Shown piece by piece: positions 1-64,000 of a stretch of DNA of 64,000 bases. Location: NCBI GenBank assembly GCA_949297805.1, contig CASFTG010000003.1, positions 67,996 through 131,995 on the forward strand, in the 5' to 3' direction. The notes under the pieces are model-generated. The model made no database searches. It saw nothing but the letters and a program-made list of their open reading frames with translations, and was not told the DNA's origin. A program made the position numbers and the translations under genes. Position 1 is the stretch's first letter. Every line of letters begins with the position of its first letter. This stretch comes from an uncultured bacterium (lineage in GTDB: Bacteria; Bacillota_I; Bacilli_A; RFN20; CAG-826).

Positions 1-285
1 AAAAAAGAGGATATCGATGGTTTTATCCGGGTTTTGCAGCCGATTGAAGTGATTTACGACGAAGAGGACGGGCTGGGGCAAGTCATTTTCCGTTCCAACG
101 GATTCATGACCTATCAGATCCGCTTGATGGTCGGTTATGCCTTTCGGGTCGGCTTTCACCGTTCTACAATAGACGAGTTAGCCGTGGCTTTGGAAAAGAA
201 GCCCCGGTGCGTCACCCATTATAAAGCCCAAGCTTGCGGCTTAACCTTGGAGGAGGTCACTTATGAGCGCATCCCGTTATTATGA
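1..285 (+). CDS. truA: tRNA pseudouridine(38-40) synthase TruA, 3' part
   Basis: The frame is open from the first base and ends at TGA 283-285, so only the last 94 codons are present. The fragment carries the C-terminal TruA signature: an SNGF(M)xYQIR segment, then LMVGYAFRVG, a late KKPR element and the closing GLTLEEVTYE strand. TruA isomerises uridines 38-40 in the anticodon arm of tRNAs in the cytosol. Its end overlaps the next gene by 23 bases, so the two are probably translationally coupled. The assignment depends on this C-terminal half only; the catalytic aspartate lies outside the window. Confidence 0.85.
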   Translation, partial: KKEDIDGFIRVLQPIEVIYDEEDGLGQVIFRSNGFMTYQIRLMVGYAFRVGFHRSTIDELAVALEKKPRCVTHYKAQACGLTLEEVTYERIPLL

Positions 286-1096
286 TTTCTGCTACCACAC
301 CCACACGAAGCGGTGCGGCCATGCCTATGGGGAGGATGAGGAATACGTCATCGCCGCGATCAAGAAAGGGATCAAGCGACTCGGTTTCTCCGACCACTGC
401 ATCTTTCCGGGAATGAACGAGTCTGGCCAAAGAGGAAGCTTCGATATGCTTCCGGGCTACATCGACTCGGTCTTGACCTTGAAGGAGAAATATAAGAATC
501 AGATTGAGATCTTCTTAGGCTTTGAGGCCGAATACCATGGGGGCAAGGACGTCCGTTACCTCTTTGATTTATTGAAAGGCTCTTTCGATTATTTTATTCA
601 GGGCCAGCATAGCGGACGCAAAGGCGATAAGAGCGATTACTATGGCTCCTACGATACCCATACCGGCAATGCCCGTTACGTCGAGGACGTCATCGCCGGC
701 ATGAATAGCGGCCTTTATGCCTACCTCGCCCATCCGGATCTATATATGCAATGGAATAAGGAATGGAACCAGGAGACCATTGACATGGCCTATACGATCC
801 TTAAAGAAGCCAAGCGGCTCAATATGCCGGTCGAGCTCAACTGCGGTTTCCTTCGCCGGGACAAAGTCCATCCCCCGGTCGATGACCTCAACTGGATGCA
901 TTACCCTTATCCGAAGTTTTGGATGATCGCTAAGGAAGTCGGCAACACCGTCACCTTCGGGATCGATGCCCATGCCCCGAGCGACTTCGACCATGAATCG
1001 GCCGATCAAGTCTTATCCATCGCCGACATGTGCGGGCTCACCGTCGTTGAGCCGGATATCCTCCTGCCGAAGAAAAAACTCGGTTATTTAAAGTAA
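263..1096 (+). CDS. histidinol-phosphatase, PHP family (HisJ/HisK type)
   Basis: This 277-residue protein matches the PHP metal-dependent phosphoesterase family. The first motif, YHTHTKRCGHA near residues 11-21, supplies the HxH metal ligands. SDHC (about residue 44), EAEYHGG (about 91) and QGQHSG (about 112) follow, then AHPDLY near 155 and GIDAHAP near 232. These are the ordered metal-ligand motifs of HisK-like histidinol-phosphatases, which dephosphorylate L-histidinol phosphate in histidine synthesis. No other his gene is nearby, so the substrate could also be another phosphoester. It starts inside the end of truA, which suggests one transcript. Family membership is well supported; the exact substrate is inferred. 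Confidence 0.8.
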   Translation: MSASRYYDFCYHTHTKRCGHAYGEDEEYVIAAIKKGIKRLGFSDHCIFPGMNESGQRGSFDMLPGYIDSVLTLKEKYKNQIEIFLGFEAEYHGGKDVRYLFDLLKGSFDYFIQGQHSGRKGDKSDYYGSYDTHTGNARYVEDVIAGMNSGLYAYLAHPDLYMQWNKEWNQETIDMAYTILKEAKRLNMPVELNCGFLRRDKVHPPVDDLNWMHYPYPKFWMIAKEVGNTVTFGIDAHAPSDFDHESADQVLSIADMCGLTVVEPDILLPKKKLGYLK

Positions 1097-1256
1097 AGCG
1101 AAGCCCTGGGCATTATTCCGAATTAATCAGGAATTTTGCTTTTTTAAGCAGATTTTCAAAAAAATTCGGGGAAAAAATTTGAAAACTAGCAAAAAATTCC
1201 CCCGAAAAAATTGAAATTTATCTAAAAATTTCGGGGAAAAATTTTGCAAAAAAGAC
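1097..1256. repeat. AT-rich intergenic region with alternating CGGGG/CCCCCG arms
   Basis: Three GC-rich arms sit in A/T tracts: CGGGG at 1167-1171, CCCCCG at 1199-1204 and CGGGG at 1232-1236. The second and third can pair as CCCCGAAA with TTTCGGGG (8 bp). The first and second are also inverted relative to each other, so alternative hairpins are possible. GCAAAA-type motifs (TAGCAAAAAATTC, TTTTGCAAAAAAG) recur here and in other intergenic regions of the window. The region precedes the promoter of the DUF4143 gene. Confidence 0.55.
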
Positions 1257-1271
1257 ATGTTGCTATATAAT
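1244..1271 (+). promoter_or_regulatory. promoter of DUF4143 gene, abutting the start codon
   Basis: TTGCAA (1244-1249) and TATAAT (1266-1271) are separated by 16 bases. The ATG chosen for the gene is at 1278, only six bases after the -10 box, where transcription would be expected to begin. The mRNA would then be leaderless. Confidence 0.55.
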
Positions 1272-1277
1272 TTGGCC

Positions 1278-2612
1278 ATGTTTAAAAGAAAAATCACCAA
1301 AGATATCGAGCAGTGGGCCAACGACAATTCCCTAAAGAAGAAAGCCTTGGTCATCAAGGGCCTTCGGCAGGTTGGGAAGACCACGACCATAATGGATTAT
1401 TGTCGTTCCCATTATTCCGAGATTGTCTATATTAATTTCCTTGACGATCCGGATAAGAAAGAACTTTTTGAGGGGAATTTGACCGCTGATAGTTTACTTT
1501 CTCGGCTGCGGCTCGTTTTCCCTTCGCTTCTTTTCGCTCCCGGCAAGACCGTTCTTTTCTTCGATGAGGCGCAAGAATGCCCCCGGGCCCGTTACGCGGC
1601 CAAGCCTCTGATGTTGGATGGACGTTTTGACCTCATTGAAAGCGGTTCGCTTTTGGGCCTCCGTGGGTATAATCGGCGGCCGGCCGATATTCCCGTCGGC
1701 TTCGAGCATTGTCTTACAATGACTCCGATGGACTTCGAAGAATTTCTTTGGGCCAAGGGGGTAGGAAAAGATGTAATCGAGCAAGCAAGGCAAGCGTTCT
1801 TGTCTCTAAAACCCTTGGATCGTTTTTTGAACGACGTTTTTCTTAAATACTTCCGAGAATATGCCATCGTGGGCGGGATGCCGGAAGCGGTGACCGCCTA
1901 TTTAACGCAGGGGATAGTTGGTGCGCAATCGGTGCAAAATGACATTCTCGAGTCCTATAAAGACGATTATGGTAAACATCTCAATGAGGCGGGGGATAGG
2001 AGTTTAGACCGGACTCTTCTTGGACGGATATTGGATGTCTATTCCTCTATTCCCAGCCAACTAAGCAAGGAAAACAAAAAATTCGCCTATTCCCAAGTTG
2101 GGAAAGATGGTTCGGCGCGTAAATACCTCGATGCAATACTTTGGCTCGAAGAATACGGATTGATCAGCCGTTGCTTCAATCTAAAATCATTGCAGAGGCC
2201 CTTATCCGGGCAAATCGATGATTCAATTTTCAAGATTTTCTTCAACGACACAGGTTTATTTATGCGCAGCCTTGGGCTAGAGTCAGCCGCCGATTTGCTT
2301 AACGGGAATATTGGTATTTACAAAGGGTCGATATACGAAAACCTCATTGCCGATTCGCTGATCAAACATTTCAAAGATCTTTATTATTATCGAAAGAACG
2401 ACTCATTGGAGATCGATTTCGTGACTTCTTGTCAATCGGAAATCGCTTTACTTGAAGTCAAAGCCAATGACGGTCGTGCGAAGTCCCTTAAGGAAGTGCT
2501 GACCAATAAAGCGAAGTATAACGTCACGTGCAATTACAAACTTTATAATGGTAATGTCGTTGACGGCGATCCAATAAAACAAATCCCCTTGTACATGGTG
2601 ATGTTTCTTTGA
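1278..2612 (+). CDS. ATP-binding protein, AAA_14/DUF4143 family
   Basis: This protein of about 444 residues has the AAA_14 plus DUF4143 arrangement. The Walker A motif GLRQVGKTT lies near residue 27, and a Walker B-like VLFFDEAQE follows near residue 97. A GSLLG sensor-type segment lies near 123. The C-terminal part contains the DUF4143 nuclease-like region with LEIDFV and ALLEVKAND. Such proteins are common in gut Firmicutes, Bacteroidetes and spirochaetes, and their biological role is not settled. An upstream in-frame ATG at 1257 exists but lies within the promoter, so the start at 1278 is preferred. It is a paralogue of the broken gene at 16050-17316. Both have unusual AT-rich leaders, as mobile accessory genes often do. 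Confidence 0.8.
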   Translation: MFKRKITKDIEQWANDNSLKKKALVIKGLRQVGKTTTIMDYCRSHYSEIVYINFLDDPDKKELFEGNLTADSLLSRLRLVFPSLLFAPGKTVLFFDEAQECPRARYAAKPLMLDGRFDLIESGSLLGLRGYNRRPADIPVGFEHCLTMTPMDFEEFLWAKGVGKDVIEQARQAFLSLKPLDRFLNDVFLKYFREYAIVGGMPEAVTAYLTQGIVGAQSVQNDILESYKDDYGKHLNEAGDRSLDRTLLGRILDVYSSIPSQLSKENKKFAYSQVGKDGSARKYLDAILWLEEYGLISRCFNLKSLQRPLSGQIDDSIFKIFFNDTGLFMRSLGLESAADLLNGNIGIYKGSIYENLIADSLIKHFKDLYYYRKNDSLEIDFVTSCQSEIALLEVKANDGRAKSLKEVLTNKAKYNVTCNYKLYNGNVVDGDPIKQIPLYMVMFL

Positions 2613-2663
2613 TTCGGATTTTTTGGCGCAAGGTAAAATATTTTGAGTGACGTCCAACACACC

Positions 2664-2691
2664 TTGAATTTCGGGTGGGGGATTTTATATC
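2664..2691 (+). promoter_or_regulatory. probable promoter of the large lipoprotein gene
   Basis: TTGAAT (2664-2669) and TATATC (2686-2691) are spaced by 16 bases. They are followed by a short leader with a GGGAG ribosome-binding site ahead of ATG 2720. Confidence 0.4.
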
Positions 2692-2719
2692 CTTTTATTT
2701 ATCCATAGGGAGAAAATGC

Positions 2720-5275
2720 ATGAAAATGAAACCCCGTCGCACCCCGTTTTACCTTTTAGCCGGAATTTTGGGCTTGGCCCTTTCCGGCTGCTCGGCTATC
2801 CCGACCGAAACCCCAGTCGACTTAGCCCCTGAGATCATCGCCTTGAACGCCTCAACCGATGACGAGGGCAAGACCACCTATACCGTCACTTTCAAGGACG
2901 GGACGACCACTACCTTTACCGTTGAGAATGGGAAGGATGGGGCCCCTGGGGCGGCGGGCAATGGAATCAAATCGATCGCCAAGACTTCAAGCGATGGTTT
3001 AGTCGATACCTATACCATCACCTTCACCGATGGGACCAGCACGACCTTCACCATCACCAATGGGGCCTCGGGGTCGGCCACTACCCCGACTACCTTCAAG
3101 GTCAACTTCAACGTCAATGGGGGCGTGATGCCTGCTGACTATAAAGCTGAGGATTATGTTGCCATTGAGAAAGGGACGTTGTTGGATTTACCAATCCCGA
3201 CTCGGCAAGGCGGGGCGTTCGCTGGTTGGTATACCGGTTATCTCCCAACCGACGGGGTATGGAACGCCGCCACCCCGGTCGCTAAGGACTTGACCTTGAT
3301 CGCCAAATGGACCAATCTCGAGGATGCGACTTGGGCCAGTTACCTTCTCGAGCAGCAAAGCGAGATGCAAGAATACTTCTATACTCCTTCCCAATCTTTC
3401 ATCGGGGTTGAATTGATTCCTGAATACAACGATGAGATATTAACTTACGTCGGAAGAATCGGTTTCTGCTTCGATCGGGAAGAGCTTTATGCCCTTGGCG
3501 AAGACATGGATTGGTATTACGCCATCCCCGTCGCTGATTCGATCAAGACGATGTTCAAGACCACTGCCACGAATATCTATAAACAGTTCGCTGACAACGA
3601 GGATTTGGTCGCGGAATTCAAAGATGATTTCGATGCCCTCTTCGCTCAGATCGACACGATGTCGGCCCTGGAAGACGCTCGCGAGTTGAATGAAGAATTC
3701 CAAACTCTCCGTCAACAGGCCGAGGATTACCTCTTTATGTTGGACTTGCCTGCGAGAGCGGAAGAGGCGATCACGAATTTTGAATCCGATTATCTCTTGG
3801 AACTCGATTGCCTGGAACGGATCGGCCTCGCTTCCTATATCGATGAGATCGAAAGATATAAATCGGCCCTCAGCGAAGCGACGAGCCAGTCAGATTTTGA
3901 AAACCGGGTCCGGGCCTTGGATGAGTACACGCAGGCGTTATTTTATGGAGATGGATGGGCGTTCGAGAATCTTCTAAATGACCTTTCTAAGCAGGCGCAG
4001 GCGGAGTTTGATTCCTTAAATTACGATTCCGAATTGGCAGACCAGAATGGATATTCTTATCTTTACGATGAATGTTTGAAACAGATTCAGAATATCCTCA
4101 ACTCCGTTGGTATTTCTAACCTTTGCTATTATTACGAGTCTTTCCAGGATAAATTCAAAGAACTTAAGTATCAGCAAGAGCAATATATTGCTTCCGTCGA
4201 AGAAAAGGCTGAAGCCTTGGCCTATGTCGATGCTAAGATCGCCGAACTCGAGGCTAAAGCGAACGAACTCGGTTACGACTTGGAAGGCAAAGGCTCCTTA
4301 GCCGAACTCCGGAGGCTCCGTGATGAGATTGAGGCCGATTACAATCCAGGGGATTTCGAATCGTATTTAAAAGACAATATTGATAACGCATACCTATATG
4401 TACTAGCCGAGATTGAGATGGGGACCGCCGAAGATCCTGATGCCTTGTTGGCCGAAAAGAAAGAGGCCGCCATCGCGGAACTCGAAACCTCCTTCAATGA
4501 ACTGAAAGCCTATGCCGAGGAAAAAGGATATGTCGATTTCGAGGACAAATACGGAAATATGATCGAGGATTTCCGTGTCCGACTCGAATCCTGCACCGAA
4601 TTGACCGAGCTTTACCAAACGAAGAACGGGTGCGAAACCGAGATTAATAACGCTTACGCCCACATCTCCGGCGAGACCGCGCCCAAGATCGTTATTAAGT
4701 ACGTTAAGCCGTATGAAAAACAATTCGTCGATATCATGGTGATGGATTATCACTACACGACCATCAAAGAAGGGGAATATTATGATGCCAGCTCCCTTTA
4801 CGACGGCTATTCATTCGGTGGATATTATTCCGATCCTGAATTTAACGAATTGATCAGCGAGGATCCTTATTTCAAACCGGATTTCAGCGCCATGAAAGAC
4901 GGCCAATCGGTCTATTTGAAACTCGATATCGAGGATTATTCGATTGCCGCGAAAGATTTCAGCAACTTCTTCGGGCAAGTCAATGACACCATCTTTGGCT
5001 CGTTTGACACTCCCCTTGATCTAGAGGAATTCTATAACGCCGCTTATGGGGTCACCGATAAAACTGGCTATGAGGCGTTATTGGAGATGGCCGAAGGACT
5101 CTTTGTCCCGAACTTCGTGCTAGTGATCCGCGAGCAAATCATCAATCAGCCGGGTGCGGATGAGCTGCCGCCGGAGAAGCAAGAGGTCTTGGAGGAGGCC
5201 GACGCCATGCTCGATACCTGCCAGACCTACGAGGACATCGTGGCGGTCATGGAAGTCCTTGACGCCGTCATCTGA
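2720..5275 (+). CDS. large surface lipoprotein with DGT beta-repeats and InlB B-repeat
   Basis: The 851-residue protein begins with a lysine/arginine-rich signal peptide and the lipobox LSGC, so it should be diacylated and anchored outside the membrane. After a linker come two repeats of about 45 residues. Each has a YTVTFKDG/YTITFTDG strand, a TTTFTV/STTFTI strand and an NG turn, with GKDGAPGAAG between them. A Listeria-Bacteroides (InlB B-type) repeat follows near residues 110-190, ending in GWY and LIAKWT. The remaining ~650 residues are acidic and largely helical, rich in E, A and L, with a second small beta module near residue 660. The start is the ATG after GGGAG; an upstream ATG at 2675 would destroy the signal peptide. 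It is paralogous to the next gene, which begins 12 bases later. Function unknown; adhesion or polymer binding is a guess. Confidence 0.75.
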   Translation: MKMKPRRTPFYLLAGILGLALSGCSAIPTETPVDLAPEIIALNASTDDEGKTTYTVTFKDGTTTTFTVENGKDGAPGAAGNGIKSIAKTSSDGLVDTYTITFTDGTSTTFTITNGASGSATTPTTFKVNFNVNGGVMPADYKAEDYVAIEKGTLLDLPIPTRQGGAFAGWYTGYLPTDGVWNAATPVAKDLTLIAKWTNLEDATWASYLLEQQSEMQEYFYTPSQSFIGVELIPEYNDEILTYVGRIGFCFDREELYALGEDMDWYYAIPVADSIKTMFKTTATNIYKQFADNEDLVAEFKDDFDALFAQIDTMSALEDARELNEEFQTLRQQAEDYLFMLDLPARAEEAITNFESDYLLELDCLERIGLASYIDEIERYKSALSEATSQSDFENRVRALDEYTQALFYGDGWAFENLLNDLSKQAQAEFDSLNYDSELADQNGYSYLYDECLKQIQNILNSVGISNLCYYYESFQDKFKELKYQQEQYIASVEEKAEALAYVDAKIAELEAKANELGYDLEGKGSLAELRRLRDEIEADYNPGDFESYLKDNIDNAYLYVLAEIEMGTAEDPDALLAEKKEAAIAELETSFNELKAYAEEKGYVDFEDKYGNMIEDFRVRLESCTELTELYQTKNGCETEINNAYAHISGETAPKIVIKYVKPYEKQFVDIMVMDYHYTTIKEGEYYDASSLYDGYSFGGYYSDPEFNELISEDPYFKPDFSAMKDGQSVYLKLDIEDYSIAAKDFSNFFGQVNDTIFGSFDTPLDLEEFYNAAYGVTDKTGYEALLEMAEGLFVPNFVLVIREQIINQPGADELPPEKQEVLEEADAMLDTCQTYEDIVAVMEVLDAVI

Positions 5276-5286
5276 GGTGAAGAGCC

Positions 5287-8200
5287 ATGCGCAAGAAACC
5301 ATTTTGGCTGGCCTTAAGCCTATTCGGCTTGGTCCTTGGCTCCTGCAATCCGCCGGAGCTCACTTCCACCTCACCCCTCGATTCTGGATTGCCCGATCAG
5401 TCTTCGGAGGTTGAATCGTCTTCGGATTCTAAATCTGATCCGGTGACCGTCGTTTCCAACGAATTGATCTCCAATGAAAATGGGGTTCGGACCTATAAGA
5501 TTGTCTTCTCCGATGGGACCGAGGCCACCTATTCGGTTAAAGACGGGGCCGATGGGGCTAAAGGACCAGACGGTTCATATATTTCCGAAGTCAAGAAGAC
5601 CGGGACCAATGGCAACGTCGATACCTACACCATCTATTTGACCGATGGCTCGACCTTTACCTTCATCGTCACCAATGGGACGGCGGAGGAACCAACTGAT
5701 AAAGTCACGGTTACTTTCGATGCCAACGGAGGGAAAGTTGAGACCCAAACCATCGAGGTCGAGAAAGGGTCTTCGGCCGATCTCCCCATCCCGACCCGGA
5801 ATGGCTATTCCTTCCTCGGTTGGTATGCCGATAAGCGGATTGATGCAGCTTATTACAGCAATGCGACTCCCATCGGCGAAAACGTGACTTTAATCGCCCG
5901 TTGGACTCCCGTTGGAGGGGATTGGACGACGGTCCAGAACTATTGGATCAGTTCTTTGAAGAATTCATACGATGGTTCGCTTCTTACCAATGAGCAAAGG
6001 GCTGAATATGAGGCCGAACTCAATGCTTTTATCCTTCGCTTGATGTTCGCGTGCAATGAGATGGAAGGGGATCTCATTAGGGAAGAATTCGATGAATGGC
6101 TCGAATCGTTGCCGGTTATTGAAGAGTCTAAGACCAAGGCTTTGGCCGATTACGAGGAGGATTTGGCTTCGTTTGAATCCAATGCCGGTTTGTCCTCGGT
6201 TTACGTCGATGGGTTTAGAGCGATGCTGGATAAAGGAAAAGCCGCCCAAACCATCGGCGAGTTAAACCTCGCTTTGAACCGCCTGAACAACACTTCCCGT
6301 TTTATTCAGCGGCTCGCCGACTCCCAAACCACCCTTGATGAAGGTACGGCCTATTACCAAACGGTGAAGGAACTGTTTTCTTCGGCTTTGACCAGCTACG
6401 AGGGATTTCCAATCAATTTGGCCGGGTTGGCCAGGGTCGTCTCTGATATATTCGGCGATCTTCGCGAGGGAAACTTCGATTCCAGTCAGCTTGCCTCCGA
6501 AATCGAAGACAGTTTGATTCGGTACAATCAATCGGGGCCTTTGTTCGATGCGGTCAATCAGCTTTCGCAATATCTTTGTAAATGCCTTGCCGTTTATCAG
6601 AATTCCTATTACTACCTCGAGGGGATCAACTCCATTATCCAGCCTTTCGTGGATAATTATTCGAATCTTTCGTCCTCCCTTCCGGAATTGCGGGACGCTT
6701 ATTTCGGGATGATGGGGGATTTCCCCACGGTCTTGGCTGAGGTCGAGCAATATATCGGCTCCGTCCAAACCGTGACCATCATCGTCGATTATCCTTTTGC
6801 CCCCGGCGTTTATTCTTATGCGAATTCGGTCTTCGTTGGGGCGGGGGAAACGCTGGATTTGACCGACCAAATCTATATCTACCCGGGGTATGAGCTGACC
6901 GGCCTTTATACCGATGCCAATTGCGAAACCCTTTATAACGATGGCAGTTACGTAATCGACGGGAACGCCCCGACTCTCTATGTGGGGTATAACCTCGTTT
7001 ATGAGTCGGCCGCCTATGATGCCGTCAAGGAATTCGGCTATAACTATTTCCCGATGTTTGACCAATGGAGTATCGATGAGCGGGTCGAATCCTATCGCGA
7101 TCAAGGGCTCGAAGCCGCGGTCGAAGGACTCTATCAATTAGCCAACGAATACATCGATTCTGTCAGCACTTGCTTCTGGGATGCCTATAATCACTACCAA
7201 AGCGAGTCCGGCAATTACCCAGAGACCGATGCCACGGCGGAATTGCAAACACTCGACTCCTTGTTAGGCGAACTTGGGGTTTACATCGAGAATGGGGTAA
7301 GCGACCTTACCTCCTTCAAGGAGTTATATGGGTCATTGATGGACGCCGTTATCAATTTGGCCGGTTTGTTAACCTTCGATTCCTCGGACGACCCGAATAT
7401 CGAAACTTCGAAGCAAGAGTCGATCGAAGGATTCGAATATAATTTCCAGGCGTTGTCGACCGATTATCAATGCGATGTTTCCGGCCAATACTCGGCTTTC
7501 CATGATTTCATCCTCGCCCGTTATGAGGAAGCGAACGATTATTGGCAAATCGAACAATTGGATAGCATCGTCAACAGTTTCCTACCTTTAATTAGTAAGA
7601 GCAGCGCTGCTTACGAGGATATGCTGAACACGTTTATCGATGGCCTGCACAATTTGTCCTATTCATTCGTTATAACTCAGGACAACAATCCGTTATCTCC
7701 CATCCTTTCCTCTTTAGAGTGGTTGCGGGATACCCGTTATACCCCTGAGCAGTTGCTCGAGGCGATGTACCAGGCCGCTGAATCGGCGTTAACCGCTTAC
7801 GAAGAGGAAGTCATTCCCGCCGTCGAGTCACTCGATGTGGTCGTTTACCAGGTTTTCCCTTTTGAGGTGTTTCTTATTACATCCGGCGCGGCGGCACACA
7901 CCTATATCCCCGCTTCTGGAGATTTATCGAGTATCGATGCTTATGCCATCCCTGGGTACAAAATATCCAGTATTTACATTGATGACGAATTGACTGAACT
8001 CATCAGTGATGACTCGACTTATGAATTCGGCGATATTCTCTATGGTCAAACGATTTACCTTACCTACGAATTGGTTGATTGGGAAGCGGCGACCCCGGCA
8101 CTCCAAGCGGCGTATCAAAACATGTTTGGATCGGCGCTCGATGATCTGCTCGAATATGGTTTCATCACCCAAGAGGATATCGACGCGGTTGAGGAGGCGC

Positions 8201-8469
8201 TAGCCAATATCAACTCGGAGGAGTCGTATCTATTGGCCTTCGATCTATTCGAATCCTTTGCCAGGAAGGCCATAGTCAATCAACTGCTCGCCCAAGTTGA
8301 TTTCATGATTGAGTCGCTCGAAGCTCAATATGGTTATGGCGTCGACGAGACCGAATTGGCCTATTACAAAGAGCTGATGTCTTCGGCGGAAACCTATAGC
8401 GAATTGATTGATTCCATGAATGAAATTACAAGTTGGATCTCCGCCATTTACCCCAACGACAATATGTAA
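5287..8469 (+). CDS. very large surface lipoprotein, paralogue of the preceding gene
   Basis: This 1060-residue protein has a signal peptide ending in LGSC, then a Ser/Asp-rich linker. The DGT-type beta repeats (YKIVFSDG, ATYSVKDG, YTIYLTDG, FTFIVTNG) follow. An InlB B-like repeat near residues 138-208 ends in GWY and LIARWT, as in its upstream neighbour. The long helical, acidic remainder is interrupted near residues 495-570 and 850-930 by small beta modules with the pattern Y-P-G-Y-E-L/Y-K-I. A GAGGTGA ribosome-binding site overlaps the stop of the previous gene, so the two form an operon. No catalytic motif is visible. The pair most likely arose by duplication and is displayed on the cell surface; the ligand cannot be read from the sequence. 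Confidence 0.75.
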   Translation: MRKKPFWLALSLFGLVLGSCNPPELTSTSPLDSGLPDQSSEVESSSDSKSDPVTVVSNELISNENGVRTYKIVFSDGTEATYSVKDGADGAKGPDGSYISEVKKTGTNGNVDTYTIYLTDGSTFTFIVTNGTAEEPTDKVTVTFDANGGKVETQTIEVEKGSSADLPIPTRNGYSFLGWYADKRIDAAYYSNATPIGENVTLIARWTPVGGDWTTVQNYWISSLKNSYDGSLLTNEQRAEYEAELNAFILRLMFACNEMEGDLIREEFDEWLESLPVIEESKTKALADYEEDLASFESNAGLSSVYVDGFRAMLDKGKAAQTIGELNLALNRLNNTSRFIQRLADSQTTLDEGTAYYQTVKELFSSALTSYEGFPINLAGLARVVSDIFGDLREGNFDSSQLASEIEDSLIRYNQSGPLFDAVNQLSQYLCKCLAVYQNSYYYLEGINSIIQPFVDNYSNLSSSLPELRDAYFGMMGDFPTVLAEVEQYIGSVQTVTIIVDYPFAPGVYSYANSVFVGAGETLDLTDQIYIYPGYELTGLYTDANCETLYNDGSYVIDGNAPTLYVGYNLVYESAAYDAVKEFGYNYFPMFDQWSIDERVESYRDQGLEAAVEGLYQLANEYIDSVSTCFWDAYNHYQSESGNYPETDATAELQTLDSLLGELGVYIENGVSDLTSFKELYGSLMDAVINLAGLLTFDSSDDPNIETSKQESIEGFEYNFQALSTDYQCDVSGQYSAFHDFILARYEEANDYWQIEQLDSIVNSFLPLISKSSAAYEDMLNTFIDGLHNLSYSFVITQDNNPLSPILSSLEWLRDTRYTPEQLLEAMYQAAESALTAYEEEVIPAVESLDVVVYQVFPFEVFLITSGAAAHTYIPASGDLSSIDAYAIPGYKISSIYIDDELTELISDDSTYEFGDILYGQTIYLTYELVDWEAATPALQAAYQNMFGSALDDLLEYGFITQEDIDAVEEALANINSEESYLLAFDLFESFARKAIVNQLLAQVDFMIESLEAQYGYGVDETELAYYKELMSSAETYSELIDSMNEITSWISAIYPNDNM

Positions 8470-8480
8470 ACAGTGACTGA

Positions 8481-8507
8481 ATTCGTTCCCGCCGATTCGT
8501 AACGAAT
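8481..8507. other. 7-bp inverted repeat after lipoprotein operon
   Basis: ATTCGTT (8481-8487) and AACGAAT (8501-8507) can pair around a 13-base loop. There is no T-run, so it is at best a weak terminator. Confidence 0.3.
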
Positions 8508-8564
8508 GAATGGGTCGGTTACCTATTTGACGCCAATCATCATATAAAATTGAATTTCCTCTTT

Positions 8565-8590
8565 TTGCCACTTTAGGGCAGTGCTATATT
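8565..8590 (+). promoter_or_regulatory. promoter of yebC-like gene, extended -10
   Basis: TATATT at 8585-8590 is preceded by TGC, an extended -10 form. TTGCCA at 8565-8570 is a -35 candidate, but the 14-base spacer is short. The following ATAGGAG serves ATG 8615. Confidence 0.45.
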
Positions 8591-8614
8591 TACGCACGGA
8601 AATAGGAGTTTCTT

Positions 8615-9322
8615 ATGGGAAGACATTTTGAAGTCAGGGCCGCGGCGATGGCGGCGACCGCCAAAGCCAAGTCGGCCATCTATATGCGGGCCTCGAAGGA
8701 GATCTACGCCGCCGCCAAATCCGGCGAGCCCGATCCGAACTCGAACTTAGCGCTTCGAAGCGCCATCGAAAAATACCGGAAGCTGTGCCCGAAAGACGTC
8801 ATCGACCGGGCGATTGAGAAAGCCAAAGGCGGCGATACGGTCGCTTATATCCCGGGCCGTTATGAATTCATGGGGCCGGGGGGAAGCAACATCATCGTCG
8901 ATACTCTTACCGATAACGTCAACCGGGCCTTGGTCACCGTTCGGACCATCTGCACCCGCAAGGGAGCGAAGATGGCTTCGGTCGCCTATAACTTCGAGCA
9001 TCTTGGCATCTTGAATTTCAAAGGCGTTGAGGAAAGCGCGGTCGAGGAATGCTTGGTCCTCGGCGACGTCGATGTCCGTTCGGTCACTATCGATGATTCG
9101 GGCGAGATCGAGGTCCGGGTTGCCCCTTCCGACTTAGAGAAAGCCAAGGAATTACTCAAAGACCTCGGGGTCAGTGATTACGATCGGGCCGAGACCACGA
9201 TGTATCCGAATGAATGGATTGAGGTCGATGACGAAGCCAAGGCCAAGCTCAAAGCTATGCTCGAGGAGCTTGATGAGGCCGAGGACGTCCAAGCCGTCTA
9301 TACTAACGTCGACAACATCTAA
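8615..9322 (+). CDS. YebC/PmpR family protein, YeeN-type
   Basis: The 235-residue protein starts MGRHFEVRA and continues with MAATAKAKSAIY, KEIYAAAKSG and DPNSNLALR. The IDRAIEKAKGG helix follows. This is the N-terminal pattern of the YebC family, in the variant seen in YeeN. The middle contains the conserved Y(E)FMGPGGSNIIVD element. Full-length YebC/TACO1 proteins are about 240 residues, so this one is complete. The family has long been described as DNA-binding regulators, and more recent work connects it to translation of difficult motifs; which applies here is not visible. It is a single-gene unit with its own promoter and a strong terminator. Confidence 0.9.
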   Translation: MGRHFEVRAAAMAATAKAKSAIYMRASKEIYAAAKSGEPDPNSNLALRSAIEKYRKLCPKDVIDRAIEKAKGGDTVAYIPGRYEFMGPGGSNIIVDTLTDNVNRALVTVRTICTRKGAKMASVAYNFEHLGILNFKGVEESAVEECLVLGDVDVRSVTIDDSGEIEVRVAPSDLEKAKELLKDLGVSDYDRAETTMYPNEWIEVDDEAKAKLKAMLEELDEAEDVQAVYTNVDNI

Positions 9323-9341
9323 TCGTCTTTTGCATCAATCA

Positions 9342-9365
9342 GGGTCAGCGGGGCTGGCCCTTTTT
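9342..9365 (+). terminator. rho-independent terminator after yebC-like gene
   Basis: GGGTCAGC (9342-9349) pairs with GCTGGCCC (9353-9360), with one G-T pair and a GGG loop. TTTTT follows. Confidence 0.8.
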
Positions 9366-9391
9366 GTTGCGGTTGCATCGAAGGAATCGGG

Positions 9392-9440
9392 TTACTTGTC
9401 CACTTCGAAAAGATTACTTGTCCACTACTTAGTGGTCAAG
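9392..9440. repeat. direct repeat TTACTTGTCCACT x2 with adjoining inverted repeat
   Basis: TTACTTGTCCACT occurs at 9392-9404 and again at 9414-9426. The second copy runs into an imperfect palindrome: CTTG-T-CCACTA, CT, TAGTGG-T-CAAG (9417-9440). Repeated boxes with an inverted partner recall the multi-repeat ends of some IS elements, so this may be an IS footprint. No transposase is next to it. The rest of 9323-9590 holds no gene that I can support. Confidence 0.45.
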
Positions 9441-9590
9441 CTGGTTTTGCTCTTGTGACCAAGAAGACTATTTTGCGTTTTAAGCTTAAGGAAACCTCTT
9501 AATCTCCATTAGGAAGCTAAGTTTTCGTTCCTGCTTAAAATACATTGTAACGCATTGAAAAAATTCAAAAAGATAAATAAATAATTTTTG

Positions 9591-9619
9591 TTGATTTCAT
9601 ACACGCATACGCGGATAAT
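9591..9619 (+). promoter_or_regulatory. rplM-rpsI promoter
   Basis: TTGATT (9591-9596) and GATAAT (9614-9619) are spaced by 17 bases. Transcription would begin near 9626, giving a leader of about 80 bases. Confidence 0.65.
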
Positions 9620-9625
9620 ACTAGC

Positions 9626-9705
9626 CGGCACTACTTTGAACGAGTAAACCCCGGTAAAGTTGAATGTTCGAGAAAAGTCGCTAACTACGACAGAAGGAGA
9701 AACAA
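9626..9705 (+). promoter_or_regulatory. 5' leader of rplM, possible ribosomal-protein leader
   Basis: The roughly 80-base leader contains complementary segments: CCGG near its start with CCGG near 9650, and GAAC with GTTC further on. It ends in AGAAGGAG before ATG 9706. Firmicutes L13 genes often have an autoregulatory L13 leader. The position and length fit, but I could not match the consensus by eye. Confidence 0.35.
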
Positions 9706-10149
9706 ATGCAGCGTCAAACCACGATGGCTAAGACTGGCGAAGTGAAACGCAACTGGTACCTAGTCGATGCCACTGACATCCCGCTTGGCCGCCTCGCTTC
9801 TAAGATCGCGGTCATCCTCATGGGCAAGGATAAGCCCACCTACACCCCGCACGTCGACTGTGGGGACAACATCGTCGTCATCAACGCCGGCAAGGTCAAA
9901 CTCACCGGCAACGATCCGGCCCACAAGAAAAACTACTACAATGTCTCCGGCTACAACGGCGGTCTCCGGACCCGGTCGGCTGGGGTCATGCTCAAGGAAT
10001 ACCCGGTCGAGCTCATCGAGCGTTCGGTCTGGGGCATGCTTCCGAAGGGCCCGCTCGGACGGAAGATGATCAAGAAGCTTCACGTCTATGCCGATGACAA
10101 GCATGAGCAATCGGCTCAGAACCCGGTCGTCCTCGACCTTAGCAAGTAA
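9706..10149 (+). CDS. rplM: 50S ribosomal protein L13
   Basis: The 147-residue protein contains [20 protein letters not shown], the H-V-D-C-G-D segment and [24 protein letters not shown] and the late [16 protein letters not shown] follow, all standard for bacterial L13. L13 binds 23S rRNA early in assembly of the large subunit. An AAGGAG ribosome-binding site eight bases upstream supports the start. A second in-frame ATG six codons downstream is possible. It is followed after 11 bases by rpsI in the universally conserved pair. Confidence 0.97.
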
Positions 10150-10160
10150 GGAGAAAACAG

Positions 10161-10550
10161 ATGGCTGAAAACAAATATTACGGAACCGGCCGCCGCAAAT
10201 CGGCCGTGGCCCGCGTCTACGTCAGCGCTGGCAAGGGCAAGATCACCATCAACGGCAAAGACGTTAACGAATACATGCCGTTCCCGACCCTCGTCCTTAA
10301 CCTCAAGCAGCCGCTCGCCCTCGTCAATGGGGAAGCCCGTTACGATGTCGAAGCGAGTGTCGCCGGTGGGGGATTCACCGGGCAGGCCGAAGCGGTCCGC
10401 CTCGGCATCGCCCGCGCTCTGCTCGAAGCTGGTGAAGACCGGAAGACCCTCAAGGTCGCCGGGATGCTTACCCGCAACGCGAAGAGCAAAGAACGGAAGA
10501 AATACGGTCTTAAAGGCGCTCGCCGCGCTCCGCAGTTCTCCAAGCGTTAA
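10161..10550 (+). CDS. rpsI: 30S ribosomal protein S9
   Basis: The 129-residue product begins with [14 protein letters not shown] and ends in the classic [17 protein letters not shown] tail, whose arginine reaches the decoding site of the small subunit. The internal [22 protein letters not shown] segment is also diagnostic. It is cotranscribed with rplM, with an AAGGAG site before its ATG and a terminator after it. Confidence 0.97.
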
Positions 10551-10571
10551 TCCGCTTATCGGAAACAACCC

Positions 10572-10603
10572 AAGCACCGAAGCCCTGTGGCTCGGTGCTT
10601 TTT
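10572..10603 (+). terminator. terminator after rpsI
   Basis: AAGCACCGA-A-GCC pairs with GGC-TCGGTGCTT around CTGT. A run of T follows (10599-10603). Confidence 0.85.
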
Positions 10604-10675
10604 CGTTATCTGGCTTCTTGCCGTCTTGACAATTCCGGGGGGGCTATGATTGAAGACCTAAAGGAGAAATTGCCT

Positions 10676-10906
10676 ATGAAATTAGCCGTCTTCATCTTCT
10701 GTCTGCTGTCGACCGTTGTTTATGGCATTTGGATCATTCCGCTTTGTTGGTGCATCCCGATGACCGTCTATGTCTATAAGTACTACAAAGGGACGAAGGA
10801 CCTCGGGGTGGGATTTAAGATCTGCACCTTACTCTTCGTCAATATGATCGGCGGGATTTTGTTGCTCTGTACCGAGGCGGATAAGACGCCTTTATCTCAA
10901 CAATAA
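10676..10906 (+). CDS. small membrane protein, two predicted helices
   Basis: This 76-residue protein has a hydrophobic helix near residues 3-30 (IFCLLSTVVYGIWIIPLCW) and a second near residues 48-66 (ICTLLFVNMIGGILLL). The loop YKYYKGTKD between them is positively charged. AAGGAG at 10661-10666 lies nine bases before ATG 10676, which is why this start is chosen over the in-frame ATG at 10646. No family is recognised. It stands alone between two terminators. Confidence 0.6.
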   Translation: MKLAVFIFCLLSTVVYGIWIIPLCWCIPMTVYVYKYYKGTKDLGVGFKICTLLFVNMIGGILLLCTEADKTPLSQQ

Positions 10907-10919
10907 GAAAGACCAGTTC

Positions 10920-10950
10920 AGCCTCCCTTGGCTTAGCCGGGGAGGCTTTT
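10920..10950 (+). terminator. terminator after small membrane protein gene
   Basis: AGCCTCCC (10920-10927) pairs with the GGGAGGCT ending at 10947. An inner GGC/GCC stem sits inside and TTTT closes the structure. Confidence 0.7.
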
Positions 10951-11090
10951 GATTTCAGAATTCGAACTGGCTGATCCGTGTCTTTATCAGTTTTTTCGAA
11001 AACGGTGTTCGCTTGAAGATTAAGGGGAGAATCAGCAATTTGCGGTAAAGCGGCCTTTACTTGCCGACCACTTGCTTAATAAGCGGTCAC

Positions 11091-11363
11091 TTAATCCCCT
11101 GCCGAGGTCGATATATTCCCCGATGGGTCGCCGCTGCTATCCAAACCGACATGTCCGTATTTATTCTCCATCTCCACCGGGCCGAGTTGATAACCGAATA
11201 TCCGAAGCACATCATTGACCTTATCGAGGCGTAGGGTGCTTTTCCCGTTTTCGAGTTGACTGATGAATTTCATGCTGACGCCGGCATATAAGGCGAGGCC
11301 TTCTTGCTTTAGGTGGTTTTGCTTTCGGAGTTTGGTGACGAATTCCCCTAATTCTTTGGACAT
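11091..11363 (-). CDS. XRE-family HTH regulator, HipB-like
   Basis: The 90-residue protein has a single helix-turn-helix near residues 6-62. LRKQNHLKQEGLALYAGVS, FISQLENGKSTLRL and VLRIFGYQL form the core, which is close to the HipB/y4mF group of toxin-antitoxin antitoxins. The tail is short and polar. No HipA-type kinase lies beside it, so it is an orphan or its partner has been lost. A palindrome overlapping its promoter suggests autorepression. It is read toward the small membrane protein gene. Confidence 0.75.
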   Translation of the reverse strand: MSKELGEFVTKLRKQNHLKQEGLALYAGVSMKFISQLENGKSTLRLDKVNDVLRIFGYQLGPVEMENKYGHVGLDSSGDPSGNISTSAGD

Positions 11364-11375
11364 AAAATTACCCTT

Positions 11376-11391
11376 CGGTTATATAAAACCG
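11376..11391 (-). promoter_or_regulatory. operator-like palindrome before the HTH gene
   Basis: CGGTT-ATATAA-AACCG is a perfect 5-bp-arm inverted repeat, 12 bases upstream of the HTH start. It contains the TATA-rich -10 region on the reverse strand, as expected for autoregulation. A related half-site, AAACGGTAATA, occurs further upstream. Confidence 0.5.
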
Positions 11392-11461
11392 CAAAAATAT
11401 CAAAATTGGAAGGATATATAACTAAACGGTAATATTAATGCAGATTTTTATGAAGAATGCT

Positions 11462-11788
11462 TTAGTCTAACCAGGCTAATTCCTGCTCAATTTCCCAAAA
11501 GCTTTTCCCGTCCCAAATTGGGGCGGCGAGGAACTTTTCCCGGAGGTCATCTTCGTCTTCGCCGAGGAAAAACATTTGGCTGAAATCGGCGAGGTCGCCG
11601 GTCTCGTCATGGATGTCCTCGTAGCGTTTATTATCGATGTTCTTCGCTCGCCACTTCATGATGCGGAGGTGCATACCTTCCTCGTCGTTCCAACTGTCGA
11701 GGAAATGGATGTAGCCGCGGTAATAGATGGTGGCGTCTTGATTCCACCAGCCGGTGTCGAGGAATTGATTGAGGTCTGCGTTGATCAT
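11462..11788 (-). CDS. hypothetical acidic protein, 108 aa
   Basis: I do not recognise this 108-residue protein. It is acidic and unusually rich in tryptophan and aspartate, with segments TGWWNQD, HFLDSWNDEEG, FFLGEDEDD and IWDGKSFW. It has no signal peptide or membrane helix, so it should be cytosolic. It is transcribed in the same direction as the HTH gene, but 98 bases with a separate operator lie between them. Small acidic proteins next to HTH genes are sometimes immunity or anti-toxin factors; that is speculation here. Confidence 0.55.
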   Translation of the reverse strand: MINADLNQFLDTGWWNQDATIYYRGYIHFLDSWNDEEGMHLRIMKWRAKNIDNKRYEDIHDETGDLADFSQMFFLGEDEDDLREKFLAAPIWDGKSFWEIEQELAWLD

Positions 11789-12129
11789 AGACGACGCTTA
11801 GTTTAGCACGCCCCTATCCAAGGTGGTTCCTTATCTAATGCCGGTTAAAGATGAAGTGCGAGAGGAATTCCTCGGGTTGGCTTCAAGGAATATTTTGCAA
11901 TTCGGGATGTTTTGACTTGGAATTTTTAGCAAAACCGGGCTTTATAAACAGGAATTTTTTGCAAAATCGCTCCTTTTTAGCTGGATTTTTAGCATCAGTA
12001 CTCAGAACATTCGATTTAATCGATGTTTTTTCGTCTTTTGTTTAAAATTAGGAAAATGGCGTCCAATCCCAAATGGTTTTTTCGATCTTTTTCCGGTACT
12101 AAGCATGTTCTTTTGCCAGTAAATATTTT
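11789..12129. repeat. intergenic region with degenerate GGAATTTTTnGCAAAA repeats
   Basis: Four related segments occur in tandem between about 11886 and 12000. They are GGAATATTTTGCAATTCGGG, GGAATTTTTAGCAAAACCGG, GGAATTTTTTGCAAAATCG and GGATTTTTAGCATCAG. Similar GCAAAA/CGG motifs occur before both DUF4143 genes. No coding sequence is supported here. Confidence 0.5.
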
Positions 12130-12160
12130 TGTAATAAAATCGACTTCAGAAGCGTTTGGT
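12130..12160 (+). promoter_or_regulatory. probable ECF-sigma promoter (copy 1)
   Basis: TGTAATAAAA (12130-12139), a 10-base spacer and AAGCGTTTGGT (12150-12160) reproduce, with identical spacing, the element at 14625-14655. It lies 14 bases before the sigma gene start, so the sigma factor probably drives its own gene. Confidence 0.65.
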
Positions 12161-12174
12161 AGGCGAAGGAGACC

Positions 12175-12702
12175 ATGGATCCCTTAATCAAAGAACTCGA
12201 TGCCCATATGCGGCGGTTCCAAGGCGGGGACCTCTCCTCCTTCCCCTCGTTCTATGAACTCACCCACCGGAAGATCTTCTATATCTGCCTCGGTTTAGTG
12301 GGGCAGAAAGAGGATGCCGAGGACATTTGCCAGCAGACTTATGTCCAATGCATCGAGAAGCTATCTTCCTACTCTCCTAACAGCAATCCGTTGTCATTCC
12401 TAGCCACGATTGCCCGGAATTACTGCTATTCCTTATTAAGGAAACGGGAGGAGAGCTTGAGTTACGAGGACGAGGCCCATTCCTCTTCGGGCACTTACGA
12501 TACCTATACAGATTATCAAGGCATTGACAAGATGCTCGAGGTACTCAAACCGGAGGAGAAGGAAATCGTCATCCTGCACGTCATCGATGAGATGAAGTTC
12601 GCCGACATCGCCAAGACCGTCGGGAAGAAACTATCCTCGGTCCTGGTCAGTTACCACCGAGCGATGAAGAAACTCAGGAAGGAGGAGAGCAACCGCTTAT
12701 GA
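12175..12702 (+). CDS. ECF-type RNA polymerase sigma factor
   Basis: The 175-residue protein has a sigma-70 region 2 (QKEDAEDICQQTYVQCIEKL, then SFLATIARNYCYSLLRKR). A flexible acidic linker follows, then region 4 (LKPEEKEIVILHVIDEMKFADIA and VLVSYHRAMKKLRK). No other sigma region is present, as in ECF factors. It directs RNA polymerase to stress- or envelope-type regulons. The ATG is preceded by AAGGAG at only three bases, so initiation may be unusual. Its stop overlaps the anti-sigma start by four bases (ATGA), a typical coupled pair. Confidence 0.9.
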   Translation: MDPLIKELDAHMRRFQGGDLSSFPSFYELTHRKIFYICLGLVGQKEDAEDICQQTYVQCIEKLSSYSPNSNPLSFLATIARNYCYSLLRKREESLSYEDEAHSSSGTYDTYTDYQGIDKMLEVLKPEEKEIVILHVIDEMKFADIAKTVGKKLSSVLVSYHRAMKKLRKEESNRL

Positions 12703-13721
12703 AAAACCGCGACATCAAAAATCGGCTCCGGCAAAGCGCCTCCTCTATCGACGTGCCCGATAACATGCAGGCCACTTTCGATAAGTTGCCTGACACTTTA
12801 ACTATCATAGAACCGAAGAGAAAGAAGCAGCCGAATTGGCTGATTCCCCTTCTAACTGGCGGGGCGGCGGTCTTGGTCTTAGGGGCCGCCATCGGGGTGC
12901 CTTTGGGCTTAAGAAACCGTGACATCATCGATGGGGGAAGCTCCCTTCCTCCTTCGCCATCGCTTACCTATAACTTGACCCAAAAGGAGATGAACGCCTT
13001 TGGCTATCAGGCCTTATCGACCGTCGCCATGGTCGAGGACCTTTCCCCCGATATGCGGAAAGGAAGACGAATAAGCGAAGAGTTGGCCAATCAAGTGGCC
13101 GATGAGGTGGCGTCCTATATGGATGTCGTCGCCTCTTTCTCGGAAAAAGACGCCTTCACCTTCCTCCTGGATGAGGATTCAGGGTTTGAGATCCTCTTCA
13201 ATGATGAAGCGGTCTTTGACCTTGACTTTAACGAAACCCCGGGGAAAGAAAAAGGCGAATACCTTTATAACGGGACCATCCGCGACCTCCATAACGGAGC
13301 GGAATACCGGCTCGTCGGTAAGAAAGAGATCGAGCAGGGGGAAGAGGAGATCGAAGTCACGGTCTATTTATCCGATTCGACCTGGATCGAATCAAAACAC
13401 GAGATGGAAAGCGAGGAGGATGAGATTGAGAATTCCTATGAATACTCTTTCTTCTCCAATGGCAAGCATATCAAGACCATCGAATACGAAGTCGAGATCG
13501 AAGGAATGGAGAATGAGACCGAGCTCACCATCATCGAAGATCGAGTCGAGACCAGCGTCTCCTTCGAATATCTAGGCAACCTGACCGATGGCTATGAATG
13601 CGAATACTCCAAAGAAGGGCCAGGGATTGAAGAGATCGAAGTCGAGATGAAGGTTAAACGCAACCAAGATGGGACTTATACCTTCGTTTTTGAGGATTCG
13701 AATATCAGCCTTATCCGATAG
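12699..13721 (+). CDS. membrane anti-sigma factor
   Basis: The 340-residue protein starts with a short cytosolic region of about 45 residues that should hold the sigma factor. One membrane helix follows (about residues 48-70, PLLTGGAAVLVLGAAIGVPL), then a long acidic ectodomain of about 260 residues. The ectodomain repeats beta-strand patterns such as EYEVEIEGMENETEL. It has the same layout as the lipoprotein at 14681-15604: helical MLxxS/EEL segment, Y-x-D start and repeated acidic strands. No zinc-binding HxxxCxxC motif is seen. Overlap with the sigma gene makes the role clear by context. The signal sensed by the ectodomain is unknown. Confidence 0.75.
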   Translation: MKNRDIKNRLRQSASSIDVPDNMQATFDKLPDTLTIIEPKRKKQPNWLIPLLTGGAAVLVLGAAIGVPLGLRNRDIIDGGSSLPPSPSLTYNLTQKEMNAFGYQALSTVAMVEDLSPDMRKGRRISEELANQVADEVASYMDVVASFSEKDAFTFLLDEDSGFEILFNDEAVFDLDFNETPGKEKGEYLYNGTIRDLHNGAEYRLVGKKEIEQGEEEIEVTVYLSDSTWIESKHEMESEEDEIENSYEYSFFSNGKHIKTIEYEVEIEGMENETELTIIEDRVETSVSFEYLGNLTDGYECEYSKEGPGIEEIEVEMKVKRNQDGTYTFVFEDSNISLIR

Positions 13722-13723
13722 GG

Positions 13724-13729
13724 TATAAT
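13724..13729 (+). promoter_or_regulatory. -10 box TATAAT next to start codon
   Basis: TATAAT lies six bases before ATG 13736, so the transcript would start at or near the A of the start codon. No clear -35 is visible. Confidence 0.45.
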
Positions 13730-13735
13730 CTTGGT

Positions 13736-14140
13736 ATGCGCACCTGTCCCTATTGCAGTTACCCGAATAATGACGATGCCGTCTATTGCTCCAAATGTGG
13801 GCGGCGTCTTGATGCTTTCAGCCCCAATGGGCTCCCGGCTCCGAATCAAACGGCTAAGAAGGCGGATGGCAAAGCCGATTTAGCCAGCGTGGTCTCGATT
13901 GTCCTTGGGATCGTCGGCTTGATCTTTGACGGCTTCTCTTTCTTTGCCGAAGGACTTTGGAGCCTATTCATCATCGGCCTTATCTGCGGCGTTTTGGGGT
14001 TATTATGCGCGGTCCGGAACAAGCTTTATAAGCAGAAAGGCTACGGGATGGCAGGGTTCGTCTTATCCTTATTAGCCACGATCGGGGGCGCGATCATGAC
14101 CTTGCTTTTCGCCCTCGGACTCATTTTGGTCTTAGCTTGA
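13736..14140 (+). CDS. zinc-ribbon membrane protein, DUF4190-like
   Basis: The 134-residue protein starts with a zinc ribbon, CPYC near residue 4 and CSKC near 19. A proline-rich linker follows, then hydrophobic segments near residues 55-80 and 81-98 and another near 105-130 (FVLSLLATIGGAIMTLLFALG). This arrangement matches DUF4190-type proteins. The ribbon would be cytosolic. It has no ribosome-binding site but a -10 box directly before the ATG. The next gene is its paralogue. Role unknown; position between the anti-sigma and its lipoprotein paralogue suggests membership of the same stress locus. Confidence 0.7.
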   Translation: MRTCPYCSYPNNDDAVYCSKCGRRLDAFSPNGLPAPNQTAKKADGKADLASVVSIVLGIVGLIFDGFSFFAEGLWSLFIIGLICGVLGLLCAVRNKLYKQKGYGMAGFVLSLLATIGGAIMTLLFALGLILVLA

Positions 14141-14150
14141 CAAGCGGTGG

Positions 14151-14156
14151 TATAAT
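14151..14156 (+). promoter_or_regulatory. -10 box TATAAT near the start of the second zinc-ribbon gene
   Basis: TATAAT ends nine bases before ATG 14166, leaving at most a leader of two or three bases. TTGGTC at 14126-14131 is a weak -35 with a 19-base spacer. Confidence 0.4.
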
Positions 14157-14165
14157 CTTGACGTT

Positions 14166-14528
14166 ATGAAATACTGTGTTTACTGCGGGCATCAAGTTGA
14201 GGATGAGGCGAAATTCTGCCCCGCCTGTGGCCAGCCGCTGAATCAGCCGGTTGAAACTCCTAGCGATAAGAAAGAAGAAGGTGGGGTCGCCATCGCCTCG
14301 ATGGTCTTGGGCATCTGCTCAATCTCTTTGAACTTTTTCTCCCTCTTCCTCTTTTTCTTCCTCCCCTTCCTTTGTTTTGTGGCCGCCATCGTCGGGCTTT
14401 GCTTGTCGGGGCGGAAAAAGGTATACAAAGGCGGGCCCTTCGGCTTGACGGGCTTCATCACCTCCTTAGTTGGCTTATTCGTTTCGCTTATCGCCATTAT
14501 CATCGTCATCGCCGCCTTAAGCGCCTAA
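14166..14528 (+). CDS. zinc-ribbon membrane protein, DUF4190-like (paralogue)
   Basis: This 120-residue paralogue of the preceding gene has CVYCG near residue 4 and CPACG near 19. It also has GGVAIASMVLGICSISLNFF, a very phenylalanine- and leucine-rich second helix, and a C-terminal helix ending in IIIVIAALSA. It too lacks a Shine-Dalgarno sequence and sits just behind a TATAAT box. A good terminator follows. Confidence 0.7.
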   Translation: MKYCVYCGHQVEDEAKFCPACGQPLNQPVETPSDKKEEGGVAIASMVLGICSISLNFFSLFLFFFLPFLCFVAAIVGLCLSGRKKVYKGGPFGLTGFITSLVGLFVSLIAIIIVIAALSA

Positions 14529-14542
14529 TCTTATATATAAAG

Positions 14543-14570
14543 GCCTCGGTCAAGGGATCGGGGCTTTTTT
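14543..14570 (+). terminator. terminator after zinc-ribbon genes
   Basis: GCCTCGGTC (14543-14551) pairs with GATCGGGGC (14556-14564) around AAGG, with two G-T pairs. TTTTTT follows. Confidence 0.8.
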
Positions 14571-14624
14571 CTTAGCAAAATAGTTTCGATGGAATCAGCC
14601 TTTTTAAAATCTTTTCGTTTTTTG

Positions 14625-14655
14625 TGTAATAAAACGTGTCTCCTAAGCGTTTGGT
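14625..14655 (+). promoter_or_regulatory. probable ECF-sigma promoter (copy 2)
   Basis: TGTAATAAAA (14625-14634), ten bases and AAGCGTTTGGT (14645-14655) duplicate the element before the sigma gene. The gene it serves starts at 14681. Confidence 0.65.
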
Positions 14656-14680
14656 GGGCGTAAGGAAAGGAAAAACCAAT

Positions 14681-15604
14681 ATGAAACATTCCAAACTCAA
14701 ATCCCTCTTCTTCGCCCTTCCGGCCCTCGCCCTCGTTGGCTGTGCCGCTTCCGCGAATGGCGATAAATCCTCCAACCTCACCCCCGGGAACACTCCCTCT
14801 CTTGGCGGATCCAATGAATCGGCTCTGCTTATGAGCCAGGCGGTCATGGGGCTCGATATGCTTAGCAGCTCGGTCTCCGCCCCAAAAATCATGGCTAAGC
14901 AAGCTTCCTATACTCCGACGGAAGAAGCCGCCCTCGCCGATGAGATCTTCTCCTACATCGAAGACTTCGATTCGATCATCGGTTACAACCCCTCGACCAT
15001 CGAGGTGTTGGAGTCGGATGATGCCAACTATGAAACCCTCTATTCCCTCACCCTCGAAGGGGAGGAATACCGCCTCTACTTCAATAAGGTCGCCGAGCAT
15101 ACCGAAGTCGATCGGGATGACCATGAAGAAGAGATCACCGAATACACTCGTTATGAAGGGGTTGCCTATAAAGGCGAGCAATCCTTCGACTTCATCGGCC
15201 ATCACGAGATCGAGACCGAAGGAAGAGAAGTTGAGGATTCGATGGAGTTTATCTTCCAAACCGATCGGAAGAACTACATCTCCTTCACCCAGGAAAGCGA
15301 AAACGACGAGAACGAATACGAGCTCGAACTGGTCCAGAATGGCCGGACCGTCTTAGAAAAGGAGTTCGGCATCGAGATCGGGCGGAATGGCTCGATCGAG
15401 GTCAGCTTCGAGATCGAAGAAAACGGGAAGGAAAAGGAAATCGAGATCCTCAAGACCACCCAGAATGGGGCGACGGTCTACCTCATCGAGATCGAGCAGC
15501 GGGGCGAATCCTTAGCCAAGGTTAAGGAAGAAGCCCGGGATGATGGTACCTATTTGGTCTTAGAATTCGTCGGCGGTGGGACTTACGAACGCCTATTAGC
15601 CTAG
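14681..15604 (+). CDS. lipoprotein resembling the anti-sigma ectodomain
   Basis: The 307-residue protein has a signal peptide ending in LVGC and a low-complexity linker. A domain of about 240 residues follows with repeated acidic beta strands (YSLTLEGEEYRLYF, EYELELVQNG, SFEIEENGKEKEIEI). Segment order and composition match the ectodomain of the anti-sigma factor at 12699. The start is ATG 14681 with AAGGAAAGG upstream; an earlier in-frame ATG at 14636 lies inside the promoter. It is probably a direct target of the sigma factor. A plausible role is a decoy or feedback sensor for the same envelope signal, which is inference. Confidence 0.7.
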   Translation: MKHSKLKSLFFALPALALVGCAASANGDKSSNLTPGNTPSLGGSNESALLMSQAVMGLDMLSSSVSAPKIMAKQASYTPTEEAALADEIFSYIEDFDSIIGYNPSTIEVLESDDANYETLYSLTLEGEEYRLYFNKVAEHTEVDRDDHEEEITEYTRYEGVAYKGEQSFDFIGHHEIETEGREVEDSMEFIFQTDRKNYISFTQESENDENEYELELVQNGRTVLEKEFGIEIGRNGSIEVSFEIEENGKEKEIEILKTTQNGATVYLIEIEQRGESLAKVKEEARDDGTYLVLEFVGGGTYERLLA

Positions 15605-15610
15605 CAGGAT

Positions 15611-15640
15611 ATCCCCTCCGGAAACGGCGGGGATTTTCTT
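15611..15640 (+). terminator. terminator after the ECF-regulated lipoprotein
   Basis: ATCCCC-T-CCG and CGG-C-GGGGAT pair around a GAAA tetraloop (15611-15634). TTTTC and a long T tract follow. Confidence 0.8.
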
Positions 15641-15651
15641 TTTTATTTTTC

Positions 15652-15680
15652 TTGCCCCTTGCCACCCCTTGGTCTATAGT
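15652..15680 (+). promoter_or_regulatory. tRNA-Ile promoter
   Basis: TTGCCC (15652-15657) and TATAGT (15675-15680) are spaced by 17 bases, 25 bases before the tRNA. Confidence 0.6.
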
Positions 15681-15705
15681 ATGTGAGCGCGTTTCGCGCA
15701 GGGTT

Positions 15706-15782
15706 GGGCCTTTAGCTCAGTTGGTTAGAGCGTGCGCTTGATAAGCGCAAGGTCGATGGTTCGAGCCCATTAAGGCCCACCA
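15706..15782 (+). tRNA. tRNA-Ile (GAT)
   Basis: The acceptor GGGCCTT (15706-15712) pairs with AAGGCCC (15772-15778), and CCA is encoded. The anticodon loop TTGATAA gives GAT. D and T arms (GGTTCGAGCCC) are regular. Confidence 0.95.
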
Positions 15783-15794
15783 CATAACAAAGCG

Positions 15795-15824
15795 TCTGAT
15801 ATTCGCGAGGATATCAGATTTTTT
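15795..15824 (+). terminator. terminator after tRNA-Ile
   Basis: TCTGATAT (15795-15802) pairs with ATATCAGA (15811-15818). TTTTTT follows. Confidence 0.85.
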
Positions 15825-16049
15825 GTAATTTTCGTCGATTGTAGATATATAGGGTATTGAGGGCTCGAACTAGCGAACTAGCAGACAAAATCCTTAAAAA
15901 CAATCGATGTGGTGCCTTCTCTGGCAAAACCAAAGTCGTCTTATGCTTTTGCCAAACCACCTTTTTTAGATATTTCACCGGTTATAATTAACTTGGTTTC
16001 AGGGTTTGGCAAAACTCCGATATTCCCCGCTTAATAGGAGGCTAATTTT
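15825..16049. repeat. leader of the broken DUF4143 gene with GTTTGGCAAAAC motifs in both orientations
   Basis: Motifs are TGGCAAAACC (15922-15931), CTTTTGCCAAAC (15946-15957, reversed) and GTTTGGCAAAAC (16004-16015). TATAAT at 15983-15988 is a candidate -10 box. AGGAGG precedes the ATG at 16050. Similar motifs recur after tRNA-Thr and before the first DUF4143 gene. Confidence 0.5.
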
Positions 16050-17316
16050 ATGGCTTATATCAAACGAGCAGCGGAAAGTTCAATCGCAAGTTTTTCGAAG
16101 ATGTTTCCCGTCTTATTAATCACTGGGCCCCGTCAAGTAGGGAAAACCACGATTCTACAGCGACTCGCCGAAGAGGAAAAAACTCAAGGGATTGATCGGA
16201 AATACGTTACTCTGGACGATCCGAACGCCCGTTATTTAGCCAAAAGTGATCCCGGTTTGTTCTTGCAGCGGTTTTGCCCACCGGTTTTGATCGACGAGAT
16301 TCAATACGCCCCGAATTGTTACCTTACATTAAAATCCAGGTTGACCGGTCTCGAAAAAAAGGCGACTTTTGGATCACCGGCTCCCAAGCTTTCCATTTGA
16401 TGAAAAACGTCAGCGAGAGCCTCGCTGGTCGGGTGGGGATCGTAAATTTGCTTGGATTGTCCGACGCGGAGATATTCGGTGAACCAAGTGAGCCATTTAG
16501 AGTTGATCGAGATTTCCTATTGAAACGGCTTTCGGTACGCAAACCGCGGAATCTCAACGACGTTTATCGCCTGATTTTCACCGGCTCGATGCCTTCTCTT
16601 TATGCCGACGAAGGGTATGACTGGGAAAAATATTATTATTCTTACGTCAACACTTATCTTGAACGTGATGTCAGGGAATTGGCGCAAGTCGGGGACATAA
16701 TGGAATTCTATATTTCATGACGGTGGTACCCGCCTATACCTCTAAGCCGGTAGTCTATGAACAATTGGCCGTCAACGCTGGCATTTCGGCTGTAACGGCC
16801 AAGAAGTGGCTTTCGATATTGGTGGCATCGAATATTGTGGCTTTGGTCCAACCCTACCATAGCAACGCCCTTACTAGAGCGGTCAAAATGCCCCTCCTCC
16901 ACTTCCTTGATACCGGTTTGGCGGCATATCTGTTACGATGGAGCAGTCCCGAAACATTGGAAAAGGGTTTGATGTCGGGCGCCTTCTTTGAAACTTATGT
17001 CTTTTCCGAAATTTACAAGAGTTATATCAATGCTGGTAAGGACCCCCCGATTTATTACTATCGCGACCGCGATCAAAAAGAAATCGATCTACTTCTTTTC
17101 CAAGATGGCATCATTAATCCGATCGAAATCAGAAAATCCGTATCCCCGGGCCGGAATGCAATCAAGAATTTCGGGGTGCTTGATCCCATAGAAAAAACGT
17201 TTAGCGGTTTAGAATCTCTCCGTGTGCATATCGGAACCGGGGCGGTAGTTTGCCTTGCTGAGGATGTTTTGCCGATCGACCAAAATAACTATTGTGTCCC
17301 GGCTTGGTTGATTTAG
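16050..17316 (+). pseudogene. ATP-binding protein AAA_14/DUF4143, two frameshifts
   Basis: Three successive frames encode consecutive parts of one DUF4143 protein. Part one (16050 to about 16310) has Walker A GPRQVGKTT and VLIDEIQYAP. Part two (to about 16710) has GDFWITGSQAF and YLERDVRELAQVGD. Part three (to 17316) has the KKWLSILVASNIV and DLLLFQDG regions. The reading slips once near 16310 in a CCCC run (YAP should continue ELLPY) and once near 16713 in a TTT run. Both look like loss of one base. The gene is probably dead, but two homopolymer slips could also be sequencing errors. It lies between tRNA genes, a common insertion site for accessory DNA. Confidence 0.8.
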
Positions 17317-17416
17317 CCGCGTTTTTCACATTATCTGGGCCGGGAAAGCCGAAATTTCTTTTAGATAGGTGACTCACCGCCTATAATTTGGGGGCGCTGC
17401 CGAAAGGGGCGTTGAT

Positions 17417-17491
17417 GGGTGCTTAGCTCAGTGGGAGAGCGCTTCCTTCACACGGAAGAGGTCACTGGTTCGAAACCAGTAGCACCCACCA
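17417..17491 (+). tRNA. tRNA-Val (CAC)
   Basis: The acceptor GGGTGCT (17417-17423) pairs with AGCACCC (17481-17487), and CCA is encoded. The stem CTTCC/GGAAG encloses the loop TTCACAC, so the anticodon is CAC. Confidence 0.93.
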
Positions 17492-17500
17492 TCCTATTGA

Positions 17501-17576
17501 GCCGCAGTAGCTCAATTGGCAGAGCAACTGATTTGTAATCAGTAGGTTGTCGGTTCGATTCCGGCTTGCGGCACCA
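17501..17576 (+). tRNA. tRNA-Thr (TGT)
   Basis: The acceptor GCCGCAG pairs with TTGCGGC (one G-T pair), and CCA is encoded. The anticodon loop TTTGTAA gives TGT. Its 3' half, from about 17529, is repeated at 20440-20486. Confidence 0.95.
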
Positions 17577-17585
17577 GATATCGAT

Positions 17586-17611
17586 AATGCCTGAGCGGTC
17601 AGGCATTTTTT
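17586..17611 (+). terminator. terminator after tRNA-Val/tRNA-Thr
   Basis: AATGCCTGA pairs with TCAGGCATT around GCGG. It runs into TTTTTT. Confidence 0.85.
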
Positions 17612-17851
17612 ATTCGGGTTTTGGCAAACTTCACATCTTTTGCAAAGTCGGATTAATAACTAAACGATTTTAACGGCAATTCAGCCCCCGCATCTTTTCG
17701 CCAATGCTCTAAGTAATGCAAATGAATCCATTATTTGAGACCAAAAAGAATCCGTCGTTTATCAAGCTTTCAACCCTATGGTTTACGGAGGCTTTTAGGC
17801 CGGTGACAAGCTGCCAATCGTGTTTTCGTCTAGTTCGAAACTGCCCTCTGG
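17612..17851. other. non-coding stretch beyond tRNA-Thr
   Basis: It contains GGTTTTGGCAAAC (17618-17630) and CTTTTGCAAAGTCGG (17637-17651), relatives of the DUF4143-leader motifs. I see no gene in it. It begins the segment bounded by the tRNA-Thr duplication. Confidence 0.5.
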
Positions 17852-19378
17852 TCAAACGAGGTTATCGGCAGTCCGTTCATAGACCGAATAATTGCCTTCC
17901 ATTGAAATTGAGGGAATTAGGTGGAAATCGTTATCGATGATGGCTTGGAACCGCTCATCGTTAGGGAAGGAGGAAGTGGCGGAGACGAAGAGGAAGTCGG
18001 CCTGCTCATCGATATAGTCTAGTAGTTCATCTTCCTCGTCATAGACCCCGTTCCGTCCCCACCAGCTTTGGACGGCGAAGGCCGGGTATTCGGGCATGAC
18101 CTCGATAGCTAAGTAAATCGCGGCATTGCAATCTAAGGCCAAGACCTTGGGACTGGCTAACTCGCTGGAAGCGATGTATTCCTTGGCCTTTAAGCCATAT
18201 TCATAGCTGCCATATCCCCAGCTTTGCTTCGTTTCATTCCGATAGACCCCAACGAATACCCCAAGATAAGTGCAAAGGAAGGTGACGATAAGGGAAGACG
18301 ATAAGAGACTGGATAGGGGGAACCTTTTCGGCTCCTTTCGGGGGTAAAGAAGGAAACCAGTTCCCCAAACGGTCAAATAGAAGGGGTAGGCATGGGACAG
18401 GTAATGGTAGAACTCGGAGAAGACTAGATTATAGATGGTGAAGAGGATGGTCCCGGAAAGGAGGAACCAGAATAAAGTGGGACTTGCTTGAAGCAGCCTC
18501 TTTCTTCCTAACAATATGATGGTTAGACAAATGAGACCGTAGGCGATGACTAAGGGCATGACCAACTTCCCTTCTAAAGTCGCTGGGTCGACGGAACTGG
18601 CATAGGCGAAGTTCTTGGCGAAGGTCCAATCGAGCATTGGGCTTAGGTAGCCATTGGTATAGGCGATTAACAAGGGAAGGGAGACGGTGATGGCTAAGCC
18701 GAGGAGCCCGGCCGGTATTTCAAATAGCAAAGACTTGGCTTGTTTATTCAGCAAGGCAAATAGCAATATCCCAAGGGCGACCAGGCATTCGATCATCGCG
18801 TTGCTGGCTCTAGAGAATAAGGCGATCCCCAGACAAAGCCCGTCGGCGAAGGCGGCCCCAATCATCAGTTTCTTTGACTGCTTCAGTAGGGCAAGGAGGA
18901 AGAAATAAAGGGCTAGGTAAGAGAAAGGGGCGAAGCTATAGTCGACCGCCACCCCTTCGTTGATGAAATAAAGGCAAGCGAAGGCCAAGAGGAGGAAGGG
19001 GGTAAGTCGACGAATCGGCATCTTCGCCTCAATGCAAAGGTCGAGCAGGGTAAAAGCGATCAGGCTATTTAGCAATGATTGCCAAATAAAGAAACCATGG
19101 ACTGGATGCGTCAGGGCGGAAACATAAGCGAAGTAGAAGAGGTAGGGCCCCTTGTGGTCGTATATATCGATGTAGGGAGTCTGACCTTCAACCATCATCC
19201 TTCCGATAACCTGGGTGATATTGGAATCGGTGCCGATCCAATTGGGGTGGCCGAATAAGGGTGAGAGGGAATAGACAAATAAGGCGGTCAAAGCGAAAGA
19301 AACCGCGAGTGAGAAGGCGACCTCGGCAAGATAACGGACGAGTTTATGATTATGAAGGTAGTCCAAAGTCAAATTCAT
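17852..19378 (-). CDS. multi-span membrane protein, PMT/ArnT-like glycosyltransferase
   Basis: The protein (508 residues from the preferred start) has about ten hydrophobic helices. An early loop contains GTDSNITQVIGRMM and YIDIYDHKGPY. That D-x-Y-D-H-K-G-P loop after the first helix is typical of GT39/GT83-like lipid-linked sugar transferases, which decorate surface polymers. The C-terminal ~100 residues are soluble. The annotated-length alternative starts at 19534. The start at 19378 is preferred because TATAAT (reverse strand, 19390-19385) lies six bases before that ATG. It is the only intact gene between tRNA-Thr and the duplicated tRNA fragment, so it may have arrived with that segment. 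Substrate unknown. Confidence 0.65.
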   Translation of the reverse strand: MNLTLDYLHNHKLVRYLAEVAFSLAVSFALTALFVYSLSPLFGHPNWIGTDSNITQVIGRMMVEGQTPYIDIYDHKGPYLFYFAYVSALTHPVHGFFIWQSLLNSLIAFTLLDLCIEAKMPIRRLTPFLLLAFACLYFINEGVAVDYSFAPFSYLALYFFLLALLKQSKKLMIGAAFADGLCLGIALFSRASNAMIECLVALGILLFALLNKQAKSLLFEIPAGLLGLAITVSLPLLIAYTNGYLSPMLDWTFAKNFAYASSVDPATLEGKLVMPLVIAYGLICLTIILLGRKRLLQASPTLFWFLLSGTILFTIYNLVFSEFYHYLSHAYPFYLTVWGTGFLLYPRKEPKRFPLSSLLSSSLIVTFLCTYLGVFVGVYRNETKQSWGYGSYEYGLKAKEYIASSELASPKVLALDCNAAIYLAIEVMPEYPAFAVQSWWGRNGVYDEEDELLDYIDEQADFLFVSATSSFPNDERFQAIIDNDFHLIPSISMEGNYSVYERTADNLV

Positions 19379-19384
19379 CGCCTG

Positions 19385-19390
19385 ATTATA
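19385..19390 (-). promoter_or_regulatory. -10 box TATAAT six bases before ATG 19378
   Basis: Same geometry (TATAAT, six bases, ATG) as at 1266-1278 and 13724-13736. It implies a leaderless transcript if used. Confidence 0.4.
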
Positions 19391-19636
19391 TGCTTTTTCG
19401 ATTACGCCATTTAAGGGTTCTCGCTGATTGAGGGAGGGCGGAAGGGCTGCATCTATTTTCTTAGATAAGTGATGCTTCTTATTCAAAACCAAAGAAATCA
19501 CTGTATTAAATCCCGATATAATATATAACGTCAATTAAAAATTGTATCCTCAGAAAATAAAATTGAAACTAGCTTGGGTCATTATTTGAATTGACACTAT
19601 AATAGTATAGTTAATACCGAAAGAATATTAAGTTAC

Positions 19637-19689
19637 TTCTAAGTTTATTTCTAACATTACTTCTAAGATAATTTCGTTCAACTTCTAAG
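19637..19689 (+). repeat. phased TTCTAAG array (copy 1)
   Basis: TTCTAAG occurs at 19637, 19661 and 19683, with TTCTAAC at 19649. The steps are 12, 12 and 22 bases. A TTGGGT/TATAAT pair lies upstream (19574-19603). The same 12 and 22 spacing recurs at 21934-21974. The surrounding interval 19379-19799 is AT-rich and otherwise without a gene. A 7-bp inverted repeat, GCCTCTA/TAGAGGC (19741-19775), lies in the leader of the following lipoprotein gene. Confidence 0.6.
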
Positions 19690-19799
19690 TTCGTTAAAAC
19701 GTCAACACAAAAGGTTGTCTTATTTTATGTTCGGTGTATTGCCTCTATAGAATTCGTTTTTTATTATGTAGAGGCCAAAACCCATTTGGAAGGATTAAC

Positions 19800-20045
19800 A
19801 TGAAGAAAATCTCCCCTTTGTTCCTGCTGTCGGCCCTCTTCTTATCCTGCGCCTCTTCGGGAATCTCCTATTCGAAAACGCCGGAGCCGACGGAATCACC
19901 AGTCAGCACCCCATCTTCCTCCAGCTCTGAATCCTCTTCCTCAAGCGAACCATCTGTTTCCGAAGAAACCAAAGAAGTCTATTATCATCAGTTCAATCAA
20001 GTTGATTTCGGGTTTAATGGCTTGACACGGCGGCCGACCCCCTAG
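19800..20045 (+). pseudogene. lipoprotein gene truncated after its signal and linker
   Basis: ATG 19800 opens a clear lipoprotein N-terminus: MKKISPLFLLSALF, lipobox FLSC, then a serine/proline/glutamate linker. A domain begins (KEVYYHQFNQVDFGFNG) but the frame stops at TAG 20043 within GC-rich sequence (GACCCCC-TAGGGGTC) that reads like foreign DNA. Only 81 codons remain. The break is probably the left edge of an insertion or deletion. The signal peptide and the phased array upstream look intact. Confidence 0.6.
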
Positions 20046-20204
20046 GGGTCTTTCAAAAGTGGAGGTGACGCAGAAGGACTGATTAGTCGGAGATGCCATC
20101 GAGAAGCCGTTTCGGGCAAAGAAAACAGTCAAAAGGAGGGAGAAAGCCCATCACCCGAATCGGTAAAAATAACTTCACCACGATTGGTGAAAATAATCTT
20201 GACA

Positions 20205-20429
20205 TTAATACTTCTCGCCTTCCTGGATGGGCTTCTCGTTCATCGCCTTGACCTCCTTCCGGTAGAATGCGATGGGGTCGTCGACCCCTTCCTTCCCCAT
20301 AGGTCGCTTAGGTAGCTCAGCGGCTTGTAGCAGTGGTTTCTGTTCCCCTTCTTCTCCGGCAGGTACTCCGCACGTATATCTTGTGACATACGACGTTTCG
20401 CCTGTTCTACATCTTAATGTGTTTAGAGT
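20205..20429 (-). pseudogene. decayed coding remnant next to the tRNA fragment
   Basis: The reverse frame is open for 74 codons from an upstream stop at 20430-20432 to TAA at 20205. It reads like a real C-terminus: TSYVTRYTCGVP, PLLQAAELPKRPMGKEGVDD and IAFYRKEVKAMNEKP. No start codon or family can be given. Its place beside the duplicated tRNA end suggests a remnant of the mobile element that inserted there, perhaps a transposase or other element gene. That is inference. Confidence 0.4.
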
Positions 20430-20439
20430 CTAAAAATGG

Positions 20440-20486
20440 GATTTGTAATCAGTAGGTTGTCGGTTCGATTCCGTCTGGCGGCACCA
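20440..20486 (+). repeat. tRNA-Thr 3'-half duplicate, att-like
   Basis: From 20440 to 20473, 34 bases are identical to tRNA-Thr from the anticodon arm through the T arm. The remaining 13 bases to CACCA have two mismatches. The 5' half is absent, so this is not a functional tRNA. Such 3'-end repeats arise when an integrative element inserts into a tRNA gene. The two copies bracket about 2.9 kb. Confidence 0.8.
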
Positions 20487-20500
20487 GTAGCCGATTCTTC

Positions 20501-20523
20501 CCGCCCGTCTACCGGCGGTTTTT
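20501..20523 (+). terminator. terminator behind the tRNA fragment
   Basis: CCGCC (20501-20505) pairs with GGCGG (20514-20518). TTTTT follows. Confidence 0.6.
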
Positions 20524-20567
20524 CATTGCGTATTTTGACTGTCCTATGCCCGTCATATGATGGTGTT

Positions 20568-20724
20568 TTAAACAGGCTTAAGATCGCTTAAAGATGCCAT
20601 CACCGCCTCCGTATAACGCTCTGCTTCCGATTTGGCTTAAGCCGATAAAGCGATCCCTGCCAATGCGAATGGAAGAAAAACCGCTTGTGCGTGAGTAGCG
20701 AAATCGACGCGGTCGATGTGGGGA
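20568..20724 (-). pseudogene. short decayed coding remnant
   Basis: One reverse frame reads HIDRVDFATHAQAVFLPFALAG, a stop at 20637-20639, then AKSEAERYTEAVMASLSDLK and a final stop at 20568. The pattern is protein-like, resembling the end of an enzyme, but no complete gene exists. Together with the fragments at 20046-20430 it marks a graveyard of coding DNA. Confidence 0.35.
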
Positions 20725-20802
20725 TTAATTAGAATATAAAACGAAGATCGATTTATTATTTCGCGATATTCCATTACAATATGGCGACAAGGAGCGTTTT
20801 GC

Positions 20803-21741
20803 ATGGGATTGAACGAGAATTCGCCGTTCTCCGAATACCTGGATAGCGAGTTCGCTATCCGATTCGGGGATTTCTTTTTGCCGTTGCGGGGAGTCGACAA
20901 GGATGAGCTGCGGAAACTGACCGCTGGGGAAGCGCTCACGAAGTTGTCCGTCGCACCCCGTTTCGTTCCCGATGCCATCGAGGGTATTAACGATTGCCTA
21001 AGCCGGATGGGACAAGATGGATTCGCGGTCACCACCCGCACCGACCCCTCGGTCCGTTATCTTTCCTATCCGGTGGAAAACGAGAAAGGGAAGGTTTTGG
21101 TTTTGCCAGGAGGCGGATATATGATCGTCGCCGGCTATGTCGAAGGCTATCCGGTGGCAAAGGAACTGAACGAGGCCGGATATAGCGCTTACGTGATCGG
21201 CTATTCGGTCGGTGATAAAGCCGAGTTCCCCCGTCCTCTGCTTGACGTCGCCTCCGCCATTCATTCGATCGTTCCCGAGGGCTATCGCCGTTATGCTTTG
21301 CTCGGGTTCTCGGCCGGTGGCCACTTGGCGGCGGCTTCTTGCCTTAAGCAATATCAAGACATGATGGATCTTAAGCATCGACCCGCCGCGCTCGGCTTAG
21401 GTTATCCAGTCATCTCCTGCCTCACCCCGACCCACGGCAATGGGCGTCTGCGTTTGCTAGGCCGCCGCTTCGATAGCCGCGAGGCCCAAATCGAATTGAG
21501 CGTGGAGCGACATATTGATGCCGAATACCCCCCGACTTATTGCTGGTGTGGTCTTTACGATGGCTGCGTGTCCAGCATGCATTCCCATGGTTTGGAACTG
21601 GCATTGAAGGAAAAATCGATCAAAAAGAAGTTCTTTTACGGGGATTTCGATGATCATGGTCTTGGCCGTGGGGTCAATTCGCTAGTCGAAGGCTGGGTCA
21701 AGGATTTCGCATCCTTTCTCGATGAGGCGATGCCGATTTAG
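20803..21741 (+). CDS. alpha/beta hydrolase, esterase-like
   Basis: The 312-residue enzyme has the oxyanion segment LPGGGYMIVAGY (about residues 102-113), the nucleophile elbow GFSAGG (about 168-173), an LYDG segment near 251 and HGLGRG near 286. Together these give a Ser-Asp-His triad of the HSL/acetyl-esterase type, such as acetylxylan esterases. No signal peptide is seen, so it acts inside the cell, perhaps removing acetyl groups from imported sugars. AAGGAG precedes the ATG at a suitable distance. The stop is followed by AAGCGG/CCGCTT (21746-21766), a weak terminator. It is just outside the tRNA-bounded segment. Confidence 0.75.
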   Translation: MGLNENSPFSEYLDSEFAIRFGDFFLPLRGVDKDELRKLTAGEALTKLSVAPRFVPDAIEGINDCLSRMGQDGFAVTTRTDPSVRYLSYPVENEKGKVLVLPGGGYMIVAGYVEGYPVAKELNEAGYSAYVIGYSVGDKAEFPRPLLDVASAIHSIVPEGYRRYALLGFSAGGHLAAASCLKQYQDMMDLKHRPAALGLGYPVISCLTPTHGNGRLRLLGRRFDSREAQIELSVERHIDAEYPPTYCWCGLYDGCVSSMHSHGLELALKEKSIKKKFFYGDFDDHGLGRGVNSLVEGWVKDFASFLDEAMPI

Positions 21742-21933
21742 ATTTAAGCGGAGTTCATTGCCGCTTATTCGATGATTCTGTCGTTCAACCACAATTGCAC
21801 AATTTTCGAATCAATTAGTTAGGATCATCAATAAACTGAAAAAGTCTTTTATATAAAAATGAATATTTAAATCAATATCTTCAACTTTTCGCAACTAAAT
21901 ATATAAGGTTTAATCAATTAAAAATTAACTTAA

Positions 21934-21974
21934 TTCCTAATATATTTCTAAGATATTTTCTCCTTGCTTCTAAG
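21934..21974 (+). repeat. phased TTCTAAG array (copy 2)
   Basis: TTCCTAA at 21934 and TTCTAAG at 21946 and 21968 keep the 12- and 22-base steps of copy 1. CGTCAA follows each array at a comparable distance. The 22-base step (two helical turns) suits tandem binding by an AraC-type regulator, and the gene downstream encodes one. Confidence 0.6.
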
Positions 21975-22013
21975 TTATATTTCGTCAATTTATTGTTTTA
22001 TCGATAGTTATTT

Positions 22014-22026
22014 GGCGCTAAGCGCC
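22014..22026. promoter_or_regulatory. perfect palindrome GGCGCT-A-AGCGCC
   Basis: A 6-bp-arm dyad with a single central base lies about 97 bases before the response-regulator gene. It could be an operator or a hairpin in the leader. Confidence 0.35.
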
Positions 22027-22122
22027 GATTGGCTTGAAGGCGTTGTTTCGTTACGCGCGTTTTGCCCGTCGCAATTGCTTCCTGCCTTGTGATTTTTCTT
22101 CCCCGCTTCTATTCTTTTATAT

Positions 22123-23709
22123 ATGTACAGCGTGATCGTGGTCGACGATGAGAAAAGCATTCGGGAACGGATCGTGGCTTTGCTGTCCAAGCGGACCGAT
22201 TTCCATCTTCTTGGCTCCTATGAAAATGGGTATGATGCTTTGATGTATGGGGTCCCCTTGGAACCCGACCTCATAATTACCGACGTCAAGATGCCTTTCG
22301 TCTCGGGGCTGGAATTGATCGAACGGGCCAAGGAGGAACTGCCGGCCGTCCGCTCGATGATCATCTCCGGTTTTGATTCCTTCGACTATGCCCGGAAAGC
22401 CATCGAGCTTGGGACTTTGGGCTATATCTCTAAACCGATCGATCCCGAGGAGTTCAATGCCTGCCTCGATAAGGCGGTGGCCCAACTCGATAACTACTTC
22501 CGGCTAGCCAATAATGAAGTCGACAAAGAAGCCAGCCGAAAAAGGGAGCGGGAAGCCGACCTCGAACGACTTTTGACCTTCAAGGCCGCGACCCCCCAAT
22601 TCAGGGAGAAGCTTTCGGAAGAAGGCATCGACCTCCATGGCGATGGGGTGGTGGTCGTCTCCTTCTCCCCTGACAAGGATGAAGTCGAGATCACCGCCGC
22701 CGAAGGGGAATCGCTGGAAACCGATTTGCCCCCTTTAATCGAAGACGAGCTTTCCGGCTTGCGGCACTTCTCATATTTCACCCCTCCCTCTGCTATCGTC
22801 CTGATCCTCTTCGACGAAGGATACGAGAAGGAGGATTTGGCCAAACGGGTTGAACGGATCTTAGCCCGATTCAAGAAATCGGCCGGCTTTTCCTTATCCT
22901 CCGGCATCTCCGATTACGGATCCTTTGTCGAAGGGTTCTCCTATCGCAAACTGTATCGCCATTCGAAGTACGCCCTCGAGTATCGGACGGTCGTCGGCTC
23001 GGCGGTGGCCTTATTCTATGATGACCTTCAGAAATCCCCTTCCTCGGTCGGCAAGGTCGACGAGAACGAGTATCGGGAACTGACCTCCCTCATCCTCTAT
23101 GGCAAGAAGGAGGGGGCCTTGGAGAAGGTCAAGAAAGTGGTGACCAATATCGCGAGCCCTTCTTTCCGCGATTCCTATTTCCTCATCATCAATAATCTGC
23201 TCGACGCCATCTTGAAAGCCTGTGTCGCCATCGACCGGTTCTACGCCGATTTCATGACCCATATCGAACTGGCGACCAAGCTTTATTCCTCCCGTGGGGT
23301 TGAGCAGACCGCTGAATTATTGGGCAAAGTCATCGATCGGGTCATCGATATCAATGGCGAACGCCGCAAGGGCGGAGTCGACGCCGCCTTCGACTCGGTG
23401 ATGGGTTATCTAAGGGCCCACTTCCGGGAAAACGACTTGACCTTATCCCGGCTGGCCGATGACCTAGGCTACAGCCTTTCCTATGTCTCGGCCATCCTCA
23501 AGCGGCATGACACTTCCTTCACCAAGGCTTTGTCGAGCCTGCGGATGGAGGAGGCCAAGCGGCTTTTGTTGACCAGTTCCTTGTCTTTGGCCGATTTAGC
23601 CGAGCAATTAGGCTACGACGATCCCTATTATTTCTCCCATTGCTTTAAGAAGATCGTCGGGGTCTCGCCTTTGGAATATAGGAAAAATGAGCAAGCGCCA
23701 TCAGCTTAA
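22123..23709 (+). CDS. response regulator, YesN-type (receiver plus AraC DNA-binding domain)
   Basis: The 528-residue protein begins with a receiver domain: IVVDDEKS at residues 5-12, phospho-acceptor Asp54 in IITDVKMP and Lys104 in GYISKP. A long middle region of about 300 residues follows. The AraC-type double helix-turn-helix sits in the last 100 residues (LTLSRLADDLGYSLSYVSAILKR; LADLAEQLGYDDPYYFSHCFKK; GVSPLEYRK). Such proteins pair with YesM-like kinases to activate sugar transport genes. Its end overlaps the kinase gene by 23 bases. No Shine-Dalgarno sequence is seen; TATTCT lies seven bases before the ATG. The likely targets are the mgl operon downstream and its own operon. Confidence 0.9.
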   Translation: MYSVIVVDDEKSIRERIVALLSKRTDFHLLGSYENGYDALMYGVPLEPDLIITDVKMPFVSGLELIERAKEELPAVRSMIISGFDSFDYARKAIELGTLGYISKPIDPEEFNACLDKAVAQLDNYFRLANNEVDKEASRKREREADLERLLTFKAATPQFREKLSEEGIDLHGDGVVVVSFSPDKDEVEITAAEGESLETDLPPLIEDELSGLRHFSYFTPPSAIVLILFDEGYEKEDLAKRVERILARFKKSAGFSLSSGISDYGSFVEGFSYRKLYRHSKYALEYRTVVGSAVALFYDDLQKSPSSVGKVDENEYRELTSLILYGKKEGALEKVKKVVTNIASPSFRDSYFLIINNLLDAILKACVAIDRFYADFMTHIELATKLYSSRGVEQTAELLGKVIDRVIDINGERRKGGVDAAFDSVMGYLRAHFRENDLTLSRLADDLGYSLSYVSAILKRHDTSFTKALSSLRMEEAKRLLLTSSLSLADLAEQLGYDDPYYFSHCFKKIVGVSPLEYRKNEQAPSA

Positions 23710-25405
23710 ATTCACTTTGACCATTTGGCCCTCGCTCATCTTCGCCGGGTTGGTCGCTTTGACCGTGGTCGCCACCACCTCGGTCTATTCTAAGAAGATC
23801 GCTGACGAGAACTACCGCCAGGTGGCCGCCACCTCCGACCAGGTCTTGACCAATTACGAGACTTATTTTTCCTCCGCCATCGAGGTATCGGATTTGATAT
23901 TGGGCAACTATTCTTCCTTAAACGCTGAGCAGATCCAGTCCTCGATCCCCTCTTTCTTCGATATCATCCGGGCTTTGAATTCCGAGATCCTCTCCATTTC
24001 CTTATATCGGAGTTCCGATGGCTATCCTTTAGCCAAAGACAGCCAATCCTATTATGAGGTCGGCTTCCAAAGCGAGGATTGGTACGTCGAGGCCCAAGAG
24101 AACCGTTACATCAATGTCTTCAATTCCCGTCCTTCCTCTTCCGATATCCGTTATTCCTATACACTTTCCCGTTACTTGGCCAATGACATCGATCCGGCGA
24201 ATGAGGCGATATTGAAGATCGACTTCGACTTCGGCGCGATCGTCGAAAGCATTTCCCCGGTCGATTTAGGGGAAGGGGGACGGTTTCTTATTTATGACTC
24301 CGACTATGATCTGATCTATTCCTCCCACACCGGGCCTAATGAAGAGGCGCTGGGTTTGACCCAACAATTGGTCATCGGCATCAATCAGGTCAAGCTCGAG
24401 GGCCATCGTTATTATCTTTATGCCATGACCATCGCCAATACCGGCTGGCGGGTCGCCATCTTCACCAATGCCGATGCCATTTATCAGGCGGTCAATAGTT
24501 TTATTCTGGTTATATGTTTAGCTGCCTTCGGGGCCATCGCCTTATTCGTCGTGGTCATGATCTTCGTGGCCGGGAAAATCGCCAACCCCTTGCGATTGCT
24601 CCAAAGGGAGATGAGCCGGGTGGCCTCGTTAGATTACCAAACTAGCCTTGATAAGCTTAGCGGCGGTAGCCAGGAGATTGAGGACCTCTATGATTCCTTC
24701 GATACGATGATGAATCGAATCAAGGCCCTTTCGGAAGCGGTCTTAAAGGAAAAAGAGGAGCAGCGCAAAAGCGAGCTCCGGGCCTTGCAGAATCAAATCA
24801 ACCCCCATTTCCTTTACAACACCCTCGACTCGATCATCGCGCTTATTGACGCCGGGAAAGGGGAGCAGGCTCAGAAAATGATCGTCGCCTTATCGCGCTT
24901 CTTCCGTCTTTCGATCTCCAGAGGCCATAATATCATCCCTTTAACCGATGAGTTGGCCCATGCCCGGAATTACTTGCTTATTCAAAAGATGCGGTACGGG
25001 GAGGCGATGGATTTTGAGTTCGTCTTGCCTATTGAACCGATCGAAGGCTATTACGTGGTAAAGCTCATCTTGCAGCCTTTGATTGAGAATTCCCTCGTCC
25101 ATGGGCAGAAGGAGGGCGAGCCGACCCATATTCGGATCGTGGTCAGCTTCGATGCGGATTTTCTCTATCTCTTAGTCCAAGACGATGGCTATGGGATGAA
25201 GGAAAGCAAGGTGGCAGAACTGCAATCGCGATTGAAGGTCAGCCATGAATACAAAGGGGTCGGGGTCAAGAACGTCTATGACCGCCTCCGGGTCTATTAT
25301 GGCGAGCAGGCCGACATCGAGATCGAATCGGAGGTCGAGGTTGGGACGAAGATCACGATCAAGATCCCGCGGGAGAAAGCGAGGGTTAACGATGAAGCGG
25401 ATTAG
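23687..25405 (+). CDS. sensor histidine kinase, YesM/LytS-like
   Basis: The 572-residue kinase has an N-terminal helix (about residues 8-32), an extracellular sensing region of about 230 residues and a second helix near 265-295 (ILVICLAAFGAIALFVVVMI). A HAMP linker follows, then the His_kinase domain with the phosphorylated His in NQINPHFLYNTLD. The ATP-binding N box is PLIENSLVHG, and DDGYGM and GVGVKNVYDRL follow. This is the YesM class. It overlaps the response regulator gene upstream and the sugar-binding lipoprotein gene downstream (14 bases), so all three are made together. Confidence 0.9.
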   Translation: MSKRHQLKFTLTIWPSLIFAGLVALTVVATTSVYSKKIADENYRQVAATSDQVLTNYETYFSSAIEVSDLILGNYSSLNAEQIQSSIPSFFDIIRALNSEILSISLYRSSDGYPLAKDSQSYYEVGFQSEDWYVEAQENRYINVFNSRPSSSDIRYSYTLSRYLANDIDPANEAILKIDFDFGAIVESISPVDLGEGGRFLIYDSDYDLIYSSHTGPNEEALGLTQQLVIGINQVKLEGHRYYLYAMTIANTGWRVAIFTNADAIYQAVNSFILVICLAAFGAIALFVVVMIFVAGKIANPLRLLQREMSRVASLDYQTSLDKLSGGSQEIEDLYDSFDTMMNRIKALSEAVLKEKEEQRKSELRALQNQINPHFLYNTLDSIIALIDAGKGEQAQKMIVALSRFFRLSISRGHNIIPLTDELAHARNYLLIQKMRYGEAMDFEFVLPIEPIEGYYVVKLILQPLIENSLVHGQKEGEPTHIRIVVSFDADFLYLLVQDDGYGMKESKVAELQSRLKVSHEYKGVGVKNVYDRLRVYYGEQADIEIESEVEVGTKITIKIPREKARVNDEAD

Positions 25406-26396
25406 GAATTATCTTTTCTCTGCCTTCACTTTATTGGGGTTATGCGGTTGTTCGCCCGCCACCCCTTCGCTTTCCCTTTTCGCCTATGCCGAGGATGATA
25501 CTTTCATTTTGTCTTTATTTGATGAATTGGCCGATGATCTGCGGGATTACTCGCTTTCGTTTCATTACGCCAACCGCGACCAAAACCAGCAAAACTCCGA
25601 TATTTTGAATGAAATGGCTTCGGGTGCGGATCTTTTGTTGATTAACCTGGTCGACCGATTAAGCGCCTCGGCCATCATCGAGAAGGCTTATGAAGAACTG
25701 ACCCCTTGCATCTTCCTTAACCGACGGCCGCTCGACAATGACCTCGATCCCCGTTCCGGTGGGGAATTCGGCACTTGGGTCAAGCATCATTGCTATTACG
25801 TTGGCTCCTATCCGACCTATGAAGGAAGCAAGCAAGCGGAAATCGCTGATGCCTATTTCCAGGCCAACGGGGGTTTCGTCGGCTCAAGATTTGACAAAAA
25901 CGGGGACGGCATTATTCAAGTGGGGCTGCTCAAAGGCGAAAAATCCCATCAAGACGCCGAGGAACGGTCCTCAGCCTGTTTGCAGGGGATGAAGGACTAT
26001 GGCTATACCATCGAGGTCATCTCCTCTGATTACGCCGATTGGGAAAGAGATAAGGCAAAAGAAGTGGCGGCTGATATGCCCTTAGATGAGATAGAGCTGC
26101 TGTTTGCCAATAACGACGACATGGCTTTAGGGCTTATTGATTATTGTGACGAACATCAACCCGCCGACTTCCCGATCGTCGGGGTCGATGGGACTAAGGA
26201 AGGGATCGCGGCGGTCAGTTCGGGGGCGATGCTCGGGACGGTCATTAACGATGCCGTGAGGCAATCGGATATCGTCGCCGAATTGGTCGCTTACCTCGTC
26301 AAAGACGGGCCGCTTCCGAAGGAAGACGAGCGAACCATCGTCCAAGACAATTATTACTACTCTGCTGGCGATATCGTTATGGCTGATTTGAAATAG
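25392..26396 (+). CDS. galactose/glucose-binding-like lipoprotein, probable sensor subunit
   Basis: The 334-residue lipoprotein has the lipobox LCGC and a periplasmic-binding-protein fold of the MglB/RbsB class. It keeps a calcium loop, DKNGDGIIQ, like that of galactose-binding proteins, and NNDDMALG and GVDGTKEG in the second lobe. It starts at ATG 25392 inside the kinase gene; the longer in-frame opening at 25245 is kinase coding sequence. Because it is coupled to the kinase rather than to the permease, it likely presents sugar to the kinase, as XylFII does to LytS in clostridia. It could also be a second transport binding protein. Confidence 0.75.
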   Translation: MKRIRNYLFSAFTLLGLCGCSPATPSLSLFAYAEDDTFILSLFDELADDLRDYSLSFHYANRDQNQQNSDILNEMASGADLLLINLVDRLSASAIIEKAYEELTPCIFLNRRPLDNDLDPRSGGEFGTWVKHHCYYVGSYPTYEGSKQAEIADAYFQANGGFVGSRFDKNGDGIIQVGLLKGEKSHQDAEERSSACLQGMKDYGYTIEVISSDYADWERDKAKEVAADMPLDEIELLFANNDDMALGLIDYCDEHQPADFPIVGVDGTKEGIAAVSSGAMLGTVINDAVRQSDIVAELVAYLVKDGPLPKEDERTIVQDNYYYSAGDIVMADLK

Positions 26397-26426
26397 TTTT
26401 GATTTCATCGCACTTTTTGTTAACAA

Positions 26427-26457
26427 GTAGAGATTTTTCCTAATTTTGTAGAGATTT
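26427..26457 (+). promoter_or_regulatory. direct repeat GTAGAGATTT, 21-base spacing
   Basis: GTAGAGATTT at 26427-26436 recurs at 26448-26457, each followed by a T/C-rich tail. Two direct half-sites two helical turns apart, just upstream of the promoter, are what an AraC-type response regulator such as the one at 22123 would bind. Confidence 0.55.
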
Positions 26458-26469
26458 CCCCATTCGCAT

Positions 26470-26483
26470 TGAAAGCGCTTACA
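26470..26483 (+). promoter_or_regulatory. cre-like operator before mglB
   Basis: TGAAAGCGCTTACA fits the cre consensus TGNNANCGNTNNCA exactly. It overlaps the likely -35 (TTGAAA 26469-26474), so CcpA or a related LacI-family protein could repress the transporter when better sugars are present. Confidence 0.7.
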
Positions 26484-26547
26484 AGGAAAATGGGAATACA
26501 GCCATACGCGTAACGCGATGGCCAACTAACAGGAATTAGGAGGAAAC

Positions 26548-27612
26548 ATGAAAAAGAAATTAATTCCGACCCTCGCCCTCGCCGCCATCGCCGCCGTCAG
26601 CTGCGGTTCCTCGGCCAGCAAAGTCTCGATCTTCTGGTATCAATACGACGATGCCTACATCAGCACCGTCCGGGCCGCCTTAGAGGCTGACTTCAATACC
26701 AACGAGGTCGAATTCGCCTCGTTCAACGGCGAAAACAAAGCCGATACCCAGACCACCCAGATCACCAACGCCATCTCGGCCAAGGATTCGGGCATCCTCC
26801 TCGTCAACGCCGTCAACCAGGAAGGGCAAGGCGAGACCATCTCCCGTCAAGCCAAAGAAGCCAACATCCCGGTCGTCTTCTTCAACCGTGAGGTCACCGA
26901 TGCCGCCGTCACCTCGACCAATTACCCGGATGCCGCCTTTGTCGGCACCGATCCGGATGAAGCCGGCTATATGCAGGGCAAGATCATCGCCGAAGCGCTG
27001 CAATACGATGACAACGGGACTAAGAAGGTCAACCCGCAGTTCGACCGGAATGGCGATGGCAAGATCAACTACGTCATGCTCCGGGGCCCGGTCGGCAACG
27101 CTGAAGCCGATGGCCGGACCAAATACTCGGTCGATGAGGCCAACCGTTTGATGAAAGAATACCTCGGCATCTCGACCAACGTTATGGTTCAGCTTGGGGC
27201 CGACACCGACTGCGACTGGGATCAGGCCAAAGCCAAGACCGCGATGGACAACCTCATCGGGTCGCAGGGTGCCGCTAACATCGAATGCGTCATTGCCAAT
27301 AACGACATGATGGCCGTCGGCGCGATCCAATCGCTTGTCGCCAATAACCTCAACCAGCCGAATGGCAACCAAGAAGTCCTCGTCGTCGGCGTCGACGCCG
27401 TCGATGCGGGCAAGAACGCCATCGATGCCAAGCAGATGTATGGCACCGTCCAGCAGGATGGTGAGGAAATGGCCCGGGTCCTCTCGGTTATGGCCCGGAA
27501 CAAACTCGCCGACAAGGATTACCTCGATGGCCTGACTGGCTATGCTTGGGATTCCGACACCGTCCACAAGATTCGTATCCCCTACGGTGCCTACACCGCG
27601 GATTCGAAATAA
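26548..27612 (+). CDS. mglB: galactose/methyl-galactoside ABC transporter, binding lipoprotein
   Basis: The 354-residue protein has a signal peptide ending in AVSC and the type I periplasmic-binding fold. Motifs are IFWYQYDDAYIS, VNAVNQEGQG, VVFFNREV, the calcium loop DRNGDGKIN near residue 167, ANNDMMAVGAIQ and VVGVDAVDAG. These match MglB, which delivers galactose or glucose to MglAC at the outer membrane face. It has a strong AGGAGG site and its own regulated promoter. A long hairpin separates it from mglA. It resembles the sensor lipoprotein 25392, suggesting duplication and specialisation. Confidence 0.9.
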   Translation: MKKKLIPTLALAAIAAVSCGSSASKVSIFWYQYDDAYISTVRAALEADFNTNEVEFASFNGENKADTQTTQITNAISAKDSGILLVNAVNQEGQGETISRQAKEANIPVVFFNREVTDAAVTSTNYPDAAFVGTDPDEAGYMQGKIIAEALQYDDNGTKKVNPQFDRNGDGKINYVMLRGPVGNAEADGRTKYSVDEANRLMKEYLGISTNVMVQLGADTDCDWDQAKAKTAMDNLIGSQGAANIECVIANNDMMAVGAIQSLVANNLNQPNGNQEVLVVGVDAVDAGKNAIDAKQMYGTVQQDGEEMARVLSVMARNKLADKDYLDGLTGYAWDSDTVHKIRIPYGAYTADSK

Positions 27613-27641
27613 ATCGGCTACTTAGAGTCGGTTGATAAAAC

Positions 27642-27671
27642 GATGGGAGGGGGACCTAGCCCCCTCCCGTC
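27642..27671 (+). other. intercistronic hairpin between mglB and mglA
   Basis: GATGGGAGGGGG (27642-27653) pairs with CCCCCTCCCGTC (27660-27671) in a 12-bp stem with one G-T pair and loop ACCTAG. No T-run follows. It is better explained as an mRNA-stabilising or attenuating element, raising mglB over mglA, than as a full terminator. Confidence 0.75.
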
Positions 27672-27688
27672 TTACTGGGAGTGATAAC

Positions 27689-29215
27689 ATGAGCGAAAAG
27701 GAAACGAAGACTGAAAACGAATATCTCTTGCAGATGATTGATATCTGCAAGTCTTTCCCTGGCGTCAAAGCGCTCGACCACGCCCACCTCAAGGTCCGGC
27801 CGGGCTCGGTCCACTCGCTGATGGGGGAGAACGGGGCGGGCAAATCGACCTTGATGAAATGCCTCTTCGGCCTCTATAACCGGGATTCCGGCGATGTTAT
27901 CTTCAATGGCCGCTCGGTCACCTACCATTCGACCAAAGAAGCTCTTGAAGATGGGATCGCGATGGTTCAGCAAGAGCTCAACCAGGCGATGAAGATGTCG
28001 GTCATGGATAACCTTTGGCTCGGCCGTTATCCGATGATCGGCGGTTTTGCCATTGATTCGAGCAAGATGTATGCCGATACCATCAACGTCTTCCGGTCGC
28101 TCGGCATCGATTACATCGACCCGAAGCAGATCATCTCGACCCTCTCGGTCGCTGACCGGCAGATGATCGAGATCGCCAAAGCGGTCTCCTATAACGCCAA
28201 GATCGTCGTCTTTGACGAACCGACCTCCTCGTTATCGGACGAGGAAATCGAACGGCTATTCAAGATCATCAACGGCTTGAAGGCCAAGGGCTGCGGGATC
28301 ATCTATATCTCGCACAAGATGGATGAAATCTTAAGGATTTCCGATGAAGTCACCATCATGCGGGATGGCAAATGGGTCTCGACCGATAAGGCCAGCGACC
28401 TAACGATGGACGCCATCATCACCAAGATGGTCGGACGGGCCTTGACCAATCGCTTCCCACCGAAAACCAATAAACCGGGGGAAGTGAGCCTCGAAATTAA
28501 GCATCTGACTTCCAAATACGGGAACAACGCCATCCATGACGTCTCCTTCTCGGTTCGGAAAGGGGAGATATTCGGCCTGGCTGGCTTAGTCGGTTCGGGC
28601 CGCTCGGAACTGCTCGAGACCATCTTCGGGGTCCGAACCAAAGCCGATGGCCATGTCTTCCTCGATGGCATCTTGATGCATAACGACAATTCGATGAAAG
28701 CCATTAAGAACGGCTTTGCCCTCCTTACCGAGGAACGGCGAATCACCGGCATCTTCGGCTCGATGGACATCAAGGAAAACGCCACCATCGCCAGCTTGGA
28801 TAACTACAAAGGGCTGCTCGGGCTTGATGACACCGCCATGGTCCATGACACCAACTGGGTCATCGACTCGATGCACGTCAAGACCCCGTCGCAGAAGACG
28901 AAGATACGGTCGTTATCAGGTGGCAACCAGCAGAAGGTCATTCTTGGCCGCTGGATGCTGACTAAACCCGAGGTCTTGCTCCTCGACGAGCCGACCCGCG
29001 GCATCGACGTCGGGGCCAAATACGAAATCTACCAACTCATCATCGATATGGCCAACCAAGGCAAGACCATCATCATGTGCTCCTCGGAAATGCCGGAATT
29101 GCTCGGCATTTGCGATCGGATCGGCGTCATGAGCGGACATCGGTTCGCCGGCGTCGTCAATCGCGAGGAAGCGACCCAAGAGAAACTAATGAGCCTCTCG
29201 CTCAAATACATGTAA
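27689..29215 (+). CDS. mglA: galactose/methyl-galactoside ABC transporter, ATP-binding protein
   Basis: The 508-residue protein carries two fused ATPase domains. The first has Walker [10 protein letters not shown] (residues 46-54), signature LSVADRQM and FDEPTSSLS. The second has the usual degenerate Walker [10 protein letters not shown], signature LSGGNQQK and [12 protein letters not shown]. This is the MglA/RbsA class. It acts at the cytosolic face with MglC. The start at 27689 has GGGAGTG upstream and avoids the hairpin; earlier in-frame starts lie in the hairpin. Confidence 0.93.
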
Positions 29216-29233
29216 TAAGGAGGATTGCACCAC

Positions 29234-31114
29234 ATGGAAGCGGTGATCAAAGAAGAACAGGTCACTCCGGAAGAGGAACTAACTCTTACCCGGCAGTTAT
29301 CGGACTTAAAAAACGACAAGCGCGAGTGCAAGGGCAAGATCTATGACCTGCAGTTCGATGGATTAAGCGAAGCCGACTTCGCCTCGGCCAAACAAGCGAT
29401 CCTCGACGAGCACGAGCAGAAAGCGAGGGCGTACAAGGAAAATGTCGAGAAAGTCCGCCTGGATCTCATCGAGATCAACAATCAGATCAAGGCCAAGAAA
29501 GCCGATCTGAAGAAGGCGATTGAGGAGATCAAGGCGAACAATACTTACGTTGCCTCCCCGGAGGAAGTAAGCAAAGCCAACGCCGACTATAACCAAAAGA
29601 AGCAACTCGAGGACGCCGCCTATGCTGAGAAGCTCACGGCTCTAAAAGCCGACTTGGCCAAGATAAAGGAAACCTCCTCGGTTCAAACCAAAGAACTTTG
29701 GGCCGAATACAAACGGGTCAAGAAGACCCCGATGAAGCGGGCCGAGAAAGCGACCAAACTCGATGAACTAAAATCCGAGATCTACCGGGTCTCGGGCGCG
29801 GCCGACCTTGAAGCTCTTGAGAAGCGGCACGCGATTGAGGATTTAACCAAAACCCATAAAGAGACCTTGGCACAGTATAAAAATGAGCTCGACCTCGTCG
29901 AGAAACACTTAGCCACCGTCATCAAGGAAAAGAAGGAAGAGGGGCGGAAGGAACTGAGCCCGCTGCGGCAAAAGGCGGATGCGCTCCGACAGAATTACGG
30001 GGCGGTCGCTAATCCGGCTTACAAGTTCGGCTTGTTCTGGCGGAACTGGGGCATCGGGTTCGCCGAACGGCAAAAGAAAGCCTTCACCAACTGGGACGCC
30101 TTCAAGGATTGGCTGGTCCATAACGCCATCTACCTCATCGTCTTGTTGATGATCGTCGTCACCGCCTGCATCCGGCCGAACTGGGTCAACTTCAGCACCG
30201 TTGTCTCAATCGTCATCGCGACCGCCGCCATCCTCCCGATGTCGCTGGGCGTCGCCGGGCCGATCGTTCTAGCCGGCACCGACTTGTCACTTGGTCGTAT
30301 CTACGGCTTCACCGCGGTTATGGCTGGTTCGTTATTGGCCTATACCTCATCCGGTGAGTTCGTCTATCCCTGGGTCACCAGCATGCCCTGGATCTGGGTC
30401 ATCGCGGTCATGTTGATCGTCTCCGGCATCGGCGGCATCTTCGGCTTCCTCAACGGCTTCTTCACCGCTAAATTCTCAATCCACCCCTTCATCGTCACCT
30501 TGGGCACCCAGCTCATCGTCTATGGCTTGGTCACCCTCTTCGTCTCTGAAGGCATCTTCGGCAACAACCTCTCCGCTTCCTTCGGAACCCCGATCTTCGA
30601 GCATTACTACAACTTCGTTAACGGCGGCTTCCAAGTCGGCGGCACCCGGATTCCCTATTACGTCTTCTATGCCATCATCATCGTCGCCGTCGTCTGGTTC
30701 ATCTGGAACAAGACCAAGTTCGGCAAGAGCATGTTCGCCGTCGGCTGCAACCCGGAGGCCGCCAACGTCTCCGGCATCTCGGCCATGAAGACCATCATCT
30801 TGACCTTCGTCTTAGCCGGTATCCTCTATGGCTTCGCTGGGTTTGAATACAACCCGATCTACGGTGGGGCTTATACCGGGACTGGGCAAGGCGGCGAACT
30901 TGACCCGATCACCGCAGCCGTCATCGGCGGCGTCTCCTTCACCGGTGGTATTGGTAAGGTCTCCGGCGTCGTCTTCGGCTCATTCTTATTACAGATCATC
31001 TCCAACTGCTTGGTCGCCCTCCAGGCCCCGCCGGCCTATACTTCCTTAGTCAAAGGCGCGATCATCCTCATCGCCGTCTCCCTTGACATGAAGAAGTACA
31101 TCGTCAAGAAGTAA
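29234..31114 (+). CDS. mglC: galactose ABC transporter permease with N-terminal coiled-coil extension
   Basis: The 626-residue protein has two parts. Residues 1 to about 255 are highly charged and rich in E, K, A and L (for example NQIKAKKADLKKAIEEIKANN and KRVKKTPMKRAEKATKLDELK), a long predicted coiled coil in the cytosol. From about residue 290 a standard BPD_transp_2 permease of about 335 residues follows, with GTDLSLGRIYGFTAVMAG, FSIHPFIVTLGT, GCNPEAANVSGI and the final GGVSFTGGIGKVSGV. Ordinary MglC is about 330 residues, so the first part is an addition. AAGGAGG (29217-29223) sets the ATG. The fusion may tether MglA or another cytosolic partner; this is untested. Confidence 0.85.
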   Translation: MEAVIKEEQVTPEEELTLTRQLSDLKNDKRECKGKIYDLQFDGLSEADFASAKQAILDEHEQKARAYKENVEKVRLDLIEINNQIKAKKADLKKAIEEIKANNTYVASPEEVSKANADYNQKKQLEDAAYAEKLTALKADLAKIKETSSVQTKELWAEYKRVKKTPMKRAEKATKLDELKSEIYRVSGAADLEALEKRHAIEDLTKTHKETLAQYKNELDLVEKHLATVIKEKKEEGRKELSPLRQKADALRQNYGAVANPAYKFGLFWRNWGIGFAERQKKAFTNWDAFKDWLVHNAIYLIVLLMIVVTACIRPNWVNFSTVVSIVIATAAILPMSLGVAGPIVLAGTDLSLGRIYGFTAVMAGSLLAYTSSGEFVYPWVTSMPWIWVIAVMLIVSGIGGIFGFLNGFFTAKFSIHPFIVTLGTQLIVYGLVTLFVSEGIFGNNLSASFGTPIFEHYYNFVNGGFQVGGTRIPYYVFYAIIIVAVVWFIWNKTKFGKSMFAVGCNPEAANVSGISAMKTIILTFVLAGILYGFAGFEYNPIYGGAYTGTGQGGELDPITAAVIGGVSFTGGIGKVSGVVFGSFLLQIISNCLVALQAPPAYTSLVKGAIILIAVSLDMKKYIVKK

Positions 31115-31115
31115 C

Positions 31116-31307
31116 ATGAAAGAAAAAGAAAAAGATCCCGAGTCTTCTTTCCAAAGCGAACCCACCCCCAAAAACGGGTGGTTTTCGCTTAATAAGCGGA
31201 TCTTCTCCAAATTCAGTCCTAAAGGCTCGACCATTCTCTTTATCATCGGCGTCCTGGCCGTCATTGCCATCCTCGCCTTGGTGGTGGCAAACTATTACCG
31301 GCATTGA
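31116..31307 (+). CDS. small single-span membrane protein
   Basis: This 63-residue protein begins one base after the mglC stop. It has a polar, charged N-terminus (MKEKEKDPESSF) and one helix near residues 40-60 (ILFIIGVLAVIAILALVVA). No family is recognised. Its coupling to mglC and to the next gene suggests an accessory component of, or passenger in, the transporter operon. Confidence 0.55.
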   Translation: MKEKEKDPESSFQSEPTPKNGWFSLNKRIFSKFSPKGSTILFIIGVLAVIAILALVVANYYRH

Positions 31308-31310
31308 TTT

Positions 31311-31640
31311 ATGTCTTTCTACTGGTTATTGATCCTCGTCGTCTTGGCGAGCTTCTCCTGCATCGCCTTCTGCGCCCGTTACGTGGTCCAGTTGAAACAT
31401 CAGTTCGATGACGACTACAAACCGAAGTTCGTCATCAACGAGGCGATGGTCCTAGTCATCGGCTTCGTCGGGGGCTCGATTGGCTTGGTGTTATCCTATC
31501 TAAGCTTCAAGGAGCTCCGGACCGAGGATAAGTTCCATAGTTATCGTTTCCTTTGGCTGACATTATTGGCCTTAGTCATTCAGGTTACCCTCTTTACCTT
31601 GCTCGGGGTGTATGGGTTCATCACCTTCACTGGGTTCTGA
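31311..31640 (+). CDS. DUF1294-like membrane protein
   Basis: The 109-residue protein has hydrophobic segments near residues 4-22, 45-64 and 81-106. The middle pattern INEAMVLVIGFVGGSIGLVLSY is followed by a polar FKE...DKFHSYRF stretch and resembles DUF1294 proteins. It starts three bases after the previous stop. Function unknown; it closes the mgl operon. Confidence 0.6.
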   Translation: MSFYWLLILVVLASFSCIAFCARYVVQLKHQFDDDYKPKFVINEAMVLVIGFVGGSIGLVLSYLSFKELRTEDKFHSYRFLWLTLLALVIQVTLFTLLGVYGFITFTGF

Positions 31641-31666
31641 TTATTAATCATTTAAGGGTGGTAGCC

Positions 31667-31807
31667 CCTTTTTTGGAACTTCAAGAGGCCTGGCATTATG
31701 ATGAATTGCCGGCTTACCCCGAAAGCGAGCTCGAGATCATTGGCTTTCAGCGCGGCGTCGGGGGCGATGATTCCTGGGGCGCCCCGGTCCACCCCAATAC
31801 GAATTAG
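31667..31807 (+). pseudogene. beta-galactosidase (GH2, LacZ-type) C-terminal remnant
   Basis: After the DUF1294-like gene a frame reads PFLELQEAWHYDELP, then ELEIIGFQRGVGGDDSWG and APVHP, ending at TAG 31805. The GVGGDDSWG-x-PVHP end is the diagnostic C-terminus of LacZ-type GH2 beta-galactosidases. About 45 codons survive and the catalytic domain is missing. The gene probably once formed the last member of the galactoside operon. Confidence 0.75.
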
Positions 31808-31880
31808 ATGCCGGGAAACCGCTTAGTTTCCGTTTCCTGATGGCCCTCGATGATTAAAGAGGGATTTGCGAGAAAACAAG

Positions 31881-31908
31881 AAAACCGGCGTCGTTTGGCG
31901 CCGGTTTT
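31881..31908. terminator. bidirectional terminator between the mgl operon and lipoprotein genes
   Basis: AAAACCGGCG (31881-31890) pairs with CGCCGGTTTT (31899-31908). A-rich and T-rich arms make it usable in both directions for the converging genes. Confidence 0.8.
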
Positions 31909-31939
31909 GCGTATGTTTCTTACGATTGCCTAATTATTA

Positions 31940-34900
31940 TCAATAACCGTAATCGTTGAAGCTGATGGTTTGGTAGCTGCTGGTTTTGACGGTGATGGAG
32001 AGGTAACCCGAGGTGCCGTAATCCGAGAGGACCCCGGTCAAGGTCGCATCCCAATCGGCGGTGATGGCGGTGCCGTTCTCGGTCACGTTGGTGATGGTGA
32101 TGGCGGTCCCGTTGATCACACAGTCGAAGGTCGCAGTCCCGATCACTTCCCTCGTCGAATAATCTTTGAAGGTGAAGGTCCCGCCGGCCCGGTCATCATC
32201 GATGGCTAGGCTGACGTAGACGTATTGATAGGTACCGGTGCTGTCTTGATATTGGTAATAGGCATCGTTCCATTCGAACTTGTCCCAGGGATCCTGATAG
32301 ACCTTGAAGTTCACCGAGTTGAAGTAGGTATAGCCATAAGTGGCGGCTTTCAAGGTGAACGACTTCAGATCGGAGGCGACGTCGATCGCGACCCCGGTTT
32401 GGATATAGCCGAAGGTCGGGTTGTTCCGGCCCGCAGAGTTATCGCCCTCGGTAACGGTGTCGCCGAGCTTGAGGTAAGTGCCGTCCAAGCCATCGATCGC
32501 GGCCCCACCCGTTAAGGTCAAGACCCCATCGACCAAGGTATAGCCGGTGGTGTCGACGAAGACGACCCCGTAGTTGGTCTGGGTGATGGTCACTGTTTTG
32601 GCGGCGGTGTCGAAGCTGAGGCTGACCCCCATGTTCGAGCTGGCGTATTCGTAGTCGAACCGGTGGGCCAAGATGTTGGTTTCGATGTCCTCGTTGGTTA
32701 AGGGGGCCTCGACGGTGATGGTGTACCAGCTGGATTTGAGGGTCTCCTCATCCGGGTAATCGGCGAAACCAATCCGGAATTGGTAGGTTCCTTCCTTAAG
32801 CCCTTCGATGACGTAGCCGGTGTTGCCATAGATCTCATCCCCTGGCCGGCGGAGGAGGAGGGCGTCTTCGACCGGTTGCTGGGTCGAAGCGTCTTTCACC
32901 TCCAACTCGAATTCGTATTCGGTGGTGTCGGGGGTGGCGTTGATGAAGAACCGATCGGTGGTTTGGCCGACCCTGATCGAAAGAGCCGGGTAGGTGGCGA
33001 GGTCGACCCGGATCGAGGTCGGGACCCCGAAGTCGGTGTAATTGATGATGAAGGAATAGGTGACGTTATTGCTGGTGGTGAAGGTCACGAGCGATTTGCC
33101 TTTGACCGCGTTGCCGGCGGTGGTGAAGGCGTTCGAGGCGGTGTAGATGCCATCGCCGAGGGTTGAGACGGTGCAGACCGGTAATGGAACCTCCGGGGTC
33201 ACGTCTTCTTCCCCGTCTTCCTCGCTCCCCAAGACGGTATATTCGATCGGGGTGACGGTGACGGTGATGTCGTCAAGAAGGACGGAAGCGGGAGAAGGGG
33301 AACCGTTCAACTTGAAGGCATAGGTCATGGTCGGATCCATGCTGATGGCATTGTAATTGGTGCCGTTATATTCCTCTTGGGTCGGGTAACTCGAGACGGG
33401 GTAATAACGGGTGGCGTCGGTGAAATCGTATTCGCCGTTTGCTCCCTTTTGGCCTTGCATGTTGTTCGCCGACAAGTAAGCCACGAGCAAGGAAGAGACG
33501 TTGATTTCCCCGGTGCCGGTATTCTTGGTTCCATATGCCAAGTTCCCTTCTTCGGTGATGCTGTCTTTGGCGACCCCTTCCTCGATGATGGCCGAGGCGA
33601 AGCGGTAATAGCTAAGCCGATCGGCGTCATCGTAGGCTAAGGTCAAATTAATGGCGTTGGTGGTGGTTCCGCCGATGCCGGCCGCATCATAGGTCGAGGA
33701 TATGGTGAGGGTGTCCCCGACTTCCCGGATGACCGCATAACGCCGCGCCTCATCGTCCCCGAAGGTCGGGAGGCCGAGGTAATCGTCGCCGTTTAGCATC
33801 GTGATGACGTTATTGATGACGCCATATCGGTTGGTATCCGCGTCATAAGGCAAGCCGGCCATGTCTTCGTAATCGGCTTTCGCCCCTTTGGCGTAGACGT
33901 CTCCGACGGTGGTGTAACCATAGGAGGAGGTATATTCGAAGTTATAGAATTTTTCCCCTTGGATGCCGGCGTAGCCTTTGGCGGTATTCAAACCGTAGCC
34001 GCTTTGGTTGGAATAGGGAGCCGTCACCGTCGCATAGACCGCATCGGTGTAATAGGTATAATCGATGGTTTTGTCTGTGGTCGAAACCGTTTCCTGGGCG
34101 ACCCCATCGACATAGTCGGTGTTGGTGGCTCGGCGATACCGTTTGATCTCCGCCGAGGCGGCTTCGGTTTTCTCTTTGGTGGCGGCCGCTTCAAGCGTCG
34201 GGAGCAAAGCCTCGATCATCTCCTGGTTGCTGTCTTTGATGCGGATCTTGGCTTCCCCATAGAGGACGTTTTCGGTCGATAAGGGATAAGCGACTTGGAC
34301 CGAGAGGACGGTGTCCTCTAATGGCATCAAGACGGTGCCATGGCCGGTGGCGGCATCGATATCGACGTAGGCTTCGTAGGAGAGTTGGTTCTCATCCGGC
34401 AACAGGCGGTAGGTGACCTCGCCCGTTGGCTCTACTGGGTTTTCGACGTTGAGGGCGTAATGGAGGTCGAATTCCGAATAGACCTCGATGACGTAGACAT
34501 CGTTTTCCTCGTCGTGGGTGACTTGGTCGCCGGTGACGGTTAAGGTGATGGCGGTCGGGGTGTTGAGCTTGATCTTGACCGTGACCGTCCATTCAGCGGA
34601 TTTGGTTGGGTCTTTGACCGAGGTGGCCTTGATCTTGACGCTGCCGGGGGCAATCCCGGTTACTTTTCCGGTTTGGTCGACAGTCGCGATACTAGTATCG
34701 CCACTGGTCCAGGTGACCTCGTTTTCCTCGTCGCCGGTTACGCCGGCGGTCAAGGTGATACTGGCTCCGACGTCGACTTCGGTCGGACCGTTGATGGCGA
34801 CGGCGGTGATGACGGGCGTGGTGTCGGTCACGCTTGGCGATTCCGAAGGGGTTTCAGTCTGCGTAGGAGTACTGCTGCCCGGTTCAGGATCGGTTTGGCT

Positions 34901-34984
34901 GCTGGAGGTGGTCCCCGCCGGGTGGCAGCCAAACATAGCCAACGGGGCGAGGAAGGCAAGTAGAAGGATTTTCTTGTTTTTCAT
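31940..34984 (-). CDS. very large lipoprotein with Big_2 (Ig-like) domain
   Basis: The 1014-residue protein has a signal peptide ending in MFGC, then a Ser/Thr/Pro linker. A bacterial Ig-like Big_2 domain near residues 58-135 follows (VDVGASITLTAGVTG, VTWTSGDTSIATVDQTGKVTGIAPGS). The remaining ~870 residues are beta-rich and Thr/Tyr/Asp-rich, without a catalytic motif that I recognise. Segments such as TNTDYVDGVAQETVSTTDKT resemble the lipoprotein genes upstream. AAAGGAG precedes the start, and its own promoter lies at 35020-35048. It is probably displayed on the surface; ligand unknown. Confidence 0.75.
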   Translation of the reverse strand: MKNKKILLLAFLAPLAMFGCHPAGTTSSSQTDPEPGSSTPTQTETPSESPSVTDTTPVITAVAINGPTEVDVGASITLTAGVTGDEENEVTWTSGDTSIATVDQTGKVTGIAPGSVKIKATSVKDPTKSAEWTVTVKIKLNTPTAITLTVTGDQVTHDEENDVYVIEVYSEFDLHYALNVENPVEPTGEVTYRLLPDENQLSYEAYVDIDAATGHGTVLMPLEDTVLSVQVAYPLSTENVLYGEAKIRIKDSNQEMIEALLPTLEAAATKEKTEAASAEIKRYRRATNTDYVDGVAQETVSTTDKTIDYTYYTDAVYATVTAPYSNQSGYGLNTAKGYAGIQGEKFYNFEYTSSYGYTTVGDVYAKGAKADYEDMAGLPYDADTNRYGVINNVITMLNGDDYLGLPTFGDDEARRYAVIREVGDTLTISSTYDAAGIGGTTTNAINLTLAYDDADRLSYYRFASAIIEEGVAKDSITEEGNLAYGTKNTGTGEINVSSLLVAYLSANNMQGQKGANGEYDFTDATRYYPVSSYPTQEEYNGTNYNAISMDPTMTYAFKLNGSPSPASVLLDDITVTVTPIEYTVLGSEEDGEEDVTPEVPLPVCTVSTLGDGIYTASNAFTTAGNAVKGKSLVTFTTSNNVTYSFIINYTDFGVPTSIRVDLATYPALSIRVGQTTDRFFINATPDTTEYEFELEVKDASTQQPVEDALLLRRPGDEIYGNTGYVIEGLKEGTYQFRIGFADYPDEETLKSSWYTITVEAPLTNEDIETNILAHRFDYEYASSNMGVSLSFDTAAKTVTITQTNYGVVFVDTTGYTLVDGVLTLTGGAAIDGLDGTYLKLGDTVTEGDNSAGRNNPTFGYIQTGVAIDVASDLKSFTLKAATYGYTYFNSVNFKVYQDPWDKFEWNDAYYQYQDSTGTYQYVYVSLAIDDDRAGGTFTFKDYSTREVIGTATFDCVINGTAITITNVTENGTAITADWDATLTGVLSDYGTSGYLSITVKTSSYQTISFNDYGY

Positions 34985-35019
34985 CGCTTTCGCTCCTTTC
35001 GTTTCTTCTTACCGAGAAA

Positions 35020-35048
35020 AATTCAAAAGGCCGTTGGGAAAATGTCAA
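35020..35048 (-). promoter_or_regulatory. promoter of the Big_2 lipoprotein gene
   Basis: On the reverse strand, TTGACA (35048-35043) and TGAATT (35025-35020) are spaced by 17 bases. A short leader with AAAGGAG follows. Confidence 0.5.
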
Positions 35049-35154
35049 CGATTTTTATTTACCATTATTTTACATAGTGATTTTCCGCGCAAAAATGGCG
35101 CAAATTTGTCGGAATAGCCAAAAATCAATATTAATTAACTGGTTTTTGACTGAA

Positions 35155-37209
35155 CTATAGTTTTTGATTAGTCGTCGATGGGGTCGTTAGATACTCGTCT
35201 ATTGGCTTGATGCCTTCGCCGCCCAAGTCGAAATAGGGGAAAGTGGAGAAATATATATTGCCGGCGGTGTCGTAGGTATAGAGGTAGAAAGTGATTTTGT
35301 TGAGGTCGGAAGGCTCGTTTTCCTCTGCTAGATGGAAGGTGAAGCCGAGCCGGTTGATCCCGCGGAAACCATAGGCCGAGATTATGGGGCTGAAATAGGC
35401 GTTGGCCCATTCTAAGACCTTATCTTCCTCAATCGACCAGGTGGTGCTCCCGTATTGGCGGTAGAGGGCGTAATTGTCGGCGTTCAGCAAAGCGGAACGG
35501 GCCGCCGCCGATTGGGCTGCATCGATCTGTCCGTTGACGTAGATGGTGGGGCGAGAGAAATACGCCATGTCGGTATCCGATCCGTAAGTCGGTCCCGTCC
35601 CCGGCAGGGTTCCCCCGACTTGATTGGCTATGGCGATTTTCCCTTCACTCAGGGTGAAGCTTTTCAAAAGGCCGTCGCGGTCGTTTAGATATCCTTCCCC
35701 GGTCGTTTCGGAGCTGGTGGCGAAACGGTAGAAGGTATAGTCGGGTTGGTAAGCGTATTCGACGAAGGAATAATCCCCGACCGCGTATTGCCGGTATTTG
35801 TCCGTTCCGAATAGGTCGAGGGCCTTCTGCAGCTGCTCTTTGGTTTGGGTCGAAGGATCATCGCTTTCGAGCAATAAATCGGCGACCGGCTGGTTGATGG
35901 CGGTATCCAACGAATGGAAATGGAGGTAGGCCGAGCCGAGGTCTTGATGGGTTGAGAGGTTGTAATAAGGGAATTCGGCGGTGAATTCGCCCTTTTCCCA
36001 ATCATCGACGGTCAGGATGATCTCATCGACATAGAAGGAATCGGAATAGCCGACATTGGCGAGGTTGGCGATGGCGCTTATTAGTTGGGTGTCTTCGAGA
36101 TGGTAAGAGGTGTCGCCATTCTCCATCGATTCATAGCCGATTAGATTCGCCGGGTTCAAGGTTAGGAAACTTTGGCCGATCTCCTCATTCCACAGGTCGG
36201 TCATCGGGGTGCCGGAGGTATCGGCTTGGGCGAGGTTAGTGAATTCGACTTGCCCATTCTCGTCGACGGAGAAGCCGCTGACGACGCCCATATACTCCAG
36301 GTAGCCCGATCCTAAATCGAAATCATCGGCGTAGGAGTATTCCGATTCCGGGGTGAAGACCTTGTGATATTCCTTAGTCAAAATCGAGGCGGCGCTGACC
36401 CGATTTAAATCGACGTCGATGGCGAAACGTTGGGAGAGGAAATAGGGTAGAAGGAAAGCGACGAATCGATCCGAAACATAATCCTTCGCCTGCCCGCCAT
36501 TATCCAAAAAGGCTTTGACGTCGACGATCTCGGTGGTCCCGATCTGCATGAAGTTGGCGTTCACGGTGTCCTGCACCCCTTCGCCATAGACCAGCCCGAC
36601 CCCTTCGGAGATCAAGGAGTTGCCGATCACCTTAAAGCGGATCGAGGTCGGATTGAGGGAGCCGCCCGAATAGAGCATGCACAGCGAATTGATGATGGTG
36701 TCATTCCCTTCGTTCACCCCAAAGGTGTATTCGTAATAGCCTTCCTCATTGGCTTCGGTCGGCAAAGCGGACAGATCGAGGTCGCGGAAAGTGGTCCGAT
36801 AATCGGCTATCGTTTCATAACGGAGGCCGGTGTAGGAATCGATGACCGGGGCCAAAGAGACCACTTGGCCGTTTTCCCGGCGATATGGGAAGATCAGATG
36901 GTCCCCTTGGGCCACCGAGTTGAAGCCGTATCGCCCGTCGGTCTCAATGGCGTATTCGGTGTATTTGGCGCTTTGGGTGGAGGGGGCGGAGGCGGAGGCG
37001 TAATCCATCGAGTACTCAACGGTGAAATTGCCTTTTTGGAGGTTAGCAAAGACTTGTTGCAGCGTCCCGACCGGGACATAGGATTGCTCGCTGGAATATT
37101 CGCTCTTTTCCGTCGAAGCAGGCGACGAGGATGACTCCGGACGGGTATGGTTTTCCTGGCAGCCGATTAATAGGAGAAGGGAAAATAGCAGGATCGGGAT
37201 GCGTTTCAT
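35155..37209 (-). CDS. lipoprotein of unknown function, 684 aa
   Basis: The signal peptide ends in LIGC. The mature protein begins with a low-complexity linker, then VFANLQKGNFTVEYSMDY, a pattern shared with the lipoproteins at 37206 and 57966. It is beta-rich and acidic, with two similar halves: both contain a Y-x-F-A/V-x-Y stretch and NLA/NQ-terminated strands. No enzyme motif is visible. Its start overlaps the stop of the upstream gene by four bases, placing it last in a four-gene operon with two metalloprotease-like lipoproteins. Confidence 0.7.
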   Translation of the reverse strand: MKRIPILLFSLLLLIGCQENHTRPESSSSPASTEKSEYSSEQSYVPVGTLQQVFANLQKGNFTVEYSMDYASASAPSTQSAKYTEYAIETDGRYGFNSVAQGDHLIFPYRRENGQVVSLAPVIDSYTGLRYETIADYRTTFRDLDLSALPTEANEEGYYEYTFGVNEGNDTIINSLCMLYSGGSLNPTSIRFKVIGNSLISEGVGLVYGEGVQDTVNANFMQIGTTEIVDVKAFLDNGGQAKDYVSDRFVAFLLPYFLSQRFAIDVDLNRVSAASILTKEYHKVFTPESEYSYADDFDLGSGYLEYMGVVSGFSVDENGQVEFTNLAQADTSGTPMTDLWNEEIGQSFLTLNPANLIGYESMENGDTSYHLEDTQLISAIANLANVGYSDSFYVDEIILTVDDWEKGEFTAEFPYYNLSTHQDLGSAYLHFHSLDTAINQPVADLLLESDDPSTQTKEQLQKALDLFGTDKYRQYAVGDYSFVEYAYQPDYTFYRFATSSETTGEGYLNDRDGLLKSFTLSEGKIAIANQVGGTLPGTGPTYGSDTDMAYFSRPTIYVNGQIDAAQSAAARSALLNADNYALYRQYGSTTWSIEEDKVLEWANAYFSPIISAYGFRGINRLGFTFHLAEENEPSDLNKITFYLYTYDTAGNIYFSTFPYFDLGGEGIKPIDEYLTTPSTTNQKL

Positions 37210-38867
37210 GCTTCGACCTCCAACAATTGGTTATAGGCGTTTTCAACCTCGGGGATGGTGGTGGTCCCGATGTCTTTTATCATCATCGTCAAAACCGTGG
37301 TCCCGGCCCCGTTTGGACGCGGAACTTCCAAACTGATGTCTACCCCGTCTTCCTTTATCTCGACCACGGCCTTATCGGCATAGCTTTGCCATGAGGTCCC
37401 GGCGATATAGCCCCAGCCGAATAAGGAGGAGGCGAGCAAGGAGACGAAGGATGAGTCGGTGGTGAAATAGACGCCATCGGATTGCTTTTCCAGATAATAA
37501 CGGGATAAATCGCAAAGCATGGCCGAGGAGCAATAGAAGGTGGCGCTGGCGTTGTCGATGTAGAAGTCGCCGACGGTATCGTACCATTCGCTATAAGGGG
37601 TGAAGCCATATTCGCCCGTCGCGGCATTGACGATTTGGTATTGGTAGGCGTAGTTATCGTCTTCCACTATATAAAGGTAGCCTTCGTTTAATTGATCCGC
37701 GGTTAGGTTATCGAGATCGTCTTTGGTCGCGACCTGGACGAACTTGAGCTCATCGGTTTCCTTTGGCCCGATGAGCGAGAGGAAATGGACGTTCCCTTCT
37801 CTACCCAAATCGAATTCATAGCAGGCCGAATAGTCCAAGTTGCTGCTTGAGAGTTCGGCATAAACCCCGTTGGATTGGCTCTCCAAAGGTATGGTGACGT
37901 TGGAGGGGAAATAGGCGAAGCCGAAGTCGGCATAGCCCTCATCGTTGTATTGGTTGGAATAATCGATGAGGAAGTAGTTTTGGCAGAGCTTCCCTTCGAA
38001 GGTGCCGGGATAGATTGTTCCTTCCTCTTCAATTTGAAAGGTGAAGGAGTAATTGTCTTGGGCCAAATCGGTTTCGAAGGTCTCGACCACTTCCGGATGA
38101 TAGGCGATTCCTTGCAGTGAACCATCGGTGAGCCCTTCGTCGATATAGTCAAATGGCGATTCGGTTAAGGGAGTCAGTTCCGAACGGATGTACCCCTGGT
38201 CGCCGAGCTCGATGGTGATTTCGACCTCGTTGGTGGAAGGGTTGATGATCCGGTAACGGCAGGCGGTCATGATCGAGGAGATGCCGGAGCCGATCTGGGT
38301 CATGTATTGGAATATCTGATAGGTCGAGGACGAGGTGATGAGGAACTCATTGACCCCGACCGCGATGCCAGTAAGCTCGTCTAAAGCTTCTTGATAGAAA
38401 TTATGGAGGCCGGCCACCCCAAAGGGACCAAATACCTCTTCCATCGGGGCTAAGTCGCCCGAAAGGGTGGTGTAGTGGTATAAGGAGGGGACGCATTCAT
38501 CTTCTTCGACGTAGAAACGGAAGACATTGGGCTTCCCGCCATTCGCTTCCTCCGCGAGGCCAAAAGAAGCCTCGGGGTCGGTCAGATTATCTTCATAGAA
38601 ATAGTGGTCCCCGAAATAATCGACGACATCGGATTCGATGCCGAGGCAACGGTATTCGATGGCGTTGGAGTATTTCTGCGTCGTGGCGAGCTTTTCGATC
38701 GATTGCTTCAGCGGCGTCAAGCCGGCCTCTTCGTAATCGGAGCCGGTGTCGACGTGGCCTCCGGGGATCGAATCGCTTGGGGCGGGGGCTAAACTGCTGG
38801 TGCTGCCAGTATGCGTTGCGCAAGACAATAGGCCGAATAGGCTTAAAGCTAAGAGGGCTTTTTTCAT
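37206..38867 (-). CDS. lipoprotein of unknown function, 553 aa
   Basis: The protein starts MKKALLALSLFG with the lipobox LLSC. The mature part contains IEKLATTQKYSNAIEYRCLG, then tyrosine-rich beta segments. It resembles the 35155 and 57966 proteins in design: a short helix followed by repeated curved-sheet strands, as in many lipoproteins that bind lipids or peptides. No catalytic motif is seen. Four-base overlaps on both sides (ATGA) show tight coupling with the protease-like genes upstream, so it may chaperone or be processed by them. Confidence 0.65.
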   Translation of the reverse strand: MKKALLALSLFGLLSCATHTGSTSSLAPAPSDSIPGGHVDTGSDYEEAGLTPLKQSIEKLATTQKYSNAIEYRCLGIESDVVDYFGDHYFYEDNLTDPEASFGLAEEANGGKPNVFRFYVEEDECVPSLYHYTTLSGDLAPMEEVFGPFGVAGLHNFYQEALDELTGIAVGVNEFLITSSSTYQIFQYMTQIGSGISSIMTACRYRIINPSTNEVEITIELGDQGYIRSELTPLTESPFDYIDEGLTDGSLQGIAYHPEVVETFETDLAQDNYSFTFQIEEEGTIYPGTFEGKLCQNYFLIDYSNQYNDEGYADFGFAYFPSNVTIPLESQSNGVYAELSSSNLDYSACYEFDLGREGNVHFLSLIGPKETDELKFVQVATKDDLDNLTADQLNEGYLYIVEDDNYAYQYQIVNAATGEYGFTPYSEWYDTVGDFYIDNASATFYCSSAMLCDLSRYYLEKQSDGVYFTTDSSFVSLLASSLFGWGYIAGTSWQSYADKAVVEIKEDGVDISLEVPRPNGAGTTVLTMMIKDIGTTTIPEVENAYNQLLEVEA

Positions 38868-40444
38868 TGGTCTACCTCCTCGATGTTGGTGATGCCGATA
38901 AGAGCGGACATGCTCTCCCCATTATCGAGATACGGGGCATTGAGGAAGAAATCGGCGTAATCCTCGACTTTGAAGGTGTCTCCTTCGTAGAAATAAGTCG
39001 ATTCGATCTGATAGCCGCCCGAGGAGAAGGTGTTGTCTTTGTCTTTCTCGATCAGCCGGATTTCGTCATAAGGATAGACGGAGGGGTCGAGGTTGAGGGC
39101 GCTTTGGTATTGGTTGAAGCCGATGGAATTGGTGATGGGGAGGATGTAATGCTCGTTGTCTTTTAAGGCGGTCCCATCGTCAGACACGGTCACGTAATCG
39201 CCGATGCCCTCGTCATAATGGGTTTTGAACCGCCGGTTATCGATGTGGTAGATCCGGATGCCGGTCGTTTCGGGGATGGCGGGCCGGTCGGGGATGGGGT
39301 TATTGATTTCCTGCTTGAGGAACCCCGTCGGGGAGTAAAGATCGAGGAGGAGGTATTCGGAGAAAGGGTCAAATTCCTCCGTTTCCTCGGCCCCATCGGG
39401 CATGACGATGACGCATTGATTGTCGATGTCCCCGATCGTCAGCTCGGCATTGCCATAGACGATGTAAGGGTTAGCCCAGCCAAGCAGCAGCTTCGAATAG
39501 GAGTTCAAATCCCCGATGTTGCCATCCATCATGTCGATTTTGCCGACGGGGTTATACATCATTCTCTCGGAGTAATAATCGTTCAAACCCAGGAAGTGCC
39601 CGGTCTCGTGGATATAGGTATGGGCGTCGATTTTCCCTTTCCCATACCCTTCATACATGAAGTCATAGGAAGCCCAGCCAAAGAGGTTGTAATAATAAAG
39701 CCGCCGGCTCGGGTCGCCTTCTTTGTCTTGGTTGCCCCAACTGGTGTAGGCCCAATAGTTCCGATCGTCGGTCAGCGGACCGCCTTTGGCGTAATCCTCG
39801 GCCGAATAGATGAGCCAGATCCCATCGTAGAAGCCATCGGCGTCGGCATCGTATTGGCTGGAGACATAGCCTTGCTCGCCAAAGGCCCATTGAACGGCCG
39901 CCTCCACGATTTCGTAGGTGGCGTTGATGGTGATTTCCGAAGGGGTGGTGATGCCAAGCTCAGCCTCGAGGTCGAACCAATCGGTGACTTCCCCATTCAG
40001 GTTGAGTTTCCCTAAAGAGGCTTCCCGATAGTAGGAACTGACCGATTGGAAACCGGTTTCCTCTTCGTCGGCGAAGAAAGCGGACTCGAGGTCGTTTTTG
40101 ACTTGGTCGAGCCGTTCGCTATCGCTCATGTCTTCGTCGAAGCCGGCATAGCTGAAAGTGGAGTAGCCGGGGATCAAAACCGGAATGACGAGGAGATTGA
40201 CGTTCCCTTCGCTGGGGAGGATTTGGGTATTGTAATGGAGGTCGTCCTCAATCGAATGGAGGGTATCCTTCAGTTTGACCTCGTGGGGGGAGTAGGTTTT
40301 GGCCTCCGCCCGTCCGGAGATGCTGATACTGGCGGAGTTTGAAGGCAAAGGCGAAGGGGGGACCAGGGGACTGGTGGTGATTTCGGGATCGCAGCCGGCT
40401 AAAAGCAAGGCGACCCCGGATAAAAGGGTGAGACGGCGTTTCAT
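38864..40444 (-). CDS. M6-like zinc metalloprotease lipoprotein (second of a tandem pair)
   Basis: The 526-residue protein has the lipobox LAGC. The zinc motif HETGHFLGLNDYY lies near residue 284, fitting HExxHxxGLxDY of M6 (immune inhibitor A-type) peptidases. The upstream segment VNLLVIPVLIPGYS and the downstream PVGKIDMMDGNIGDLNSYSK are also M6-like; MMD carries the Met-turn. ADADGFYDGIWLIY could bind calcium. Anchoring by lipid would hold the protease at the surface. It lacks the long pro-region of classical InhA. It overlaps its paralogue upstream by four bases. Confidence 0.85.
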   Translation of the reverse strand: MKRRLTLLSGVALLLAGCDPEITTSPLVPPSPLPSNSASISISGRAEAKTYSPHEVKLKDTLHSIEDDLHYNTQILPSEGNVNLLVIPVLIPGYSTFSYAGFDEDMSDSERLDQVKNDLESAFFADEEETGFQSVSSYYREASLGKLNLNGEVTDWFDLEAELGITTPSEITINATYEIVEAAVQWAFGEQGYVSSQYDADADGFYDGIWLIYSAEDYAKGGPLTDDRNYWAYTSWGNQDKEGDPSRRLYYYNLFGWASYDFMYEGYGKGKIDAHTYIHETGHFLGLNDYYSERMMYNPVGKIDMMDGNIGDLNSYSKLLLGWANPYIVYGNAELTIGDIDNQCVIVMPDGAEETEEFDPFSEYLLLDLYSPTGFLKQEINNPIPDRPAIPETTGIRIYHIDNRRFKTHYDEGIGDYVTVSDDGTALKDNEHYILPITNSIGFNQYQSALNLDPSVYPYDEIRLIEKDKDNTFSSGGYQIESTYFYEGDTFKVEDYADFFLNAPYLDNGESMSALIGITNIEEVDQ

Positions 40445-42189
40445 TGTTTTCCCTCCGTTAGGGCGGCGACTTCAATCGTGAAGGGGATATTGCTTCCCGA
40501 GTTGAAGCGATAATCGGTGAAGTAGGTCATGCCGAAGGTCGCGATGTCGAAGCGGTCGCCTTCCTTGAAGAGGTCGTCGCCGGTCATCGGCTGGCCGAGG
40601 GAATAATCGTCGAAGCAATCGGAAGCGAGCAGCCGCAGCTGATCGAAGGCGTTGAAGGAGACCCCGATTTGCTCGCCTAAGGCCGAATCGATGTCGATAT
40701 TGCCGGTTCCGACTGAGTTAGTGATGGCGAGGGCGACGTATTCGTTGGGGGCGAGGGGGCCGCCATCGTAAATATAGTTGTCCTTGTCGAAGATGAGGTC
40801 GGTGTAGGAGCCGACGCTCATGAGACGGAATTGGAAGAGGCGGGAATCGACATGGTAGATCCTTACCCCGGTCTCCTCCGGCCCTTTCGTCCGGTCGTGG
40901 GGGACCCGCCCGATGTCGAGGTAATCAAGCGATTCGGGGGTGTAGATATCGATGAGGAGGTATTCGGAGAAGGGGCTCCATTCGATCTGGATGTCGCCGC
41001 TATTGACCCCGAGGTCGGCTTGGCGCTTGACCTCGGCGTTGATCTCGGTGTAATCGGCGGGGATGACGATGACCTGCTTGTCGTCATGGTAACGGGAGAG
41101 AAGCGATATCTCCGCTGGCCCATAGGCAACATAGGGGGTGACCCAGCCTAAGGCCAACTTGGAATAGGAATCGAAGTCGCCGACGTTTTGGTCCATCATC
41201 GTGTATTGGCCGGCCGGGCGATAGGCCGCCGAGTCGATGGCGTAATAATCCTCTAATCCCAAAAGGTGGCCGGTTTCGTGAATGAAGGTATGGGAAGAGA
41301 CGGCGATAGAGGATAGGTCGTCTAGATTCGGCTTATCCCCGGTATAGAAGGTATAAGGGGTATAAAGGGAGGAGAAGGAAGCCCAAGAGAAGGCGGAGGT
41401 CCCCCGCCCCCAGCCTCTTTGCCTTTCGATCTCTTCCTCGTCTTTGTAATCGTCATAATCGCAGGTCGACATATTCCAGAAGACGTTGTTGAAATCGCTT
41501 GTCCCGGCCAAGGCATTCTCGGTATAGGTGTCGAGCCGGTCGTAGACCAGCCAGACCCCGTCTATGTAGCCGTCGTCATTGGCATCGTAATCGTCGATAT
41601 CGATCCCTTGGGTCTTGATGGCCCAGTCGACCGCCTCCCGAAGGATGGTCTGGACCGAATAGGGAGAGGTCCCGTCGGTGGTTAATTGGTCGCTGTCTTC
41701 GATGAGGGTATTGGCGGCGACGTCGAACCAATCGGTCACTTTCCCTTGGAAGCGCAGCTTCCCGAATGAGGAGGTTTGATAAAAGGAAGATAGGGAGGGA
41801 TAGCCGAGCCGGGAGTCATCGTCTTGGCCGAAAAAGGCTTTCTCTAAGTCGGAACGGACTTGGGCCGTGTTATTGGTTTCGCCCGGCAAATGGACGGGGA
41901 TGACCAGCAGGTTGACCTCGCCGATGGATGGGCAGACCGACTGGTTGTTGGCCAAGGTCCCGGATAGGGATTGGTAGGTTTGGGTGATTTTGACGTTCCG
42001 GGGATCGATATAGCATTCCTTTTCTTCGTCTCCCTCATTCCGGAAGATGTCGATACGGGCTTTGGGTCCGTCATAATCGATATCAAGCGGCGGCGGAGTC
42101 GGGGAAACGGAGGAAGAGGTGGTCTCGCTTTGACACCCGGTCAACATGAACAAAGGCAAGAGCAGATAGGCTATTCGGTGTAACTTCAT
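40441..42189 (-). CDS. M6-like zinc metalloprotease lipoprotein (first of a tandem pair)
   Basis: The 582-residue protein has the lipobox LTGC, VNLLVIPVHLPGE near residue 91, the zinc site HETGHLLGLEDYY near residue 306, and the Met-turn YTMMDQNVGDFDSYSK. It also has a calcium-type stretch DYDANDDGYIDGVWLVYD. It shares overall layout with the next gene, so the pair arose by duplication. AAAGGAGG precedes the start. It leads the operon ending at 35155. Likely substrates are host or diet proteins or neighbouring surface proteins; this cannot be told from sequence. Confidence 0.85.
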   Translation of the reverse strand: MKLHRIAYLLLPLFMLTGCQSETTSSSVSPTPPPLDIDYDGPKARIDIFRNEGDEEKECYIDPRNVKITQTYQSLSGTLANNQSVCPSIGEVNLLVIPVHLPGETNNTAQVRSDLEKAFFGQDDDSRLGYPSLSSFYQTSSFGKLRFQGKVTDWFDVAANTLIEDSDQLTTDGTSPYSVQTILREAVDWAIKTQGIDIDDYDANDDGYIDGVWLVYDRLDTYTENALAGTSDFNNVFWNMSTCDYDDYKDEEEIERQRGWGRGTSAFSWASFSSLYTPYTFYTGDKPNLDDLSSIAVSSHTFIHETGHLLGLEDYYAIDSAAYRPAGQYTMMDQNVGDFDSYSKLALGWVTPYVAYGPAEISLLSRYHDDKQVIVIPADYTEINAEVKRQADLGVNSGDIQIEWSPFSEYLLIDIYTPESLDYLDIGRVPHDRTKGPEETGVRIYHVDSRLFQFRLMSVGSYTDLIFDKDNYIYDGGPLAPNEYVALAITNSVGTGNIDIDSALGEQIGVSFNAFDQLRLLASDCFDDYSLGQPMTGDDLFKEGDRFDIATFGMTYFTDYRFNSGSNIPFTIEVAALTEGKQ

Positions 42190-42330
42190 TCGAAAGCCTC
42201 CTTTCGGCGGTAGAATTTTCTTAGCCGTCGATGAAATTGCAAGAATAATTTATCCGGAGTTTAGGGAAGAAACAGAAAAATCACCAAAACAATATTGGAG
42301 AAAATTAGCAAAAATCGGTTATTTCTGAGG

Positions 42331-44013
42331 TTATGCAGCCTTTTTGACGACGATGAATCCCCTTGGTTTGATATAGCCGTTTTCGTAGTTGTAGTCGCAA
42401 ATAGGCTTGTCTTGACGTTTAATTGGCTGATCAGACCCGTTGACGTATAGAACGGTATTCTCCCGTTTGATGACCAGCAAGCCATTCTCCTCGTAGGAAA
42501 GGAAGTCGGTTGAGGATAGGTCCGGGGTCTTGCGGATTCCAATCAGTTCCTTCAATAGGTCTTGATGGGGGCTCCCTTTGAGGGCTTGCTCATATGGGAA
42601 GCCCATTCTTGGATCCCCATCATCCCCTTGGTTCATCGGGATCTCGGTCCCGTAATAAAGGCAGCTCATGCCGGGGACGAAGAAGAGGATGGCGAGCGAT
42701 GTCTCCAAGATATCGAGGTTCTTGCCACATTGGTTGAAATACCGCTTGGTGTCATGGGTATCGACCATGTTGAGGCAAGCCATCGTCGCCTGGATCCGGT
42801 AATTCGTATAGAGGCGATTGAGGACGGCCGCGGCTTTTTTGGCATCGTAGTTTTTCTTCAAAGCGAATTCGTGGATGGCGTGGAGGACCGGATAGTTCAT
42901 GACCCCATCGAACTCATCGCCCCGAAGGAAGGAATGGGCGTTATGCCAATGCTCGCCAAGCAATAAGGCCTCGGGATAACGGGCTTTGACTTTGGTTCTT
43001 AGTTGTCTCCAGAAGGAATGGGAGATCTCGTCCCCGACATCAAACCGCCAGCCATCGATCCCTAAATCGAGGTAACGGAAGACGATGGAATTGAGATAAG
43101 CTTCGGTTTCCGGGTTGGTGACGTTGATCTTCGGCATGTATTTGGCTAAAGAGAAGGTCCAGTAGTTGCAATTCTCGGTATCGACCTTATCCCCATGGAT
43201 GTAGAACCAGTCCCAATAAGGGGACTGCTTTCCGTTTTTGATGACGTCTTGGAATTGGGGAGCGAGGATCGACATATGGTTAAAGACGGCGTCTAAGACG
43301 ACCCGAATCCCATGTTCATGGGCTTTGGCGATTAATTCCTTTAGGTCATCGAGATTCCCAAAATGGGGATCGATATCGAAATAATCAAGCGTGTCGTATT
43401 TATGGGCGGTCCCGGCCTTGAAGATCGGGGTCAAATAGAGGGCGTTGATCCCGAGGTTTTGGAGATAGTCTAGACTATCGATTATCCCCCGGAGGTCGCC
43501 CCCAGCGAAATCTTTGTAGCCGGGCTTTTGGCCCCAAGCCATGGTAATGTAGCTTTCGTCTTTATGTTTGTTCCCGCGGCGGAATCGTTCGGGGAAGATC
43601 TGATAGAAGACCGCCGACTTGCACCATTCGGGGGAGTCACCGATATCCTCGGGATGGATGGAGGAGTATTCGAAGTAATCGTCTTCGCATAAGGCATAGT
43701 CATAACTATCGAGCAGACCGGCCTCGGTGTAGTAATAGGTATGGCCGTTTTCCTCAATCTCGAAGACATAGCCGACCCGGTTATCGGTTAAGGGGACCGT
43801 CGCTTCAAAATAGACGAACCGTTCATCGAAACGGGCGGGCTTCATTATGGCCGGCTTCTTCATCTTCGGCAGGAAAAACTTATTGCCGTAATAGACGGTG
43901 ACCTTAAGGTCTTTGTCTTCTTTGGCCATCCGTAACCGGAAGAAGAAAGTGTCCTGGGAAAGAGGATAGGAGTAGGGGGATTCGCTTAGATGGAAGAGGG
44001 CGTATTGATTCAT
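42331..44013 (-). CDS. GH13 alpha-glycosidase, neopullulanase/cyclomaltodextrinase-like (copy 1)
   Basis: The 560-residue enzyme has a short CBM34-like N-terminal domain (FFFRLRMAKEDKDLKVTVYYGNK) and then a GH13 barrel. Catalytic motifs are DAVFNH near residue 240, GWRFDVGDE with the nucleophile Asp near 319, LGEHWHN with the acid/base Glu near 352 and NMVDTHDT near 418. There is no signal peptide, so it hydrolyses imported maltodextrins in the cytosol. A -10-like TAATAT lies nine bases before the ATG on the reverse strand. It is closely similar to the genes at 44191 and 52099. Confidence 0.9.
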   Translation of the reverse strand: MNQYALFHLSESPYSYPLSQDTFFFRLRMAKEDKDLKVTVYYGNKFFLPKMKKPAIMKPARFDERFVYFEATVPLTDNRVGYVFEIEENGHTYYYTEAGLLDSYDYALCEDDYFEYSSIHPEDIGDSPEWCKSAVFYQIFPERFRRGNKHKDESYITMAWGQKPGYKDFAGGDLRGIIDSLDYLQNLGINALYLTPIFKAGTAHKYDTLDYFDIDPHFGNLDDLKELIAKAHEHGIRVVLDAVFNHMSILAPQFQDVIKNGKQSPYWDWFYIHGDKVDTENCNYWTFSLAKYMPKINVTNPETEAYLNSIVFRYLDLGIDGWRFDVGDEISHSFWRQLRTKVKARYPEALLLGEHWHNAHSFLRGDEFDGVMNYPVLHAIHEFALKKNYDAKKAAAVLNRLYTNYRIQATMACLNMVDTHDTKRYFNQCGKNLDILETSLAILFFVPGMSCLYYGTEIPMNQGDDGDPRMGFPYEQALKGSPHQDLLKELIGIRKTPDLSSTDFLSYEENGLLVIKRENTVLYVNGSDQPIKRQDKPICDYNYENGYIKPRGFIVVKKAA

Positions 44014-44190
44014 GGCAGCAACATATTAGAACAAGCCCGAAAGGAAAGAAAACAAAAAGCGATTGAGATTAGAAATTGGCAGATATTCCCTTTGGTCCTA
44101 ATGGTCATGAAAGTATTCAAAAGCCTGCAAAACTTAAGGGAAAATGCGTTTTTAGAGGCTGAATATAGTTGGAGTTAAGTCCAAAGAAGG

Positions 44191-45864
44191 CTATTTGACG
44201 ATAAGGAAGCCGTTGGGCTTGATGACCCCGTTTTCATAGTTATGGGAGCATATCGGCTCCCCTTGATAGGCGATGTCATGATCAGTCGCGTTCATATAGA
44301 GATGGGTGTCGCCCCTTTTGATGACTAACAACCCGTTCTCCTCATAGGATAAGAAATCGGTTGAGCTAAGGTCCGGCGTCTTCCGGATCTTGATCAGCTC
44401 TTTGACTAGGTCTTGGTGAGGGCCGCCTTTGATCGCCTCCTCATATGGGAAGCCCCGGCGGCAATCGGGGTCGAAGGCGCCGTCCATCGGGATCTCAGTC
44501 CCGTAATAGAGGCAGCTCATGCCAGGGACGAAGAAGAGGAGGGCGATGGCGCATTCCAAGATGTCCTTATTTTGATTAGCTAGGTTAAAGAACCGGTGGG
44601 TGTCATGGCTATCGAGAAGGTTAAGGCAAGCCATCGTGGCCTGAATTCGGTAGTTGGTGAATAACCGGTTCAAGGTATCGGCTTCTTTCTCGGCTGAGAA
44701 CTTCTTATAGATCAAATAGTCATAGATGGCGTAGGTGACGGGGTAATTCATCGTCCCATCGAATTCATCGCCGCGAAGGAAGGAATGGGCGTTATGCCAA
44801 TGCTCCCCTAGGATCAAGGCGTTAGGGTATTTCGCTTTGACTTTGGCTCGGAGTTGCCGCCAGAAAGAATGGGAAATCTCATCCCCGACGTCGAACCGCC
44901 AGCCGTCGATCCCGTATTCCAGATAATGGAAGACGATGGAATTGAGATAGGCCTCGGTCTCGGGATTAGTGACGTTGATCTTCGGCATGTATCGGCCGAT
45001 CGAGAAGGTCCAATAGTTGGGCTTATCGACGTTCACCTCGTCCCCATGGATATAAAACCAGTTCCAATAACGGGAATTCTTCCCATTCTTGATGACGTCT
45101 TGGAACTCTGGCGCGAAGTAGGACATGTGGTTGAAGACGGCGTCTAAGACGATCCGGATGCCATGCTCATGGGCTTTTTGGACCAGCTCTTTGAAATCAT
45201 CGAGGGTCCCAAACTGGGGATCAATTTCAAAATAATCGAGGGTGTCATACTTATGGTTGGAACCGGCTTTGAAAATCGGAGTTAGATATATGGCGTTAAT
45301 CCCAAGGCCTTGCAGGTAGTCCAAGGAATCGATGATGCCCCGGAGGTCGCCGCCGGCGAAGCTGCGGGGAGTGGGTTTGTCATTCCAACCCATGGTGATG
45401 TAGGACTTGTCCTTGTTCTTATTGCCCATCCGGAAGCGGTCGGGGAAGATCTGATAGAAAACCGCGGTCTTGCACCAGTCCGGGGTGTCGCCGATGTCTT
45501 CGGGATGTACGGAGGAGTATTCGAAATAGTCCTTATAGCAGTCGTGGTAATCGTAGCTATCGAGCAACCCAGACTCGGTGTAGTAATAGGTATGGCCGTC
45601 TTCTTCGATCTCGAAGACATAGCCGACCCGGTTGTCGTTAAGTTTGACTTCGGTTTCGAAATAGACGAATTCCTCATCGGTCCGGGCCGGCTTCATAAGG
45701 GCTGGCTGCTTCATTTCCCGTAAGAAGAACTTATTGCCGTAATAGACGGTGACCTTGAGGTCTTTGTCTTCCTTGGCCATCCGTAAACGGAAGAAGAAGG
45801 TCTCTTGGGAAGTGGGGTAGGAGTAAGGGGACTCGCTTAAATGGAATATGGCTTTTCTATTCAT
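44191..45864 (-). CDS. GH13 alpha-glycosidase, neopullulanase/cyclomaltodextrinase-like (copy 2)
   Basis: The 557-residue paralogue of the gene at 42331 has GWRFDVGDE, LGEHWHN and NLLDSHDT at matching places, and the same N-terminal domain. VFYQIFPDRFRMGNK marks the start of the barrel. It is cytosolic by absence of a signal peptide. TAATAT again lies nine bases before the ATG, like its sister gene, so both probably have their own promoters. The interval to the sister gene (44014-44190) contains no gene. Confidence 0.9.
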   Translation of the reverse strand: MNRKAIFHLSESPYSYPTSQETFFFRLRMAKEDKDLKVTVYYGNKFFLREMKQPALMKPARTDEEFVYFETEVKLNDNRVGYVFEIEEDGHTYYYTESGLLDSYDYHDCYKDYFEYSSVHPEDIGDTPDWCKTAVFYQIFPDRFRMGNKNKDKSYITMGWNDKPTPRSFAGGDLRGIIDSLDYLQGLGINAIYLTPIFKAGSNHKYDTLDYFEIDPQFGTLDDFKELVQKAHEHGIRIVLDAVFNHMSYFAPEFQDVIKNGKNSRYWNWFYIHGDEVNVDKPNYWTFSIGRYMPKINVTNPETEAYLNSIVFHYLEYGIDGWRFDVGDEISHSFWRQLRAKVKAKYPNALILGEHWHNAHSFLRGDEFDGTMNYPVTYAIYDYLIYKKFSAEKEADTLNRLFTNYRIQATMACLNLLDSHDTHRFFNLANQNKDILECAIALLFFVPGMSCLYYGTEIPMDGAFDPDCRRGFPYEEAIKGGPHQDLVKELIKIRKTPDLSSTDFLSYEENGLLVIKRGDTHLYMNATDHDIAYQGEPICSHNYENGVIKPNGFLIVK

Positions 45865-46060
45865 GGCGAATACATATTAGTGAGGACGATTCGGAAATGA
45901 AACAAATATCGGTTTATCTTGTCTCCCGACTTCCAAGAAGTGTTTTCAAAAATTCTTCTGGCATGGCGGCTAATAAAAGGAATGGATTTCATAAAGTCCC
46001 GTCTCTTGGCTTTTCCCCATAGTTCTCCTTTGCTTAGGGGGGGGCTGCGCGCCGAGCGGA
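45865..46060. other. non-coding stretch upstream of GH13 copy 2
   Basis: It holds the probable promoter of the reverse-strand GH13 gene and an AT-rich stretch. No gene is supported. Confidence 0.4.
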
Positions 46061-46650
46061 GAGGAGCTTTATTCGTCCTATTTCGATTCGTTGATTGCCG
46101 AGATGGACTATCCGTATATCCAAAACGCCTTCACCGGTCATTGGGTCTATTTCCGCCGGTATCACCCTGACTAGAGCTTCGATGACGATTGGCTTTTATC
46201 CCATACGCAGGTTTTGGCCTCCCTCGGCTGAGCCGGGAAGCCTCGGGAGCGCCGAAGAGACCGATGATTTGGCCGAAGCTGAAAGGGAAATCTTGTCGTA
46301 ACTTCGAGCCTCTCGGTGATATGCATCAAAAGGGTCTTCGTTGCAGCTGGATTATCACTAACAAAGGGGATCGTGGCCGGCCTGATGCCTACGCTTAGCA
46401 GGTCGCCCCGTATATTCAGACAGACTTTCGACGTTTCATTGAGCGGCGCAAACTTTCCTCGACATCGATTTTCGTCGACGTCTTCGCCAACTTGGATGGC
46501 TATTTGGCTAAAGCCGAATTCAGGGCTGCTTTCCAAGATGTAAACGGCTATTCCCTTATTTATGACGATAACCGTCTGGATGCTTATGGCTTGGCTTATC
46601 CGTCTACTGGAAATCTTTTCGATTGCCAGAGAGAAAACTTAGTTTATTGA
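46061..46650 (+). pseudogene. decayed gene, several frames and stops
   Basis: Protein-like stretches follow one another in different frames. They are ELYSSYFDSLIAEMDYPYI and FTGHWVYFRRYHPD before TAG near 46173, SFDDDWLLSHTQVLASLG before TGA, and TDFRRFIERRK, SIFVDVFANLDGY and SLIYDDNRLDAYG ending at TGA 46648-46650. They read as pieces of a carbohydrate-active or related enzyme, but no family can be assigned. The gene runs opposite to the maltodextrin operon that it abuts. Confidence 0.5.
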
Positions 46651-46651
46651 T

Positions 46652-48343
46652 TCATTTGCTTTTGCGCCGCTTCCGCATATAGATGGGGAGGGAGGCGTAA
46701 ATAAGGTCGCTTGACTCGACAAGATAGAGCAGTTTTTGATGGGTCTCCGCCCCCTCTAGATGGAGGAGGGTCTTTTTCCCGAGGCGGATGGCTTTGACGG
46801 TTTTGTAGGCCTTCTCGTCGTTATGGAGTTCATCTTCGGTTAAGAAGCAGCCGCGGGGCCGGAAATCGAGGGAAGCGGGATAGACGGTGGTATCGACTTC
46901 CACATCGTCGGTTATCCGTTGCTTTTCTTCGTCGGCATAGTTCAAATTGTCCAAATCGACAAAGAGGTCGACCTTTTGGCCTTTTCGATAGGCTTTCTCC
47001 GAGACGAAGGGGATGATGATCCCGCTGGTGTCGCGGCCATAATAGGTCTTCTTGTCCCCATAGTCTTTCTCCCCTTCGATCTTGACCTCGAAACGGTGCC
47101 CGCCCTTTATCTCCTCGGTTTTGACCTCACTGGCGAGGAAGACGACGGATTTGGGGGTTAAGTGTCCAATCAACCGTTTATCTAGCTGGGCTTTTTCCTC
47201 CTCGCTTAATTTGGCTTTCCCCAGTTCCATCTCGATAAGGGGGATGGCGTTGCTTAAGTTGCGTTCGGTCTTTTTATCGAATAGATGTAGTTTGCTGACA
47301 TCGAAACGGACTTTGATCTTGTCCCCTTTGGCCAGGGCATTGGGCTCGACTAAGGAGAGGATGGTGAATTCCTTCCTTCCGCCAAGATGGAAATAGATTA
47401 AGGTCTGCTCGCCCAGCCGTTCGACCAATTCCACTTCGACCGGGAAGCCGCTTTCATCGATCTTGATGTCGCTTGGCCGGATGCCAAGGTAGGCTTCGAG
47501 AGGGTAAACGTCCTCGCTAAGCTGGCACAGTTCCACCTCGGGGATGGCGATGTCGACCGATTCGTCGATGGAGACAAAATGTTTTTCCTCGCCTTTCTTG
47601 ACGATAGTCCCCTCGAAGATGTTCATCTGCGGGCTGCCTAAGAAGGTGGCGACGAAGATATTCCCCGGATGGTCATAGAGGTTCATTGGGGTATCGACTT
47701 GTTGAATCAATCCATCTTTCATGACCACGATCCGGTCGCCCATCGTCATGGCTTCGGTCTGGTCGTGAGTGACGTAGACGAACGTGGTTTGGATGTCCTG
47801 ATGGAGTTTCGATATCTCGGCCCGCATCGCGACCCGGAGTTTGGCGTCGAGGTTGGATAAGGGCTCATCGAAGAGGAAGGCGGAGGGCTCGCGGACGATG
47901 GCCCTTCCGAGGGCGACCCTTTGCCGCTGGCCACCGCTTAGTTCTCGTGGTGTCCGCTTGAGCAGATTCTCGATGCCTAGGATCGCGGCCGCTTTATGGA
48001 CTTTTTCCTCGATGACCTCTTTCTTAGCCTTTTGGCATCGGAGCGAATAGGCCATGTTCTCGTAGACGCTCATATGGGGGTAGAGGGCGTAATTTTGGAA
48101 AACCATGGCGATATTGCGGTCCTTTGGCTCCAAATCGTTGACGTAGGTATCGCCGATGAAGATGTTGCCGGAGGTGATTTCCTCCAGTCCGGCGATCATC
48201 CTTAGGGTGGTGGATTTTCCACATCCGGAAGGACCGACGAAGACGATGAATTCTTTGTCGTGGATCTCTAAGGAGGCGTCGGAGACGGCCCGGACCCCGC
48301 CTTTGTAGACCTTGGTAACGTTTTCCAATCTGATTCTAGCCAT
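46652..48343 (-). CDS. maltodextrin ABC transporter ATPase, MsmX/UgpC-type, extended
   Basis: The 563-residue protein has Walker A GPSGCGKST near residue 38, signature LSGGQRQR, Walker B FLFDEPLSNLDA and the H-loop THDQ. A TOBE/OB regulatory region with YLGIRPSDI near residue 280 follows. Typical MalK/MsmX proteins are about 370 residues. Here another ~190 residues follow (from about NAIPLIEMELGK), including VFLASEVKTEEI and a second OB-like part. The gene is the last of the operon, five bases after malG. It energises uptake, and the tail may be regulatory. Confidence 0.9.
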   Translation of the reverse strand: MARIRLENVTKVYKGGVRAVSDASLEIHDKEFIVFVGPSGCGKSTTLRMIAGLEEITSGNIFIGDTYVNDLEPKDRNIAMVFQNYALYPHMSVYENMAYSLRCQKAKKEVIEEKVHKAAAILGIENLLKRTPRELSGGQRQRVALGRAIVREPSAFLFDEPLSNLDAKLRVAMRAEISKLHQDIQTTFVYVTHDQTEAMTMGDRIVVMKDGLIQQVDTPMNLYDHPGNIFVATFLGSPQMNIFEGTIVKKGEEKHFVSIDESVDIAIPEVELCQLSEDVYPLEAYLGIRPSDIKIDESGFPVEVELVERLGEQTLIYFHLGGRKEFTILSLVEPNALAKGDKIKVRFDVSKLHLFDKKTERNLSNAIPLIEMELGKAKLSEEEKAQLDKRLIGHLTPKSVVFLASEVKTEEIKGGHRFEVKIEGEKDYGDKKTYYGRDTSGIIIPFVSEKAYRKGQKVDLFVDLDNLNYADEEKQRITDDVEVDTTVYPASLDFRPRGCFLTEDELHNDEKAYKTVKAIRLGKKTLLHLEGAETHQKLLYLVESSDLIYASLPIYMRKRRKSK

Positions 48344-48348
48344 GTTTT

Positions 48349-49182
48349 CTATCCTTTCACGGCCCCGGCGGTGAGCCCGGAGACCATATTCTTAACGAGG
48401 AGGAAGTAGAGGACGACGATGGGGACGGCGATGAAGACCGCCCCGGCGGCGAAGCGAGCGAACTCGGTTTCCCCTAAGCTCATGAGGCCGACCGCGACCG
48501 TCCAATTGTCCCGGTTCTTCAATAGGATCTTCGGGAGGACGAAATCCGACCAAGGCCAAGTGAAGCTGGTGAGGGCGGTATAGACGATCATCGGCTTGGC
48601 CAATGGCAAAGTGATGGTGCGGAACACCCTTACATTATTGGCCCCGTCGATCCGGGCCGCCTCATAGATCGAGGTCGGGATGGTATCGAAGAACCCTTTC
48701 TGCACTAAGTAGCCCATCGGGGCGGTGCAAGAGTAGATGGCGATTAAGCCGAAGAGGTTGTTGATCAGCTGAAACTGGGTCATGAGGATGTAGATGATGG
48801 TCATCGACATGAAGGAAGGGAACATTCCTAAGACCAAGGCCCCTTTCATCAAGGGCCGCCTTGCCTTGAATTCGAAACGGGAGATGACGTAGGCGGTCAA
48901 GATGACGAGGATGGTGGAGAAAACGCAAGAGCAAATGGCGATGATCAAAGTGTTGAGCAACCACTTTGGGTAGTTATACATCGCCGTGTCGGTGAAGAGG
49001 GTGATGAAGGATTGGAATGAGTAGGATTCGGGGAAGAAGCCGGGGATGGAATAGAGGTTCCCGCTGGAGGAGAAGGACGCCAGAATGAGCCAGAGACAAG
49101 GGAAAAGGAAGACAAAGGCGACGACGATCAATAAGCAATAGGTGATCAAGATATCGATGATCTTCTTGGTTTTGCCTTTCAT
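48349..49182 (-). CDS. maltodextrin ABC transporter permease, MalG-like
   Basis: The 277-residue permease has six hydrophobic helices. The EAA loop, YEAARIDGANNVRVFRTITLPLAKP near residues 178-202, contacts the ATPase. It ends with the usual GLTAGAVKG. AAGGAGG lies upstream and it overlaps malF by four bases. With MalF it forms the maltodextrin channel. Confidence 0.93.
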   Translation of the reverse strand: MKGKTKKIIDILITYCLLIVVAFVFLFPCLWLILASFSSSGNLYSIPGFFPESYSFQSFITLFTDTAMYNYPKWLLNTLIIAICSCVFSTILVILTAYVISRFEFKARRPLMKGALVLGMFPSFMSMTIIYILMTQFQLINNLFGLIAIYSCTAPMGYLVQKGFFDTIPTSIYEAARIDGANNVRVFRTITLPLAKPMIVYTALTSFTWPWSDFVLPKILLKNRDNWTVAVGLMSLGETEFARFAAGAVFIAVPIVVLYFLLVKNMVSGLTAGAVKG

Positions 49183-50615
49183 CGGTAGGTGTCCTCCTTC
49201 TTATAGGATCCGCTGCGAACGTAGACCAGCAGCGAGATAGCCGAGGTAATGATGAAGATCAATAACGAGATGGCGGCCCCGATGCCGTAGTAGTCGTTGC
49301 TGATCGAGAGGTTGTAGAGCCAGTTGATGAGCAAATCGGTGTCGGAGGCGCGGAAATAGCCTTCGCTTACGATCCCGCCCCGGAGGAAGTAGAAGGTCCC
49401 GAAGTTATTGAAGTTCCCGATGAACTGGGAGATGAGGGTCGGGGTGGTGGCGAAGATGACGTAGGGCAAGGTGATATCGAAGAACTGCTTCCGTTTGCTC
49501 GCCCCGTCGATGTCGGCTGCCTCATAGAGGTCTTTCTGGATGTTGGAGAGGATCCCGGTGGCGAGCAGCATGGTCGTGGGGACGGTGAGCCAGGCGTTGA
49601 CGAAGAGACCGATCCCGCGGGCCCACCAAGTGGAATCGAGGCCGAGGAAATCGACGATGTTCTCATCATGCATATGGGCGTCGCTTAGGTAGTAGTTGAT
49701 TGGCCCCATGGTCGAGAACATGAATTTGAAGGCGATTAAGGTGATGAAGCCGGGGATGGCGTAAGCCAAAATCGGGAAGGCCCGCCAGAAGGCCGAGCCC
49801 TTGACGCATTTCTTCGATAATAGCAACGCCAAACCTAAACCTAAGAAGTAATTGATGAAGGTGGAGAGGAAGGCCCAGGCCAAGTTCCAGCCAAAGATCT
49901 TGAAAAATGTCGTACCGATGTTGGTCGCCCCGAAGATGGTGGCGAAATTGTCAAAGCCGACGTAATCGACCAAATCGGTTGGGACATCGATCTCGCCACC
50001 GAAATTGGTGAAGGCGACTAAGATCATCATGACGATCGGGATGACTGAGAACACCATAACCCCTAATAAGGGGACGAAGAGGGCGACGTAAGGGAATTTC
50101 CTCCCGGTTAAAGAGGCGACGTCCTCTATGAAGGTCCGGGGCTTTTGGCCCTTTAGTTTGGTAAGCCGGGCCGAAAGGGCGCTCCGAAGGCTGCTAAGGT
50201 AAAGCAAGAGGAAGCAAATGATGATGAAGACGGTCAGGATTCCCATCAGCATCAAGACGACCGAATTGTCGCCGACCACCCCGGACCAGGGATCGGATTC
50301 CTTGGTCCCGAGGGTGAATAGACCGACTAGGTATTCCCCGCCGAGTAAGGCCATGAAGACGATAAAGAGGATTTCAAGAAGCAGGAACATGATGCCTTTG
50401 GCGTATTGGCCATAGGCGATATTGCCGGCTCCGCAGAATAGCAGGGAAAGAAGGACTTTCCAATCGGCTTGGGCGAAGAAGTCCGCAATACTATCCCCAA
50501 AGGATTTGGCTTTCGTCCACTGCTTTTGGAAGAAAGATTTCGTTTTTGCGGGAATGTTTCGGAAATAGTCGCCAATTGAATGGACTATTTTCCTCCCGCC
50601 TCTTTCGCTTTCCAT
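49179..50615 (-). CDS. maltodextrin ABC transporter permease, MalF-like
   Basis: The 478-residue permease has an N-terminal extension of about 175 residues. It carries an amphipathic region and extra helices near 53-77 and 120-142. The core has helices and the EAA loop YEAADIDGASKRKQFFDITLP near residue 370. The listed ATG is five bases after the malE stop but has no Shine-Dalgarno in front of it. A GGGAGG sits inside the first codons, so true initiation may be slightly downstream at a non-ATG codon. Confidence 0.88.
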   Translation of the reverse strand: MESERGGRKIVHSIGDYFRNIPAKTKSFFQKQWTKAKSFGDSIADFFAQADWKVLLSLLFCGAGNIAYGQYAKGIMFLLLEILFIVFMALLGGEYLVGLFTLGTKESDPWSGVVGDNSVVLMLMGILTVFIIICFLLLYLSSLRSALSARLTKLKGQKPRTFIEDVASLTGRKFPYVALFVPLLGVMVFSVIPIVMMILVAFTNFGGEIDVPTDLVDYVGFDNFATIFGATNIGTTFFKIFGWNLAWAFLSTFINYFLGLGLALLLSKKCVKGSAFWRAFPILAYAIPGFITLIAFKFMFSTMGPINYYLSDAHMHDENIVDFLGLDSTWWARGIGLFVNAWLTVPTTMLLATGILSNIQKDLYEAADIDGASKRKQFFDITLPYVIFATTPTLISQFIGNFNNFGTFYFLRGGIVSEGYFRASDTDLLINWLYNLSISNDYYGIGAAISLLIFIITSAISLLVYVRSGSYKKEDTYR

Positions 50616-50620
50616 AACTT

Positions 50621-52102
50621 TTAGGCCAAGGTGGTGATCGCCTCGTGGATCTGCCGGACCATCTCGTCTAATCCGGCTTGGTAATCGGCCTGCTCCTTAT
50701 ACTTCTGTTGGCTCGTCGGCCGGGTTGGATCGGTGGCTAAATCTTTGTTCAAGGTCTCGCCCGGCGTCCAGATTTGGCCCGTTTCGGTTAAGGAGGGCAT
50801 TAAGGTGATTAAGCCGTCCTCTAACCGGGAATAGATATTCTCCGATATGGCAGAGTCGGAATCAGCAACGACATCAGCCCGGCAGGGGGCGACGCCGAGC
50901 ATCGTCTCGCGGAGCTTGTTCATCTCGAAGCTGGTGGCGAAGTTGACGAAGGCTAAGCAAGCGACCGGGTAATCGGTGTAGGAGGAGATGGCGTAGCCAT
51001 TGATCCCGCCCATGGCCTTCATGTCGATAAGTTCAGGATTCTCTTCGGAGAGATCACCGGATTTCGGCAGTTTGGGTAAGTCGGCGATGACGAGGTTCTC
51101 TTTGGCGGCGGTTTGGGCTTCGCTAGCGCTCATGCCATCCGCGACGTATTCGGTTACCATTTCGGTCGTGAAGTTGTTGGTGACGTCGGGGGTGGTCATG
51201 GTGGCGAAGATCTCCCCGCGGGCCAATTGGCCATAGCAAGTGGTGTTGATTGAATCGTCGACGCAGGTTGGGCCCATGGTCTCGGCTAACTGGCGGATGA
51301 TCCGCGCCCCTTTCCAGGCTTCGCCTTTATTGAAGCCGATGTCATCGGGGTTGGTGCCATCGTCGCCAAAGACATAGGCCCCATAGGAGAAGAGGTAGCC
51401 GGAAGAGAAATAGACGTCGTATAAAGCTTTCATATATCCCCGTTTGGACGGATCGGCGGCATTGATTTCCTTGGAATACTTGTATAGGGCATTCCAGCTT
51501 TCGACCATGTCGGGGATCCCGTTGTTATTGGCGTCCGCTCCTTCCGGGACCATGTCTTTCCGGTAGAAGAGCATCGGGGCTTGGGCGTTGACGGGGACGC
51601 CGAAGGAATAGCGGACCCCGGACTCGATGCCTTTGTAGGCGTTGATGGCCGATTCGGGGAATTGCTCGTAGGCCTCGATCTTCCAAGTCGGGAGGGGCAT
51701 GACATGGCGGCCTTGGACGTATTTCATGATGACGTCGTTGGCTTGGTAGAGGACATCGGGCCCATAACCATAGGGGCCATCTTCCGCCAGGTTGGAATAC
51801 TGATCGATGTTGGCATCGACCGCCTTGATCCCGTATTCGGCGTATTCCTCGTTGAAGGCATTGAGCAACTCGTCGAGGTAACCGAGCGATTTGGCGGTGT
51901 CGTTTTCGAGAATCTGGAGGGTGATGTTCCGTTCCAACTCTCCTTCGAAGCGGTCAAAGACCGGCATGTCGGAATTGGCTTCGGTGATTTCCTCCCCCGG
52001 GGTGGTTCCGCCAGGGTTAGTGGAACTATTGCCGGTTGTTGGTCCGCATGAGGCGAGGGCCAAAAGGGTGAGGGCGGCGTAGATGGTGTGGGATTTTCTC
52101 AT
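50621..52102 (-). CDS. maltodextrin-binding lipoprotein, MalE-like
   Basis: The 493-residue protein has the lipobox LASC and the extracellular solute-binding family 1 fold. Motifs include ITLQILENDTAKS, GYGPDVLYQANDVI and APMLFYRKDMVPEGADANNN. The last contains a calcium-like D-A-N-N-N-G-I-P-D loop. GINGYAISSYTDYP and VACLAFVNFAT lie in the C-lobe. It captures maltodextrins for MalFG. AAGGAGG precedes the ATG, which overlaps the GH13 stop by four bases. Confidence 0.9.
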   Translation of the reverse strand: MRKSHTIYAALTLLALASCGPTTGNSSTNPGGTTPGEEITEANSDMPVFDRFEGELERNITLQILENDTAKSLGYLDELLNAFNEEYAEYGIKAVDANIDQYSNLAEDGPYGYGPDVLYQANDVIMKYVQGRHVMPLPTWKIEAYEQFPESAINAYKGIESGVRYSFGVPVNAQAPMLFYRKDMVPEGADANNNGIPDMVESWNALYKYSKEINAADPSKRGYMKALYDVYFSSGYLFSYGAYVFGDDGTNPDDIGFNKGEAWKGARIIRQLAETMGPTCVDDSINTTCYGQLARGEIFATMTTPDVTNNFTTEMVTEYVADGMSASEAQTAAKENLVIADLPKLPKSGDLSEENPELIDMKAMGGINGYAISSYTDYPVACLAFVNFATSFEMNKLRETMLGVAPCRADVVADSDSAISENIYSRLEDGLITLMPSLTETGQIWTPGETLNKDLATDPTRPTSQQKYKEQADYQAGLDEMVRQIHEAITTLA

Positions 52103-53793
52103 TTGTCTAACCTCCTTATGAGAAAGCCGTTGGGCTGAAGCGTTTTCCCTTCATAACGGTGGGCCAGTAGGTGGCCGTGGTCGGGGAGTTCGATCGGTTG
52201 ATCGGTGGCGTTTATATATAACTCGATTCCTTCTTCCCCATTGCTTCGGACGAGATGGAGAAGCCTGTTTTCCGCCTGGCAAGCGAATTGGGGGAGCCGG
52301 CTGATTTGCTTGTTATGGATACCGATCAGGATCCGGAGCAATTCTGAATGAGGCGTGGGCTTTTCCCCGTCAAGTGGGAAGCAGCGGCGGGAGTCAGGGT
52401 CGAAATTCCCGGGTAAGGGAATCTCAGTCCCGTAATAGATCCCAGGGCAGCCGGGGAGGAAGATGAGGGCGGATAAGGCGCATTCCAATTGGTCGATGTT
52501 CTCTTGGCAAAGGGTGTAAAAGCGGAAGGTGTCATGGGAGTCGAGAAGGTTGAGATTGGCACTTATTTGGCTTGGGCGGAGGTTGGCATAGATCCGGTTA
52601 AGGCGGGAGGCGCATTCGGCCGCGTCAGTTTCCTTTGATGCTAAATATCTTTCCAAAGCATAGGTGACCGGATAATTCATGACACCGTCGAATTCGTCAC
52701 CTTTTAGGAAGGCGTGGGGGTTATGCCAATGCTCGCCGAGGATCAAAGCCTCGGGATAAGCGGACTTGATGGCTTTTCGGAAATCCCGCCAGAATTCGTG
52801 GCTCACCTCATCGGCGACGTCCAGCCGCCAGCCATCGATGCCGAGTTCTAGATAATGAAGGGCGACTTTCTTTAAATAGGCGGCGCAGCTCGGGGAGTCG
52901 GGGTTGAGCTTGGGCATATAGGGGCAAACCGAGAAATATTCGTAATTGGGATGCTTTAAGTCGATATGGTCGCCTTGGACGAAGAACCAATCCCAATAAG
53001 GCGACTTCCTTCCGTTCTTAACCGCGTCTTGGAAGAAAGACGATTCGGAGGACAGGTGGTTGAAGACTGCGTCCAAGACGATCCGAATCCCTAAGGCGTG
53101 GGCCTCCTCGATCAGTTTCTTCAGCGTCGCCTCATCGCCTAACTGGGGATCGATGGTCAGATAATCGACGATGTCGTATTTATGGTAGGAGGGGGAAAGG
53201 AAGATCGGGGTCAGGTATAAGACGTTGACCCCGAGGTTGGACAAATAGGGCAAACGCTCGATGATCCCGGATAAATCCCCACCGGCAAAGGACTTTGGGG
53301 TCGGTTTGTCCCCCCAAGCCAAATTGATGTAAGAACGGTCTTTGCCCTTGTCGCCAAGTTTGAAGCGGTCAGGGAATATCTGATAGAAGAAAGCCTGATT
53401 GAGCCAAGCGGGCAAAGAGGGGATATCGACCGCATGGAGATAGGGGAACTGGAAGAAATCCTTATAGGAATAGGCGAAATCGTAATGGTCGAGCAAGCCC
53501 CGCTCGGTATAGAAATAGGAATGGCTGTCTTCGACGATTTCGAAGACATAGGCCAGCCGTTTGTCAGGAATAGGGGCGATGGCTTCGAAATAGGCGAAGT
53601 CCTTATCCAAATAAGCGAGCTGCATCGCAATCTTTTCTCTGGCGCTTGGGAAAGGGTATTTGCCGCCGAAATGGGCGTAGACCTTCAGGTTCCGGTCTTC
53701 ACTTCCGAGCCGGAGGCGGAGGCAAAAATTAGTTTCCGATACCAAGGAGGCGTAGGGGGATTCGCTTAGGTGGAACAGAGCTTGGGTATTCAT
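52099..53793 (-). CDS. GH13 alpha-glycosidase, neopullulanase-like (copy 3, in mal operon)
   Basis: The 564-residue enzyme is the more divergent third paralogue. It keeps the CBM34-like N-terminus, DAVFNH, GWRLDVADE (nucleophile Asp), LGEHWHN (acid/base Glu) and NLLDSHDT. There is no signal peptide, so it splits oligosaccharides delivered by MalEFG. It heads the operon. AAAGGACGG serves as ribosome-binding site. Only 37 bases separate its start from the divergent LacI gene, so their promoters must overlap coding sequence. Confidence 0.9.
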   Translation of the reverse strand: MNTQALFHLSESPYASLVSETNFCLRLRLGSEDRNLKVYAHFGGKYPFPSAREKIAMQLAYLDKDFAYFEAIAPIPDKRLAYVFEIVEDSHSYFYTERGLLDHYDFAYSYKDFFQFPYLHAVDIPSLPAWLNQAFFYQIFPDRFKLGDKGKDRSYINLAWGDKPTPKSFAGGDLSGIIERLPYLSNLGVNVLYLTPIFLSPSYHKYDIVDYLTIDPQLGDEATLKKLIEEAHALGIRIVLDAVFNHLSSESSFFQDAVKNGRKSPYWDWFFVQGDHIDLKHPNYEYFSVCPYMPKLNPDSPSCAAYLKKVALHYLELGIDGWRLDVADEVSHEFWRDFRKAIKSAYPEALILGEHWHNPHAFLKGDEFDGVMNYPVTYALERYLASKETDAAECASRLNRIYANLRPSQISANLNLLDSHDTFRFYTLCQENIDQLECALSALIFLPGCPGIYYGTEIPLPGNFDPDSRRCFPLDGEKPTPHSELLRILIGIHNKQISRLPQFACQAENRLLHLVRSNGEEGIELYINATDQPIELPDHGHLLAHRYEGKTLQPNGFLIRRLDK

Positions 53794-53815
53794 TCAATTT
53801 CCGTCCTTTTTTGTT

Positions 53816-53821
53816 TATGAT
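53816..53821 (+). promoter_or_regulatory. -10-like TATGAT near lacI start
   Basis: TATGAT ends nine bases before ATG 53831, leaving almost no leader. TTCAAT (53793-53798) is a weak -35 at 17 bases and overlaps the start of the divergent GH13 gene. Confidence 0.35.
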
Positions 53822-53830
53822 ACGGGCAAT

Positions 53831-54589
53831 ATGGCAAGTAAACGAGTGACGATTAAGGAATTAGCGGCTGAGGCTGGGGTCTCCATCGCCACCGTGTCTT
53901 ACGTCTTGAACAACCGGACCGATCAGAAGATCAGCGAGGAGAAGCGGAAGAAGATTCTTCAGTTGGCTAACCTTTACCATTACATCAAGAATCCGGCGGC
54001 CGCTTCTTTGGCTAGCGGCCATCATGGTTTAGTGTCGTTGATCTTCGATTGGGATGAGGGGACGCTTCCGTTAGCGAATAAGGCGATCATCGCCGACCGG
54101 TTGACCCGAGCCTTCGCTAAGCGGGGTTATCGGGTGTGCTTAGAGCCCTCCGGTTCTTTGCCTGATGGTTCGATGGTCGACGCCATCGTCGCCATCGGCT
54201 TATCGGCCGAGCGGTTCCGGCAAGTCGGCAACAACATTTTCATCCCGCTTATATCGGTTGACTCCTTAGTCGGGGGCGATTGGCTATTCAATGTTATTTA
54301 TGATGATTATGATCGCTATGAAGGGCAGACCTTAGCCTGCCTGCCAATCGCTTCGGAGGAATTATTGGGTTATTTCCGGACCCATTTCGACCTCCGGATC
54401 GTGACGGGCCTCGATCAGTATCGGGATTTGCCAGAAGGCTGTTACGTCCGGGATCCGACGTTGTTGCCTTATCTAAGAGAAGGCGACGTCGGAATCGATT
54501 GCTTTACCGAGGCTAAACTCGCCAAGATCGTTGAAGTTACTCTTTCCTCCATCAACGAGGAAGGGGCTTCGGTCCATTGCAAGATTTAA
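53831..54589 (+). CDS. LacI-family transcriptional regulator, short
   Basis: The 252-residue protein has a classic LacI DNA-binding domain: TIKELAAEAGVSIATVSYVLNN at residues 7-28 and the hinge NPAAASLASG. Its effector domain is only about 190 residues instead of the usual ~270. The first lobe is recognisable (LVSLIFDWDEG, MVDAIVAIGLS), but the second is reduced to FRTHFDLRIVTGLDQY and GVDIGIDCF-like remnants. It may bind DNA without normal sugar sensing. Divergent location suggests that it controls the maltodextrin operon and the starch-binding lipoprotein. Confidence 0.85.
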   Translation: MASKRVTIKELAAEAGVSIATVSYVLNNRTDQKISEEKRKKILQLANLYHYIKNPAAASLASGHHGLVSLIFDWDEGTLPLANKAIIADRLTRAFAKRGYRVCLEPSGSLPDGSMVDAIVAIGLSAERFRQVGNNIFIPLISVDSLVGGDWLFNVIYDDYDRYEGQTLACLPIASEELLGYFRTHFDLRIVTGLDQYRDLPEGCYVRDPTLLPYLREGDVGIDCFTEAKLAKIVEVTLSSINEEGASVHCKI

Positions 54590-54593
54590 GGAA

Positions 54594-54629
54594 GGGCGTG
54601 AGGAGGAGAACAGCCTCACGCCCTTTTTT
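54594..54629. terminator. terminator shared by lacI and the converging lipoprotein gene
   Basis: GGGCGTGAGG (54594-54603) pairs with CCTCACGCCC (54614-54623). TTTTTT follows. Confidence 0.9.
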
Positions 54630-54631
54630 CA

Positions 54632-56185
54632 TTAGGCCGCGGCCTTGATGGTGATGATGTGGGAGTAGACGTTGTAGCTGAGGTCGTAGGTGCCGGCGAC
54701 TTTGCACTTGAAGTTGTAGTTGCCGCCGGTGGGGTTGGCCGCTTCCCAGACATCGGCCGAGTTGGTGGTGTCTGAGTAGGTGAAGTTGTAGTCAGCGGTT
54801 TTGTTCGACCATCCATCGCCGACGGTGGTGGATCCAGCGATGAAGCCGGCGATGGCGAATTCGGCGTTGGCCACCATCGCTATCCCTTTGAGTTCGTAGA
54901 CTCGGGGATCGGTGGCGCTGACGGTGAACTTGTAGGTATCTTTGAGGATATCGTTGTCATGGACAGTGGAGGGGGTCCAAGATAGACCGTCGCTGCTGGC
55001 CATGGTGCCGTTGAGGTAGTAGTCATAGACCGGTAAGGTCTTGGTCTTATCAACGGTGGCGGCCAGGCTTCCGGCGGCGTTATCGGCGCCCGGAGTGTAG
55101 AGGAAGGTGTATTCCCCGGCTTCCTTGGCGATGATGTTGTTACCGTTCTCCGGCTTAGTGAAGAGGGCTTGGGAAGCGGTGTCGAGGTTCGTGTAATTGA
55201 TGTAGATATTGGCGTCAGCGGTCGAGCCATCGGCTTGGGTGGCGATGGTGTGGAACATGAATTCCTCGTTGGCGTCGAGATAGATAATCAGTTTGTAGGT
55301 CCCATCTTGCTGGTCAGCGAACCGGGTGGTGACATTCAACTGGTTCTGCCAATTGGTGATTTTGGATCCTTTGATGTAATAGGCGAGGGTGGTCTCCGGT
55401 TTTTCTTCAACTGGGTCGCCATTCCGCTTGATGGTGATATTGTCGAGGTTATTGATGTGCTCGGTATCCTCGGGATCGATATGGTCGGGATAGGTCTTGA
55501 GGGTGATGGTGTAATTCCCATCCTGGAGGATCTTGATGTTCGATTTTCGGTTCGAGGCCGCGATCCCGCCCGCCCCTTCGACGATGTCGGACAGCTCAGA
55601 CGCATTGATAATATAGCCGACGCCGTACTGCCAATCCCAGGCGTAGGGATCGGTCTCGGTTTCTTTAAACGAGGTGATCTGGAACTGATCGTTGGCGTAG
55701 AAATCGGTCGTGATGGTGAAGACGTTTTTGTTGGCTTCCTTAGTCAACTTATGGGCGTCAGTTGGGTTATCGCCCCAAGAGGAGGTCGAGAGGACGGGGG
55801 AAGTGCCGGCCCCGGCGAGGTAGAACGCCCGGGTGTCTTCTTGATAGATTGAAACGGCCCCAAAGAGGGTGGTGTCCTCGGTGAGGGCGGTCTTGAAGTC
55901 GTAGATCCGGGAGAAAGTCGGGGTTAGGTACCAGCCAACGAACTCACCTTCGCTTGGAGTGTAGGCGTAATTGGTGGGGACTCCACCGGTTTCGGCGAGG
56001 GTTTCGGTGTGGACGGTTTTCCCATCGACTTGATAAGTGATGGTGACGCCGGTTTCCTCGGATTCGGTGGGGCTGGAAGTTGGAGTGGGTTCCGGCGGGG
56101 TGCTGGATGTGGACGTGGCGGCTGGGTCGCAGGCGACGAGCCCGAAGGCGGCCAGCAAGACGACGAACGCTTTTTTCTTAAACAT
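54632..56185 (-). CDS. putative starch-binding surface lipoprotein, multi-module
   Basis: The 517-residue protein has the lipobox LVAC and a Thr/Ser/Pro linker. An InlB B-like repeat near residues 46-112 follows (VTITYQVDGKTVHTE, GEFVGWY). After it come three modules of 100-130 residues, each beginning with a sheet and a tryptophan-containing loop: AFYLAGAG...SWGDNP, AYYIKGSKITNWQNQL and DYYLNGTMASSDGLSW. These are SusE/F- or CBM-like starch-binding modules. It lies beside the LacI gene and the maltodextrin operon, and its promoter carries LacI operators. It probably gathers starch at the cell surface. Confidence 0.7.
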   Translation of the reverse strand: MFKKKAFVVLLAAFGLVACDPAATSTSSTPPEPTPTSSPTESEETGVTITYQVDGKTVHTETLAETGGVPTNYAYTPSEGEFVGWYLTPTFSRIYDFKTALTEDTTLFGAVSIYQEDTRAFYLAGAGTSPVLSTSSWGDNPTDAHKLTKEANKNVFTITTDFYANDQFQITSFKETETDPYAWDWQYGVGYIINASELSDIVEGAGGIAASNRKSNIKILQDGNYTITLKTYPDHIDPEDTEHINNLDNITIKRNGDPVEEKPETTLAYYIKGSKITNWQNQLNVTTRFADQQDGTYKLIIYLDANEEFMFHTIATQADGSTADANIYINYTNLDTASQALFTKPENGNNIIAKEAGEYTFLYTPGADNAAGSLAATVDKTKTLPVYDYYLNGTMASSDGLSWTPSTVHDNDILKDTYKFTVSATDPRVYELKGIAMVANAEFAIAGFIAGSTTVGDGWSNKTADYNFTYSDTTNSADVWEAANPTGGNYNFKCKVAGTYDLSYNVYSHIITIKAAA

Positions 56186-56206
56186 GCTTGTTCCTCCTTT
56201 GCTTGT

Positions 56207-56224
56207 GAACTTAAGCGTTTAAGT
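56207..56224 (-). promoter_or_regulatory. LacI-type operator at the transcription start
   Basis: The near-perfect dyad AACTTAAGCGTTTAAGTT, with only the central pair out of symmetry, covers about +1 to +18 of the reverse-strand transcript of the starch-binding lipoprotein. Confidence 0.6.
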
Positions 56225-56231
56225 TAATTAC

Positions 56232-56260
56232 ATATTACAAGCCGCCGGAACGCATATCAA
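56232..56260 (-). promoter_or_regulatory. promoter of the starch-binding lipoprotein gene
   Basis: On the reverse strand, TTGATA (56260-56255) and TAATAT (56237-56232) are spaced by 17 bases. AAAGGAGG lies before the ATG. Confidence 0.7.
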
Positions 56261-56268
56261 CAAAAAAT

Positions 56269-56280
56269 GTAAGCGCTTAC
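56269..56280 (-). promoter_or_regulatory. perfect operator palindrome GTAAGCGCTTAC
   Basis: This 12-base perfect palindrome with a central CG fits cre/MalR-type operators. It lies just upstream of the -35, about 58 bases from the second operator, so looping between the two is possible. Confidence 0.65.
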
Positions 56281-56336
56281 TTATTCGATGCCATCGAACT
56301 TCGCACGTGTAACGTTAATATATAAAAGGCTGGTTT

Positions 56337-57773
56337 TTAGAAAGCTTTGAAGGCCACCTCAACATAAGGGGTCGGGGGATAATCGGGATCATAATCGGAG
56401 ATGGGGCCGCCGCCGGTGATGTTGCCGAACATCTCGCCCCAACCGGATTCGTAGTTCAGGTATTCCTGAAAGTCGTTGTAGTGGTTATAGGTATAGAAAA
56501 GATAACGTTCCTCGGGGTCGGTGATGGGGGTTCCGTCTAAGTGCTCCCTCGCATAGACGATCCGGGCGGCGCCTCTAGTGATCTTGGTGCCGTTGTTATA
56601 GGGGGCGGCGGTATATGATGGGTCGCAGTCGGTCCCGGTGGTGCCGATGTCGACTTCGTAATATTGGAGGTTTCCGCCCTCACCTGATACCCCAGGGAGG
56701 ATCGGCTGGTAGGGCCAATTAGAGGAATCGCCGGAGAACTGGCTATGGTTAACCCGCAGGTACTTTCCCCAGCTCGATTGGGTCGGGTGGGCGTCTTTGT
56801 CTTCTTCGTAATTGGCCGGGACATCGGCGAAGGCGTAAATATAGGCCGCCACTTCCTCTAGGGTGGTGTAGGCCCCGTTCCGATAGACCTCAAAGGCGCG
56901 GTTGCCAGCCGAATCTAGAACGTAATAGGTGTTCATGTCAGAGGAATAATCCATGGTGGTGTTACGAACAAACAAACCGTTTTCCTTCGGCTGATTGGTG
57001 GCGATAGTCGGTTCCTGGTCTTGTTCAGCGAGCGACCCGGACATCAAGCCGACTAAGGAACGGAAGTAGGCGTCTTCATTAGAGGAAGCCGGTTCATAGT
57101 CGGCATAGAACTCATCCTCATCGACGTTGTAATAGGGAGTATCGGACAAGGCGATGGAAGTGATGGTGATGGGGTTGGTTTGCCGGGTGGCGGTATAGCC
57201 AACGATGGTGGCTGATTCGGTGTCGAGGTTGAAGCGGCCATCGCGGTAAATGGTCCCATCCCCTTCGGTGAATTCGAAGGTCAATTTCCCGATGTCATAA
57301 CTTGGGGTGAATAGCGTCCCATAATCCCCTTCGGCTAATTGGGTGGTATTCACGTATAAAGGGATGGTGGTCGATTCCTCTTTGATGGTGACCATGAGGA
57401 GGTTGCTCCCGTTTTCATATGAAGGGGAGAAGGCTTGGAACTGGGTTTGACCGGCTCGCGCGCCAAAAAATCCGCCATTGCGTTCTTCAATGTAATAGCC
57501 TCCCGCGACCGCCCGGACGGTGGCGTTGCTCACCTCGATTCCGGAAAGAGAATCGGTCACATGAAAAACGATTTGCTCCCCGATTTCGATGGTGGCTTCC
57601 TCGACTGATAAAAGCAAGGTCGATTGTTTGGTCTCGGAGGAGTTCGAGCCCACAATGTCGATTAGGCTGGTGTTAGGACTGGTGGAAGGTTCGCTTGATA
57701 AGGAATTGGTAGACCGTTCCCGGCAACTGCAGAGGAACAAGGGCAATAGCAACAATAGGCAGGCTTTTTTCAT
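56337..57773 (-). CDS. lipoprotein with C-terminal barnase-like ribonuclease domain
   Basis: The 478-residue protein has the lipobox LCSC. The first ~300 residues are beta-rich, perhaps with Ig-like modules (LSVEEATIEIGEQIVFHV). The last ~175 residues follow the barnase pattern: YTTLEEVAAYIYAFADVPANY, then YYEVDIG (Glu equivalent to barnase Glu73), ITRGAARIVYA (Arg83 and Arg87 equivalents) and TYNHYNDF (His102 equivalent). Insertions make the domain longer than barnase (110 residues). All the catalytic residues that I can align are kept. The start is ATG 57773; the upstream extension lies in the promoter. It would act outside the cell on RNA, as a nutrient-scavenging enzyme or a toxin. No barstar-like gene is visible. 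Confidence 0.75.
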   Translation of the reverse strand: MKKACLLLLLPLFLCSCRERSTNSLSSEPSTSPNTSLIDIVGSNSSETKQSTLLLSVEEATIEIGEQIVFHVTDSLSGIEVSNATVRAVAGGYYIEERNGGFFGARAGQTQFQAFSPSYENGSNLLMVTIKEESTTIPLYVNTTQLAEGDYGTLFTPSYDIGKLTFEFTEGDGTIYRDGRFNLDTESATIVGYTATRQTNPITITSIALSDTPYYNVDEDEFYADYEPASSNEDAYFRSLVGLMSGSLAEQDQEPTIATNQPKENGLFVRNTTMDYSSDMNTYYVLDSAGNRAFEVYRNGAYTTLEEVAAYIYAFADVPANYEEDKDAHPTQSSWGKYLRVNHSQFSGDSSNWPYQPILPGVSGEGGNLQYYEVDIGTTGTDCDPSYTAAPYNNGTKITRGAARIVYAREHLDGTPITDPEERYLFYTYNHYNDFQEYLNYESGWGEMFGNITGGGPISDYDPDYPPTPYVEVAFKAF

Positions 57774-57782
57774 GGCCTCGCT

Positions 57783-57811
57783 AGTGTAAAACCCTGTTAT
57801 ATTTAAAGCAA
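57783..57811 (-). promoter_or_regulatory. promoter of the ribonuclease-like gene, abutting the start
   Basis: On the reverse strand, TTGCTT (57811-57806) and TACACT (57788-57783) are spaced by 17 bases. ATG follows after nine bases, so the leader is at most two or three bases. Confidence 0.55.
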
Positions 57812-57905
57812 TGGGTCGATTGATCATTTGGCCAATATCATTCGGAATATGTGGTTATTGCATGGTTTCTGATTCTTTTTTTGGCTCAGGTTTTTGATTT
57901 TCCCC

Positions 57906-57933
57906 TTGCATCTTAGGCGACCGGTTATATCAT
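57906..57933 (+). promoter_or_regulatory. promoter of the 57966 lipoprotein gene
   Basis: TTGCAT (57906-57911) and TATCAT (57928-57933) are spaced by 16 bases. A leader of about 25 bases with TAGGAG follows. Confidence 0.5.
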
Positions 57934-57965
57934 TCCGCCGTTCGTTCTTAATTAGGAGAAAATAC

Positions 57966-59054
57966 ATGAAATCATTGCGCAGTCTATTGTTGTTTGCCGC
58001 CCCGGCGTTATTGCTCGTTGGTTGCGATCAGGGGGCAACTTCTTCTTCCCCTTCCGTTTCGCCAAGCGAATCGGAAACCCCGAGCGAAATCACGACCCCG
58101 AGCCAGTCCGAACCTTCTTCTACTCCAATTGAGGAAACACCCCTTGATGCATTCATCAACGGCATCAAGGCCGGCAACTACGTTTACTCGTATGACGATG
58201 GCTTTTTGGGCGAAACCGAGATCTACACTTATACTTATTATTGCTTAGATGAAAGCACCGTCGTGGCCGAAACCGATTATGGCGAAGGATACGTGGAATA
58301 CTCTTTAACGGGTAATAATGATGACTACGGAATGGTCGAGGTCTATTTCGATGAGGATATGGTTTATTCCGAAGGCCTGGTCACCCCTGCTAAGGGGTTG
58401 AACTTCTCCGACGTCTATTACACCCCATTGGATTTCGTAGGCGATGCCTCCGACTGGAAGGCGGAGGGTTCGGCTTATGTCAGCACCTCAACTACTTTGA
58501 AAACCGGGGTCCTTTCCAACGTCACTTCCGATGAAGACCTGACTGCTGACGGCGTTGGGGATTTGGTTTTGACCCTTGGAGACCAGTCTGGATCCATTGC
58601 CACCACGATCGAAGGGGCCGCGTTGGTCTTCAATTTCACTAATATTGGAACCGCCGCATTCGAAGGGGCGGCGGATATGCTGGACGAGGTCGAATTGAAC
58701 AAGCCGACCGATTGGGGGATGGCGGCGATGTATGCCGAGCAATTCGGCATTGCCTTCCCGAATGATTATTTCGGTTATGGGTTCACCGTTGGCTATGACT
58801 ACTATTATGGTGGTCTATTGGCGACCGACACGACGGCCGACGCTTCGAAATTCCTCTCGCTTATGCAAGGCTTGCTCGCCGATGCTGGTTTCGTTATCGA
58901 TGAAGAATATAGCTACCCTTCGGAAAAATATTATTCGTATTCAAAAGGCGATTACTATGTTGATTTCTTCTGGTATACGGCCGAGGAAATGGGCTCCCTG
59001 GTTTATCCCAACGGTCAAGTCGCGGTCGATTTCTATACCTTGGGATATCAATAA
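57966..59054 (+). CDS. lipoprotein of unknown function, 362 aa
   Basis: The signal peptide ends in LVGC, followed by a Ser/Pro/Glu linker. The mature part begins DAFINGIKAGNYVYSYDDG, a pattern like the starts of the 35155 and 37206 proteins (short helix, then GN-x-x-x-Y). It is beta-rich with many tyrosines and ends with a 100-residue alpha/beta part (FGYGFTVGYDYYYGG). No catalytic motif is seen. The start at 57966 follows TAGGAG; an earlier in-frame start lacks a signal peptide. Confidence 0.7.
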   Translation: MKSLRSLLLFAAPALLLVGCDQGATSSSPSVSPSESETPSEITTPSQSEPSSTPIEETPLDAFINGIKAGNYVYSYDDGFLGETEIYTYTYYCLDESTVVAETDYGEGYVEYSLTGNNDDYGMVEVYFDEDMVYSEGLVTPAKGLNFSDVYYTPLDFVGDASDWKAEGSAYVSTSTTLKTGVLSNVTSDEDLTADGVGDLVLTLGDQSGSIATTIEGAALVFNFTNIGTAAFEGAADMLDEVELNKPTDWGMAAMYAEQFGIAFPNDYFGYGFTVGYDYYYGGLLATDTTADASKFLSLMQGLLADAGFVIDEEYSYPSEKYYSYSKGDYYVDFFWYTAEEMGSLVYPNGQVAVDFYTLGYQ

Positions 59055-59144
59055 ACACCGTTTCCATCGGACTTCTCCAAATTGGGGAACGCTCTATCCT
59101 TGCCTTTTCTTACTCGCTCCATTAGCCTTTAACTGGAACAATTG

Positions 59145-59570
59145 ATGAACCGAAAAATCGACAATTTCTCTTTCCCTGGCGCGATCCTGCTCACCATGAT
59201 CGCCTTCTGTTGCTTATTGCTTCCCTTTGATTTTGGCTTCAACGATCCGGGATTCCAGTTGTTTTATTCCCATGAGGATATCGAGACTATCTTCTTATTT
59301 TATTGTTTAGTCTCCTGCTTAGGCTTGGATATGCTGGTCGGGATGTTAGGAACGAAAAAGCCGACCTTCACCCTCAAGATGATTCTCTTGGTGTCGGTCG
59401 TGCTGAGCTTGGTGTTCTTAGCTGGGGTGATGGCCCTGGGGATGGTGGGTGTTGGGACCATCGCCTTATGCTTGGTCCAGTTAGGATTACTGGCCATGAC
59501 CATCGCCGATGTCCGTTCCCATTACCTATCAGACTTCACTCCTCGGAGGCGGGAGCCTCGTTCTCGTTAG
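59145..59570 (+). CDS. four-span membrane protein, unknown
   Basis: The 141-residue protein has hydrophobic helices near residues 11-28, 45-62, 70-91 and 98-120, with a short basic tail (DFTPRRREPRSR). No family is recognised. It begins 90 bases after the lipoprotein gene and may share its transcript. Its 3' end overlaps the converging TVP38-like gene by 35 bases. Confidence 0.55.
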   Translation: MNRKIDNFSFPGAILLTMIAFCCLLLPFDFGFNDPGFQLFYSHEDIETIFLFYCLVSCLGLDMLVGMLGTKKPTFTLKMILLVSVVLSLVFLAGVMALGMVGVGTIALCLVQLGLLAMTIADVRSHYLSDFTPRRREPRSR

Positions 59571-60354
59571 ATTTCTCTTCTTGTTTGCTAGCCTCCGTCT
59601 TGGGGGCTTTTTTCCTACTTATTTTGTTGATGAACTTCATGAACAAAGCATCGAGTTGATCGGCTTTGAGATAACAGATTATGAAGGCGGCTAAAGCTAA
59701 AACGCAGACGATGGCGATGACCGCGATCCCCCAGCCATGAAAGGGGATTATCTCTCCCGACATGAAGAAGAGGTTATAGCCGATGGCGATGGCTCTAGTC
59801 GGGATTTGCATCAAGACGAAGGTTAAGAACCGCATCTTGGTGATGCCGGCTAAAGCGCAGAACAAGTCATCGGGGAAGAAAGGGAAAAGGAAGATGAAGA
59901 AGAGGATGACATTGCCTTTCTTCTCAGTCCGTTCCAGCCACTTATCGACCATTCCTTTTTCGCCGGCGACGAAATAGACGAAGGGCTTGCCAATCCACCT
60001 TCCCAGCCAAAAAGCTAAGCAAGAGCCCATGAATATCCCGATGAAGGAATATAAGAAGGACATGCCGGCCCCGAAAAGGAAGGAACCGGCGAGTATGGTC
60101 ACCGTGCTTGGCAAGGGAACGAAGGTGACTTGTAAGAAAGAAAGCAAGATGAAAAGGACCGGCCCCCAGGCACCAAAGGAGGCGATGTAGGCTTGGAATT
60201 CCTTTCGATCGGAAAACCGGTCCCAGCCGAGGGCTTTGTAGATAAAGCAAAAAGCGACGGCGATTACTGCGATGATTCCGAGGACGAGAAGAAGCCGAAG
60301 TACTAACTTCCCGATTTTCTGGAATTTGGTTTGATCTTTACTTTCCGGGGACAT
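59536..60354 (-). CDS. TVP38/TMEM64 (DedA-like, VTT domain) membrane protein
   Basis: The 272-residue protein has the VTT-domain pattern: FVPLPSTVTILAGSFLFGAG in the second loop, GRWIGKPFVY, then FLFPFFPDDLFCALAGITKMRF. Six or so helices surround it, and a charged glutamate/lysine tail of about 35 residues ends it. Members are implicated in lipid scrambling and membrane homeostasis. It begins inside the end of the thioesterase gene (17-base overlap), so the two are cotranscribed. Confidence 0.85.
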   Translation of the reverse strand: MSPESKDQTKFQKIGKLVLRLLLVLGIIAVIAVAFCFIYKALGWDRFSDRKEFQAYIASFGAWGPVLFILLSFLQVTFVPLPSTVTILAGSFLFGAGMSFLYSFIGIFMGSCLAFWLGRWIGKPFVYFVAGEKGMVDKWLERTEKKGNVILFFIFLFPFFPDDLFCALAGITKMRFLTFVLMQIPTRAIAIGYNLFFMSGEIIPFHGWGIAVIAIVCVLALAAFIICYLKADQLDALFMKFINKISRKKAPKTEASKQEEKSNENEAPASEE

Positions 60355-60853
60355 CGATCTCGGTCACATCATCGGGGTACATGACATTGACGTCTTCGTC
60401 TTTGATGGATTCGTCACCGGCGACCGCTTGTTCTAAGGGCAACTTGAAGTAGAGAGCGGTCCCTTTGTCGAGCATGACCCCATCACGGGTATAAAGGACC
60501 CCTTCGCCTTCAAAAGTCATCTTGGTCGATTTGGTGATGTGGCCGACGCAGATGAGGTCTTGGTTATAGGGGCAGGGCTTATGGAACTCGACGTTGAGTT
60601 TCATCGTGACTCCCCAGCATTTGGGCTCGGTGGCCCAGATGGCCCGGCCGATGGTCTCATCGAGGATCGCGGAGATGAGCCCCCCATGGGTCCGATGGGG
60701 ATAGCTTTGGTTCATTTCGTTGAAGCGGAACAAAGCGACGACCGAATCGTCTTCCATGGTATAGAAATGGGCATGGAGGCCGAAGGGGTTGTCCTGGCCG
60801 CAGACGGCGCATAATTTCGAACCGGTTTGTTTTTCTCTGACTTTGACGATCAT
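60338..60853 (-). CDS. PaaI-family thioesterase
   Basis: The 171-residue hotdog-fold protein has CAVCGQDNPFGLHAHFY at its start and the catalytic region YPHRTHGGLISAILDETIGRA near residues 50-70, typical of PaaI/4HBT thioesterases (H-G-G with D/E). A DQDL-to-GHITKST strand follows. It hydrolyses acyl-CoA or acyl-ACP thioesters in the cytosol. TGAGGTAAG serves as ribosome-binding site and TATAAT lies about 26 bases upstream. Confidence 0.85.
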   Translation of the reverse strand: MIVKVREKQTGSKLCAVCGQDNPFGLHAHFYTMEDDSVVALFRFNEMNQSYPHRTHGGLISAILDETIGRAIWATEPKCWGVTMKLNVEFHKPCPYNQDLICVGHITKSTKMTFEGEGVLYTRDGVMLDKGTALYFKLPLEQAVAGDESIKDEDVNVMYPDDVTEIDVPGK

Positions 60854-60999
60854 TCACTTACCTCAGGCAATCGGGCTAATTATAGACCGGCTTTCATTAT
60901 TCTTTTAGTCTCTTCCCGAAAGCGGTAAAAATGTTTCCGAGAGGCTTAAACGGACCCGCTTACTCGGTTCATGGTCTTTTAGGTCGCGGGGTAACGCGG

Positions 61000-61005
61000 T
61001 ACAAT
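61000..61005 (+). promoter_or_regulatory. -10 box TACAAT next to the rarA start
   Basis: TACAAT ends nine bases before ATG 61015, so there is at most a very short leader. No ribosome-binding site is seen. Confidence 0.45.
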
Positions 61006-61014
61006 CCTTCACGT

Positions 61015-62283
61015 ATGAATAAGCCCCTCGCCTTCCGCGTCCGCCCCAAAACCCTCGATGAGGTGGTGGGGCAGGAGTCGCTGGTCGGCCCTTCTTCTTT
61101 CTTACGGAAATCAGTCGCGGAGAAAGCCCCTTTCTCCTTTATCTTCTTTGGGCCTCCCGGCACTGGAAAGACGACGATCGCCGAAGCCTATGCCCGTTCC
61201 TTAGGGGTCCATTCGATATTGCTAAACGCCGTCACCTCAACGAAGAAGGATTTGGAACAGGCTCTCGAGCAAACCAAGTTTTGGAATCCCTCGATCCTGA
61301 TCATCGACGAGATTCATCGGCTCGATAAGCAGAAACAGGATTATCTTTTGCCTTACGTCGAGGACGGCACTTTCTTCCTGATCGGAGCCACGACCACCAA
61401 TCCCTATATCTCGTTATCAAGGGCGATTAGAAGCCGTTGCCGACTTCTCGAGGTCAAACCTTTAGGAGAGGATGACGTCATCAAGGGGCTCGAAAGGGCT
61501 TCGGCCCATCCCGACGGGCTGAATAATCGGAGTCAGTTCGTCCCGGAGGCTTATCGCTATATCGCCCGGCTGTCCGGCGGGGACATGCGCTTCGCCTTGA
61601 ATATATTAGAGGAAGCCTCGGTACAATTCGGCAAAGGGCCGATAAGCGAAGAAGACGTCAAAACCATCGAATCGGTCCCCAATTACGCGATGGATAAGGA
61701 CGAGGAAGAGCATTATGACTCGGTCTCGGCTTTGCAGAAATCAATCCGGGGAGCGGACGTCAACGCCGCCTTGTATTATTTGGCCAGATTATGCATCGCC
61801 GGGGATTTGGATTCGATCAAGCGCCGTTTGTTAGTCACGGCCTATGAAGATATCGGCTTAGCCAATCCCAACGCGGTTATGCGAACCCAATTAGCCATTC
61901 AAGCGGCTGAACAAGTGGGGTTCCCGGAAGCGATTATTCCACTTGGGGATGCGGTGGTGGACCTTTGCTTGTCACCGCATTCGAAAGCCGGCTGCCGCTC
62001 GATTGAAGCGGCGATGGACTTCGCCTCTAAACGCCCCTTCATGGTCCAGGATTACCTCAAACTCACCCCGGTCAACGTCAAAGAGGAGGAGAAGTATCCT
62101 TATGACCGGCCGGACCTTTGGGAGCATATCCAATACCTCCCGGAGTTTTATAAGGATATGGAGTTCTATCAGCCGAGCTATAACTCGGCCTATGAGAAAG
62201 CGCTTAACGCCAATTACGAACGGCTGCTTAAACAAGGACGGACCTCCGACTTGCCGACCTTGAAAAAAGGTAAGAAACAATAG
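61015..62283 (+). CDS. rarA: replication-associated recombination protein A (RarA/MgsA)
   Basis: The 422-residue AAA+ ATPase starts MNKPLAFRVRPKTLDEVVGQ. It has Walker A GPPGTGKTT (residues 46-54), Walker B ILIIDEIHRL, sensor GATTTNPY and the clamp-loader-like C-terminal region (LARLCIAGDLDSIKRRLLVTAYEDIGLANP). RarA acts at stalled forks. An upstream in-frame ATG at 60931 would add 28 non-conserved residues and cross the -10 box, so it is rejected. It is a single-gene unit. Confidence 0.93.
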   Translation: MNKPLAFRVRPKTLDEVVGQESLVGPSSFLRKSVAEKAPFSFIFFGPPGTGKTTIAEAYARSLGVHSILLNAVTSTKKDLEQALEQTKFWNPSILIIDEIHRLDKQKQDYLLPYVEDGTFFLIGATTTNPYISLSRAIRSRCRLLEVKPLGEDDVIKGLERASAHPDGLNNRSQFVPEAYRYIARLSGGDMRFALNILEEASVQFGKGPISEEDVKTIESVPNYAMDKDEEEHYDSVSALQKSIRGADVNAALYYLARLCIAGDLDSIKRRLLVTAYEDIGLANPNAVMRTQLAIQAAEQVGFPEAIIPLGDAVVDLCLSPHSKAGCRSIEAAMDFASKRPFMVQDYLKLTPVNVKEEEKYPYDRPDLWEHIQYLPEFYKDMEFYQPSYNSAYEKALNANYERLLKQGRTSDLPTLKKGKKQ

Positions 62284-62349
62284 AAAAAGTTTTTATCTGT
62301 AATGATAGAGAATTCGAATATCCTTCGGTTTTTCGTTGCGAAAAGGGAA

Positions 62350-62363
62350 TGTAACCGCTTTCA
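62350..62363 (+). promoter_or_regulatory. cre-like operator before the small ORF
   Basis: TGTAACCGCTTTCA matches TGNNANCGNTNNCA exactly and lies 13 bases upstream of the -35. It may be an activating or repressing site. Confidence 0.55.
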
Positions 62364-62376
62364 AAAGCATATTGAC

Positions 62377-62404
62377 TTGACGCGGGAATAAAAGCCCGTA
62401 TTAT
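62377..62404 (+). promoter_or_regulatory. promoter of the small ORF
   Basis: TTGACG (62377-62382) and TATTAT (62399-62404) are spaced by 16 bases. A hairpin AACCCC/GGGGTT (62410-62427) opens the leader. Confidence 0.6.
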
Positions 62405-62468
62405 TTCGCAACCCCCCGAAAGGGGTTAGTCAATTCGGTAGATCCGAAGAAAGGAGTTAAGAGTTTTT

Positions 62469-62624
62469 ATGTTCAATGATTTGTTGCTTAAGACGATCGA
62501 ACAGATGAGCGGGAACGAGGATTCCTCCGATTCGACCTCGAATAAAAACGATTTCGAATCGAGCCTAGCCGAGTCCTATGGGCTCAATGCCATCTTCACC
62601 CGCGGCGCCAGCCTCGATTTCTAA
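62469..62624 (+). CDS. small polypeptide, 51 aa, unknown
   Basis: ATG 62469 opens 51 codons: MFNDLLLKTIEQMSGNED, a Ser/Asp/Asn-rich middle, then SLAESYGLNAIFTRGASLDF before TAA. AAGGAG (62451-62456) is twelve bases upstream, a little far. The first 14 residues could form an amphipathic helix; the middle is probably disordered. It has its own promoter, a cre-like site and a hairpin leader, so it is likely expressed. No family is known to me. Confidence 0.5.
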   Translation: MFNDLLLKTIEQMSGNEDSSDSTSNKNDFESSLAESYGLNAIFTRGASLDF

Positions 62625-62658
62625 TTGATTTTGGGGCGGACAATTTGCCCCTTCCTTC

Positions 62659-62690
62659 CCGCTTGCCTAAAGAGGATAATGGGCAAGCGG
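62659..62690 (+). terminator. strong hairpin after the small ORF
   Basis: CCGCTTGCC (62659-62667) pairs with GGCAAGCGG (62682-62690). No T-run follows, so it may be a processing or stabilising structure ahead of the tRNA rather than a standard terminator. A weaker GGGGC/GCCCC stem precedes it. Confidence 0.5.
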
Positions 62691-62702
62691 CGGAAGCCGT
62701 CT

Positions 62703-62787
62703 GCGTCAGTGGCGGAATTGGTATACGCGCATGACTTAGGATCATGTGGGCTCTCCCGTGCAGGTTCAAGTCCTGTCTGACGCACCA
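62703..62787 (+). tRNA. tRNA-Leu (TAG)
   Basis: The acceptor GCGTCAG (62703-62709) pairs with CTGACGC (62777-62783), and CCA is encoded. CATGA/TCATG enclose the loop CTTAGGA, so the anticodon is TAG. A long variable arm follows, as expected for Leu. Confidence 0.95.
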
Positions 62788-62798
62788 ATGAATGATCA

Positions 62799-62820
62799 GT
62801 CCGAGCAATCGGGCTTTTTT
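62799..62820 (+). terminator. terminator after tRNA-Leu
   Basis: GTCCGA pairs with TCGGGC around GCAA. TTTTTT follows. The interval 62821-62980 shows no gene. Confidence 0.75.
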
Positions 62821-62980
62821 CGTTTCTGCTGCCTCTGTTGTGACCTGTTTGGTCGCGCCCCACAGCAAATCCCTAGTATTCGGCATGCCGATCACACAGG
62901 CCAACTTCCATTGAAAAGCGAACGAAAAGGCCGAAATCGAACAGACGGCGGAATTCTTCTAATTCTCTATTCGTTAATCA

Positions 62981-63023
62981 AAAACCCGTTTCCTCCCGAT
63001 TTCGATCAAAGGAGACGGGTTTT
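62981..63023. terminator. terminator of the nucleoside hydrolase gene (bidirectional)
   Basis: AAAACCCGTTTCCT (62981-62994) pairs with AGGAGACGGGTTTT (63010-63023) in a 14-bp stem with one G-T pair. T-runs exist in both directions. Confidence 0.8.
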
Positions 63024-63034
63024 GCTTTGTTTTC

Positions 63035-63904
63035 TTAGCTTAGGCTAGCAATTAACCAGGATATGAAGGCCTCCCGGTCGTAAGAGTCAAGATAGGCAAG
63101 CGAATGGCCTTCGGAAAGCCGCAGAAAGGCATCGTTTCCTTCGATTTCGATTTCGGATTTGGCGGTTTTCCAATTCAATTGATCACGATGGAGCAAGGCG
63201 TAATAGGCCAAGCAATCATGCGGGGTGATTTCCCAATGGGTGGAATGCTTGAATCGGTCGACTAAGATCCGACGGTAATCATCTAAAGGTGCGGACCCGG
63301 CCTCTTTCATCTTATCTTCTTCGTCGGCGCTCATCCTGGTGGTCTCGGTCTGATCTAAGCCGATGGCATGAAGATTTAGGTTCGATTGGAAAAGCCGAGA
63401 AGCGGCCTCGACGTCGCAAAGGAGGTTCCATTCCGAGATATGGCGTTTATAGTCGCCCCCCATGAAGTAGATGGGGTGTTGAGATAGTACTCCTTCCTTA
63501 TCGAGTGAGACCGCGACCCCAAGGTTAGTCAAAGGGCCGATAGCTAAGACGATGGCATCCGGATGTTCTTTAAGGGCTTGCAGAAGGGCTAAACCGGCCT
63601 CGTTTGTTTGACTTTGCTTTATATACTTCGGATCAACCGGTTCGAACTCTTTCCCGTATTGATTGTATATTTCCCCGTGATTGATTCTTCGCAAGCCATG
63701 GAGAGGGGTGCTCTGTCCGGCGTAAACCGGGACGGTTTTGCCTGCTATATTGACCATCTTCTTGGCCAGCATCGCCCGTAAAGGCGCGTTCTTAAATACG
63801 GTGGAGATGCCAAGCAATTCAATATCTTGGTTTTTTAGTATCGCCTCGAGGGTTAAGGCGTCATCGATGTCATCGCCGATGTCGGTGTCGAGCCAAAGTT
63901 TCAT
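63035..63904 (-). CDS. inosine-uridine preferring nucleoside hydrolase family protein
   Basis: The 289-residue protein begins MKLWLDTDIGDDIDDALTL, the calcium-binding DTDxGxDDxxA signature of IUNH enzymes. LAIGPLTNLGVAV, FMGGDYKRHISEWNLLCDVEAA and PHDCLAYYALLH follow, which are substrate- and metal-site motifs. The family cleaves the N-glycosidic bond of ribonucleosides for base and ribose salvage. It starts 34 bases after the AraC gene stop, probably in the same operon. Confidence 0.88.
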   Translation of the reverse strand: MKLWLDTDIGDDIDDALTLEAILKNQDIELLGISTVFKNAPLRAMLAKKMVNIAGKTVPVYAGQSTPLHGLRRINHGEIYNQYGKEFEPVDPKYIKQSQTNEAGLALLQALKEHPDAIVLAIGPLTNLGVAVSLDKEGVLSQHPIYFMGGDYKRHISEWNLLCDVEAASRLFQSNLNLHAIGLDQTETTRMSADEEDKMKEAGSAPLDDYRRILVDRFKHSTHWEITPHDCLAYYALLHRDQLNWKTAKSEIEIEGNDAFLRLSEGHSLAYLDSYDREAFISWLIASLS

Positions 63905-63938
63905 ATGAGGTAATTCTAGTTTCCTTCCTTCTCTTTGC

Positions 63939-64000
63939 CTAGCGGTGCTTCTCGCGGTACTTAAGGGGGCTTAAGCCGACGAGGCGGCTGAAGATCCGGT
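63939..64000 (-). CDS. AraC-family regulator, C-terminal fragment at the window edge
   Basis: The reverse frame reads RIFSRLVGLSPLKYREKHR before TAG at 63941-63939. F-x-R-x-x-G-x-S-P-x-x-Y-R is the end of an AraC-type second helix-turn-helix. The rest lies beyond 64000. It probably regulates the adjacent nucleoside hydrolase gene. Confidence 0.75.
   Translation of the reverse strand, partial: RIFSRLVGLSPLKYREKHR

Follow-up and report, generated by a model that had tools for sequence, protein, structure and literature searches.

Among the ECF sigma factors of Bacillota, the autoregulated (group IV) systems represented by SigW and SigX of B. subtilis and by Tt-RpoE1/Tt-TolB of Thermoanaerobacter are built around a sigma factor consisting of the sigma2 and sigma4 domains only. 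The adjoining gene encodes an anti-sigma factor of the membrane whose N-terminal, cytoplasmic part is short, and the promoter before the sigma gene combines a set -35/-10 register with CGT in the -10 element. AAC is the usual -35 core of ECF promoters. The AAC/CGT promoter is no longer taken as defining the ECF class (PMC8103513), and narrow autoregulated ECF regulons are already known (ECF41, PMC3426412; reviewed in PMC8103513).

The locus analysed here, from an uncultured gut-type member of the Bacilli, shares the domain content, gene order, anti-sigma layout, promoter position, register and CGT of these group IV systems. Judging from sequence, it is considered highly probable (about 0.88) that its two bipartite sites are promoters read by the ECF sigma factor encoded beside them, and that the two transcription units behind them constitute the whole detectable regulon.

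Probable promoter sites and genes of the locus

The window (the whole stretch of DNA that was analysed, 64,000 nucleotides) belongs to a genome of 1,653,160 bases which is 94% complete. The features of the locus are as follows:

12130-12139, + strand: -35 element TGTAATAAAA of promoter 1, with TGTAAT at -36 to -31
12153-12160, + strand: -10 element CGTTTGGT of promoter 1, register from PMC3397946
12175-12702, + strand: ECF sigma factor, 175 amino acids (Pfam Sigma70_r2, 1.8e-12, and Sigma70_r4_2, 1.6e-11; TIGR02937)
12699-13721, + strand: probable anti-sigma factor, 340 amino acids (from position and architecture)
13736-14140, + strand: zinc-ribbon membrane protein, 134 amino acids
14166-14528, + strand: zinc-ribbon membrane protein, 120 amino acids
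14539-14568, + strand: intrinsic-terminator hairpin with T run (folding: -18.3 kcal/mol, z -5.3)
14625-14634, + strand: -35 element TGTAATAAAA of promoter 2 (from sequence and conservation)
14648-14655, + strand: -10 element CGTTTGGT of promoter 2, followed by the conserved GGCGTAAG
14681-15604, + strand: lipoprotein, 307 amino acids, with a lipobox ending in Cys21
15616-15643, + strand: terminator-like hairpin with T-rich tail, weak when taken alone (6 found by the scan against 5.2 expected)

A preliminary description of this DNA had reported an identical bipartite motif, TGTAATAAAA-N10-AAGCGTTTGGT, before the sigma gene and the lipoprotein gene and nowhere else. The motif was found exactly so at 12130-12160 and 14625-14655, on the + strand in both cases, with no third copy in the window (0 expected, 100 shuffles). 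The genome-wide motif search which that description had called for was run and returned the same two promoters only. Two places alone were likewise found across the genome when up to three mismatches to TGTAATAAAA-N13-CGTTTGGT were allowed, or when TGTAATAA was combined with CGTTTNG at any spacer from 12 to 18, and these were again the same two sites. A looser genome search for extra regulon sites (2 mismatches) gave 28 matches against 22 for a reversed control, which is background level. Used as the search pattern that had been proposed for it, the motif thus defines a regulon of the sigma operon and the lipoprotein transcript only.

The spacers of the two sites are unlike (tcgacttcag at site 1 and cgtgtctcct at site 2) and their outer flanks also differ, so the sites are not one duplicated stretch. 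Base conservation in 14 genomes placed the core motif at TGTAATAAA-N14-CGTTTGGT, followed by GGCG, and the sequence downstream of the core was TAGGCG at sigma genes and GGCGTAAG at lipoprotein genes. The 'AA' that was first taken as the opening of the second half is not conserved in relatives. Only the window's genome has two identical copies; the sites of relatives show some tolerance, as with A or G at the tenth base and with A replacing the first G of GGT.

When the C of CGTTT was set at -13, as in the mapped Tt-RpoE1 promoter (PMC3397946), TGTAAT fell at -36 to -31, as does the -35 element of SigW. The CGT of the -10 element and the ECF register are present, while the -35 core is AAT instead of AAC in the window's clade and either AAT or AAC in relatives. 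On the Tt-RpoE1 precedent, transcription would start at about 12162-12166 from promoter 1 and about 14658-14662 from promoter 2. These predicted starts lie some 2-7 bases past the second element as originally drawn, so that the range of 5-10 bases given with it needs widening. A gap of 14 bases separates site 1 from the sigma gene, and the conserved GGCGTAAG is the predicted 5' end of the lipoprotein transcript.

Two observations on transcript leaders were made in relatives. The sigma start codon in G014 (L065:5432 region) is about 16 bases past the C of the -10 element, and the mRNA may therefore be almost leaderless. In genus g24 (L066:13135-13160, L123, L127, L129 and others) a short inverted repeat follows GGCGTAAG upstream of the lipoprotein gene, its arms varying in sequence but still able to pair (gaggc...gcctc, ggggctcgagcccc, gtggtcaaaaccac); the repeat may stabilise the mRNA, and folding detected no such repeat in the window's species.

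The sigma factor ends with its sigma4 domain and is the only ECF sigma factor found in the genome, which counts, together with the presence of only two sites genome-wide, in favour of reading the sites as its promoters. Sigma region 2 had two other matches in the genome, one being RpoD and the other a sigma-70-type protein whose gene comes directly after that of RpoD, on contig C1 outside the window (L135:1470-2777 and 2774-3646). The latter, of 290 amino acids, is a tandem rpoD paralogue whose gene overlaps the rpoD stop codon. The start of the 340-amino-acid gene overlaps the stop of the sigma gene by 4 bases, and its product is predicted to have about 45 residues in the cytoplasm and to cross the membrane by a helix at about 48-67, the ectodomain being very acidic; one membrane helix was found in 14 of 14 relatives. 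Since it matched no curated family above cut-off (Pfam, TIGR), its designation as a probable anti-sigma factor rests on position and architecture. From sequence we infer both its anti-sigma activity and the binding of the promoters by the sigma factor.

The zinc-ribbon proteins were considered as conserved parts of the circuit and rejected, since no genomes beyond the closest three have them; they are absent from G014, G015 and G053. A gene for a secreted endonuclease-I protein with Ig-like domains lies between the anti-sigma and lipoprotein genes of G014 (L065:1540-3858), so this slot varies between species. The hairpin at 14539-14568, which was absent from the output of the terminator scan and was detected by folding, separates the sigma operon from the lipoprotein gene. 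As this strong terminator precedes site 2, the lipoprotein gene needs a promoter of its own. Elsewhere in the window, three overlapping frames (16050-16400, 16274-16720 and 16717-17316) together cover an AAA_14/DUF4143 ATPase gene at 16050-17316, indicating either a broken gene or sequence errors.

Conservation and co-divergence of promoter and sigma factor

Candidatus Alloenteromonas pullicola and Ca. A. pullistercoris, which the NCBI taxonomy places in Bacillota incertae sedis, are among the relatives in a public collection; the Alloenteromonas literature search yielded only a naming list. Both sites were found in 15 of the 224 genomes of the family, and a close lipoprotein (E <1e-110) was found in exactly those 15 and in no others of the 224 searched. 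In each of the 15, one site is upstream of the sigma gene and the other upstream of the lipoprotein gene, and the spacing of the motif halves is fixed among close relatives. The site is retained with the lipoprotein gene where that gene lies 5-8 kb away (G248 and G250) and where it is on another contig (G241). G009 encodes a 100% identical sigma protein and has the promoter unchanged, yet the sequence immediately preceding that promoter is unrelated.

More distant relatives of the lipoprotein were identified with a profile in 58 further genomes. At the 24 divergent loci examined, the lipoprotein gene lies beside a diverged sigma gene, with an anti-sigma gene detectable between them in most, and the circuit of sigma factor, anti-sigma factor and lipoprotein recurs across related genera. 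The upstream sites of these trios take the form TCCAAYAA-N14-16-xGT, in the same register as in close relatives, with CGTATTTA, CGTCTTTA and TGTTRATA as -10 variants. The pattern CCAAYAA-N14-16-xGT occurred upstream of 22 of the 24 sigma genes and 23 of the 24 lipoprotein genes, compared to 2.6% of windows drawn at random from these loci (real sites included) and 0.25% of shuffles, and in 22 of the 24 trios both genes had a site (TCCAAYAA-N15-xGT); these counts are descriptive only, since the pattern was derived from those very upstream regions, and they take in related genomes which are not independent of each other. Among the 24 trios a clear site was missing in G029 and at the sigma gene of G041. 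In these AT-rich genomes, counting plain matches gave too weak a signal for pairing upstream regions de novo, and the fixed-register search was clearer.

In a tree of the sigma factors, the TGTAAT and TCCAAY types were split by one branch (support 100/99), yet genera g1 and g24 each hold both promoter types; promoter type therefore follows the sigma clade and not the genus. In the SigW complex, G-35 is contacted by R175, A-34 by T171 and the G opposite C-31 by K170 (PMC6713349). When matched by PDB profile alignment, these residues correspond to R162, V158 and L157 of the window's sigma factor. R162 was present in 14 of 14 TGTAAT-type sigma factors aligned, all with G-35 promoters, while the same position is N, Q, E or K in TCCAAY-type sigma factors, whose promoters have C-35. 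Position 158, aligned with SigW T171, shows V158 versus W158, and L157 occupies the place of K170, whose contact with the G opposite -31 goes with C-31. The positions which lose purine or template-G contacts are those with a changed residue. The TGTAAT/TCCAAY switch coincides with changes at contact positions of region 4.2, which is consistency and not proof, because many other sigma columns, besides those contacting DNA, also separate the two clades.

The claim that the motif is probably the sigma factor's own promoter is supported by register, co-occurrence, conservation amid diverged flanks, co-divergence and the region 4.2 agreement, and the same observations bear on two other explanations of the paired sites. 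Copies identical over 21 specified bases could reflect chance, or a recent duplication which carried the promoter along; this was refuted by the unlike spacers and flanks, the expectation of zero copies and the retention of the sites in 15 genomes with diverged surroundings, and its probability is negligible. Two widely spaced half-elements could, on the other hand, form a bipartite operator for another DNA-binding regulator, with the housekeeping sigma factor transcribing both genes, and a sigma-70-like match at 12113-12140 does overlap promoter 1. Such matches, however, numbered 2 against 3.2 expected in shuffles, with none listed upstream of the lipoprotein gene, and the element is not palindromic, sits in the exact -36/-13 ECF register and changes with the sigma clade and its region 4.2 residues, all of which makes an operator very improbable.

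The lipoprotein and the anti-sigma ectodomain

Alignment of 14 anti-sigma proteins to 14 lipoproteins with hhalign gave a probability of 99.2 over 237 columns (98.9% with the ectodomains alone), while controls gave 0.1-0.4% for shuffled columns and 3.8% for reversed sequence. The anti-sigma ectodomain and the lipoprotein are alike in net charge (about -32 to -50) and in pI (near 4.1); as the signal vanishes on shuffling or reversal, acidity alone cannot explain the likeness. Single BLAST comparisons of the two proteins were weak (E 0.013) and profiles were needed; in divergent clades the lipoprotein profile also matched the anti-sigma protein (e.g. 1.5e-23, G098). The lipobox Cys21 was invariant (14/14), in a context of the L-x-[GS]-C type in nearly all. 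These profile comparisons identify the lipoprotein and the anti-sigma ectodomain as paralogues, so that the sensor and its sole dedicated output would share one very acidic domain.

AlphaFold models (mean pLDDT 73.7 for the lipoprotein and 63.3 for the anti-sigma factor, the N-terminal part of which is unreliable) predicted a helix and a long beta meander in both proteins. Foldseek gave no match at E <= 0.001 for either beta-rich domain (best E 0.07), and a PDB sequence search with the lipoprotein profile gave nothing significant. Relatives proposed by VIA-align were rejected, as Z <= 9.7 and an rmsd mostly >5 to porin-like sheets are at the level of a common arrangement.

If the sites are the sigma factor's promoters, both would be read by RNA polymerase loaded with the ECF sigma factor encoded beside them, and the sigma factor would activate its own operon (sigma, anti-sigma and, in the window's species, the two zinc-ribbon membrane proteins) as well as the separate lipoprotein transcript behind the terminator. 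It is the common promoter which points to positive autoregulation. By the general ECF scheme, the membrane anti-sigma factor would hold the sigma factor at rest, and a signal at its ectodomain would release it; positive autoregulation would then raise the levels of both, with the lipoprotein made alongside. An anchored copy of the sensor, produced only upon sensor firing, could dampen the response by competing for the sensor's ligand, and in the simplest feedback the lipoprotein would soak up the signal or shield the anti-sigma factor.

Being a paralogue with the same strong negative charge, the lipoprotein may bind the ligand or partner of the ectodomain, and a feedback role through that common ligand or partner is put forward tentatively. 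Its homeostatic form, in which the acidic copy (about -40) is a decoy that soaks up the same ligand, protects the cell and ends the response, is rather doubtful; the ligand of such a decoy would perhaps be cationic, for example an antimicrobial peptide or lysozyme. A plain effector (e.g. envelope-protecting or adhesive), resembling the ectodomain because it binds the same surface molecule, has close to an even chance under the same promoter assignment and is about as likely as feedback. In favour of such an effector, sensor and regulated products have domain types in common in the cellulosome SigI/RsgI systems. The small set of genes controlled by Mycobacterium SigK similarly includes the lipoprotein gene mpt83 (PMC7509140). 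That the lipoprotein is the sole dedicated target, and is homologous over the 237 columns, fits feedback about equally. With the promoters again as assigned, the lipoprotein might instead be a co-inhibitor which binds the anti-sigma ectodomain and guards it against cleavage, as RseB protects RseA. Both proteins belong to the same regulon and compartment, and domain duplicates often pair together; the strongly negative charge of both domains, however, disfavours direct pairing without a bridging ligand. As to an RseB-like fold, Foldseek gave no match at E <= 0.001 and only general beta-sheet resemblances. An RseB-like partner is unlikely, and less likely than either an effector or feedback.

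Comparison with described ECF circuits

The locus is unlike SigW, SigX and Tt-RpoE1 in its -35 element, which is TGTAATAAA here (AAT, not AAC) and TCCAAYAA in relatives, in a region 4.2 without K170- and T171-type contacts, in an anti-sigma factor of no known family and in a regulon of two transcripts only. It resembles ECF41 in having a single dedicated target beyond the sigma gene and a highly conserved common promoter; ECF41 factors carry a fused C-terminal regulatory domain, have enzyme targets and use TGTCACA-n16-CGTC promoters (PMC3426412). Membership of ECF41 was rejected, as the 175-amino-acid sigma factor ends with sigma4 and its promoter is unlike that sequence. RpoE has a broad regulon, unlike the two-transcript regulon described here, and RseB, unlike this lipoprotein, is not known to be a paralogue of the ectodomain of RseA. 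The RpoE-RseA-RseB system of Enterobacteria is similar in that sigma factor, membrane anti-sigma factor and extracytoplasmic protein form one self-activated circuit (PMC8103513).

Clostridium thermocellum SigI/RsgI and Mycobacterium SigK/RskA are likewise sigma/anti-sigma pairs with targets that include secreted or lipid-anchored proteins. SigI is autoregulated (PMC4711584), as the window's sigma factor would be; the regulons of SigI and SigK are, however, larger, and SigI merely resembles ECF factors. Paralogy of ectodomain and lipoprotein was not found in the SigI/RsgI and SigK/RskA literature searched, nor was a description of this sigma/anti-sigma/lipoprotein trio, or a report of any circuit with a paralogue of the anti-sigma ectodomain as its only dedicated target, in a literature search covering few subscription papers.

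The new element compared to these systems is an ECF sigma factor whose sole dedicated output is paralogous to the ectodomain of its anti-sigma factor. For a group of gut bacteria that are uncultured and whose regulation has hardly been described, the locus provides a complete minimal sigma circuit (one sigma factor, one anti-sigma factor, two promoters and one output), and an output paralogous to the sensor offers a testable feedback design for signalling across the membrane. Together with its relatives it also provides a natural series of promoter/sigma pairs in which -35 bases and region 4.2 residues have changed together, which is useful for deciphering how ECF factors recognise promoters and for building orthogonal switches.
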